Assembly (NCBI GenBank): GCA_018268435.1
Contig: JAFDWP010000108.1
Location: 1 to 40,502, forward strand
From: Actinomycetota bacterium
GTDB taxonomy: Bacteria; Actinomycetota; Actinomycetes; Actinomycetales; Microbacteriaceae
DNA: 40,502 nt
Direction: 5' to 3'
Both the position numbers and the translations under genes were made by a program. This document shows, piece by piece, positions 1-40,502 of this stretch. Position 1 is the first letter of the stretch. The number at the start of each line of letters is the position of its first letter. The notes beneath the pieces are model-generated. The model had not been told where the DNA came from and did no database searches. It saw nothing but the letters and a program-made list of their open reading frames with translations.

Positions 1-100
1 CCGCGGGGCTGTGCGGGGCGAGAGCCAGGGCCTGCAGTACCGCGATGCGCTGCACCGTGACGCGCAGCCCCGCCGTGCGGAGGATCGCCGAGGTGTCCAT
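1..100 (-). CDS. Fur-family metalloregulator, N-terminal part (truncated by window edge)
   Basis: The minus strand reads from an ATG at 98-100 into M-D-T-S-A-I-L-R-T-A-G-L-R-V-T-V-Q-R, then I-A-V-L-Q-A-L and A-P-H-S-P-A. The pattern Leu-Arg-x-x-Gly-Leu-Arg-x-T-x-x-R followed by a helix and P-H-S/T is the start of the winged-helix DNA-binding domain of Fur-family repressors (Fur/FurA/Zur/PerR). Only about 33 residues are visible, so the metal and regulon cannot be told. The start is supported by a TACGGT -10 element six bases upstream and a palindrome at 116-136. The N-terminal helix match is good; the subfamily is open. Confidence 0.75.
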   Translation of the reverse strand, partial: MDTSAILRTAGLRVTVQRIAVLQALALAPHSPA

Positions 101-106
101 GCCTCC

Positions 107-136
107 ACCGTAGCTTTTTCTGAATCATTCAGGAAA
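107..136 (-). promoter_or_regulatory. Fur-family gene promoter with palindromic operator
   Basis: On the minus strand a -10-like TACGGT lies at 107-112, exactly six bases before the ATG of the Fur-family gene. Just upstream, 116-136 is a 21-bp imperfect palindrome with 10-nt arms around a central base (core CTGAAT-c-ATTCAG at 120-132, one mismatched pair). It is AT-rich in a GC-rich background and sits between the expected -35 and -10, the usual place for a repressor operator. Autoregulation by the adjacent Fur-family protein is inferred. Confidence 0.55.
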
Positions 137-192
137 CTGGAGGAGGGATGGGCGTGTCGCCGGGGACCCGCCGGTATGCCGGGGTGGGACGG

Positions 193-1503
193 TCAGAGCC
201 GCCCGGCCGCCTTGAGCTCGAGGTAGCGATCCGCGATGCGCGGCGGGAGGTCGTCCGGATCCGCGGCGAGCGGCTCGGCGCCCGCCCTCCGGATCGCGTC
301 CGCGACGCGGGCCGCGTCGGCCAGGGTGCGCTCGGCGGCCGCGGCGAGGTACACGTCCTCACGGGAGTCGCGAGCCCGGGCGAGAGCGTCGATCGAGACG
401 TCGGTGGCGGATCCGACCAGGACCGTCGTCGCTCGGGAGACGGTGGGGAACGCGCCGAGGAAGGAGCGAGCGCTCTCGACCGCATCCTGCGCGGTGAGCA
501 CCACGATCAGTGACGGCCGCGTGGTCACCGTGCGGATCGCGGCGAACGCGGCACCCCAGTCGGTGTCGACGAGCCGCGCATGCACCGGGGCCATCGCGTC
601 CGAGAGCGCGGGCAGCAGGGCGTGTCCCTCGACACCGCTGACCCGTCCGCGCACCGCGCGGTCGAACAGCAGCAGGTGCACATGGTCGCCGGCGCGCTGC
701 GCGAGCGCGGCCAGCAGCAGCGCGGACTCGTAGGCGGCGTCGAGGCGGGTGCCGTCGCCGACGCGGGCGGCCGAGGTGCGCCCGGTGTCGATGAGGATCA
801 CGACGTGCCGATCGCGCTCCGGCCGCCAGGTGCGCAGCATGGTGGTCCCGGCGCGCGCCGTGGCACGCCAGTCGATCGAGCGCACGTCGTCGCCGCGCAC
901 GTACTCGCGCAGCGAATCGAACTCGGTGCCCTGACCGCGCACCTGCACGCTCGTGTTGCCGTCGAGCTCGCGCAGGCGCGCCAGGCGTGAGGGCAGGTGC
1001 CGACGGGAGGTGAACGGAGGCAGGATCCGGATCGCCCCGCGCACGCGGTGGCGTCCCTGACGGCCGGCGACGCCCAGTGGTCCGGTCGAGCGCACGGCGA
1101 CGAACTCGCTGGACAGCTCGCCGCGGCGTCGGGGCAGCAGCGCGATGGGCAGCCGTCGCCGCTCGCCGGCGGGAAGGTCCAGCCGCGCCCTTCCGTGCTC
1201 GGCGGCATCGGCGGTGGGCTGCCAGCCGTCGCGGATCCGGCCGCGCAGCCGGCGGGTGCCGAGGTTCTGCACGATCACGGTCGCCGTCACCGGCTCGAGC
1301 TGGCGGCCGCGGCTCGGCACCTCGCGGGTGATCCGCAGCGCGCGCAGCGGTGCGGCCAGCAGCACGTCGACGCCGATGAGCACCGCGCAGAACGCGAGCC
1401 ACCCGATCAGCACGAACCACGGCGGGATCCCGAGGGCGTCGAGCAGCACGAGCGGGACGACGCCGAGCGCGGCGACGACGACGAGGCGACCGGTGAGGAA
1501 CAC
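193..1503 (-). CDS. DUF58 domain protein (MoxR-associated)
   Basis: This 436-aa protein has two N-terminal membrane segments (about residues 6-22 and 29-50). A beta-rich middle follows, then the DUF58 signature at about 194-219 (EFDSLREYVRGDD, then RSIDW and RATARAG). A von Willebrand A-like strand with an Asp-x-Gly-x-x-Ser metal-site pattern lies at 234-244 (VVILIDTGRTS). DUF58 proteins occur next to MoxR AAA+ ATPases and are thought to act with them as chaperone partners at the membrane; the substrate is unknown. The start is GTG at 1501-1503 with a GGAGAG ribosome site, 16 bp after the MoxR stop. It is the last gene of the five-gene operon. The family call is firm. Confidence 0.93.
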   Translation of the reverse strand: MFLTGRLVVVAALGVVPLVLLDALGIPPWFVLIGWLAFCAVLIGVDVLLAAPLRALRITREVPSRGRQLEPVTATVIVQNLGTRRLRGRIRDGWQPTADAAEHGRARLDLPAGERRRLPIALLPRRRGELSSEFVAVRSTGPLGVAGRQGRHRVRGAIRILPPFTSRRHLPSRLARLRELDGNTSVQVRGQGTEFDSLREYVRGDDVRSIDWRATARAGTTMLRTWRPERDRHVVILIDTGRTSAARVGDGTRLDAAYESALLLAALAQRAGDHVHLLLFDRAVRGRVSGVEGHALLPALSDAMAPVHARLVDTDWGAAFAAIRTVTTRPSLIVVLTAQDAVESARSFLGAFPTVSRATTVLVGSATDVSIDALARARDSREDVYLAAAAERTLADAARVADAIRRAGAEPLAADPDDLPPRIADRYLELKAAGRL

Positions 1504-1519
1504 TCAGCTCTCCGCGGGC

Positions 1520-2632
1520 TCAGATCGGGACACGGGTCTGCTGCACGACGCTGGTCAGCACGGCGTCGGCGGAGACGCCCTCCATCTCGGCGTCAGGCCG
1601 CAGCTGCAGCCGGTGCCGCCATACCGGGATCAGCATGGTCTGGACGTGATCCGGCGTGACCGCGCGGGAGCCGTTGAGCCACGCCCACGCCTTCGCCGCG
1701 GCCAGCAGCGCGGTCGACGCGCGGGGGCTCGCGCCCAGCTGCACAGAGGGGGACTGCCGGGTGGCGCGGGCGAGATCGACCACGTAGCCCAGCACGTCGT
1801 CGGTCACCTGCACGCGTCCGACGGCGCGCTGCGCGGCGAGGATCTCCTCGGCCGTGACCACCGGATGCAGATCCGTGAGCTCACGCGGGGAGAAGCCGTC
1901 CGCGTGGCGGCGCAGCACCGACACCTCGGCGTCGCGCTCCGGCACGCCGACGACGAGCTTCATCAGGAAGCGGTCGAGCTGGGCCTCCGGCAGGGAGTAG
2001 GTGCCCTCGTGCTCGATCGGGTTCTGCGTGGCGGCGACGAGGAACGGATCCGGCAGCGGCATGCTCGCCCCGTCGGACGAGACCTGGCGCTCCTCCATCG
2101 CCTCCAGCAGCGCCGCCTGGGTCTTCGGCGGAGTGCGGTTGATCTCGTCGGCGAGCAGGATGTTGGTGAACACCGGTCCGCGGCGGAACTCGAACTCGCC
2201 GGTTCGCGCGTCGTAGACGAGCGAACCGGTGACGTCGCCCGGCATCAGGTCGGGGGTGAACTGCACACGCTTCGTGTCGAGTCCGAGCGCGCGGGAGAAC
2301 GAGCGCACCACGAGGGTCTTCGCCACGCCCGGCACGCCCTCGAGCAGCACATGCCCGCGGGCGAGCAGTGCGACCAGCAGCCCGGTGACGGTGCCGGCCT
2401 GGCCGACCACGGCCTTGTCCACCTCGGTGCGCACACGCTGCATGGCCTGGCGCAGCGCGGCGTCCTCGGACGCGGGCGCCGCCGACGGCGCGGCGGCGGT
2501 CGTGGTCTCCGACGCGGGTGGCGCCTGCGCGGCGGGTGCCGGCGACGCTGCGGGGGTCGCCGGGGGAGCGGGGGGTGCCGGGGGGTACCCCGGGGCGGAT
2601 CCTGTGGGGTCGTAGCCGGGATGATCGGTCAC
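1520..2632 (-). CDS. MoxR family AAA+ ATPase
   Basis: This 370-aa AAA+ ATPase has an unusual Pro/Ala-rich N-terminal extension of about 55 residues. The Walker A is GVPGVAKT (99-106), the Walker B is NILLADEINRT (about 157-167, with D162 and E163), and sensor 1 is ATQNP (about 201-205). MoxR proteins are chaperone-like ATPases that work with vWA-domain partners, here the DUF58 protein encoded next. The start is GTG at 2630-2632, overlapping the stop of the DUF4350 gene as GTGA, which indicates [13 protein letters not shown] coupling. The Pro-rich tail probably tethers the ATPase or binds a partner (inference). Orthologous clusters exist in M. tuberculosis around moxR2. Confidence 0.95.
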   Translation of the reverse strand: MTDHPGYDPTGSAPGYPPAPPAPPATPAASPAPAAQAPPASETTTAAAPSAAPASEDAALRQAMQRVRTEVDKAVVGQAGTVTGLLVALLARGHVLLEGVPGVAKTLVVRSFSRALGLDTKRVQFTPDLMPGDVTGSLVYDARTGEFEFRRGPVFTNILLADEINRTPPKTQAALLEAMEERQVSSDGASMPLPDPFLVAATQNPIEHEGTYSLPEAQLDRFLMKLVVGVPERDAEVSVLRRHADGFSPRELTDLHPVVTAEEILAAQRAVGRVQVTDDVLGYVVDLARATRQSPSVQLGASPRASTALLAAAKAWAWLNGSRAVTPDHVQTMLIPVWRHRLQLRPDAEMEGVSADAVLTSVVQQTRVPI

Positions 2633-3858
2633 GGGCTGCTCCTTTCGATGCGGACGGCGTTCTCCACCGCGGTCTCGATCTCGGCGAGTCGGCGGGCGTA
2701 GGGCACGAGTTCGGCGTCGGTGCCGGGGAGGGGGCCGACGAGCAGGGCGCGGCAGCCGGCCCGATCCGCTCTGATGCGGTCCGCTGCGGCGTCGGCGACG
2801 GCACCGGGGTCGGCGCGGGCGGCGAGCCCGAGACGGAGCGCGAGCCGGGCGAGCGTGCCGGCGCGGAGCGCTTCCGCCGCATGCGCGGCATCGGCCGCCT
2901 TCGCCGTGAGCCGGGCGCGGCCGAGCATCGTCTCGGAGGCGCGCACGGTGACCGGCAGGGTCTCGGCGACGAGCGGTCCGAACCGGCGCCCGCGCCAGAC
3001 GGCGGCGAGCAGGGCGGTGATCATGCCGAGCGCGACGACGGGGCTCACCCAGCCGGGCGTGAGGTCGGCGAGGCTCTTCGGCACGTCGACGTCGGTGCGG
3101 TCCGAGTCGTCGAACGACGGCACGTACCAGATGACGTGCGGCTGCGCGCCGAGCAGCGCGAGGCCGAGCGCGGCGTTCCCGCGTTCGGCGAGCCGGTCAT
3201 TGGTGAACAGTGCGACGCCGTCGACGATCGCCCGACGCCCGCGGTCGTCATCCGCGATCAGCACCGCCGCGCCCGCGGCATCCCCGAAGCAGGCGGTGAC
3301 GCCCGAAGAGGGGACGAACAGCTGTCCCGGCGCGATCGTGCCGACGTGCGCGAAGGCCGCCACGTCGCATTCGGCCCGAACGGTGGCAGGCGAGGGGCCG
3401 GAGGCGTAGCGGCCGAGATCGAGCATCCGCAGCATCCGTGCGCTCGGCGAGACCAGCACCACGTCGTGCGCAGCGTCGAGCAGCCCGGTGACGCCGGCGT
3501 CGCTGAGCGTGTAGGGGTCGCTCATCACGAGCGTGGTGGTGGCGTCGAGCCGGCGTTCGGCCTCGGCGCGGGTGCGCACCACGTCGACGGTCACGCCCTG
3601 CTGCCGGAGGATCTGGGCGAGCGCCTGCATGCCGCCCGGACCGGGGCGCCCCGGGTCGAGGCTGTCGCGCTGCGCGACCGACGGTACGCCGAGCAACAGT
3701 CCGGCGGTCGCCGCGATGAGCACGAGTCCGACCACGAGGCTCCAGCCGAGCGCGCGCCGCAGCCGACCCGGGATGCGCACGAGCGTCTCCGGCGCCTCCG
3801 TCGCGGCTTCGGGAGCGGCCTGATCCCGCGGCGGGGCGGGGGACGCGGCGGCGGTCAT
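2629..3858 (-). CDS. DUF4350 domain membrane protein
   Basis: This 409-aa protein is anchored by a membrane segment at about 37-58 and has a second one near residue 260, before a Walker-less C-terminal helical region rich in Ala and Arg. The middle (about 70-240) fits DUF4350, a domain resembling GATase-like folds and found beside MoxR/DUF58/DUF4129 genes. No catalytic residues stand out. The ATG at 3856-3858 overlaps the DUF4129 stop (ATGA) and its own stop overlaps the MoxR GTG, so it sits inside a tightly coupled operon. A structural role in the envelope MoxR system is inferred from context only. The same frame stays open far upstream to about 4980, but that stretch shadows the two preceding genes. 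Confidence 0.88.
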   Translation of the reverse strand: MTAAASPAPPRDQAAPEAATEAPETLVRIPGRLRRALGWSLVVGLVLIAATAGLLLGVPSVAQRDSLDPGRPGPGGMQALAQILRQQGVTVDVVRTRAEAERRLDATTTLVMSDPYTLSDAGVTGLLDAAHDVVLVSPSARMLRMLDLGRYASGPSPATVRAECDVAAFAHVGTIAPGQLFVPSSGVTACFGDAAGAAVLIADDDRGRRAIVDGVALFTNDRLAERGNAALGLALLGAQPHVIWYVPSFDDSDRTDVDVPKSLADLTPGWVSPVVALGMITALLAAVWRGRRFGPLVAETLPVTVRASETMLGRARLTAKAADAAHAAEALRAGTLARLALRLGLAARADPGAVADAAADRIRADRAGCRALLVGPLPGTDAELVPYARRLAEIETAVENAVRIERSSP

Positions 3859-4556
3859 GCGGGCACCGCCTCTGGCAGCGGCGCCGGTCGCAGGGCGCGC
3901 ACCTTTTCGTCTGTGCAGGCCAGCTCGCCGTACCTCTCCGCGGTGCCGGCACGGCCGAGATAGCGCACCTCGTCGAACGCCACGGCGGCCTCGTGCAGCG
4001 CCTCGCGCTCGCCTGGGAAGGGCGTCGCCGCCTCGCGTGCGATGGTCTGCGCGGTCGCACCGGGCGCGGGGGCGATGAGGTCGCGCTCGAGCAGGGACCG
4101 GGCGATCGCACGGTACCGGAGCACGATCGCGCCCGCCCAGTCCTCGTCGCGCGCGGCGCGGTCGGCATCGGCGCGCAGCTGCGCGGCCGAGCGGTCGTCG
4201 GCGGAGCCGAGCAGCACCGATCCCACGGCGCGCGTCCGTGACCGCCGCGGGCGTCCCCAGATCAGCAGCACGACGATCAGCGCCGCGACCAGGACGATGC
4301 CGATCACGATCGCCGCCCAGGGGCCGAGGCCCGCCGCGTGCTGCGGGGTGAACAGACCGATGAGGAAGTCGACCACGGCACGCGCCCACTGATCGATGAG
4401 CGTCGGCTTCGCGGCCTGGTATTCGGGCTTGGCCAGCTCCTTCTCCGCGAGCTCGCGCGCGGTGTCGCCGTCCGGGATCAGCGGGATCGCCCCGAGCCCG
4501 AGCCCCAGCGCCGCCGGGCGGACGACGAGCGCGAGGCGGAGCGCGGATCCGGTCAT
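3855..4556 (-). CDS. DUF4129 domain membrane protein
   Basis: This 233-aa protein has a hydrophobic N-terminus (about 8-25), a strong membrane helix at about 82-103 followed by basic residues (stop transfer), and a cytoplasmic DUF4129-type C-terminal domain. Its pattern R-D-E-D-W-A-G-A-I-V-L-R-Y-R-A near residues 135-150 is typical. In other bacteria DUF4129 is fused to transglutaminase-like proteins or follows MoxR/DUF58 genes. Here it overlaps both neighbours by 4 bp (ATGA). The function is unknown; I infer a scaffold or substrate-presenting role for the MoxR ATPase. Confidence 0.88.
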   Translation of the reverse strand: MTGSALRLALVVRPAALGLGLGAIPLIPDGDTARELAEKELAKPEYQAAKPTLIDQWARAVVDFLIGLFTPQHAAGLGPWAAIVIGIVLVAALIVVLLIWGRPRRSRTRAVGSVLLGSADDRSAAQLRADADRAARDEDWAGAIVLRYRAIARSLLERDLIAPAPGATAQTIAREAATPFPGEREALHEAAVAFDEVRYLGRAGTAERYGELACTDEKVRALRPAPLPEAVPA

Positions 4557-5938
4557 CGCCGGTCGGATCCGGGCGCGGCCCAGCCCTCATCCTGACTCGG
4601 CCTCGCCCACGGACTCTGCTGCGCGGGCGGGATCGGTGCGGCGGGCGCGGGCGGGGGAGCGGGCACGGAGCCGGGGACGGCGGCGGCCGGCGGCGCGGCG
4701 TGCGCCGGGGCCGTGTACCCCTGCGGGGCCGTGTACCCCTGCGGGGCCGTGTACCCCTGCAGGGCGTACCCCTGCGGGGCGTACCCCTGCGGGGCGTACC
4801 CGGCGGGTACCGGGTATCCCGGGACCGGGCCGGGTGGCAGCGGGTACGGCACCGCGCGCGGCGGACGGAACCCCGCGCGTACGGCCCTCGCCGGATCGAT
4901 CCGGAACGGATCCGACCCATCATCGAGTCCGGCGGCGCGGCGCTCCGTCGTCGCCAGCAGATCCTGGTCGAGACCCTCATAGCGCATGCGGCAGTCGATG
5001 TAGACGAGGGCTCCGGCCGTGGACTGCACGACCGAGCTGATCGACTGCAGGATCACGACGAGGATCTCGGTGATGACCAGCCCCACGATCATGCCGACGG
5101 CCAGCGAGCCCTCGGTCATGCCTGTCGGGCTGAAGACCGGGCCGAACAGCGACGTGATCAGGCTGCCGATCATGCTGACGGACTGGGTCCCCACGTACAT
5201 GATCAACCCGATCAGGAACACGATCCCGAAGGCGAACCAGAAGCGACCGCGGGTGAGACGCCAGGAGCGCACGATCGCCTCGCGCACCCCGGCGCCCTCG
5301 AGTACCAGCAGGGACGGCACGAGCATCAGCTTGGTGCCGATCCAGATCGCCAGCACGACAAGCCCGAGGATCCCCAGCACCACGGCGATCACCGTGAACG
5401 CGATGCCGGCGCCGTCGAAGCCGGTGGGCAGGCCGATCGCGAGCAGCGGCACGCCCAGGATCAGCAGCACGGCGAGCGCCGCGGCCACGCCGTAGAGCAG
5501 CGTGTAGCCGATCAGCCGCCACGCGGCGGGACGCACCCGCGCCCAGAGCGCGCCGAGCGTCGAGGACTCGCGCAGCACGGCGGCGCGCACATCGGCCGCC
5601 ACGATCCCCTGCACGATCGCAGTGAACGCGACGGAGAACAGCCCCATCAGCAGCCCGGCCCCCGCGATGAACGCCATCGACCCCAGGTACAGGGTGGTCC
5701 ACTCCTCGCTGCCGGTCTGCACGGTGCGCAGTCGGCTCAGGGTCGCGAACGCCACGGCGCCGACCACGGCGAGCACCACGATCATCACGACCAGCTGCAC
5801 GACCACGGCGAATCCGAACAGCACCCGGGGATTGTGCCGGAGCGCGGAGAACGACTTGCCGAGGATCGTGCCGAAGCCGAGCGGGCGCAGCGGGATCAGG
5901 CCGGGCTTGGGCGCAGGGGTCCAGGTGGGTTGGCTCAC
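4553..5938 (-). CDS. multi-pass membrane protein with GPDPase-membrane-type domain and Tyr/Pro/Gln repeat tail
   Basis: This 461-aa protein has about six hydrophobic segments in the first 330 residues, resembling the glycerophosphoryl diester phosphodiesterase membrane domain, but no phosphodiesterase catalytic domain. The C-terminal 130 residues are low-complexity and Pro-rich, with repeats of G-Y-A-P-Q and G-Y-T-A-P-Q encoded by a DNA tandem repeat. I chose the GTG at 5936-5938 because GGAGG lies three to four bases upstream; the frame is open further to 6079 without a ribosome site. It is the first gene of the DUF4129-DUF4350-MoxR-DUF58 operon. Such membrane proteins recur beside actinobacterial MoxR clusters; the function is unknown. 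Confidence 0.85.
   Translation of the reverse strand: MSQPTWTPAPKPGLIPLRPLGFGTILGKSFSALRHNPRVLFGFAVVVQLVVMIVVLAVVGAVAFATLSRLRTVQTGSEEWTTLYLGSMAFIAGAGLLMGLFSVAFTAIVQGIVAADVRAAVLRESSTLGALWARVRPAAWRLIGYTLLYGVAAALAVLLILGVPLLAIGLPTGFDGAGIAFTVIAVVLGILGLVVLAIWIGTKLMLVPSLLVLEGAGVREAIVRSWRLTRGRFWFAFGIVFLIGLIMYVGTQSVSMIGSLITSLFGPVFSPTGMTEGSLAVGMIVGLVITEILVVILQSISSVVQSTAGALVYIDCRMRYEGLDQDLLATTERRAAGLDDGSDPFRIDPARAVRAGFRPPRAVPYPLPPGPVPGYPVPAGYAPQGYAPQGYALQGYTAPQGYTAPQGYTAPAHAAPPAAAVPGSVPAPPPAPAAPIPPAQQSPWARPSQDEGWAAPGSDRR
4707..4805. repeat. in-frame tandem repeat, 3 x 18 bp then 3 x 15 bp
   Basis: Three perfect copies of an 18-bp unit beginning ggggccgtgtacccc occupy 4707-4760. Three 15-bp derivatives follow (4761-4775, 4776-4790, 4791-4805), the last one degenerate. 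On the minus strand they encode the G-Y-T-A-P-Q and G-Y-A-P-Q repeats in the C-terminal tail of the membrane protein. Unit lengths are multiples of three, so copy-number change would keep the frame. Confidence 0.95.
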
Positions 5939-6100
5939 GAGTCCTCCGGTTCGCGTGTGGCTCCATCGTGTCATATCGCCAACGGCGAGGCGGCGGGCGG
6001 TGTGAGGGCGGCGCGAGGGCGGCGCTTCCGCCCAGTTCAGCAGCGGTGAAGTACGCTGGACCGACGTGGGGACGCCCATACGCGCCCCGACGCCACCGAT

Positions 6101-6126
6101 GAGATCCGAACACCGCGAGATCCGAA
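6101..6126 (+). repeat. 10-bp direct repeat just before mtrA
   Basis: The sequence gagatccgaa occurs at 6101-6110 and again at 6117-6126, 16 bp start to start, ending 16 bp before the mtrA ATG. It could be a response-regulator or other protein site in the mtrA leader, or chance. No clear ribosome site is visible between it and the ATG. Confidence 0.6.
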
Positions 6127-6142
6127 AGACGACTGGCCGCCC

Positions 6143-6823
6143 ATGACCTCACGCATCCTCGTGGTCGATGACGACACGGCTCTGGCCGAGATGATCGGCA
6201 TCGTGCTGCGCACGGAGGGCTTCGAGCCCGTGTTCTGCGCGGACGGCGCCAAGGCCGTGGACGAATGGCGCGCCCAGCGCCCCGACCTCGTGCTGCTGGA
6301 CCTCATGCTCCCCGGCATGGACGGCATCGAGATCTGCACCCGGATCCGCGCCGAGTCCGGCGTGCCGGTGATCATGCTCACCGCGCGCAGCGACACCGCC
6401 GACGTGGTGCGCGGACTCGAGGTCGGCGCCGACGACTACATGGTCAAGCCGTTCAACCCGAAGGAGCTCGTCGCGCGCATCCGCACCCGGCTGCGGCCGA
6501 CGCCGCAGTCCACGAGCGAGGTGCTGCGCATCGGCGATCTCACGATCGACGTGGACGCGCACGAGGTGCGCCGCGGCAGCGCGCCCATCGCGCTGACCCC
6601 GCTCGAGTTCCAGCTGCTCGTCGCCCTCGCCTCCAAGCCCCAGCAGGTGTTCTCTCGCGAGATGCTGCTGGAGCAGGTCTGGGGATACCACTACAAGGCC
6701 GACACCCGCCTGGTGAACGTGCATGTGCAGCGCCTGCGCGCGAAGGTCGAGCTCGATCCGGACAACCCGCGGATCGTGACCACGGTGCGCGGCGTCGGGT
6801 ACCGCGCGGGGAGCGTGATCTGA
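6143..6823 (+). CDS. mtrA: response regulator MtrA
   Basis: This 226-aa OmpR/PhoB-type regulator has a receiver domain at residues 4-115 with acidic pair D10/D11, phospho-acceptor D53 (in VLLDLMLPGMDG), T80 and K102 (VKPF). A winged-helix DNA-binding domain at about 130-224 ends in VRGVGYRAG. It is near-identical in pattern to M. tuberculosis MtrA. MtrA with MtrB controls cell-wall hydrolases, cell division and osmotic adaptation in actinobacteria. The ATG at 6143 gives the full family length, although the ribosome site is weak. It is the first gene of mtrA-mtrB-lpqB and is divergent from the MoxR operon across 204 bp. Confidence 0.98.
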   Translation: MTSRILVVDDDTALAEMIGIVLRTEGFEPVFCADGAKAVDEWRAQRPDLVLLDLMLPGMDGIEICTRIRAESGVPVIMLTARSDTADVVRGLEVGADDYMVKPFNPKELVARIRTRLRPTPQSTSEVLRIGDLTIDVDAHEVRRGSAPIALTPLEFQLLVALASKPQQVFSREMLLEQVWGYHYKADTRLVNVHVQRLRAKVELDPDNPRIVTTVRGVGYRAGSVI

Positions 6824-6883
6824 CCCGTCCGGGTCGGGTACCGTGCGCCCGCGCAGAGCACTCCCGCCGATGAAGGTCCGCCG

Positions 6884-8572
6884 ATGACGAACACCGTGGC
6901 GCTGGCGAACGCCGCGGTCCGCGGTGTGCGCGGCAGCGGACATCGCACGGCGCAGCTGTGGCGTCAGTCGCTCCGGTTCCGCACCATGGTGATCGCCCTG
7001 GCGCTCACCAGCATCGCGGTGCTGGTGACATGCGTCGCGATGGCGCTCGCGGTGCAGAACAACCTGTGGGAGTCGCGCAAGAACCAGGTGCTGCAGGACG
7101 CCTCGCGCGCGGCGAACTCGGCCCAGTCGACGCTGTACTCGGCGAACACGCAGGGCAACGAGACCGCCGTGATCGGGCTCATGCGCGACGTCAGCGACAC
7201 CGTGCAGAACGTGTCCGCCTCGCGGGTGCTCGGAGTCTTCCCGCTGGATTCGAGGCCGTCGTCGGCGGGGTTCACCCTGGGCGGGTTCAACCGCGACGAG
7301 CTCGTCACCGACCAGCTCCAGCAGCGGGTCTCCAAGGACGCCACGAAGCAGTGGTGGCAGCCGGTCGCGCTGCGCGACGCGGACGGATCCGAGCATGCCG
7401 GGATCCTGATCGGCCAGCAGCTGACGATGCCGGGGTCGGGCTCGTACGCGCTGTACATCGCCTATGATCTCGCCGACACCGAGCAGACGCTCGTGCTCGT
7501 GCAGTCGAGCCTGTGGGTCGCCGGCATCGTGCTGGTCGCCCTGATCGGACTGATCACGTGGTTGTCGCTGCGCTCCGTCGTCCAGCCCATCACCGAGGCC
7601 GCGGACACCAGCGCGCGCTTCGCCGGCGGCGACTTCGACGTGCGGCTGCCCGTGCGCGGACAGGACGAGCTCGCCACCCTCGGGCGGTCGTTCAACGCCA
7701 TGGCCGACAGCATCGAGGCGCAGATCAAGGAGCTCGGCGCCCTGTCGCTCGTGCAGCAGCGGTTCGTCTCCGATGTCTCGCACGAGCTGCGCACCCCGCT
7801 GACCACGATCCGGCTCGCGGCCGAGATGCTCAACGACCGGCGCGAGGAGTTCGACCCGACCACCGCCCGCACGGCCGAGCTGCTGCAGACCCAGGTGCAC
7901 CGCTTCGACACGCTGCTCGCGGACCTGCTGGAGATCAGCCGCTATGACGCCGGATCCGTCCAGCTGGAGACCGAGGCGATCAGCCTGGCCCACCTCGCCG
8001 AGGATCTCGTCGAGGACATGAGCCCGCTGGCCGAGGCGCACGACACCGAGCTGCGCTTCGTCGCCCCCGGCGGGCACACCCCGGTCGACCTCGATCCGCG
8101 CCGCGTGCGCCGGATCCTGCGCAACCTCATCGGCAACGCGATCGAGCACGGCGAGGGCCGCCCCATCGTGATCACCGTGGACAGCGATCAGAACGCGGTG
8201 GCCGTCGGCGTGCGGGATCAGGGCATGGGGATGACGCCGTCCGACGCGGAACGGGTCTTCGACCGGTTCTGGCGTGCGGACCCCTCCCGGCAGCGCACGA
8301 TCGGCGGCACCGGACTCGGGCTCTCGATCGCGCTGGGAGATGCCCGGCTGCACCGGGGGACGCTGGCCGTGTGGTCGCGCCCGGGGGAGGGCACCAACTT
8401 CGTGCTCACGCTGCCGCGCGGGTCCCGGCCGCTCGATGAGGGGTCGCCCGTGCCGCTGGAGCCGGTCGAGGCGATCGCCGAGATCGGCGTGAGCACCGAC
8501 CCGAACGGCATCGCTCCGGTGGTGGCGTCGCGTCGGGCCGTCCCGGCCGGGGACGGCGAGGAGGAGTCATGA
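6884..8572 (+). CDS. mtrB: sensor histidine kinase MtrB
   Basis: This 562-aa kinase has membrane helices at about 33-56 and 205-228 around a 150-residue extracytoplasmic sensor. A HAMP linker follows (about 229-282), then the HisKA box FVSDVSHELRTPL with H300 and a HATPase domain: N box around N418, DQGMGM at 445-450 and GGTGLGLS at 474-481. It phosphorylates MtrA. About 70 residues after the ATPase domain are low-complexity. A small hairpin (6822-6835) lies in the 60-bp gap after mtrA. The stop overlaps the lpqB ATG by 4 bp. The upstream ATG at 6870 meets a stop after five codons, so 6884 is the start. Confidence 0.97.
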   Translation: MTNTVALANAAVRGVRGSGHRTAQLWRQSLRFRTMVIALALTSIAVLVTCVAMALAVQNNLWESRKNQVLQDASRAANSAQSTLYSANTQGNETAVIGLMRDVSDTVQNVSASRVLGVFPLDSRPSSAGFTLGGFNRDELVTDQLQQRVSKDATKQWWQPVALRDADGSEHAGILIGQQLTMPGSGSYALYIAYDLADTEQTLVLVQSSLWVAGIVLVALIGLITWLSLRSVVQPITEAADTSARFAGGDFDVRLPVRGQDELATLGRSFNAMADSIEAQIKELGALSLVQQRFVSDVSHELRTPLTTIRLAAEMLNDRREEFDPTTARTAELLQTQVHRFDTLLADLLEISRYDAGSVQLETEAISLAHLAEDLVEDMSPLAEAHDTELRFVAPGGHTPVDLDPRRVRRILRNLIGNAIEHGEGRPIVITVDSDQNAVAVGVRDQGMGMTPSDAERVFDRFWRADPSRQRTIGGTGLGLSIALGDARLHRGTLAVWSRPGEGTNFVLTLPRGSRPLDEGSPVPLEPVEAIAEIGVSTDPNGIAPVVASRRAVPAGDGEEES

Positions 8573-10269
8573 GAGCCGGACGGATCATCCGCGGCGCGGT
8601 CGTCGCGCTCGCCCTGCTCGGGCTGACCGCCTGTGCGTCGCTGCCCGTCACCGGAGACGTGCGTCCCGGCCTCGCCGCCGGCCAGAACGACGGCGGATCC
8701 GACCTGGCCTTCGTGCCGCAGGGGCCCTCGGACGGCATGGATCCGAAGGAGATCGTGCGCGGGTTCATCGACGCCGCGTCCAGCCCCAAGGACAGCTGGG
8801 GCATCGCGCGGCAGTTCCTCACCTCCGACGAGGCGCAGAAGTGGAAGCCGGACGCGGGGGTCACCGTCGACACAGGATCCGCCGAACGGCACTACGAGGT
8901 CCCGGACGTGACGAAGGAGGCGACCGCCACGACCGTGCGGCTCGGACTCCAGCAGAACGCGAGCGTGGACGAGACCGGCGCCTACACGGGCTACCCGGTC
9001 AACCGGGCGGCGGAGCTGCCGTTCGCCCTCGCGAAGAACAAGAACGGGCAGTGGCGGATCTCCTCCGCGCCGGACGGGATCGTGCTGGACGCCGACTCGT
9101 TCGCCGCGGCCGACGTGTTCGCCCCGTATCCGCTGCAGTACTTCGACCCGACCTGGACCTATCTGGTCCCGGACGTCCGCTGGTTCCCGAAGCGCGAGAA
9201 CACCGCGAGCCGCATCGTGCAGTCGCTGGTCGGAGGCAAGCCCAGCCCGTGGCTCGCGAACGGCGTGCGCACGGCGTTCACCGGCGACGTGGCACTCGCC
9301 CGCAGCACGGTGACCCCGGAGTCTCAGGTCGCGGAGGTCGCGCTCAACGACGCGGCGCTCAGCGCCGACCCGGTCACCCTGGCGCGGATGCGCACCCAGC
9401 TGGAGCGCAGCCTGAGCGGCGTCGGCGTGCTGCAGGTCAAGATCACCGTCGCCGGTCGGGACACGAACGCGGGATCCGCTGCCGCCGCGCCGACGACGGT
9501 CGACTCCCGGCCGCTCGTGCTGACGGACAAGGGCTTCGGCTTCCTGTCCGGCGGGGAGCTCGCCCCGGTGCCCGGCGTCTCAGCGCAGCTGGAGGGCTTC
9601 CCGCATCCGATCACGGCCATCAGCGCCGCCAGCGGCGCGCAGCGGGTCGCCGTGCAGAGCGGGGACGGGGTCGTGTACGCCGTCACCGACGGGAAGACCG
9701 ATCAGATCGACGGCCGCGGCGGACTCATCGCTCCGACCCTGGATCCGTTCGGCTACATCTGGACGGTGCCAGCGCAGGCCCCCGCCTCGATCTACGCCTG
9801 GTCCACGTCGGTCGCGCCCCGCCCGATCGCCGGCCCGCAGGACGCGGGCCAGGTGACGTCGTTCGCGGTGAGCAGGGACGGTTCCCGGCTGGCCATGGCC
9901 GTGGTCGCGGGCGGCCAGGTCAGGGTCGAGGTGTTCGCGGTCTCCCGCGACGACCGCGGCGCCCCCACGGCCCTCGGCGCCCCCAATGTGATCGCGTGGC
10001 CGGGCACCGCGGTGGACGTCGCCTGGCTCGACGACACGACCGTGGGCGTGCTGGGCGCCGACGGCACGAACCTGGTGCTGCGGGAGCAGGAGGTGGGCGG
10101 CCCCGCGAAGACCATCGACGCGCCGGACGCCGCGCAGAGCCTCGCGCCCGGGTCGCCGGTGTCGAACGTCCGGGTGCTCGGCGAGGGTGTGCTCTACCAG
10201 CGCAGCGGCCCGAACTGGCAGCAGGAGAGCAGCGGTGTAAAGGTGCTCGCGGTGCAGCTCGGCGGCTGA
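8569..10269 (+). CDS. lpqB: lipoprotein LpqB
   Basis: This 566-aa lipoprotein has signal MRAGRIIRGAVVALALLG and lipobox LTAC with lipidated C22. A GerMN-type domain occupies about 200-310, followed by an LpqB-type beta-propeller region to the C-terminus. In mycobacteria LpqB binds the extracellular part of MtrB and modulates signalling and cell-wall homeostasis. ATGA overlap with mtrB supports coupled [11 protein letters not shown], and the order mtrA-mtrB-lpqB is conserved across actinobacteria. The length is normal for the family. Confidence 0.97.
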   Translation: MRAGRIIRGAVVALALLGLTACASLPVTGDVRPGLAAGQNDGGSDLAFVPQGPSDGMDPKEIVRGFIDAASSPKDSWGIARQFLTSDEAQKWKPDAGVTVDTGSAERHYEVPDVTKEATATTVRLGLQQNASVDETGAYTGYPVNRAAELPFALAKNKNGQWRISSAPDGIVLDADSFAAADVFAPYPLQYFDPTWTYLVPDVRWFPKRENTASRIVQSLVGGKPSPWLANGVRTAFTGDVALARSTVTPESQVAEVALNDAALSADPVTLARMRTQLERSLSGVGVLQVKITVAGRDTNAGSAAAAPTTVDSRPLVLTDKGFGFLSGGELAPVPGVSAQLEGFPHPITAISAASGAQRVAVQSGDGVVYAVTDGKTDQIDGRGGLIAPTLDPFGYIWTVPAQAPASIYAWSTSVAPRPIAGPQDAGQVTSFAVSRDGSRLAMAVVAGGQVRVEVFAVSRDDRGAPTALGAPNVIAWPGTAVDVAWLDDTTVGVLGADGTNLVLREQEVGGPAKTIDAPDAAQSLAPGSPVSNVRVLGEGVLYQRSGPNWQQESSGVKVLAVQLGG

Positions 10270-10276
10270 TCCGCCG

Positions 10277-10306
10277 CTCCGCACAGGGCGCCCACCCGGT
10301 GCGGAG
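10277..10306 (+). terminator. hairpin after lpqB
   Basis: CTCCGCAC (10277-10284) pairs perfectly with GTGCGGAG (10299-10306) across a 14-nt loop, starting 7 bp after the lpqB stop. There is no T tract, as is usual in high-G+C actinobacteria. Likely end of the mtrAB-lpqB transcript. Confidence 0.5.
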
Positions 10307-10363
10307 TGCACCGGTCCCGGGGCACGCGTCCGGGGCCGCCGCGGACCAGGGCATGCTCGGGGC

Positions 10364-11131
10364 ATGCCCTTCGCGTCCGGGTCGTCCGTCACCGCCCGCG
10401 CCGGCGTGCGCCGGCTGATCCGCGAGGTCGCGGACTTCGCCTTCGCCTCCGAGTGCGCGGGCTGCGGCGCACCCGGCGCAGCGCTGTGCCCCGGGTGCGA
10501 GGCGGCGCTCGTGCCGTGCCCGGTGCGCACGCACGTCGGCGGTGTGGCCCTGTGCGCCGGGCTCGCCTTCGAGGGAGTGCAGGCTTCCGTGCTGCGTGCG
10601 ATCAAGGAGGACGGCCAGACGTCCCTGATCCGCCCGCTGCGCCCGGCGCTCGCCGCGGCCGTGGACGTGCTGCGGGAGGAAGCCGGCGCGGCTCGTCGCA
10701 TCGACGTGGTGGTGCCCGTCCCCACGTCGCGGGCGGCGTTCCGGCGGCGCGGGTTCCGGGTGCCCGACCTGCTCGCGCGCAGCACCGGCATCCCGGTGCT
10801 GCGCGCGCTCGTGCCCACGCGCCGGATACGGGATCAGCGGGGGCTCGATGAGCGCGAGCGGCACCGCAACGTCGCCGACGCGCTCCTCGCGGATCGTGCC
10901 GGAGGCGGGGCCGTCGCGCTCGTCGTGGACGACGTGATCACCACCGGCGCGACCTGTGCTGAGGCTGCGCGGGCGCTGCGGGCCGCGGGCTTCGTCGTGC
11001 TCGGAGCGGCGGCCGTCGCGGCCACTCCGCGCCACGGATCGGGGCGTCCCTGGGGCGTCGGCGGGACCCGTCGGAGCATCCTTGCGGATCTCGCAGGGGA
11101 TCCCCACGACACGCAGATGAATAGTGGATGA
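10364..11131 (+). CDS. ComF family amidophosphoribosyltransferase-like protein
   Basis: This 255-aa protein has an N-terminal double CxxC zinc-ribbon (C31, C34, C42, C45) and a type I phosphoribosyltransferase domain. Its PRPP-binding loop is VALVVDDVITTGATC (about 184-198). ComF/GntX proteins are related to DNA-uptake factors in naturally competent bacteria, but in actinobacteria the true role is not settled. It sits between lpqB and hpf, as in M. tuberculosis (Rv3242c next to Rv3241c). The ATG at 10364 is preceded six bases upstream by CATGCT, a weak -10 candidate for a leaderless mRNA. The last codons overlap the hpf promoter. Confidence 0.92.
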   Translation: MPFASGSSVTARAGVRRLIREVADFAFASECAGCGAPGAALCPGCEAALVPCPVRTHVGGVALCAGLAFEGVQASVLRAIKEDGQTSLIRPLRPALAAAVDVLREEAGAARRIDVVVPVPTSRAAFRRRGFRVPDLLARSTGIPVLRALVPTRRIRDQRGLDERERHRNVADALLADRAGGGAVALVVDDVITTGATCAEAARALRAAGFVVLGAAAVAATPRHGSGRPWGVGGTRRSILADLAGDPHDTQMNSG

Positions 11132-11156
11132 CATCCCGGGATCCGGCGACTACGGT
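11128..11156 (+). promoter_or_regulatory. hpf promoter
   Basis: ATGACA (11128-11133) and TACGGT (11151-11156) are separated by 17 bp, a good vegetative-sigma arrangement. The -35 overlaps the comF stop codon. The expected transcription start is near 11163, giving a leader of about 57 nt before hpf. This would let hpf be induced separately from comF. Confidence 0.6.
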
Positions 11157-11177
11157 GGGGACTCACAAAGGCGACCA

Positions 11178-11203
11178 CGGTCCGCCCTTGGCCGGGCGGA
11201 CCG
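11178..11203 (+). promoter_or_regulatory. 10-bp-stem leader hairpin abutting the hpf ribosome-binding site
   Basis: CGGTCCGCCC at 11178-11187 pairs perfectly with GGGCGGACCG at 11194-11203 around loop ttggcc. The AAGGAGG ribosome site begins four bases later (11207-11213). It could be a transcript stabiliser, an attenuator or a [18 protein letters not shown] element; the sequence alone does not decide. Confidence 0.7.
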
Positions 11204-11219
11204 GAACAAGGAGGTCAGG

Positions 11220-11873
11220 ATGGAAACGAACATCGTCGGTGTCGGAGTCGGCATCAGCGATCGATTCCGAGCGGTGGTCGAGGAGAAGACCGCGCGGATC
11301 GCGACTATCGCGACGAAGGCGACGAGCCTGGACGTGAAGGTCACTCATCGTTCCTATCGCGGCGGTCACGTGGAGGATGAGACCGTCGAACTCACTCTGA
11401 ACGGCAAGGGCCCGCTGGTCCGGGCGGAGGCGCGCGACGCGGACAAGTTCGTGGCGCTGGATCTCGCGGTGGACAAGCTCATCGAGCAGGTGCGCCGGGC
11501 CAAGGAGCGCCGCATCGACGGCCGCCACCATCCGCGCGGCGCCCGCTTCGAGAAGGGCACCGGCGAGATCTCCAAGCTCGACGTGCAGCCCGTCTCCGCG
11601 GACACCCTGCACGCGGTGTCCACCGGCGCCATCCCGACGCTCGAGGTCGAGGAGGAGTACTCCCCGGTCGTGATCCGCACGAAGAACTTCGATGCGGAGT
11701 GGATGACCGTCGAGGAGGCTGTCGACCGCATGGAGCTGGTCGGACACGACTTCTTCCTGTTCGTGGATGCGCGCAGCGACCACCCGAGCGTCGTGTACCG
11801 CCGCAAGGGCTGGGACTACGGCGTGATCTCGCTCACGACGCAGGCCGCTCCCGCCGAGGAGCTCGTCGGCTGA
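11220..11873 (+). CDS. hpf: ribosome hibernation promoting factor, long form
   Basis: This 217-aa protein has an N-terminal S30AE/YfiA-type domain (about 1-100, basic helix KLIEQVRRAKERR), a linker, and the C-terminal dimerisation domain of long HPF (about 155-212: VVIRTKNF, MTVEEAVDRMELVGHDFF, SVVYRRKGWDYGVI). Long HPF joins two 70S ribosomes into inactive 100S dimers in stationary phase or hypoxia. The ATG at 11220 is chosen over frames starting up to 96 bp earlier because AAGGAGG lies just upstream and homology begins here. It has its own promoter and leader hairpin. It ends at a very strong bidirectional terminator. Confidence 0.97.
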   Translation: METNIVGVGVGISDRFRAVVEEKTARIATIATKATSLDVKVTHRSYRGGHVEDETVELTLNGKGPLVRAEARDADKFVALDLAVDKLIEQVRRAKERRIDGRHHPRGARFEKGTGEISKLDVQPVSADTLHAVSTGAIPTLEVEEEYSPVVIRTKNFDAEWMTVEEAVDRMELVGHDFFLFVDARSDHPSVVYRRKGWDYGVISLTTQAAPAEELVG

Positions 11874-11885
11874 TCCCCGGACATG

Positions 11886-11932
11886 ACGACGGAAGCGGCC
11901 CGGGACCTGACGTCCCGGGCCGCTTCCGTCGT
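11886..11932. terminator. bidirectional terminator, 21-bp perfect stem
   Basis: Arms 11886-11906 and 11912-11932 are fully complementary around a 5-nt loop (ctgac). It lies between the convergent ends of hpf (stop 11871-11873) and the minus-strand coiled-coil gene (stop 11945-11947), so it can end both transcripts. Confidence 0.92.
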
Positions 11933-11944
11933 GGCCGGAGCAGC

Positions 11945-13267
11945 TCAGTCGAAGATGTCGCCGAGCAGGCCGCCGATGACGAGGCCGCCGAGCACGCCGG
12001 AGACGATGTCGCCGCCGGAGCCGCGCCGTCCGCCTCCGCCGCCCCAGCCGTTGCCGCCGCCCCAGCCCTGGTCGGGGCGGGAGCGGTCGATGTCGTGCTG
12101 CGCGAGCTGCAGCGCCTCCGCCGCGAGCTGGGCGACGCGCCGTGCCGAGCTCAGGGCCTGCTCGCGGGTCTCCTCGGCGGGCAGCAGCGACGGCACGTCC
12201 ACGCGCAGGCGCTCCGCCTCGGCGAGACGGGTGCGGGCGTCGGCGCCGATCCAGCCGCGGTGCCCCTCGATCAGGCCGCGGGCGATGCCGAGCTGGCGGT
12301 CGGCGTCGTCGAGCGCGTGCTGCACCGCGTCCAGCGTGGGGAGCGGGTGCTCGGCACGGTAGCGGGCCGAGGCGATCGCGGCGTCCAGCGCCGTGTTCGC
12401 CGCGCGCAGGCGGGTGAGCTCGCCGAACGGATCCATGCGGCTCCCAGCGGGCGCGAGCGCGCTGAGGGCCTGCTGCAGCGCGGCGGCCGCGGCGGTGACC
12501 GCCGGCACATCGGGCGCGGCGGAGAGCACGGCGAGGTCGTTGCGGGAGTCGGCGACGACCTCGGCGAGGGTCGACTCGGCCCGCAGGGCCTCGATCTCGA
12601 AGTCGTCCACGGCGTCCAGCAGCGCGGTCGCCCTGCGGGTCGCCTCGGTCGCGGTCTCGAGCGCGAGCACCGCCTCCTGGTTGCGCCCCGCATCGCGGCG
12701 GCGTTCGAACACGTCGGCGCCGTGGGCGGCGAAGACCACGAGCTGTGCGGCCTCCTGCGCGCTCTGCGACACGCGCTGCATGGCGGTGTCGGAATAGCGG
12801 GTGGCGAGACGGTCAACGGAGGCCTGCGCCAGCGGCACCCTGGCCTCGAGGTCCGCGGCGTCCGCGCGCACCTTGGCGACGACCTGCGGCGCGTTGCGCA
12901 CCCGGTTCACGGAGTCCGCGATCGCGGCGGACTTCTCGTCGATCAGGTCCTCGGCCCACCGGCACAGCTGCACGATGCGCGCGTTGCGGGTGCGCAGCTC
13001 CTCTGCGGTGTCCGGGATCTCGTCGTGGTTCAGCTGATGCAGCTGGAACGCCTCACCCATGTGCGTGCGCACGGCGTCGAGCGCGGCGCGGAAGTCCGCA
13101 GTCATCTCGTCGCCGAGCTCGGCGGTGGCGAAGGCGAGCTCATCGCCCGAGGTGCGGATCCGCTCGTCCGCGGCGACGATCGCCTGCTCGGCGCGGCGCG
13201 CGAGATCATCGTCCTGCGCCTGCAGCTCTTCCTGCTCACGTTTGCGTTTGCCCCAGAAACCGGCCAT
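11945..13267 (-). CDS. coiled-coil protein with Gly-rich tail, like the C-terminal part of TPM-domain proteins
   Basis: This 440-aa protein begins MAGFWGKRKREQEE, followed by about 380 residues of Ala/Glu/Arg-rich alpha-helix with heptad-like spacing. A Gly/Trp-rich linker (GWGGGNGWGGGGG) and a short hydrophobic glycine-zipper-like end (GVLGGLVIGGLLGDIFD) close it. The helical part and Gly-rich end resemble the C-terminal half of actinobacterial TPM-domain proteins, but there is no signal peptide and no TPM domain. The ATG at 13265-13267 is preferred because homology starts there and TAGGAT lies seven bases upstream; the frame is open 14 codons further. Function unknown; membrane association through the tail is plausible. 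Confidence 0.75.
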   Translation of the reverse strand: MAGFWGKRKREQEELQAQDDDLARRAEQAIVAADERIRTSGDELAFATAELGDEMTADFRAALDAVRTHMGEAFQLHQLNHDEIPDTAEELRTRNARIVQLCRWAEDLIDEKSAAIADSVNRVRNAPQVVAKVRADAADLEARVPLAQASVDRLATRYSDTAMQRVSQSAQEAAQLVVFAAHGADVFERRRDAGRNQEAVLALETATEATRRATALLDAVDDFEIEALRAESTLAEVVADSRNDLAVLSAAPDVPAVTAAAAALQQALSALAPAGSRMDPFGELTRLRAANTALDAAIASARYRAEHPLPTLDAVQHALDDADRQLGIARGLIEGHRGWIGADARTRLAEAERLRVDVPSLLPAEETREQALSSARRVAQLAAEALQLAQHDIDRSRPDQGWGGGNGWGGGGGRRGSGGDIVSGVLGGLVIGGLLGDIFD

Positions 13268-13274
13268 GCTGCCG

Positions 13275-13280
13275 ATCCTA
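13275..13280 (-). promoter_or_regulatory. -10 element, near-leaderless start of the coiled-coil gene
   Basis: TAGGAT on the minus strand, seven bases before the ATG. The transcript would begin at or one base before the start codon. Confidence 0.4.
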
Positions 13281-13362
13281 TGGTCCCGGGCCGTGCCCGG
13301 GCTGTGCATCCGCTACGCCCTCCGCGATCACGCACCGGTCGGCGCCGCGGGTGCCCGCCGGC

Positions 13363-13950
13363 TCAGACCGCGGCGCGCATCGGACGACCGCGCTTGGGTC
13401 GCAGGGTCGACAGCTCCAGCGCAGGCCCCGGGTGCGCCGCCAGGCGCTGCTCGGCGTGATCGAGCCAGCGCAGCTCCGCCTCGGCCGCGAAGATCAGCGC
13501 GTCGGTCATCAGGCGGCCGGCCAGTTCCTCCGGGGAGCCCGCGCCCGCGACGGTCGCCGCGGCGTCCCGCAGCTCCTGCAGCCGGGCGCCGGAGGCCGTG
13601 CGCTGCGCCAGGAACACGGCCGCCACGTCCACGCCGGGGAGGGTCGCCGCGACGACGAGCTTGATCGCGAGCTCGTCCCGGGCGCCGGTGCCGCGCTCGA
13701 TCGGGTGGGACAGCCAGCGGGCGACCTCCGCGGAGCCTTCGGAGGTTGCGGCCCAGTACACGTGCCCCTGCTCATCGGCGTCGCCGCGCTCGACGAGGCC
13801 GTCGCGCTCGAGGCGCTCGAGGGTGTTGTAGATCTGACCGACGTTGAGCGGCCAGGTGGATCCGGTGCGTCGGTCGAACTCGGCCCGCAGCTGGTGGCCG
13901 TAGCACGGCCCCTGATCGAGGATGGCGAGGAGGGACTGACGGACGGACAT
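13363..13950 (-). CDS. PadR family transcriptional regulator
   Basis: This 195-aa regulator has an N-terminal PadR winged helix (residues 1-75: S-L-L-A-I-L, G-P-C-Y-G-H-Q-L, then VGQIYNTLERLERDGLV). A C-terminal dimerisation region of about 110 residues as in the longer PadR/Vir class follows, ending in a basic tail. PadR proteins often repress multidrug or stress-response transporters, but no transporter is adjacent. The ATG at 13948-13950 has an AAAGGAAG ribosome site. It is divergent from secA across 249 bp. The same frame stays open on the minus strand to 18441, but that is the antisense of secA and alaA. Confidence 0.92.
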   Translation of the reverse strand: MSVRQSLLAILDQGPCYGHQLRAEFDRRTGSTWPLNVGQIYNTLERLERDGLVERGDADEQGHVYWAATSEGSAEVARWLSHPIERGTGARDELAIKLVVAATLPGVDVAAVFLAQRTASGARLQELRDAAATVAGAGSPEELAGRLMTDALIFAAEAELRWLDHAEQRLAAHPGPALELSTLRPKRGRPMRAAV

Positions 13951-13974
13951 CGGCTTCCTTTCCCGGACCTGCTG

Positions 13975-13994
13975 CCGAGTATATGGTTGCTCGG
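13975..13994 (-). promoter_or_regulatory. padR -10 element inside an inverted repeat
   Basis: CCGAG (13975-13979) and CTCGG (13990-13994) form an inverted repeat with a 10-bp gap. On the minus strand TATACT (13978-13983) overlaps it and is the best -10 for padR. Autorepression by PadR binding here is inferred. Confidence 0.4.
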
Positions 13995-14133
13995 AAATCC
14001 CGGGAGGCGGAGCATCTCCCCGCGTGTCGCCGGGCCGGGGTCCCGTCCGGACCGGGTGCGCCGGCGCATGACGCTCGGAGCGAACGCCGTGCGCACCGAG
14101 CGCTGCGCACAGGATCCGGAGGTCACGGGCCGG

Positions 14134-14139
14134 TAACAT
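14134..14139 (+). promoter_or_regulatory. candidate secA -10 element
   Basis: TAACAT about 60 bp before the secA start, with a transcription start expected near 14146. No convincing -35 is seen. Confidence 0.35.
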
Positions 14140-14199
14140 GAGTCGGTATGCCGTGCGCGGGACGCGTGGGCACGAGACACCCCTAGGGAGATGGCATCC

Positions 14200-17001
<2,802 letters not shown>

Positions 17002-17004
17002 CAT

Positions 17005-17025
17005 CCCGGGGCGATCCGCCCGGGG
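17005..17025 (+). terminator. hairpin after secA
   Basis: A 5-bp inner stem (gggcg/cgccc around atc) with three outer pairs and one mismatch starts 4 bp after the secA stop. No T tract. A moderate candidate. Confidence 0.45.
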
Positions 17026-17067
17026 GAGGCGTCGCGCCGCGTGCGCGAGGCGGCCTCTCGCGGGCGG

Positions 17068-17073
17068 TAGCCT
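17068..17073 (+). promoter_or_regulatory. alaA -10 element, leaderless arrangement
   Basis: TAGCCT lies exactly six bases before the alaA ATG, so transcription should start on the A of the start codon. No ribosome site precedes the gene. Confidence 0.55.
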
Positions 17074-17079
17074 TGGCCG

Positions 17080-18303
17080 ATGACCCCGAGAACCTTCGAC
17101 CAGTCGTCCAAGCTCAAGAACGTCCTCTACGAGATCCGCGGCAACGCGCTCGTGGAGGCGGCGCGGCTGGAGGCGGCAGGTCACTCGGTGCTCAAGCTGA
17201 ACACGGGGAATCCGGCGATCTTCGGGTTCGAGGCGCCGCAGCAGATCGTTCGCGACATGCTTGAGACCCTGCCCAGCGCGCACGGGTACAGCGAGAGCAA
17301 GGGCATCATCTCCGCGCGCCGCGCCGTGGTGAGCCGCTATGAGCAGGTCGACGGCTTCCCGCTCGTCGACCCCGAGGACGTCTACCTCGGAAACGGCGTC
17401 TCCGAGCTCATCACGATGACGATGCAGGCGCTCCTCGACGAGGGGGACGAGGTGCTCATCCCGGCGCCGGACTATCCGCTCTGGACCGCGATGACCAGCC
17501 TCGCCGGGGGCACCCCGGTGCACTACCTGTGCGACGAGGAGAACGGCTGGAATCCGGATCTGGAGGATCTGCGCTCCAAGGTCACGCCGCGCACCAAGGC
17601 GATCGTGATCATCAACCCGAACAACCCGACCGGAGCGGTGTACTCGCGCGAGGTGCTGCAGGGCATCGTGCAGGTGGCCAGGGAGAACGATCTGCTGCTG
17701 CTGTCCGACGAGATCTACGACCGGATCCTCTTCGACGACGCGCAGCACATCTCCACGGCGACGCTCGCGCCCGACCTGCTCTGCCTGACCTTCAACGGGC
17801 TCTCCAAGACCTATCGCGTCGCCGGGTACCGCTCGGGCTGGCTCGTCATCACGGGGCCGCAGCAGCACGCCAAGGGCTTCATCGAGGGCATCACGCTGCT
17901 CGCGTCCACGCGTCTGTGCCCGAACGTGCCGGCGCAGCACGCCGTGCAGGCCGCGCTCGGCGGGGTGCAGTCGATCGAGTCGCTGATCGCGCCCAGCGGG
18001 CGCCTGCATCTGCAGCGCGACGCGGCCTGGGAGGGGCTGTCCGCGATCCCGGGGGTCAGCTGCGTGCGGCCGTCGGGGGCCCTGTACGCCTTCCCGCGGC
18101 TCGACCCGGACGTGCACGAGATCCATGACGACGCGAAGCTCATCTACGACCTGCTCGTCTCGGAGCGGATCCTGCTCGTGCAGGGCACCGGCTTCAACTG
18201 GGCGACGCCGGACCACCTGCGCGTGGTGACGCTGCCGGAGCCGCGCGTGATCACCGAGGCGATCGAACGCCTCGGCAACTTCCTGGCGAGCTACCGGCAG
18301 TAG
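17080..18303 (+). CDS. alaA: alanine-synthesising pyridoxal-phosphate aminotransferase
   Basis: This 407-aa class I/II aminotransferase closely follows E. coli AlaA along its length (SSKLKNVLYEIRGN, LKLNTGNPAIFGF, GNGVSELITMTMQALL, PAPDYPLWTA, NPNNPTGAVYS). The PLP lysine is K243 in FNGLSKTYRVAGYRSGW. It makes alanine from pyruvate and glutamate; the mycobacterial equivalent was long called AspC. It is probably transcribed alone from a leaderless promoter after the secA hairpin. It converges on the CpaE-like gene with only 16 bp between stops. Confidence 0.93.
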   Translation: MTPRTFDQSSKLKNVLYEIRGNALVEAARLEAAGHSVLKLNTGNPAIFGFEAPQQIVRDMLETLPSAHGYSESKGIISARRAVVSRYEQVDGFPLVDPEDVYLGNGVSELITMTMQALLDEGDEVLIPAPDYPLWTAMTSLAGGTPVHYLCDEENGWNPDLEDLRSKVTPRTKAIVIINPNNPTGAVYSREVLQGIVQVARENDLLLLSDEIYDRILFDDAQHISTATLAPDLLCLTFNGLSKTYRVAGYRSGWLVITGPQQHAKGFIEGITLLASTRLCPNVPAQHAVQAALGGVQSIESLIAPSGRLHLQRDAAWEGLSAIPGVSCVRPSGALYAFPRLDPDVHEIHDDAKLIYDLLVSERILLVQGTGFNWATPDHLRVVTLPEPRVITEAIERLGNFLASYRQ

Positions 18304-18319
18304 CGGGCCGCGGCCGCGC

Positions 18320-19573
18320 TCAGACCGGGGCGGCCGCGCGCCGCCGCGCCCTCCGGGTCGGGGCGGCGTCCCGGCCGTCTCGCAGCAGCGTGGCCACGAG
18401 CGTGCGCATCGCGGTCGTGAACGCCGACCGTCCCGACACATCCGTCACCGGTCGCGCGTGCAGCGCGGCCGCGTCCAGCGCGCGCTGGTCGTAGGGGAGG
18501 AAGTGCACGTCGCGGATCCCGGAGAACCGATCCAGGGCACGCCGGATCTGTCCGCGCGCGTCGACCCCGAGCGGGCCGGGACGCACCTTGTTCACCGCGA
18601 CCGTCACCGGCACGTCGCCGACCTCGGCGCGCAGCTCGGCGTAGCCGCGCACGAAGCGGGCGATGCCCAGTGGATCGGCGGCGGCGACCGCGACGATGCG
18701 GTCGGCGCGGTGCAGCGTCGTGAGCGTCGCCGCGTTGCGCCGCAGTCCGTCCAGATCGCTGACGATCTCCTCGTCCGCCTCGAGCGAGGCGGCGACGTCG
18801 ACGACGGTGAAGGCGCTCCAGAGCCGGCACGCGTCGAGCGCGCCCTGCAGGCGCCCCGCGGACAGCTCGGGCCAGCGGGCGGGGCGGTTGATCCCGACCA
18901 GGACGTCGACCGTGCCGCCCGCGGTCTCGACGGGCGTGGCGAGGCGGCTCAGCTCCGCCCCGTCGAGCAGCCCGAGCTCGGCGCGCCGGCACGCCGCCGC
19001 GACACCGGGGCCGTCATCGGTGAGGCCGAGCAGCAGCGCGAGGGCGGGGGCGTGCGTGTCTGCGTCGACCAGCGCGACGCCGCGGTCCGGTGCGGCCAGG
19101 AGCGCCGCGAGCTGGACCGCCACCGTGCTGCGTCCGGGAGCGCCGTGCGGCCCCCAGACCGCGAGGAGTCGGTTCTCGGCGCGTGCGGCCTCCGGCGCCG
19201 CCTCGTCCGCGGCGGGGCGGGGTCGCTCGCTGCGCGGCAGCAGGGCGTCCGCCACGTCCCAGCCGCTCGCCGTGGACGGCAGGGGTGCGCCGAGTCCGTG
19301 CCGGCGGGCCACCCGTGCGGCGGCCGGACCGTCGCCGAGGGTGAGGATCCGCACCCCCGCCCGATCGCAGGCGTCGCGCAGCGCCCCGCTGAGCCACGCG
19401 CGTTCCGCCGGGATCAGCAGCGCGTCCGCGCCGCGCAGCTCCTCCGCGTGGGCTGCGAGCCCCGCGGCCCGCTCCGGCGCGATGCGGGCCCGCACCTCGA
19501 TCCCGGCGAGCTCCAGCTCGTCCGCGAGCGTCTCGGCGCGCTCGGCGGGAAGGGCGAGCACGACGGCGGTCAC
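18320..19573 (-). CDS. CpaE/TadZ-like MinD-fold protein with altered P-loop
   Basis: This 417-aa protein has a receiver-like N-terminal third, an acidic/Ala linker (about 115-133) and a MinD/ParA-fold domain from about 135. The P-loop region reads W-G-P-H-G-A-P-G-R-S-T (140-150), followed by VALVDADTHAPALALLLGL and later VVDVAASLE. The signature Lys of the deviant Walker A and the usual GKS/T Lys are replaced (His and Arg), so ATP hydrolysis may be weak or lost. CpaE/TadZ proteins position Tad pili, but no pilus genes are visible here. It starts with GTG overlapping the stop of the SAF gene (GTGA). Role unknown. Confidence 0.82.
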   Translation of the reverse strand: MTAVVLALPAERAETLADELELAGIEVRARIAPERAAGLAAHAEELRGADALLIPAERAWLSGALRDACDRAGVRILTLGDGPAAARVARRHGLGAPLPSTASGWDVADALLPRSERPRPAADEAAPEAARAENRLLAVWGPHGAPGRSTVAVQLAALLAAPDRGVALVDADTHAPALALLLGLTDDGPGVAAACRRAELGLLDGAELSRLATPVETAGGTVDVLVGINRPARWPELSAGRLQGALDACRLWSAFTVVDVAASLEADEEIVSDLDGLRRNAATLTTLHRADRIVAVAAADPLGIARFVRGYAELRAEVGDVPVTVAVNKVRPGPLGVDARGQIRRALDRFSGIRDVHFLPYDQRALDAAALHARPVTDVSGRSAFTTAMRTLVATLLRDGRDAAPTRRARRRAAAPV

Positions 19574-20187
19574 GAGCGCGCCCCGACCGGCACGACCGAC
19601 AGGGAGGAGCCGCCGGTCAGGGCCGCCAGCACCTCGCCGACCCTGCTGCGGTTCACGACGATCTCCAGCGTCGTCGCCTTCGCCGAGAGCGGGCCGTCAT
19701 CGCGGTCCACGGAGGCCACGGTGGCTTCGGAGAGCAGCACCCGCGGCTCTCCGAAGCCCTTGCCCTCGGCCACGGGGTCGGCCGCCCACAGCTCGACCAC
19801 CGCGCCCGGGGCGACGGACGCGGGGACCGGCACGGTGCTGCGCACGACGACCGAGGTGGTGCGCCCCTCGTCGGCGTCCGCCGCGGCCGTCGACGGGACG
19901 AGCTCGCCCTCGGTGATCGTGCGGGTGGCGATCAGTCCCGGCGCGAGCGTGGCGGGGGTGAGGTACCCGGCCGCGGCCGTGCCGAGCACGACGTCGACGA
20001 CGCGCACGTCGGCGGAGGTGAGGGGTTCGCCGGGCACGATCGTGCGCGCGGCCTGCAGGACCGGACTGGTCTGCTTGGCCGCCCCGACGATCACCCACAC
20101 CCCGGCGACGGACAGGATGATCAGGACGAGGCCGATGAAGAAGCGCAGATCCGTCCAAGGCCGGCGTCCTGCTCGTGCGGTGCTCAT
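19570..20187 (-). CDS. SAF domain, CpaB/RcpC-like membrane-anchored protein
   Basis: This 205-aa protein has a basic N-terminus, one membrane helix (about 16-38) and an extracytoplasmic SAF-type beta-clip domain (about 45-110: ARTIVPGEPLTSADVRVVDV, LVPSTAA), then a CpaB-like C-terminal region. CpaB/RcpC proteins belong to Tad pilus systems, but this pairing with a CpaE-like protein and no pilin, ATPase or secretin is typical of actinobacterial genomes and its role is unknown. The ATG at 20185-20187 has GAGGGC in front. It diverges from the HTH gene across 97 bp containing a perfect DnaA box. Confidence 0.85.
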   Translation of the reverse strand: MSTARAGRRPWTDLRFFIGLVLIILSVAGVWVIVGAAKQTSPVLQAARTIVPGEPLTSADVRVVDVVLGTAAAGYLTPATLAPGLIATRTITEGELVPSTAAADADEGRTTSVVVRSTVPVPASVAPGAVVELWAADPVAEGKGFGEPRVLLSEATVASVDRDDGPLSAKATTLEIVVNRSRVGEVLAALTGGSSLSVVPVGARS

Positions 20188-20226
20188 GCCCTCATGGTCA
20201 CAGAATCCGGGAATCGTGCCGGAAAG

Positions 20227-20235
20227 TTATCCACA
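20227..20235 (+). promoter_or_regulatory. perfect DnaA box
   Basis: TTATCCACA, identical to the strong DnaA binding consensus, in the intergenic space between the SAF gene and the HTH gene, 50 bp before the HTH start. Confidence 0.6.
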
Positions 20236-20272
20236 GCGCAGAACGGTGCACCGCCCGAGGGGCGCGGCGGAG

Positions 20273-20278
20273 CACAAT
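20273..20278 (+). promoter_or_regulatory. weak -10 element of the HTH gene
   Basis: CACAAT lies six bases before the ATG, the same spacing as other starts in the window, but it lacks the first T of TAnnnT. Confidence 0.3.
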
Positions 20279-20284
20279 AGGGGC

Positions 20285-20563
20285 ATGCCCGACGCATCCG
20301 CTGCCGCACCGCGCTACCTCGCCCCGGCCCAGGTCGCCGAGCTCCTCGGCGTGCAGGCGGACGAGATCGTCGAACTCATCCTGCAGGGCCGCCTGCGCGG
20401 GGCGCGGCTCGGCGCCCCCGGGGCCTGGCGGGTCGAGGAGGACTCGATCGCCGAGTACCTCGCCGAGCAGGCCGAGGACGCGCGGCGCCGTGCGCTGTGG
20501 CGTCAGGCGAACGCGGCGAGCTTCCCCGAGCTGTGGGGACCCCCGGCCCGACCCGGTCGGTGA
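20285..20563 (+). CDS. small helix-turn-helix (excisionase/MerR-type) DNA-binding protein
   Basis: This 92-aa protein has a winged helix-turn-helix over residues about 10-60: L-A-P-A-Q-V-A-E-L-L-G-V, then IVELILQGRLRGARLG and AWRVEEDSIAEYL. That is the pattern of the excisionase/BldC-like domain. The last 30 residues are charged and end in ELWGPP. No phage genes are near, so a chromosomal regulator is more likely than an excisionase. The longer open frame upstream (from 18458) is antisense to the CpaE-like and SAF genes. A perfect DnaA box lies upstream. Confidence 0.85.
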   Translation: MPDASAAAPRYLAPAQVAELLGVQADEIVELILQGRLRGARLGAPGAWRVEEDSIAEYLAEQAEDARRRALWRQANAASFPELWGPPARPGR

Positions 20564-20605
20564 CGCGCCGGATCCGGGGCGGGCACGCCGCCGCCGGGTG
20601 GTCGC

Positions 20606-21202
20606 TCAGCCCAGGCCGGGCGCCGGTGCGTGGGTGCCGATCGAGAGCACCGAGCCGAACGGCACGATGCGGAACCCGGTGACCGCGCGCGCCCTCCGCG
20701 GAGAGCCCGCGTCGTGCAGGGCGAGGTCGAGGTGGTCGGCGCCCGCGCGGTCGATCGTGCCGGCGAGCACCGCACCGGAGCGCGTGCGCAGCGTGACCCC
20801 GCTGCGGCGCCGGGCGAGGTCGCGCACCACGAACCCGAAGGTCATCCGCTCGCGCAGCGGGGACAGGGGCTCGGCGGCGGCCCCGCTGGACAGCACGGCG
20901 CCGTGGTCGAGCGCCCACAGCTCCACCGCGTGTGCGGGCAGCAGGGTCAGCCCTGCGGCCTCGTGCGGCTGCACCGCGGCCCAGTCCGCTCCCACAGCGC
21001 GCAGCCGGCCGCGCACGCGGGTGGCGTCGGTGAGCACGGCGGTCACGGTGCACCCCTCGTCGGCCAGCACGCCGAGCCGGGTGCGCAGCTCCAGGCGCGC
21101 GATGCGCAGCCGCTCGGTCTCGGCATCCAGGGCGGCGCGCTCGGCCTCCCAGCCCGAGGCGATCTGATCCTCGAGATCCTCGAACAGCCGCTCCCATTCC
21201 AT
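20606..21202 (-). CDS. conserved actinobacterial protein of unknown function
   Basis: This 198-aa protein begins MEWERLFEDLEDQIASGWEA. An amphipathic helix of about 45 residues is followed by two beta-rich repeats with RVRGRLRAVGADW and GAVLAGTIDRAGADHLDLAL, which look like small beta-barrel or SH3/Sm-like units. I do not recognise a named family. The chosen ATG has TACCCT seven bases upstream, and codon bias and conserved-looking start support it; the frame remains open to 21772 antisense to the next gene. It converges on the HTH gene and diverges from the Rv3235-family gene. Confidence 0.8.
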   Translation of the reverse strand: MEWERLFEDLEDQIASGWEAERAALDAETERLRIARLELRTRLGVLADEGCTVTAVLTDATRVRGRLRAVGADWAAVQPHEAAGLTLLPAHAVELWALDHGAVLSSGAAAEPLSPLRERMTFGFVVRDLARRRSGVTLRTRSGAVLAGTIDRAGADHLDLALHDAGSPRRARAVTGFRIVPFGSVLSIGTHAPAPGLG

Positions 21203-21209
21203 GCCGACG

Positions 21210-21215
21210 AGGGTA
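21210..21215 (-). promoter_or_regulatory. -10 element of the 20606-21202 gene
   Basis: TACCCT on the minus strand, seven bases before the ATG at 21202, suggesting a leaderless or one-base leader transcript. Confidence 0.4.
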
Positions 21216-21242
21216 CGGGAACGGGCGGCGGGCTTGTACGGG

Positions 21243-21251
21243 TTATCCACA
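21243..21251 (+). promoter_or_regulatory. second perfect DnaA box
   Basis: TTATCCACA in the divergent intergenic space before the Rv3235-family gene, in the same orientation as the first box about 1 kb away. A GC-rich 18-bp palindrome follows at 21265-21282. Confidence 0.6.
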
Positions 21252-21264
21252 TTCCTGGCCGGAT

Positions 21265-21282
21265 GCGCCCCGCGCGGGGCGC
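21265..21282. repeat. 18-bp perfect palindrome
   Basis: GCGCCCCGC followed directly by its reverse complement, between the DnaA box and the Rv3235-family gene start. It could be a protein site or a structure in the leader; no regulator can be named. Confidence 0.6.
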
Positions 21283-21335
21283 GGATGTGCTCGAATGCCA
21301 GACACACCGACCGTCTCACGAGGGGGAAGACGCCG

Positions 21336-21722
21336 ATGATGACGCATGAGGATTTCGCCCGACAGCCCACGCCGACCGTGGAGCTTCCGGATCCGGCGCC
21401 GCTGCTGCAGAGCCTCACGCGCGGGGTCCTCGAGGTGCTGGCGGGCGTGCGCGAGGCGGACCAGCTCGCCCGCTGGCTCACCGAGGACGCGTTCCTCGTG
21501 CTGACGGCGCGGGCGAACCTGGCCGCGCGGGCGCGCAGCGCGCGCGGGGTCGCGCCGGCGCGACCCGTCTTCCGGATCCTCTCCACGCACGTCTCCGAGC
21601 CGGCCGACGGCGTCGTGGAGGCGACGCTGGTCGTGCAGACGCCGGGGCGCACCCGTGCGGTGGCCGTGCGTCTGGAGGGGCTGGACCGGCGCTGGCGCGC
21701 CACCTCGCTCGCCATCCTCTGA
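21336..21722 (+). CDS. Rv3235 family protein
   Basis: This 128-aa protein fits the actinobacterial Rv3235 family. A variable N-terminus is followed by a helical stretch (PLLQSLTRGVLEVLAGVREADQLARWLTED), a basic Ala/Arg region, and three beta strands (VFRILSTHV, VVEATLVVQTPGR, AVAVRLEGLDRRWRATSL). Its function is unknown. In M. tuberculosis the gene also lies near secA1. There are two consecutive ATGs (21336 and 21339); AGGGGGAAG about ten bases upstream supports the first. Confidence 0.85.
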   Translation: MMTHEDFARQPTPTVELPDPAPLLQSLTRGVLEVLAGVREADQLARWLTEDAFLVLTARANLAARARSARGVAPARPVFRILSTHVSEPADGVVEATLVVQTPGRTRAVAVRLEGLDRRWRATSLAIL

Positions 21723-21776
21723 GGATCCGCGCCGGCGCAGGGCCGCGCACGACGATGCGGCCCTCCCGGCACACCT

Positions 21777-21782
21777 TAGGCT
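21777..21782 (+). promoter_or_regulatory. pdtaS -10 element, leaderless arrangement
   Basis: TAGGCT lies exactly six bases before the GTG start of pdtaS. No strong ribosome site intervenes. Confidence 0.5.
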
Positions 21783-21788
21783 GTCAGG

Positions 21789-23273
21789 GTGTCGACACTC
21801 AGTGATCTCGCCCAGGCCCAGGGCTGCCTCGACGACGACGATGTCGAGTGGCTGCATCGTCTCGCCGGTGACGGGCAGCTGCTGGCCGATCTCGCCTCCG
21901 CGGACATCGTGATCTGGATCGCGACCGCGGACGGATCCTTCATCGCGGTCGCGCACACCCGTCCGAGCGGCGCGGCCACGCTGTTCTACCGCGACATCGT
22001 CGGAGAGCGGGTGCGGCCGCAGTGGCGCACCCAGGTGCAGGGCGCGTTCGACAGCGCGCAGATCGTCGACTCCGCCAATCCGGACTGGTTCGAGGAGACC
22101 CCGACCCGAGTACGGGCGGTGCCGATCGTGCGCACCCGAGGCAAGGACGGCGAGCGTGCGCGGCCGATCGGCGTGCTCACGCGGCACACCAACCTCGGAG
22201 AGGCGCGCACTCCGTCCCGTCAGCAGATCACGTTCAACGAGGCCGCCGACGACCTGTTCGGCATGATCTCGGTCGGCGGGTTCCCGGACCTGTCCGCCCC
22301 GACGTCCCCGCGCCGCGGCGCCCCGCGCGCCTCGGACGGTCTCATCCGCATCGACGTGGACGGGGTCGTCACGTTCGCGAGCCCGAACGCGCTGAGCGCC
22401 TTCAACCGGATGGGCTTCGACGAGGAGCTGGAGGGGGAGTCGCTGGTCGAGGTGACCACGCGGATCGTCCCGCCGTCGCGCCAGGTCGACGAGTCGCTGC
22501 CGGTCGTGGTGACCGGGCGCGCACCCTGGCGCACCGATGTGGAGGCGCGTGGGGTCACCGTGTCCCTGCGTGCGATCCCGCTCAAGGACCACGGCACCAG
22601 GATCGGCGCGATCGTGCTGTGCCGCGACGTCTCGGAGCTGCGGCATCAGGAGCAGGAGCTCATCACCAAGGACGCGACGATCCGCGAGATCCATCACCGG
22701 GTGAAGAACAACCTGCAGACCGTCGCGTCGCTGCTGCGGATCCAGGCCCGCCGCACCCACTCGGAGGAGGCGCGCGACGCCCTCACCCAGGCCATGCGCC
22801 GGGTGGAGTCGATCGCGGTCGTGCACGACACCCTCGCCGGCGGACTGGCGCAGAAGGTGGACTTCGACGAGGTCTTCGCCCGCGTGCTGAAGCTCGTCGC
22901 GGAGGTGGCGTCGGCACCGAACACGCGGGCGCGTACGCAGTCGACCGGACGGTTCGGGGTGCTGCCCAGCGAGTACGCCACGCCGCTGTCGCTCGCGCTC
23001 ACCGAAGTGGTCACGAACGCCGTGGAGCACGGCCTCGCCGGACAGGAGGGCGTCGTCACGATCGAGGCCCAGCGCACCGATGAGAACCTGCGCGTGATCG
23101 TCAGCGACACCGGACACGGACTGCCCGAGGGGCGGATCGGTCAGGGGCTGGGGACGCAGATCATCCGCACCCTCATCCAGGGCGAGCTCGGCGGCACGAT
23201 CGTGTGGGAGGGTGCGGAGGGCGAGGGCACGACCGTCACGATCGACATCCCGATGCGCTGGGTGAACGGCTGA
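21789..23273 (+). CDS. pdtaS: cytosolic sensor histidine kinase PdtaS
   Basis: This 494-aa soluble kinase has no membrane segment. It has an N-terminal GAF domain (about 1-165), a PAS domain (about 183-285) and a HisKA_2 dimerisation domain with IREIHHRVKNNLQTVASLL (phospho-His at 302/303). A HATPase follows with N box LTEVVTNAVEHG and G box SDTGHGLPEG. In M. tuberculosis PdtaS signals to PdtaR, an ANTAR RNA-binding antiterminator, in response to copper, nitric oxide and nutrient cues. The partner is not in this window. The start is GTG at 21789. It converges on whiB1, as in M. tuberculosis (Rv3220c-Rv3219). Confidence 0.96.
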   Translation: MSTLSDLAQAQGCLDDDDVEWLHRLAGDGQLLADLASADIVIWIATADGSFIAVAHTRPSGAATLFYRDIVGERVRPQWRTQVQGAFDSAQIVDSANPDWFEETPTRVRAVPIVRTRGKDGERARPIGVLTRHTNLGEARTPSRQQITFNEAADDLFGMISVGGFPDLSAPTSPRRGAPRASDGLIRIDVDGVVTFASPNALSAFNRMGFDEELEGESLVEVTTRIVPPSRQVDESLPVVVTGRAPWRTDVEARGVTVSLRAIPLKDHGTRIGAIVLCRDVSELRHQEQELITKDATIREIHHRVKNNLQTVASLLRIQARRTHSEEARDALTQAMRRVESIAVVHDTLAGGLAQKVDFDEVFARVLKLVAEVASAPNTRARTQSTGRFGVLPSEYATPLSLALTEVVTNAVEHGLAGQEGVVTIEAQRTDENLRVIVSDTGHGLPEGRIGQGLGTQIIRTLIQGELGGTIVWEGAEGEGTTVTIDIPMRWVNG

Positions 23274-23285
23274 GTCGCCGCACCC

Positions 23286-23320
23286 AGCCGTCCGGCGGAG
23301 CCGGACGGCTCCGCCGGACG
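23286..23320. terminator. bidirectional terminator between pdtaS and whiB1, with two alternative hairpins
   Basis: A 14-bp perfect stem (23289-23302 with 23307-23320, loop ggac) lies between the convergent genes. An alternative 10-bp stem (23286-23295 with 23301-23310, loop cggag) shares bases with it, so only one can form at a time. Confidence 0.88.
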
Positions 23321-23324
23321 CGGG

Positions 23325-23573
23325 TCAGCCGGCGCGGCGTGCGCGCGCGGCGCGGCGCTTGAGGGCGCGGCGCTCGTCCTCGCTGAGGCCGCCCCACACG
23401 CCCGAGTCCTGGCTGGACTCGAGGGCGTACTGCAGGCAGACCTCGGTGACGGTGCACCGGGCGCACACGGCCTTCGCCTTCTCGATCTGATCGACGGCCG
23501 GACCGGTGTTCCCGACGGGGAAGAACAGTTCGGGGTCGACGGTCAGACAGGCGGCCTTGTCGCGCCAATCCAT
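23325..23573 (-). CDS. whiB1: iron-sulfur transcription factor WhiB1
   Basis: This 82-aa protein carries the four WhiB cysteines (C9, C37, C40, C46) that bind a [4Fe-4S] cluster, the turn G-V-W-G-G, and a basic C-terminus (ERRALKRRAARARR). The sequence matches WhiB1 specifically (MDWRxKAxC, DPELFFPVGN, SQDSGVWGG-SEDERRALKRR). WhiB1 is essential in M. tuberculosis, senses nitric oxide and binds the primary sigma factor. The ATG at 23571-23573 has GAGGAG upstream. An open frame continues to 23744, but homology begins here. A 10-bp-stem palindrome lies in its 5' region. Confidence 0.97.
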   Translation of the reverse strand: MDWRDKAACLTVDPELFFPVGNTGPAVDQIEKAKAVCARCTVTEVCLQYALESSQDSGVWGGLSEDERRALKRRAARARRAG

Positions 23574-23600
23574 GGGGGCTCCTCGGTGTGGAAATGTCAT

Positions 23601-23623
23601 GGGCACGCGACGTTCGCGTGCCC
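23601..23623. promoter_or_regulatory. 23-bp palindrome / hairpin in the whiB1 upstream region
   Basis: GGGCACGCGA at 23601-23610 pairs perfectly with TCGCGTGCCC at 23614-23623 around 3 bases. It lies 28-50 bp upstream of the whiB1 ATG, so it is either an operator or a hairpin in the leader RNA. Confidence 0.7.
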
Positions 23624-23700
23624 GGAATTCGTAGGCGGCGTTCGGGTTCGACGCCCAGAGGTGATGCGAGCGGATGCTCGCCCCACGCCGCTGTGGGAGC

Positions 23701-23760
23701 ACATGGCTGTGATCTATTCTCTTACATGAAAGGCGATCGATCAAGGGTTTTCTTTACGGG
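23701..23760 (-). promoter_or_regulatory. AT-rich promoter region, probably for whiB1
   Basis: This is the most AT-rich patch of the window. On the minus strand TTGATC (23739-23744) and GAGAAT (23716-23721) are 17 bp apart. This would give whiB1 a leader of about 135 nt containing the palindrome at 23601-23623. The divergent gene may also use this patch. Confidence 0.35.
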
Positions 23761-23824
23761 GTGTGAACCGGAGGAGAACCGCAAGCGAACCGCCGCCGCC
23801 CCACGAAGCCCCCAGGAGCCTGTC

Positions 23825-24235
23825 ATGCGCCCGTCGACACTGACCATCGCCGCCGCGGTCCTGCTCGCTCTGGAATCGGCCGTGCTGCTCGTGCTCACGC
23901 TCATCGAGGTGTTCGACCTGAGCTCCGGGGATGCGTCCTCGCTGCCGTCGGGGCTCGGTCTCATCGGTCTCAGCGCGGTGGGCGCGACCGGTCTCGCGGT
24001 GTTCGCGTTCGGCGTGCTGCGCGGGCGCTCGTACGGCCGCAGCGGAGGCATGGTGGTGCAGATCCTGGCCGTCGCGGTGGCGTTCAGCGCCCTGTCCGTG
24101 CGGCCGTTCCCCGTCGTGTTCGTGCTGTCGCTGCTGATCCCCGCTGTGGCCGGGATCGTGATGCTGTTCCTGCTCTCGCGACAGGCCGGTGCGGAGGCGC
24201 GCCGCATCGCCGATGCCGACGCTGACGAGGACTGA
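23825..24235 (+). CDS. small integral membrane protein
   Basis: This 136-aa protein has four predicted membrane helices (about 5-26, 43-63, 72-92 and 96-117) and a charged C-terminal tail ending in ADADADED. It resembles unnamed four-helix proteins common in actinobacteria; I cannot assign a function. The ATG at 23825 has AGGAG in front. It diverges from whiB1 across 251 bp and converges on bcp with 18 bp between stops. Confidence 0.8.
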   Translation: MRPSTLTIAAAVLLALESAVLLVLTLIEVFDLSSGDASSLPSGLGLIGLSAVGATGLAVFAFGVLRGRSYGRSGGMVVQILAVAVAFSALSVRPFPVVFVLSLLIPAVAGIVMLFLLSRQAGAEARRIADADADED

Positions 24236-24253
24236 GGACGCCCCGGCCGCCGT

Positions 24254-24730
24254 TCAGGCCGCGAGGCCGACGAGCTTGCGGATGCGTGCCACGTGGCCGG
24301 TGGCCTTGACGTTGTAGAGCGCGTGCGCGATCACGCCGTCCTCGTCGATGACGAAGGTCGAGCGGATCACACCCTGGATCACCTTGCCGTAGTTCTTCTT
24401 CTCGCCCCACACGCCGTAGGCGCGGTGCACGGCGAGGTCGGCGTCGCTGAGCAGGGGGAAGGTGAGACCGTCGCGCGCGGTGAACTGCTTCAGCTTCGCG
24501 ACGTCGTCCCGGGAGACGCCCAGAACGGCGTAGCCCGCGCCCTGCAGGGAGGACAGGCTGTCGCGGAAGTCGCAGGCCTCGGTGGTGCAGCCGGGGGTCA
24601 TCGCCGCCGGGTAGAAGTACAGGATCACGCGCCTGCCGCGCAGGTCGTGCAGCGAGACGGACGAGCCGTCCTGGTCCGGCAGGGTGAAGTCGGGGGCGGG
24701 GGATCCTGGTTCGAGGCGCTGTGCGGTCAC
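24254..24730 (-). CDS. bcp: thioredoxin-dependent peroxiredoxin, Bcp/PrxQ type
   Basis: This 158-aa AhpC/TSA-fold protein has peroxidatic Cys C48 in FYPAAMTPGCTTEACDFRD and resolving Cys C53, the atypical 2-Cys PrxQ arrangement. It reduces H2O2 and organic peroxides with thioredoxin. The start is GTG at 24728-24730. The six bases before it read ggaggg (ribosome site), and these are preceded by TAGCCT, so it can be read as having its own promoter. It lies 33 bp after rsgA on the same strand, so read-through from aroA-rsgA is also possible. Its place close to sigH suits an oxidative-stress role. Confidence 0.95.
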   Translation of the reverse strand: MTAQRLEPGSPAPDFTLPDQDGSSVSLHDLRGRRVILYFYPAAMTPGCTTEACDFRDSLSSLQGAGYAVLGVSRDDVAKLKQFTARDGLTFPLLSDADLAVHRAYGVWGEKKNYGKVIQGVIRSTFVIDEDGVIAHALYNVKATGHVARIRKLVGLAA

Positions 24731-24736
24731 CCCTCC

Positions 24737-24742
24737 AGGCTA
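24737..24742 (-). promoter_or_regulatory. bcp -10 element, leaderless spacing
   Basis: TAGCCT on the minus strand, six bases before the GTG start, inside the 33-bp gap after rsgA. Confidence 0.45.
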
Positions 24743-24763
24743 TCGGCCCGCGGCGGCGCGAGG

Positions 24764-25846
24764 TCAGAGCTTGTCGGCGAAGGTCGCCAGCAGCCGCTGC
24801 AGCGACTCCAGACGGGCCAGGCCGGCGTCGCCGAGCGCGCCGTCGGCGGCGGCCTCGTTCAGCGCGCAGTCCGCGGCGTCGGCGCGGTGCGTGCAGCCGC
24901 GCGGGCAGTTCTCCGCGATCGTCGCCAGCTCGGTGAACGCCGCCAGGATGTTCTGCGGATCCACGTGACCCAGGCCGAACGAGCGCACGCCGGGGGTGTC
25001 GATCACCCAGCCCGAGCCGAGCGGCGCACCGGGGGAGAGGGCGGGGGCGACGTAGCGCAGCGACACAGTCGAGGACGACGTGTGCCGCCCCCGCCCGGTC
25101 ACCTCGTTGACATGCCCGGTCGCGCGCCCCGCGCCCGGGACCAGGGCGTTCACGAGGGTGGACTTGCCGACGCCGGAGTGCCCGACGAACACGGTCGAGT
25201 GTCCGATGAGCGCCGCGCCGATCTCGTCGACCGGCATCTGGGCCTGGGCGCTCGTGAACACCCGCAGGTCGAGGCCGTCGAAGTGCTTCAGGAACTCGGC
25301 CGGATCCGCCAGGTCCGTCTTGGTGACCACCAGCAGCGGCCGGATCCCGGCGTCGAGGGCCGCCACCAGGTAGCGGTCCACGAGGCGCTCGCGGGGCTCC
25401 GGATCCGCCGCCGCGACCACGATGAGCATCTGATCGGCGTTGGCGACGATGACGCGCTCCACCTGATCGGTGTCGTCGGCGCTGCGCCGCAGCAGCGAGG
25501 AGCGCTCCAGGATCCCGACGATGCGGGCGAGGCTGCCCTCCTCACCGGTGACGTCGCCCACCACGCGTGCGGCGTCCCCGGTCACGATCGGGGTGCGGCG
25601 CAGCTCGCGCGCCCGCGCCGCGGTGATCGTGCGCTCCTGGTCGGTGCCCTCGCCCAGCAGTACCGTGTAGCGCCCGCGGTCGACGCCCAGCACCCGGCCG
25701 ATCTCGGCGTCGCTGTGCGCGGGGCGGCGCTTGGTGCGCGGCCGGTTGGCCTTCGGGTTCGGACGCACCCGGATCTGGGACTCGTCGAAGTCGTCGAGCT
25801 CGTCGTCGCCGTCCCCGTCGTCCCAGACTCCGTCCATCCAGCTCAC
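24764..25846 (-). CDS. rsgA: ribosome small subunit-dependent GTPase RsgA
   Basis: This 360-aa circularly permuted GTPase assists late 30S maturation. It has an acidic N-terminal extension (DDGDGDDELDDFDE), a basic patch, an OB-fold, then G4 TKTD (175-178) before G1 GHSGVGKST (222-230) and G3 DTPG (283-286). The C-terminal zinc site has C314, C318, H320 and C327. The GTG at 25844-25846 overlaps the aroA stop (GTGA); an ATG four codons in (25837) is a possible alternative. The aroA-rsgA pairing near sigH is conserved in actinobacteria. Confidence 0.96.
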   Translation of the reverse strand: MSWMDGVWDDGDGDDELDDFDESQIRVRPNPKANRPRTKRRPAHSDAEIGRVLGVDRGRYTVLLGEGTDQERTITAARARELRRTPIVTGDAARVVGDVTGEEGSLARIVGILERSSLLRRSADDTDQVERVIVANADQMLIVVAAADPEPRERLVDRYLVAALDAGIRPLLVVTKTDLADPAEFLKHFDGLDLRVFTSAQAQMPVDEIGAALIGHSTVFVGHSGVGKSTLVNALVPGAGRATGHVNEVTGRGRHTSSSTVSLRYVAPALSPGAPLGSGWVIDTPGVRSFGLGHVDPQNILAAFTELATIAENCPRGCTHRADAADCALNEAAADGALGDAGLARLESLQRLLATFADKL

Positions 25847-27180
25847 GCGGTCGCGCCTCCCGTGGCGCCGCCGTCCGGCAGGCGCTCCCAGAGCTGGGTG
25901 AATTCGGGCAGGGTCTTCGCCGTGGTGCCGATCTCGTCGATCTCCACATCGGGCACGCGCAGGCCGATGAGCGCGCCGGTGGTCGCCATCCGGTGGTCGT
26001 GGTGCGCGGGCCAGGTGCCGCCGTGCAGCGCCGCAGGCAGGATCCGGATGCCGTCCGCGAGCTCCTCCACCTCTCCGCCCAGGGCGCGCAGGTTGCCGGC
26101 GAGCGCTGCGATCCGATCCGTCTCGTGCAGGCGGATGTGACCGATGCCGGTGATGGTCGTCGGCTCGTCGGCGAGCGCCGCGAGCCCGACGAACGTGGGG
26201 GCGAGCTCGCCCGCGGCGGAGAGGTCGAACTCCCCGCCGTGGATGCGGCCGGTGCCGCGGACCGTCAGCACGTCGCCGCTGCGGTGCACGACGGCGCCGA
26301 GGGGCGACAGCAGCTCGGGGAGCAGCGCGCCGGGCTGCGTGGAGCGCGCCGGCCAGCCGGCGACCGACACCTCACCGCCCGCGACGAGCGCCGCGGCCAG
26401 GAACGGCGCCGCGTTGGACAGATCGGGCTCGATCGCGGTCTCGCGGGCGCGCGGCACCCCGGCCTCGACCATCCACTCGCCGGTTCCGGGGCGCGAGACC
26501 TTGATCCCGCGGCGGGTCAGCGCCTCCACGGTCATGTCGATGTGCGGCATGCTGGGCAGCCGCTCCCCGGTGTGCACGAGGTGCAGCCCGACATCGAAGC
26601 GCGGGGCGGCGAGCAGCAGGCCGGAGACGAACTGGCTGGACGCCGACGCGTCGATCTCGACCCGCCCGCCGCGGATGTGGCCGCGTCCGCGGATGGTGAA
26701 GGGGAGCGACCAGCTGCCGTGGTCCTCGACGTCGACGCCGAGGTCTCGCAGCGCACGGATCATCGCGCCCATGGGTCGGTGCAGGGCGGTCTCGTGGGCG
26801 GTGATCAGCACGTCGCCGTCGGCGAGCCCCGCGAGCGGGGCGATGAAGCGCATGACGGTTCCCGCCTGGCCGCAGTCGATCGTGGTGCCGCCGCTGAGCC
26901 GGGCCGGGGTGATCCGCAGATCGGGACCGAAGCCGCCCGATCCGGCCTGCTCGGCCACCCCGATGCCGAGGGCGCGCAGCGCGTCGATCATGCGCGCGGA
27001 GTCGTCCGAGTGCAGGGGAGCGGTGACGAGCCCCGGACCGTCCGCGATCGCCGCGAGGACGAGCTCGCGGTTGGTGATGGACTTGGATCCGGGCACGCGC
27101 AGTCTCGCGTTCAGGGCGCCGGCGGCGCGCGGCGCGATCCAGCGGCCGCGCGGTGCGGGGGAATACGTCGAAGCGCTCAT
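25843..27180 (-). CDS. aroA: 3-phosphoshikimate 1-carboxyvinyltransferase (EPSP synthase)
   Basis: This 445-aa shikimate-pathway enzyme joins shikimate-3-phosphate and phosphoenolpyruvate. It has [12 protein letters not shown] near the N-terminus (K33, R39), a phosphoenolpyruvate loop [11 protein letters not shown] (G107, R111), [11 protein letters not shown], and the C-terminal [13 protein letters not shown]. The loop has Gln-Ala-Gly-Thr instead of the E. coli Asn-Ala-Gly-Thr, as in many actinobacteria. The ATG at 27178-27180 has GGAA upstream and TAGGGT eight bases before. It is divergent from sigH across 119 bp. Confidence 0.96.
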
Positions 27181-27299
27181 CGGTTCCTACCCTACTGAAG
27201 GCCCCGACAGCGGGCCGCGCGAAGACGGAGAAGGACGGGCTCATGCTGGCGACGCTCGAGCGGGTGCACGCCGAACCCGACAGCCTAGACTGGCTGGCG

Positions 27300-27917
27300 A
27301 TGAACGATCAGGCACCGCTGGACGCGCAGCCGGACGCGGACTCCTCCGCGCGCCGGGAATTCGAGGAGCAGGCGATCCCCTTCATGGATCAGCTCTACGC
27401 CGCCGCCATGCGCATGACGCGCAACCCCGCCGACGCCGCGGACCTCGTCCAGGAGACCTTCGTGAAGGCGTTCGCCTCGTGGTCGAGCTTCACCCAGGGC
27501 ACCAACCTGAAGGCGTGGCTCTACCGGATCCTGACGAACACCTACATCAACATCTACCGCAAGCGGCAGCGCGAGCCGTACCAGGGCACGATCGACGAGC
27601 TCGAGGACTGGCAGCTCGGCGGCGCCGAGTCGACCACCGCCTCGCACAGCCGCTCTGCCGAGGCCGAGGCGATCGACCGGATGCCGGCGTCGGTCGTCAA
27701 GGAAGCGCTGCAGGCGGTTCCGGAGGATTTCCGGCTGGCGGTGTACCTCGCCGACGTCGAGGGCTTCGCCTACCAGGAGATCGCCGACATCATGAAGACC
27801 CCCATCGGCACCGTCATGAGTCGCCTGCATCGCGGGCGGCGCATGCTGCGGGAGCTGCTGGCGGACTACGCCGCGGAGCGAGGCATCGCCTCCGCCGGTA
27901 CGAGGAGCACGAAATGA
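27300..27917 (+). CDS. sigH: RNA polymerase sigma factor SigH (ECF)
   Basis: This 205-aa ECF sigma factor has region 2 at about 25-95 ([45 protein letters not shown]) and region 4 at about 130-190 ([27 protein letters not shown]). It matches mycobacterial SigH/Streptomyces SigR, which drive thioredoxin and thiol-stress genes. I prefer the ATG at 27300: its N-terminal length matches SigH and TAGACT lies eight bases upstream. An in-frame ATG at 27243 with an AGGAC site would add 19 residues and cannot be excluded. The stop overlaps the anti-sigma ATG (ATGA). Confidence 0.95.
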
Positions 27918-28159
27918 CCGACTGCGGATGCGCCAAGGCGCGGCAGGACCTGGAGGAGTACCTCCGCAACGAGATGTGCAAGACCGAGCACTCCGACATC
28001 CGTGAGCACCTCGAGAACTGCCCGTCGTGCGCGGAGGAGGCGCTCGTGGCCACCACGCTGACCGAAGTGGTCTCGCGGGCTTGCCGGGAGACCGCGCCCG
28101 AGGCGCTGCGCGATCAGGTGCTGGCGCGGTTGCGCGCCGTGCAGGCCACCGCGCACTGA
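27914..28159 (+). CDS. rshA: zinc-associated anti-sigma factor (RsrA/RshA type)
   Basis: This 81-aa protein has the ZAS motif H32-x3-C36-x2-C39 (HLENCPSC) and additional cysteines C4, C6 and C22. RsrA/RshA proteins bind SigR/SigH through zinc-coordinated thiols; disulfide stress breaks the complex and frees the sigma factor. It is [15 protein letters not shown] coupled to sigH by ATGA overlap, the standard arrangement for keeping the two proteins balanced. Confidence 0.94.
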
Positions 28160-28169
28160 CGGGCCCCGC

Positions 28170-28195
28170 CACGGGTGCCCCGGTGAGGCACCGTG
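28170..28195 (+). terminator. hairpin after the anti-sigma gene
   Basis: GGTGCC (28174-28179) pairs with GGCACC (28187-28192), extended by CAC/GTG after a one-base bulge. It directly precedes the next -10 element at 28198. Confidence 0.45.
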
Positions 28196-28197
28196 GA

Positions 28198-28203
28198 TAC
28201 GCT
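28198..28203 (+). promoter_or_regulatory. -10 element of the Eis-like gene, leaderless arrangement
   Basis: TACGCT lies exactly six bases before the ATG at 28210; no ribosome site is visible. Confidence 0.5.
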
Positions 28204-28209
28204 GAACGC

Positions 28210-29523
28210 ATGCACTCCCTCGACGCACGCACCGTCCCGGCGGATCCGCACGCGCAGCAGCGGCTGCAGGCCTCCGGGCTGGACTACCGCGTGGTGGACG
28301 CGACGGATCCGGTCGCGGCCCGCGCCTTCGCCCGCGCCGACGCGCGGGGCTTCCTCGACCCGGAGCCGGACGACGCGGCGGTCGCCCGCGCACGCGAGAC
28401 GGTGATCGACCGGCGCAACATCGGGGTGTTCGCACCGGGCGCCGCCCCGGACGCGCTGCCGGTGGCCACCGTGAACTCGTGGATCACCCCGATGACGGTG
28501 CCCGGGGCTCCGGGCGCCCACCTGCCGATGTGGGCGATCAGCTCCGTCACGGTCTCGGCCACGCACCGTCGCCGGGGGATCGCCCGGAACCTGCTCGAGG
28601 GGGAGCTGCGTGCGGCCGGGGCGGCCGGGGTGCCGGTCGCGGGGCTCACGGCGACGGAGGCGACGATCTACGGGCGGTACGGCTTCGGCGCCGCGCTCCC
28701 CGTCGCCCGGCTGCAGGTGGACGCACGCCGGGCCGGCGGCATCGCGCTGCCGGCGTCCGACCGCGTCACGGTCGAGTACCTCGAGCCCGAGGCGCTGGCG
28801 ACGGCGCTCGACGCGGTGCACGAGCGCACCAGGCTCACCCGGGTCGGCGACATCGCCGGGTGGCCGGAGCGCTGGCGTCGCATGGCGGGGCTCGCGCCCG
28901 ACGACGAGAAGGCGCGGGCGGTGCGCGGGGTGCGCGCGATCGACCCCGCCGGCACCACCCGCGGCGTGCTCGCCTACACGCTGGACGAGCTGCGCGACGA
29001 CTTCGGCGCCGACCTGCGGGTCCGCCACCTCGACGCCGAGACCCCCGAGGCGCTGCGCGCGCTGTGGGCGTTCGCCGTGAACCACGACCTCATCCGCACC
29101 GTGCACGCCGACCTCCGCGCCGTGGACGATCCACTGCCCTGGCTCGTGGCGAACCAGCGCGCCGTGCAGACCGCGGTGCACGACCACGGCTGGCTGCGGG
29201 TGCTGGATGTGCCCGCCGTGCTGCGGTCGCGCACGTACCGCGCGCCGCTGGACGTCGTGCTGCGGGTCGCGGATCCGCTCGGCATCGCCGACGGCTCCTG
29301 GCGGCTGCGGGTGGACGCGGACGGCGTCGGCGACGTGCAGTCCACCCACGTCGCGCCGGACGTGGAGCTCGGCGTGGGTGCGCTCGGCTCGCTGTGCCTC
29401 GGGGGAGTGAGCGCCCCCGCCCTGCACGCGGCGGGGCGACTCGCCGCGACCGCGGAGGTCGCGTCCGCGTGGGAGAACGCGTTCGGGCTGCCCGTGGCCC
29501 CGTCGCTCAGCATCTGGTACTGA
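28210..29523 (+). CDS. Eis-like GNAT acetyltransferase
   Basis: This 437-aa protein has the Eis architecture. Its N-terminal GNAT domain carries the acetyl-CoA loop VTVSATHRRRGIARNLLEGEL (about 117-137) and GLTATEATIYGRYGFG. A second degenerate GNAT-like region and a C-terminal SCP2-type domain follow, ending in PSLSIWY. In Eis the terminal carboxylate acts in catalysis; here the last residue is Tyr. Eis acetylates amines, including aminoglycosides and host or self proteins; the substrate here is unknown. It sits between the sigH operon and kgd, with its own leaderless-type promoter. Confidence 0.9.
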   Translation: MHSLDARTVPADPHAQQRLQASGLDYRVVDATDPVAARAFARADARGFLDPEPDDAAVARARETVIDRRNIGVFAPGAAPDALPVATVNSWITPMTVPGAPGAHLPMWAISSVTVSATHRRRGIARNLLEGELRAAGAAGVPVAGLTATEATIYGRYGFGAALPVARLQVDARRAGGIALPASDRVTVEYLEPEALATALDAVHERTRLTRVGDIAGWPERWRRMAGLAPDDEKARAVRGVRAIDPAGTTRGVLAYTLDELRDDFGADLRVRHLDAETPEALRALWAFAVNHDLIRTVHADLRAVDDPLPWLVANQRAVQTAVHDHGWLRVLDVPAVLRSRTYRAPLDVVLRVADPLGIADGSWRLRVDADGVGDVQSTHVAPDVELGVGALGSLCLGGVSAPALHAAGRLAATAEVASAWENAFGLPVAPSLSIWY

Positions 29524-29539
29524 GCGCCCTGCAGGGCGC
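29524..29539. repeat. 16-bp palindrome at the Eis-like gene end
   Basis: GCGCCCTGCAGGGCGC is a perfect palindrome starting directly after the stop codon; it may form a short hairpin ahead of the main terminator. Confidence 0.5.
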
Positions 29540-29548
29540 CCCCGGGAA

Positions 29549-29590
29549 CGACGACGCGGTGCCCCGGAGGTCCGGGACACCGCGTCGTCG
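29549..29590. terminator. bidirectional terminator between Eis-like gene and kgd
   Basis: Arms 29549-29561 and 29578-29590 form a perfect 13-bp stem, continued by a C/A mismatch and a 5-bp inner stem with loop aggt. It lies between the convergent stops at 29523 and 29605. Confidence 0.92.
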
Positions 29591-29604
29591 GTGGAGCCGA
29601 GGAC

Positions 29605-32600
29605 TCAGAGGGTCAGGGCGCGCGAGAGCAGGTCGGCCTGCTCGCGCGCGTGCACCTTCGAGGATCCGGTCGACGGCGCGGCCGAGGCCGGGCGCGTGAT
29701 CGGGCGCACCACACGCGGACCGGGCACGGTCTGGAAGTGCAGCGCGAGGAACGGCCAGGCGCCCTGGTTCTCCGGCTCCTCCTGCACCCAGACGATCTCG
29801 GCGTTGGGGTACGTGTCGGCGACGGTCTTCAGCGTGCGCAGCGGCACCGGGTAGAGCTGCTCGACCCGCACCAGCGCGATCTCGGGGTTCGGGTTCTTGT
29901 CCAGCTCGGCGACCAGATCCCAGTGCACCTTGCCCGAGTGGAAGATCACGCGCTTGACGGCGGTGCGATCCAGCTCTCGGGTGTCGTCGATCACGGCCTC
30001 GAACCGGCCGTGCGTGAAGTCCTCCACCGGGCTGGTGGCCCCGCGCAGACGCAGCATCGCCTTCGGCGTGAACACGATGAGCGGCCTGCGCGGCTTCGCG
30101 TAGGCCTGGCGGCGCAGCAGGTGGAAGTAGCTCGCCGGGGTGGACGGACGGGCGACGGTCATGTTGTCCTGCGCGCACAGCTGCAGGAAGCGCTCCATGC
30201 GCGCCGAGGAGTGGTCCGGCCCCTGGCCCTCGTATCCGTGCGGCAGCAGCAGCACGACGCTCGACTGCTGGCCCCACTTCTGCTCGGCTGCGGAGATGTA
30301 CTCGTCGATGACCGACTGCGCGCCGTTCACGAAGTCGCCGAACTGCGCCTCCCAGAGCACCAGCGCCTCGGGGCGCTCCACCGAGTAGCCGTACTCGAAG
30401 CCGAGCGCGGCGTACTCGCTGAGCAGCGAGTCGTAGACGAAGAACCGGGCCTGGTTGTCGGAGAGGTTCGCCAGCGGCAGCCACTCCTGGCCGTTCGCGC
30501 GGTCGTGCAGCACGGCGTGACGCTGCACGAACGTGCCGCGGCGCGAGTCCTGCCCGGCGAGGCGCACCGGGGTGCCCTCGACCAGCAGCGAGCCGAAGGC
30601 GAGCAGCTCGCCGAAGCCCCAGTCGATCCCGCCCTTGCGGCTCATGTCGACGCGCTTGTCCATCGCCTGCTGCAGCTTCGGGTGCACGGTGAAGCCCTCG
30701 GGCTTGTTCGCGTGCGCGTCGCCGATGAGGCGGACGACCTTGAGCGGCACGCCGGTGACCTCGGGGGTGCCGATCTGCTCGTCGACGGGCGGGAGGTCGG
30801 GGGCGATCGGCGTGGCGCCGGTCTCGGCCGCGTGCGTCTCCGCGAAGGCGATCTCCAGGCGGTTCTGGAAGTCGGCCTTGGCCTGGTCGTACTCCTCCTG
30901 CGTGATGTCGCCGCGGCCCACGAGCGCCTCGGTGTACAGGCTGCGCACGGAGCGCTTGGCCTGGATCAGGTCCGTCATCAGCGGCTGCGTCATCGACGGG
31001 TCGTCGCCCTCGTTGTGACCGCGGCGGCGGTAGCAGACCAGGTCGATCACGATGTCGCGGTGGAAGCGCTCGCGGTACTCGAAGGCGAGCTGCGCGACGT
31101 GCACCACGGCCTCGGGGTCGTCGCCGTTCACGTGCAGGACGGGCGCCTGGATCGTCTTGGCGACGTCGGTGGCGTACACCGAGGTGCGCGAGTCGTTGGG
31201 CAGGGTGGTGAATCCGACCTGGTTGTTCACCACGACGTGCACGGTGCCGCCGGTGCGGTAGCCGCGCAGCTGCGACATCTGCAGGGTCTCCACGACCACG
31301 CCCTGGCCCGCGAAGGCCGCGTCGCCGTGCACGAGGATGGGCAGCCAGGTGAAGGTGCCGATCGGCTTGCGGTCCTGCTTGGCGCGCGTGATGCCCTCGA
31401 GCACCCCGTCCACGGTCTCCAGGTGCGACGGGTTCGCCGCGAGCAGGATCGGCAGCTCGACGCCGTCATCGGCGACGAACGTGCCCTCCTTGCCCAGGTG
31501 GTACTTGACGTCACCGGATCCGCGCTCGTTGCCCGGCTGGGTGGATCCCTCGAACTCGCGGAACACCTGGCCGTACGTCTTGCCCGCGATGTTCGCGAGG
31601 ACGTTCAAGCGGCCGCGGTGCGCCATGCCGATCGCGGCGCCGTCGAGGCCCGCCCCGGCGGCGCCCTGCAGGATCTCGTCCAGCAGCGGCACGAGCGACT
31701 CCGCACCCTCGAGCGAGAAGCGCTTCTGGCCGACGTACTTCGTCTGCAGGAAGGTCTCGAAGGCCTCCGCCTCGTTGAGCTTGCTGAGCACGCGCAGCTG
31801 CTCGTCGTGGCCCGGCTTGACGTACTTGACCTCGACCTTGTCCTGGAACCAGCGGCGCTGCTCCGGGTCCTGGATGTGCATGTACTCGATGCCGATCGTG
31901 CGGCAGTACGAGTCGCGCAGCACGCCGAGGATGTCGCGCAGCCGGAGCTGGCGCTGCCCGCCGAAGCCGTTCGTGACGAATTCGCGGTCCAGGTCCCAGA
32001 ACGTCAGGCCGTGGGTCTCGATCTCGAGGTCCGGGTGCGTGCGCTGCACGTACTCGAGCGGGTCGATGTCGGCCATGAGGTGGCCGCGCACGCGGTAGGA
32101 GTTGATGAGCTCCTGCACGCGCGCCGTCTTGTCGATGCGCTCGGCGAGGTCGACGGCGATGTCCTTGTTCCAGCGGATCGGCGCGTACGGGATCCGCAGC
32201 GCGCGGAAGACGCTGTCGTAGAAGCCGCGCTCGCCGATGAGCAGCTCGTGCACCTTCTTCAGGAACTCGCCGGATCCCGCACCCTGGATGACGCGGTGGT
32301 CGTAGGTCGAGGTGAGCGTGATGGTCTTGCCGATGCCGAGGACGTCGATCGTCTTCTGGCTGGATCCCTGGAACTCGGCCGGGTACTCGAGCGCGCCGGC
32401 GCCGATGATGCAGCCCTGGCCCTTCATCAGGCGCGGGACCGAGTGCACGGTGCCGATGCCGCCCGGGTTGGTCAGCGAGAGCGTGGTTCCCTGGAAGTCG
32501 GCCGCGGTGAGCTTGTTGCCGCGGGCGCGGGTGATGAGGTCCTCGTACGCGGAGAGGTACTCGCTGAAGGTCAGGGTCTCGGCGCGCTTGATCGACGGCA

Positions 32601-33327
32601 CCAGCAGCGCGCGGGTCCCGTCGGGCTTGGGGACGTCGATCGCGATGCCGAGGTTGACGTGCGCGGGTGCGACGACGCTGGGCTTGCCGTCGACCTCGGC
32701 GTAGAACACGTTCTGGCTCGGGAACTCCTTGAGCGCCTGGATGAGCGCCCAGCCGATGAGGTGCGTGAAGCTCACCTTGCCGCCGCGGGTGCGAGACATG
32801 TGGTTGTTGATGACGATGCGGTTGTCGATCATCAGCTTCGCGGGCACGGTGCGCACGCTCGTCGCGGTGGGGACGGTCAGCGACTCGTCCATGTTGGCCG
32901 CGAGGGTCTTCGTCATGCCGCGCAGCGGGGTGACGACGTCCTCGTGCATCTCGGCGCCCGGTTCCTCGGTGGAGCGGTCCTGCGCCTGGGCGGGGATGGG
33001 CGCCTGGCGGGCCGGCTTCGTGGTGGTGCGCGCGACCGGCTGCTGGCCGATCACCGGGACCGGAGCCGTCACCGGGTGCGCGGACGGGGCGGGGACCGGC
33101 GCGGCCGAAGCCGCCGGCGCCGCCGTCGAAGCAGGGGCAGCCGGGGGTGCGGAGGGCGCGACGGATCCCGCGTCGGAGGGGCGGTAGTTCTCGAGAACCG
33201 GCCACCACTCCTTGTCGACGGAGTTGCGATCGACCTTGAACTGTTCGTAGAGCTCGTCGACGAGCCACGAGTTGGCCCCGAACTCTCCATCTCCCGCAGG
33301 ACCGACGCCGGTCACCTGGCTCGACAC
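29605..33327 (-). CDS. kgd: multifunctional 2-oxoglutarate decarboxylase/dehydrogenase Kgd
   Basis: This 1240-aa E1-E2 fusion is the actinobacterial alpha-ketoglutarate enzyme of the TCA cycle. The N-terminal helix (ANSWLVDELYEQFKVD) is followed by a Pro/Ala linker (about 51-125). An E2-like acyltransferase domain with DHRVIQGAGSGEFL comes next, then the thiamine-diphosphate E1 domain (HRGRLNVLANI, RRRGHNEGDDPS). The N-terminus lacks a lipoyl domain, as in the family, which borrows lipoyl groups from the pyruvate E2. GTG at 33325-33327 is chosen because homology begins at S-S-Q-V-T-G and GAGGG lies nine bases upstream. It diverges from guaB1 across 180 bp. The opposite strand has a long open frame that I treat as its shadow. 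Confidence 0.97.
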   Translation of the reverse strand: MSSQVTGVGPAGDGEFGANSWLVDELYEQFKVDRNSVDKEWWPVLENYRPSDAGSVAPSAPPAAPASTAAPAASAAPVPAPSAHPVTAPVPVIGQQPVARTTTKPARQAPIPAQAQDRSTEEPGAEMHEDVVTPLRGMTKTLAANMDESLTVPTATSVRTVPAKLMIDNRIVINNHMSRTRGGKVSFTHLIGWALIQALKEFPSQNVFYAEVDGKPSVVAPAHVNLGIAIDVPKPDGTRALLVPSIKRAETLTFSEYLSAYEDLITRARGNKLTAADFQGTTLSLTNPGGIGTVHSVPRLMKGQGCIIGAGALEYPAEFQGSSQKTIDVLGIGKTITLTSTYDHRVIQGAGSGEFLKKVHELLIGERGFYDSVFRALRIPYAPIRWNKDIAVDLAERIDKTARVQELINSYRVRGHLMADIDPLEYVQRTHPDLEIETHGLTFWDLDREFVTNGFGGQRQLRLRDILGVLRDSYCRTIGIEYMHIQDPEQRRWFQDKVEVKYVKPGHDEQLRVLSKLNEAEAFETFLQTKYVGQKRFSLEGAESLVPLLDEILQGAAGAGLDGAAIGMAHRGRLNVLANIAGKTYGQVFREFEGSTQPGNERGSGDVKYHLGKEGTFVADDGVELPILLAANPSHLETVDGVLEGITRAKQDRKPIGTFTWLPILVHGDAAFAGQGVVVETLQMSQLRGYRTGGTVHVVVNNQVGFTTLPNDSRTSVYATDVAKTIQAPVLHVNGDDPEAVVHVAQLAFEYRERFHRDIVIDLVCYRRRGHNEGDDPSMTQPLMTDLIQAKRSVRSLYTEALVGRGDITQEEYDQAKADFQNRLEIAFAETHAAETGATPIAPDLPPVDEQIGTPEVTGVPLKVVRLIGDAHANKPEGFTVHPKLQQAMDKRVDMSRKGGIDWGFGELLAFGSLLVEGTPVRLAGQDSRRGTFVQRHAVLHDRANGQEWLPLANLSDNQARFFVYDSLLSEYAALGFEYGYSVERPEALVLWEAQFGDFVNGAQSVIDEYISAAEQKWGQQSSVVLLLPHGYEGQGPDHSSARMERFLQLCAQDNMTVARPSTPASYFHLLRRQAYAKPRRPLIVFTPKAMLRLRGATSPVEDFTHGRFEAVIDDTRELDRTAVKRVIFHSGKVHWDLVAELDKNPNPEIALVRVEQLYPVPLRTLKTVADTYPNAEIVWVQEEPENQGAWPFLALHFQTVPGPRVVRPITRPASAAPSTGSSKVHAREQADLLSRALTL

Positions 33328-33495
33328 TTCCGATCGCCCTCTTTCGTCGCTGAAGCGATGGGGTCCGTCCCGGTGGTCTCCGGGTGCGGCCACTCATCCG
33401 GGTGTCAAGCCTAACGTGTCGCGGAGGCATCGCGGGCCCGCGTGGCGCGGTTCCGGGGGGCCCAGATCGCCCGACCGTGCCGGACGCAGGACGGC

Positions 33496-33501
33496 TACCC
33501 T
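33496..33501 (+). promoter_or_regulatory. guaB1 -10 element, leaderless arrangement
   Basis: TACCCT lies exactly six bases before the guaB1 ATG. Confidence 0.55.
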
Positions 33502-33507
33502 GAGAGC

Positions 33508-34971
33508 ATGCAGTTCTCCGGCGAACTCCCCAGGGTCGATCTCACCTACTCCGACGTGTTCCTGGTGCCGCGTCACTCCGATGTCACGAGTCGCCTGCAG
33601 GTCGATCTGGCGCCGCAGGACGGCACCCCCGCGACCATCCCGCTGGTCTCGTCGAACATGAACTCGGTCACCGGTCCGCGGCTCGCCGCGACGCTCGCGC
33701 GCCGGGGCGGGATCGGCGTGCTGCCGCAGGACATGCCGTTGCAGGAGCTGGACGAGGCCATCCGCTGGGTCAAGCGCCAGCCGGTCGCCTGGGACACCCC
33801 GATCGTGCTCTCCCCGCTCGCGACGGTCGACGACGCGCTGCGTCTCATGCCCGCCACCGCAGGCCACGGCGTCGTCGTCGCCGACGCGCCGGGCGGGCCG
33901 GACGGACTGCACGTCGACGCGATCCACGGGGTCCTCCCCGCCGCGCGCCTCGCGACCGCGCTGCGCGACGCCCAGCTGGGCGACCTGGCGCGCGCCGACA
34001 CGCCGTCCCTGGACGCCGAGGACGTGACGGATCCGCGCGCCGCGTTCGACGCCATCACCGCGGTCGAGGCCGAGATGATCACGGTGCTGCAGCACGGGCG
34101 CCTGGTGGGGACGCAGACCGCCCGCGGCGCGCTGCGCTCCACGCTCTACCGTCCCGCGGTCGACGCGTCCGGACGTCTCGCCGTGGCCGCGGCCGTCGGC
34201 ATCAACGGCGACGTGGCCGCCAAGGCCACCGCGCTCGCGGCGGCCGGCGTGGACGTGCTGGTCGTCGACACCGCCCACGGCCACCAGGAGGGCATGCTGC
34301 GGGCGCTGCGCACGGTGGCGGCGCTGGAGCTCGGGATCCCGATCGTGGCGGGCAACATCGTCACCGCCGACGGCGTTCGCGATCTCGTCGACGCCGGGGC
34401 CTCGATTCTCAAGGTCGGCGTCGGGCCGGGGGCGATGTGCACCACGCGCATGATGACGGCGGTGGGACGCCCGCAGTTCTCCGCGGTGCTGGAGACCGCG
34501 CAGGCGGCCGCCGAGCTCGGCGCGCACGTCTGGGCGGACGGGGGAGTGCGCTACCCGCGCGACGTCGCGCTCGCGCTCGCGGCCGGGGCCGCCTCGGTGA
34601 TGATCGGATCCTGGTTCGCCGGCACGATCGAGGCGCCGGGGGAGCTGCTGACCGACGCCGAGGGCCGCATCTTCAAGGAGTCCTGGGGCATGGCGTCGAC
34701 GAAGGCGGTGCAGGCGCGCTTCGGGCGGCTCGACGCGTACGAGCGGGCGCGCAAGGAGCTGTTCGCCGAGGGGATCTCCTCGTCGAAGATCTACCTGGAC
34801 CCGCTCCGGCCGGGGGTGGAGGACCTGCTGGACATGATCACGTCCGGGGTGCGGTCCTCGTTCACCTACGCGGGCGCCTCCTCGGTGCCGGCGTTCCACG
34901 AGCGCGCCCTGGTCGGTCTGCAGTCCGCGGCCGGCTACGAGGAGGGCAAGGCGCTGCCGGTCAGCTGGTGA
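33508..34971 (+). CDS. guaB1: GuaB1 family IMP dehydrogenase-related protein (probable GMP reductase)
   Basis: This 487-aa IMPDH/GMPR barrel has an inserted CBS pair (about 95-215). Key sites are LVSSNMNSVTG (47-56), the barrel strand LVVDTAHGHQEGM, and the catalytic loop VGVGPGAMCTTRMM with C311. The GuaB1 branch differs from true IMPDH, and its mycobacterial member has been reported to act as a CBS-containing GMP reductase returning GMP to IMP. In M. tuberculosis guaB1 (Rv1843c) is also followed by two CorC-type genes. The ATG at 33508 matches the family N-terminus. Confidence 0.94.
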   Translation: MQFSGELPRVDLTYSDVFLVPRHSDVTSRLQVDLAPQDGTPATIPLVSSNMNSVTGPRLAATLARRGGIGVLPQDMPLQELDEAIRWVKRQPVAWDTPIVLSPLATVDDALRLMPATAGHGVVVADAPGGPDGLHVDAIHGVLPAARLATALRDAQLGDLARADTPSLDAEDVTDPRAAFDAITAVEAEMITVLQHGRLVGTQTARGALRSTLYRPAVDASGRLAVAAAVGINGDVAAKATALAAAGVDVLVVDTAHGHQEGMLRALRTVAALELGIPIVAGNIVTADGVRDLVDAGASILKVGVGPGAMCTTRMMTAVGRPQFSAVLETAQAAAELGAHVWADGGVRYPRDVALALAAGAASVMIGSWFAGTIEAPGELLTDAEGRIFKESWGMASTKAVQARFGRLDAYERARKELFAEGISSSKIYLDPLRPGVEDLLDMITSGVRSSFTYAGASSVPAFHERALVGLQSAAGYEEGKALPVSW

Positions 34972-35004
34972 GCCTCGTGCGGCGCGCGGGATGAGCGTCG
35001 CCGC

Positions 35005-35022
35005 GTGCCCTCGGGAGGGCGC
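35005..35022 (+). terminator. hairpin after guaB1
   Basis: GTGCCCT (35005-35011) pairs with AGGGCGC (35016-35022, one G-T wobble) around a 4-nt loop, 34 bp after the guaB1 stop and ahead of the corC promoter. No T tract. Confidence 0.4.
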
Positions 35023-35052
35023 CCGCTCAGCTTCGCCGAGATCGGGTGCCGA

Positions 35053-35058
35053 TAGAAT
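35053..35058 (+). promoter_or_regulatory. -10 element upstream of the leader ORF and corC genes
   Basis: TAGAAT is a strong -10 match. The expected transcription start is near 35065, only about four bases before the leader ORF ATG. The -35 region is poor. Confidence 0.5.
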
Positions 35059-35068
35059 CGTGGGCATC

Positions 35069-35140
35069 ATGGACGACCCTCCCCCTTGCAGTACCTCGCC
35101 CCACAGCCCGCTCTCCGCCTCGGCGGAGGTGACACCGTGA
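35069..35140 (+). CDS. candidate 23-residue leader peptide (MDDPPP...) upstream of corC
   Basis: ATG at 35069 opens 23 codons ending in TGA at 35138-35140. The peptide begins M-D-D-P-P-P-C-S-T-S-P and is Pro/Ser-rich. It would be nearly leaderless from the TAGAAT promoter. Its stop overlaps the corC ATG (TGATG), the usual sign of [13 protein letters not shown] coupling. Two acidic residues followed by three prolines right after the start recall the destabilising Glu-Pro-Asp-Pro start of the MgtL leader of mgtA, a Mg2+ transporter gene. Existence and function are inferred; no expression evidence is available. Confidence 0.45.
   Translation: MDDPPPCSTSPHSPLSASAEVTP
35112..35129 (+). promoter_or_regulatory. 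hairpin sequestering the corC ribosome-binding site
   Basis: CTCCGC (35113-35118) pairs with GCGGAG (35123-35128) around loop ctcg, plus a T-G wobble (35112/35129). The GGAGG ribosome site (35125-35129) is wholly inside the right arm. Ribosomes [11 protein letters not shown] the leader ORF would melt it. Confidence 0.6.
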
Positions 35141-36453
35141 TGGATTACATCTGGTTGGGCGTGGGGCTCCTGCTGATCGTGGGGACGGGACTGTTCGTCG
35201 CCAGCGAGTTCGCCCTGGTCAACCTCGATCGCGCCGATCTGGAGGCGCGCCGGGACCGCGGCGAGAGCCGCCTCGGCATGACCATCGCGGCGCTGAAGAT
35301 CACCTCGACGCATCTGTCGTCGGCGCAGCTGGGCATCACGCTGACCACGCTGCTCACCGGTTTCACGATGGAACCGGCGCTGTCGAACCTGCTCCGCCCG
35401 GTGCTGAGCGGATGGGGGATCCCCGATCCCGTCACCACGACCCTCGCCGTGATCATCGCGATGCTCGTGGCCACGATGCTGTCGATGATCCTCGGCGAGC
35501 TCGTGCCGAAGAACTTCGCGATGGCGCTGCCCGTCGCCACGGCGAAACTCGTGATCCCGTTCCAGACGGTGTTCACGACCGTGTTCCGCCCGATCGTGGC
35601 GCTGCTCAACGGCAGCGCCAACGCCGTGCTGCGCGGGATGGGCATCGAGCCGAAGGAGGAGCTGAGCGGCGCCCGCTCCGCCGAGGAGCTCAGCTCCCTC
35701 GTCCGGCGCTCCGCCAGCGCCGGAGTGCTCGAGGAGGACACCGCCACGCTGCTGGACCGCAGTCTCGGCTTCGCCCGGCTCACCGCGGGCGACGTGATGA
35801 CCCCGCGCCCGAGCATGCACGCGATCGCCGCGGCGGACTCCGCCGACGACGTGATCAGCCTCGCCCGGCGCACCGGGCACAGCCGATTCCCCGTGTACGA
35901 CGAGGACCTCGACGACATCACCGGCGTCGTGCACCTCAAGGCCGCGGTGTCGGTGCCGCGGGAACGCCGCACCGAGGTGCCGGTGGGCGCCCTCGCCTCC
36001 GAGCCGCTGCGGGTGCCCGAGACCGTGCATCTGGACGCTCTCGTGGCGGAGCTGCGCGGCGGCGGCTATCAGCTCGCGATCGTGGTGGACGAGTACGGCG
36101 GGACCGCCGGGATCGTCACCCTCGAGGACCTCGTCGAGGAGATCGTCGGCGAGGTGTCCGATGAGCACGACCGCAGCAGGGCCGGCGTCGTGAAGGGCCG
36201 CGACGGGATCACCTTCCCGGCCGAGCTGCGGCCGGACGAGCTGCGCGCCAGCAGCGGCATCGAGGTGCCGGAGGGCGATGTCTACGACACCGTCGGCGGC
36301 TACGTGATGAGCGTGCTGGAGCGGCTGCCCAGGGCCGGCGACGAGGTGCCCGTGCCCGGCGGCACCCTGCACGTCGTGCGCATGCAGGGCCGCAGGGTGG
36401 ATCGGATCCGCTTCACCGCGGATCCGGACGTCGAGGAAGGGGGCGAGCGATGA
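35140..36453 (+). CDS. CorC/HlyC-CNNM family divalent-cation transport protein 1
   Basis: This 437-aa protein has an N-terminal CNNM/DUF21 membrane domain (about 1-190, [13 protein letters not shown]), a CBS pair (about 205-335: [61 protein letters not shown]) and a C-terminal CorC_HlyC domain. Relatives such as CNNM/CorC and staphylococcal MpfA move Mg2+, probably outward. The ATG at 35140 overlaps the leader ORF stop; a GTG one codon earlier (35137) is an alternative. It is coupled to the next gene by ATGA overlap. An M. tuberculosis pair (Rv1842c-Rv1841c) has the same order after guaB1. Confidence 0.93.
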
Positions 36454-37511
36454 ACGACTGGGCCGGAATCGCGTGGCTGTTCGTGCTGCTCGCCTTCAAC
36501 GCGTTCTTCGTGGGCGCCGAGTTCGCGGTCATCTCCGCACGGCGCTCGCAGATCGAGCCGCTCGCCGAGCGCGGATCCCGGTCCGCGCGCACCGCGCTGT
36601 ACGCGATGGAGCATGCGACGCTCATGCTCGCGACCTCGCAGCTCGGCATCACCGTGTGCTCGCTGCTGATCCTGAACGTCTCCGAGCCGGCGATGCACCA
36701 CCTGCTCGCGGCTCCCCTGGGGGCGCTGGGTCTCGCGGCGGGCGCCGTGGACGCGGTCGCGTTCATCATCACCCTCGTGATCGTGTCGTTCCTGCACGTG
36801 GTGTTCGGCGAGATGGTTCCGAAGAACCTCGCGTTCTCGCTGCCCGACCGGGCCGTGCTGATCCTGGCGACGCCGCTGGTGTGGTTGTCGAAGGTGTTCT
36901 ACCCCGTGATCCGCGCGCTCAACGCCACGGCCAACGGTGTCGTGCGCCTGTTCCGGGTGGAGCCGAAGGACGAGGCCGCCTCGACCTTCACGCTCGACGA
37001 GGTCGCCACCATCGTCGACCAGTCCCGCCGCGAGGGCGTGCTGGACGACGCGGCCGGCACCGTGAGCGCCGTCGTCGAGTTCACCGACAAGGATGCGCGC
37101 GACGTCGCCGTCCCGTTGGCCGGGCTCGTCACGCTGCCGATCGGAGCGACCCCGGACGATGTGGAGCGGGCGGTCGCCAAGCACGGCTTCTCCCGCTACG
37201 TGATCGTCGACGCCGAGGGGGCGCCGATGGGCTACGTGCACCTCAAGGACGTGATCCGCTCCGTGGAGGGGCCGGGTGCGGATGCGCAGGCCGCCGCGCC
37301 GATCCCCGCCAAGCGCATCCACCAGATGGTGCCGATGCAGGAGGACACCGACCTCGAGGACGCCCTGGCGATCATGCGGCGCGCCGGACGGCACCTGGCC
37401 CAGGTGCGCGACGCGGCCGGGGAGACCACGGCGATCCTGTTCCTCGAGGACATCATCGAGGAGCTCGTCGGCGAGGTGCGCGACATCACGCGGCGCGGCT
37501 TCGGGCGCTGA
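36450..37511 (+). CDS. CorC/HlyC-CNNM family protein 2, lacking the C-terminal CorC domain
   Basis: This 353-aa paralogue of the preceding protein has a CNNM/DUF21 membrane domain (FVGAEFAVISARRSQIEPLAE, GEMVPKNLAFSLP) and a CBS pair (about 205-345: FSRYVIVDAEGAPMGYVHLKD, TAILFLEDIIEELVGEV). It stops shortly after the second CBS, without the CorC_HlyC domain. The two proteins probably form a heteromeric transporter (inference from coupling by ATGA overlap and conserved pairing). It converges on the oxidoreductase gene with 15 bp between stops. Confidence 0.92.
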   Translation: MNDWAGIAWLFVLLAFNAFFVGAEFAVISARRSQIEPLAERGSRSARTALYAMEHATLMLATSQLGITVCSLLILNVSEPAMHHLLAAPLGALGLAAGAVDAVAFIITLVIVSFLHVVFGEMVPKNLAFSLPDRAVLILATPLVWLSKVFYPVIRALNATANGVVRLFRVEPKDEAASTFTLDEVATIVDQSRREGVLDDAAGTVSAVVEFTDKDARDVAVPLAGLVTLPIGATPDDVERAVAKHGFSRYVIVDAEGAPMGYVHLKDVIRSVEGPGADAQAAAPIPAKRIHQMVPMQEDTDLEDALAIMRRAGRHLAQVRDAAGETTAILFLEDIIEELVGEVRDITRRGFGR

Positions 37512-37526
37512 CCCGGCCGACCGCGC

Positions 37527-38594
37527 TCAGCGCCAGCGGGCGCGCAGGTACTGGTCGGGCCAGGCGACCTCGTCGCCGAGCTCATGCGCGGCCCGCAGAC
37601 CGAAATGCGGGTCGCGCAGCCATTCCCGGGCGGCGAAGACCGCGTCGGCGGCACCGGCGGTGAGCACGGCCTCGGCCTGCGCGCCGTCGGTGAGCAGCCC
37701 GACGGCGGAGGCACGGATGCGGCCGCCCTGGCGCACCGCCGCGGCGAGCGGCACCTGGTAGCCCGGGTGCACGTCGATGCGCTGATGGGCGACGAGTCCG
37801 CCGCTGGAGACGTCGATGAGATCCGCGCCGTGCGCCACGGACCAGTCCGCGACGAGGGCGGCCTCGTCCGGCGTGAACCCGCCGGGGGCGTGGTCGGTGG
37901 CCGAGATCCGCACGAACACCGGCACGGCCCCGCCGGCCACCCGGCGCACGGCCTCGGTGACCTCCAGCAGCAGGCGGGCGCGGTTCTCGAGCGTTCCGCC
38001 ATAGGCGTCGTCGCGGTGGTTGCTGAGCGGCGACAGGAACTGATGCAGCAGGTATCCGTGCGCGCCGTGGATCTCCAGCACGTCGAAGCCGGCGTCCAGG
38101 GCGCGGCGGGCGGCGGCCGCGAAGCCGGCGACCACGGCGGCGATCCCCGGGCCGTCGAGCGCCGTGGGCGCGGCGAAGCCCTCGAACGCCAGGGCGGACG
38201 GCGCGACCGTCGTCCATCCGCCCTCGGCCGCGGGGACGGATCCGCGATCCGCGGCCCACGGCCACCACGTCGACGCCTTGCGCCCGGCATGCGCGAGCTG
38301 CACGCCGATGTGCGCGCCGCGGGCGTGCGCCGCCGCCACGATCGGCGCCCACGCGTCCCGCTGGGTGTCGTTCCAGAGTCCGGTGTCGCGGGGGCTGATC
38401 CGCCCCTCCGGCAGCACCGCCGTGGCCTCGGCCATGATGAGCCCCGCGCCGCCCGAGGCGAACTGCACGAGGTGGGCGTGGTGCCACTCCTGCGGCACGC
38501 CGTCGACCGCGCTGTACATGCACATCGGGGAGACCCACAGCCGGTTGCGCAGGGTCAGGGAGCGGACGGTCAGGGGGGAGAACAGGAGGCTCAC
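37527..38594 (-). CDS. NADH:flavin oxidoreductase, YqjM-type old yellow enzyme
   Basis: This 355-aa FMN barrel belongs to the thermophilic-like/YqjM class of ene-reductases. It has the regulatory Cys-x-Tyr in VSPMCMYS (C25, Y27), IGVQLAHAGRKAS, the substrate-binding pair H176/H179 in EIHGAHGYLLHQFLSP, NHRDDAYGGTLENR, and a C-terminal Arg-rich end. Such enzymes reduce activated C=C bonds using NAD(P)H; the natural substrate is unknown, and detoxification of electrophiles is likely. The start is GTG at 38592-38594. Confidence 0.95.
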   Translation of the reverse strand: MSLLFSPLTVRSLTLRNRLWVSPMCMYSAVDGVPQEWHHAHLVQFASGGAGLIMAEATAVLPEGRISPRDTGLWNDTQRDAWAPIVAAAHARGAHIGVQLAHAGRKASTWWPWAADRGSVPAAEGGWTTVAPSALAFEGFAAPTALDGPGIAAVVAGFAAAARRALDAGFDVLEIHGAHGYLLHQFLSPLSNHRDDAYGGTLENRARLLLEVTEAVRRVAGGAVPVFVRISATDHAPGGFTPDEAALVADWSVAHGADLIDVSSGGLVAHQRIDVHPGYQVPLAAAVRQGGRIRASAVGLLTDGAQAEAVLTAGAADAVFAAREWLRDPHFGLRAAHELGDEVAWPDQYLRARWR

Positions 38595-38600
38595 GGGACG

Positions 38601-38606
38601 ACGCTA
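38601..38606 (-). promoter_or_regulatory. -10 element of the oxidoreductase gene, leaderless arrangement
   Basis: TAGCGT on the minus strand lies exactly six bases before the GTG start, with no ribosome site between. Confidence 0.5.
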
Positions 38607-38686
38607 CCCGCCGCCGCCGGGGGTGCGGGCCGTGACGGGCGGATCCGTCCGGAGCCGCGGAGGCGACGGCCGACGCCGCGGCGCAC

Positions 38687-38692
38687 TACCGT
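38687..38692 (+). promoter_or_regulatory. nnrD -10 element, leaderless arrangement
   Basis: TACCGT lies exactly six bases before the nnrD ATG at 38699. Confidence 0.5.
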
Positions 38693-38698
38693 TGAGCC

Positions 38699-39652
38699 AT
38701 GCCCTCGTCCCCGCCCCGCCGTGATGCGCACGCCCGCATCCTCTGGACGAGGGACGACGTGCGGCCGCTGCTGCGGGTGCCGGGGCCTGCCGATGACAAG
38801 CGCAGCCGCGGCACCGTCGCCCTGCGCACCGGATCCGAGGCGTATCCGGGTGCCGCGGTGCTCGGGGTCGAGGCCGCGTGGCGCGCGGGCGCGGGCTACG
38901 TGCGCTACGTCGGTCCGCGGCGGCCAGCGGATCTCGTGCTCGCCCGGCGTCCGGAGACGGTCGTGACAGACTCGGCGCACGACGCCGCGGGCGGGCACGC
39001 AGACGCGTGGGTCGTCGGCTCCGGCACCGACCCCGCGCTGCGCACCGCCGAGGAGGCCACGGCGCTGCGGCGCCTGCTCGACGGCACGGCAGCGGTCGTC
39101 GTGGATGCGGGTGCGCTGGACCTGCTTCCCGCCCGCACCCCGGTGATCGCCACGCCGCACACGGGGGAGTTCGCGCGGCTGCGCGCGGTGCTCGGGATGG
39201 CGCCGGTCGACGCCGCGACGCTGCGGGATCCGGCCGCTCGGGCGGCGGCCGTCCTCCGCACCGCGGATGCGCTCGGCGGAACCCTGCTGCTGAAGGGGGC
39301 GACCACGCTCGTCGCGGACCCCGGTGCCGCGCACGCGATCGCGGTCGACGCCGGCACCGGATGGCTCGCGGCCGCGGGCACCGGGGACGTGCTGGCCGGT
39401 GTGATCGGCGCGCTCGTCGCCGCCGACCGTGCGGGCGGGCGGCGCACACCCCTGGCCGAGCTCGCGGCGAGCGCCGCCTGGCTGCACGGCAGCGCCGGGC
39501 GCATCGCCGCCCGCGGCGACGGCGGCGTCGGCCACCCCGTCGTGGCGCTGGACGTCGCCGAGGCGCTGCCCGACGCGTTCGGCCGGGCGCTCGCCGAGGA
39601 CGTCGACCCCGCGGGCCTCGACGACCATCCGATCGAGGAGGAGGACGCGTGA
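38699..39652 (+). CDS. nnrD: ADP-dependent NAD(P)HX dehydratase
   Basis: This 317-aa ribokinase-fold enzyme repairs hydrated NADH and NADPH. It has K-R-S-R-G-T-V-A-L near residue 35, an AAWRAGAGYVRY segment, ATPHTGEFARL, LLKGATTLVADP and the signature AAGTGDVLAGVIGALVAA. In many bacteria it is fused to the NAD(P)HX epimerase NnrE; here the dehydratase stands alone and no epimerase domain is visible. It is coupled to the membrane glycosyltransferase gene by GTGA overlap, a context with no obvious biochemical link. Confidence 0.94.
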   Translation: MPSSPPRRDAHARILWTRDDVRPLLRVPGPADDKRSRGTVALRTGSEAYPGAAVLGVEAAWRAGAGYVRYVGPRRPADLVLARRPETVVTDSAHDAAGGHADAWVVGSGTDPALRTAEEATALRRLLDGTAAVVVDAGALDLLPARTPVIATPHTGEFARLRAVLGMAPVDAATLRDPAARAAAVLRTADALGGTLLLKGATTLVADPGAAHAIAVDAGTGWLAAAGTGDVLAGVIGALVAADRAGGRRTPLAELAASAAWLHGSAGRIAARGDGGVGHPVVALDVAEALPDAFGRALAEDVDPAGLDDHPIEEEDA

Positions 39653-40502
39653 GCGGTGCGGAGCTGAGGGGCGCGGACCGTGCCGGATCGAGCCGGATCC
39701 CCGGCAGTCCCGGATCGGCCGCGCGGCGCGGACGGGGGCTGTCCCTCACGACGCTGTGGCTGGCGTTCGTCGTCGCGCACCTCTACGTCGCCACCGTGGG
39801 ATGGGTCCTGCCGGCGCTGCCGATGGGCGACACCGTGTTCGTGTACGAGCCCTGGGCTCGGGACGCCCTCGGCGGCGGGCCGATCGTCGGGATCACCACC
39901 AGCTGGGTGTACCCGCAGCTCGCCCTCGTGCCGATGCTCCTCGCGCAGGGCGTCTCGCTGCTCCTGCATCCGCTGATCCCCGGTGCGTATGCGGCCGGTT
40001 CCGCGAGCTACGTCGTCGCGTGGTCGATCCTCGTCACGGTCCTCGACGCGGTCGGGTTCGCGTTCCTGCTGCGCGGCACGCGGGCGCGCCGCAGCCGGAT
40101 CCGCCGCCGTGCCGGACTGTTCTGGATGGCGGCCCTCGTGCTGCTCGGGCCGATCGCGATGTTCCGCATCGACGCGATCACGGTGCCCCTCGCGATCATC
40201 GGCGGGCTCTGGGTGTTCTCCCGACCCGCGGTCGCGAGCGCGCTGTTCACGGTCGGCGCCTGGATCAAGATCTGGCCGGGCGCGCTGTTCGTCGCCGCGC
40301 TCGCACTGCTGCGCGGGCGGATCCGGATGATCCTCTCGGCCGCGACCGTGACGTTCGTCGTGATCCTGGGCCTCGTGCTGCTGGGCGGAGGCGCCAACCT
40401 CCCCGGCTTCCTCAGCCAGATGACCGGCCGCGGGCTGCAGATCGAGGCGGTCGGCGCGACGCCGCTGCTGTGGCTCACGCAGACCGGCCTGACCCGCATC
40501 GA
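39649..40502 (+). CDS. GT87-like integral membrane (manno)syltransferase, N-terminal part
   Basis: The reading frame opens with GTG at 39649-39651, overlapping the nnrD stop, and stays open for 284 codons to the window end, so the C-terminus is missing. After a basic Gly/Ser-rich stretch of about 32 residues come multiple membrane helices. Motifs include M-G-D-T-V-F-V-Y-E-P-W, S-W-V-Y-P-Q-L-A-L-V-P, and W-I-K-I-W-P-G-A-L-F-V. The acidic loop after the first helix and the K-I-W-P helix are typical of DUF2029/GT87 polyprenyl-phosphate-dependent mannosyltransferases that build envelope glycolipids. The exact substrate is unknown. Confidence 0.82.
   Translation, partial: MSGAELRGADRAGSSRIPGSPGSAARRGRGLSLTTLWLAFVVAHLYVATVGWVLPALPMGDTVFVYEPWARDALGGGPIVGITTSWVYPQLALVPMLLAQGVSLLLHPLIPGAYAAGSASYVVAWSILVTVLDAVGFAFLLRGTRARRSRIRRRAGLFWMAALVLLGPIAMFRIDAITVPLAIIGGLWVFSRPAVASALFTVGAWIKIWPGALFVAALALLRGRIRMILSAATVTFVVILGLVLLGGGANLPGFLSQMTGRGLQIEAVGATPLLWLTQTGLTRI

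Follow-up and report, generated by a model that had tools for sequence, protein, structure and literature searches.

According to a passage of PMC11282234, ribosomes drop off the MgtL leader at the sequence EPDP when Mg2+ is low, and a passage of PMC8092293 states that the mgtQ uORF requires Asp2 and Glu5. For proteins with CorC domains, passages of PMC12421838 report that Salmonella corC and mgpA are induced by high Mg2+, that E. coli CorC has an N-terminal destabilising sequence and that a start-to-stop change in YoaL lowers MgpA. Here, we describe a leader ORF with an acidic-proline start that overlaps the start of a corC gene in Microbacteriaceae.

The window, that is, the whole stretch of 40,502 nucleotides of DNA that was analysed, belongs to a Microbacterium genome; its nearest named relatives by CorC protein similarity are nearly all labelled Microbacterium. 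The original prediction, made from the letters of the window alone, had pointed to a -10 box, a leader ORF, a Shine-Dalgarno (SD) hairpin and a TGATG overlap, and all four are present in the sequence where it had placed them (Table 1). The IMP dehydrogenase-domain gene upstream of the leader, which we take to be the guaB1 of that prediction, may have its true start at an internal codon. The gene downstream of the leader encodes a CNNM transmembrane domain (PF01595, E 1.3e-37), a CBS pair (PF00571, two stretches) and a CorC_HlyC domain (PF03471, E 7.8e-15), and solved relatives of its product are 4hg0 (labelled Magnesium and cobalt efflux protein CorC) and 7m1t and 7m1u (labelled Hemolysin, contains CBS domains). 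The second CNNM-CBS gene presumably lies in the same operon. Mg2+ efflux is stated for CorB homologs of other organisms in a passage of PMC12421838, and Mg2+ export is the predicted function of the window CorC.

Table 1. Features of the leader and corC locus, in positions of the window.
Feature	Position	Strand	Basis
IMP dehydrogenase-domain gene, upstream of leader	33442..34971	+	ORF; Pfam PF00478, E 8.7e-100
-10 box TAGAAT	35053..35058	+	TAnnnT box 9 or 10 nt 5' of leader ATG in relatives
Leader ORF, 23 codons, MDDPPPCSTSPHSPLSASAEVTP, stop TGA at 35138-35140	35069..35140	+	Strict rule satisfied in 155/178 assessable Microbacteriaceae loci
Leader codons 2-5, GAC GAC CCT CCC (Asp-Asp-Pro-Pro), conserved core; proposed ribosome-destabilising or slow segment	35072..35083	+	
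Hairpin enclosing the corC Shine-Dalgarno sequence	35109..35131	+	Folding; covariation among relatives
corC Shine-Dalgarno sequence GGAGG	35125..35129	+	Read in the sequence
Overlap of leader stop and corC start, TGATG	35138..35142	+	TGATG geometry also in 74/79 nearest loci
corC, CNNM-CBS-CorC_HlyC transporter	35140..36453	+	Pfam PF01595, PF00571, PF03471
Second CNNM-CBS gene	36450..37511	+	Start overlaps corC stop (ATGA)

A search of positions 34700-35500 gave no sigma-70 consensus promoter having a -35 box, so the promoter call rests on the -10 box. Relatives conserve this box as TAnnnT, placed 9 or 10 nt upstream of the leader ATG, at all 79 nearest loci and in 59 of the 61 leaders of other genera described below. 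Transcription would then start at about 35065-35066, and with the leader ATG only 9-10 bases after the box the mRNA is probably nearly leaderless. A search of the window for known RNA families (M-box, mgtE motif and others) gave no Rfam match at the gathering score, which led us to reject such a family as the identity of the element. An mgtE match below threshold was seen at 34900-34955 (8.9 bits). No intrinsic terminator was found in the leader region, where the leader ORF occupies only 72 nt and continues into corC.

We propose, with a probability of roughly one half, that Asp-Asp-Pro-Pro (DDPP) acts as a drop-off or slow point that gates CorC translation, with abortion as the OFF state and Mg2+ as the signal. 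Translation of a near-leaderless mRNA would begin at the leader ATG, and the ribosome would meet DDPP at codons 2-5, with hardly any nascent chain yet in the exit tunnel and the complex presumably at its least stable. A ribosome that passes this point would run over the SD hairpin, terminate on TGATG and be delivered to the corC start by translational coupling (CorC ON), and one that drops off or stalls at DDPP would leave the hairpin closed (CorC OFF). Because low Mg2+ promotes drop-off at such sequences, synthesis of the exporter should fall when Mg2+ is scarce and rise when it is plentiful; being switched off by abortion suits an exporter, and Salmonella corC is likewise induced by high Mg2+. 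In this way, the decision to make the exporter may fall to the ribosome itself. We infer that the leader is translated in the cell, that ribosomes abort at DDPP and that Mg2+ is the signal; the status of L31 or of EF-P could instead be what is sensed.

Conservation was assessed at GTDB loci, a leader being scored where an ORF starting M[DE][DEHA]PP has its stop at the corC start. The nearest set, found by CorC protein similarity alone, consists of the best 80 of 563 loci, minus one in which the match begins at residue 30, at the locus end (L082); 74 of these 79 loci are labelled Microbacterium and five only Microbacteriaceae or Actinomycetota (L006, L007, L013, L066, L072). All 79 have the leader, compared with none of 3950 shuffled upstream regions. 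It is also found at 61 of 65 loci from 44 other Microbacteriaceae genera, compared with two of 3250 shuffles (this figure of 44 and all genus tallies were counted by hand); the four exceptions read MDDHHH... (L148), MDDSSP... (L181) and MDDPHH... (L182) or have no leader (L152). Since these 65 loci, made up of the 25 best matches outside the genus and 40 hand-picked among the matches listed, favour closer relatives, we added 34 loci with more divergent corC genes, 33 of them from genera new to the set (38 were examined; L275 was dropped because of a contig cut and the paralogs L309-L311 were excluded). The leader is present at 15 of these 34, and many of those that fail the strict rule carry kindred variants (MDDPGHSP, MDDDHPPRS, MGEPPSES, MDDSPHHS, MDPDKHRF, MDTDCFKP, MDASSPRRPSDPPSS). 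Altogether, 155 of 178 Microbacteriaceae loci pass, or 56 of 78 genera by hand tally. Acidic and proline residues thus occur within the first codons, as in leader peptides that cause intrinsic ribosome destabilisation, and comparison of relatives finds the leader far more often than chance would allow. The original prediction had named a lack of conservation of the ORF or of its Asp/Pro codons as one result that would count against it; the relatives conserve both.

At the DNA level, the motif ATGGAYGAYCCNCC is found once in the window's genome (a 3.34-Mb assembly, 95.5% complete), at this leader. Genome-wide and regardless of corC, it has at least one match in each of the 149 Microbacterium genomes scanned, the window's own included, compared with 23 matches in all (hand sum) for the reversed pattern. 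Twelve non-primary matches were picked among the matches listed: 11 lie in frames open for at least 40 codons upstream and look like unrelated chance occurrences, and one is the leader of a paralog (L265). Leaders of the same kind also stand in front of corC genes that are more divergent, four of them in Microbacterium genomes (L248-L251), and in front of other second corC copies (L265, L309-L311). They are absent from ten of 14 further CorC-type genes, including the third in the window's genome (L003) and second copies in family f6 (L252-L255). The leader is therefore linked to corC genes, some paralogs included, and not only to a position like that in the window. Among these paralogs, L251 is the best corC match found in its genome (G103). 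In L248, the MDDPP frame stops early (MDDPPGS) in a run of C, and an ORF opened by another start in an adjacent frame extends to the start of corC.

Outside the family, 40 loci from other families of the order and 20 from the rest of the class were hand-picked among the matches listed. The strict rule holds at three of the 40, all in family f6, and 28 of the 40 have a promoter-proximal uORF of some kind that stops at the corC start, compared with 44 of 1600 shuffles; a coupled uORF is therefore common in the order, and the exact DDPP is, in these samples, chiefly a feature of Microbacteriaceae, with some members and variants in family f6. Among the N-termini of these uORFs are MDDPPSHMP, MDDPSHKP, MDDHPSS, MDPDSCRP, MDPDSCSPS, MMQPETDPPDEP and MHTELPTEPPDDLDE, with MSSSPGP as an example of the neutral ones that occur as well. 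Of the 20 loci from the rest of the class, none satisfies the strict rule and one has a promoter-proximal uORF (13 of 800 shuffles), and a class-wide extension of DDPP was rejected on these figures.

The consensus start is DDPPS, position 6 being Ser in 78 of 79 relatives; the emphasis of the original prediction on poly-proline (PPP) does not survive this. The third proline is peculiar to the window strain, a local variant of DDPPS. Another part of that interpretation is supported, namely a conserved acidic-proline leader ORF that is under coding selection and so positioned that ribosomes completing it would open corC. Asp2 is present in 139 of 140 rule-passing leaders and an acidic residue 3 in 137 of 140, counts that are partly conditioned because the rule itself requires D/E and PP. 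This acidic pair bears on the strongest competing explanation, a constitutive throttle in which the leader couples corC translation and DDPP(S/P) merely slows ribosomes through an EF-P-dependent Asp-Pro-Pro pause, holding CorC at a low set level with no sensing of Mg2+. Asp-Pro-Pro is a strong EF-P motif, EF-P affects mgtA and polyproline sequences, the geometry of coupling is tight and the two prolines are conserved together with rare codons (CCT, AGT, TCT). A throttle, however, explains neither the strict acidic pair before PP nor the preference for corC genes, and we regard it as unlikely, if the most serious of the alternatives.

Codon use raises a second alternative. Codon 4 is CCT in 73 of the 79 nearest leaders, a codon that makes up 2.7% of the Pro codons in the corC genes of those loci, and it is CC[U/C] in 152 of the 155 passing leaders, whereas CCG accounts for 61% of Pro codons in these 79 corC genes and 60% in 25 others. 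Sensing of Mg2+ could therefore be codon-specific, the CC[C/U] codons 4 and 5 needing tRNA-Pro with the m1G37 modification made by the Mg2+-dependent enzyme TrmD, so that low Mg2+ would slow or frameshift ribosomes; a passage of PMC6335274 proposes such an m1G37 tRNA-Pro/TrmD model for mgtL. Against it, codon 5 is CCG in 25 of 155 leaders, the conservation of Asp-Asp is left unexplained and the codons used also modestly open the leader start (accessibility 0.618, compared with 0.570 on resampling of synonyms, in 79 loci; 0.593 compared with 0.542 in 58), so that the bias has at least two possible causes and structure may explain part of it. We consider this reading improbable. Some leaders contain a stop that is in frame with corC (TGT AGT, CAT AGA), which looked suggestive, but many loci read TGC AGT and the idea was dropped without statistics.

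Drop-off at DDPP would act on corC through the hairpin and the overlapping start. The leader stop overlaps the corC start at 78 of the 79 nearest loci, 74 of which have the TGATG geometry, and in 58 of 61 leaders of other genera; with the SD sequence sequestered, the features of a translationally coupled uORF are present. A 7-bp hairpin hiding the corC GGAGG had been predicted, and folding gives an equivalent register, CUCCGC/GCGGAG (35113-35118 with 35123-35128), lengthened by CGC/GUG beyond a bulged U. The window hairpin by fold alone is no better than shuffles (z of -0.93 and -1.02). In an alignment of 35 Microbacterium-set loci with a 38-base segment from codon 11 to the start, the 7-pair stem has 92.4% of cells paired and a covariation score of 0.358, compared with 0.197 for shuffles (reached by 0/500) and at most 0.187 for slid versions, although kinship among loci inflates such scores; weaker measures were reached more often by shuffles (pairs changed on both sides by 12/500, further pair types by 51/500). 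A 31-locus subset gave 93.9% paired and a score of 0.253 compared with 0.143 (0/500), with pair changes on both sides reached by 35/500. Relative to segments in which single bases were permuted, stems of at least seven pairs in the SD region occur in 48 of 79 nearest loci compared with 338 of 2370, and of at least six pairs in 62 of 79 compared with 684 of 2370. With shuffles of the same kind, SD accessibility is 0.055 compared with 0.146 in the Microbacterium set (77 loci) and, a modest difference, 0.125 compared with 0.154 in other genera (57 loci, p 0.0067); a cruder scoring gave 0.12 compared with 0.19 in Microbacterium (77 loci) and p 0.43 in ten loci of other genera, where it mis-set most starts. 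The putative hairpin in front of corC is thus supported by covariation in Microbacterium, and more weakly in other genera.

Such a hairpin could also work with the opposite sign, as an attenuator of the mgtQ kind in which a pause at DDPP frees the corC SD and raises CorC. The CCUCC of codons 4-5 could pair with GGAGG, a passage of PMC8092293 describes alternative stems for mgtQ, and in Microbacterium the mean pairing of these codons with the SD is 0.118 compared with 0.074 for synonyms (p 0.15, 31 of 79 loci above). In other genera, by contrast, this pairing is significantly below that of synonyms (0.048 compared with 0.095, p 1.6e-05), and a CCUCC:GGAGG anti-SD switch was rejected; alternative pairing of the mgtQ type is not supported for codons 4-5, the leader segment to which the comparison applies. 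The distance from DDPP to the SD varies widely with leader length, and a fused gene described below has no separate SD for a pause to free. We judge an attenuator of this sign very improbable.

Selection on the peptide itself is seen in the distribution of base changes. In codons 2-5 of the 155 passing leaders, departures from the majority base fall on two first, one second and 140 third positions (140/143), a periodicity that is partly conditioned by the rule; in the 79 nearest loci, which are free of that conditioning because all pass, they fall on no first, no second and 24 third positions (24/24). Because these changes lie almost wholly on third positions, the leader peptide is, as judged from the comparison of sequences, under coding selection. 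The same counts disfavour a pure DNA-site reading, in which an operator or RNA-protein site overlapping the transcription start would account for the conservation and the ORF would be incidental: the bases after the ATG are almost frozen within Microbacterium, rare codons included, but across genera almost all variation lies at third positions, Ser6 is encoded by AGY as well as by TCN codons (AGT, TCT, TCG and others) and the frame remains open as far as the corC start, so that we give this reading scarcely any weight.

Beyond about the first six residues and the junction with the corC start, which are constant, leader tails are unrelated across genera. The 79 nearest loci have leaders of 20 to 37 codons and the other genera leaders of 14 to 63, with lengths down to 11 in the divergent set, and the leader stop stays at the corC start throughout. 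In one genome of genus g41 (G188), TAGAAT is followed after ten bases by ATGGACGACCCTCCGTCT, in frame into CorC (MDDPPSAELLLLIAG...), and the other g41 genome examined has a separate 12-codon leader, MDDPPSDRPWTA. This fusion of MDDPPS to CorC, seen in a single genome, suggests that the motif can act on CorC translation directly and with the same sign, and it agrees with the proposal of the original prediction that completing DDPP yields CorC and aborting there yields less. A functional small protein encoded by the leader, for instance a CorC partner, could account for the strong conservation of the N-terminal peptide, but with only about six residues conserved across genera, unrelated tails in products of 11 to 63 residues and an N-terminus that survives alone as a fusion in one genome, it has very little chance of being correct. 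Elsewhere the leader is lost, corC lying directly behind the TAnnnT box by eye (L152, identical with L319; L279, L295, L303, L322, L323, L325), and in genus g12 six of ten loci have an MDDPP leader and four do not, one of the latter being L152. Because several lineages have lost it, the leader is dispensable.

Returning to the gating of CorC translation by DDPP, the comparisons directly support a leader that is conserved and under coding selection, along with its position, the geometry of coupling, the Microbacterium hairpin and the link to corC. More tentatively, we suggest a family-wide actinobacterial sensor of Mg2+, or of ribosome integrity, in which a near-leaderless start and Asp-Asp-Pro-Pro would report the stability of the initiating ribosome to a Mg2+ exporter by coupling or fusion, as a separately evolved mirror image of MgtL. 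Were this so, sensing a metal through ribosomes that drop off at an acidic-proline start would not be a peculiarity of enterobacterial Mg2+ importers, an actinobacterial exporter would have an opposite-sign counterpart of MgtL, and the separate leaders of 11 to 63 codons, the direct fusion and the losses would form a compact natural series. It would also add a control of Mg2+ homeostasis for actinobacterial CorC/CNNM genes, for which none was found described in the literature searched; a full-text search, judged from titles, abstract openings and passages, found no description of this leader.

Among known systems, the leaderless small ORFs of mycobacteria and the ilvB uORF of Corynebacterium are, like this leader, short ORFs close to the 5' end of actinobacterial transcripts, and some of them control the next gene. 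The known ones respond to amino acids or have no assigned function. As in E. coli CorC (YbeX), for which a passage of PMC12421838 proposes control by a destabilising sequence, the controlled gene would be of the CorC family and the sign the same, and the MDDPPS-CorC fusion of G188 resembles that arrangement; in most Microbacteriaceae loci examined, however, the motif sits in a separate coupled leader, and Salmonella CorC, unlike the window CorC, is a cytoplasmic protein made up of CBS and CorC domains alone. The mgtQ uORF of Salmonella mgtB is likewise a short ORF with early acidic codons and a ribosome-binding site in a stem, and destabilisation there controls downstream translation according to a passage of PMC8092293; as described there, mgtQ differs in being intergenic, with its own SD, eight codons and alternative stems 1:2 and 2:3, and in that destabilisation promotes mgtB. 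The YoaL leader of mgpA/yoaE (E. coli, Salmonella) overlaps the start of a gene for a CorC-domain protein, and loss of its start lowers the downstream protein according to a passage of PMC12421838, although that protein has TerC plus CorC domains. MgtL of mgtA (Salmonella, E. coli) is also the leader of a Mg2+ transporter gene with an acidic-proline N-terminus directly after the start codon (EPDP, compared with DDPP here), and a passage of PMC11282234 describes its ribosome drop-off as the Mg2+ sensor. MgtL proper is excluded by the downstream gene, which is corC and not mgtA (a P-type ATPase), and sequence homology with MgtL is not claimed. In that system, drop-off turns an importer ON via a Rho-dependent terminator, whereas here control looks translational, by coupling, and drop-off should turn a transporter of the CorC/CNNM exporter type OFF. 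An acidic-proline destabilising leader of a Mg2+ transporter gene has precedents; relative to the literature searched, the novelty lies in the sign, the gene, the lineage and the near-leaderless start.

The third proline codon of the short leader ORF before corC in the window (CCT, 35084-35086) corresponds to serine in 78 of the 79 nearest relatives, and the Pro-Pro-Pro run is specific to this strain.

The leader motif is fused in frame to CorC in one genome (G188; L298/L313 at G188:C3:394523-394536), where the CorC reading frame opens with the MDDPPS codons and a -10 box lies 10 nt upstream; in a second genome of the same genus (G715; L314) the leader is separate and comprises 12 codons. Reading by eye revealed corC genes lacking a leader at L152 (the same gene as L319), L279, L295, L303, L322, L323 and L325, each with a TAnnnT box 6-10 nt before the corC start, so that leader loss would yield a near-leaderless corC mRNA at these loci. 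At L305, an IMPDH-type gene is followed by corC with almost no gap. In the L248 paralog, the MDDPP frame stops early (MDDPPGS) inside a C run and the corC start is reached by a neighbouring frame.

Across the window, no tRNA genes were found and Rfam gave no matches at gathering score; further genes are tabulated below.

Additional genes in the window
Gene	Position	Strand	Arrangement
secA	14191-17001	+	
NADH:flavin oxidoreductase family	37527-38594	-	convergent with CNNM operon
NAD(P)H-hydrate dehydratase-type	38699-39652	+	next after NADH:flavin oxidoreductase family gene

In other families of the same class (L228-L231, L233, L234, L238), other short ORFs were seen by eye near the corC start, with a theme unlike DDPP (e.g. 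MKDSDDAGCSS, MDGSSCSTCA, MDGSQST). More distant class members (L244, L245) displayed, also by eye, short GTG-started ORFs upstream of corC-like genes, with Pro-Asp-(Ser/Pro)-Trp close to the N-terminus. Very short leaders occur at L206, L224 (family f10) and L306 (MDPDSCRP, MDPDSCSPS and MDPDKHRFWPVAR), and their acid-Pro-acid order closely resembles the EPDP of MgtL, the mgtA leader of Salmonella and E. coli.
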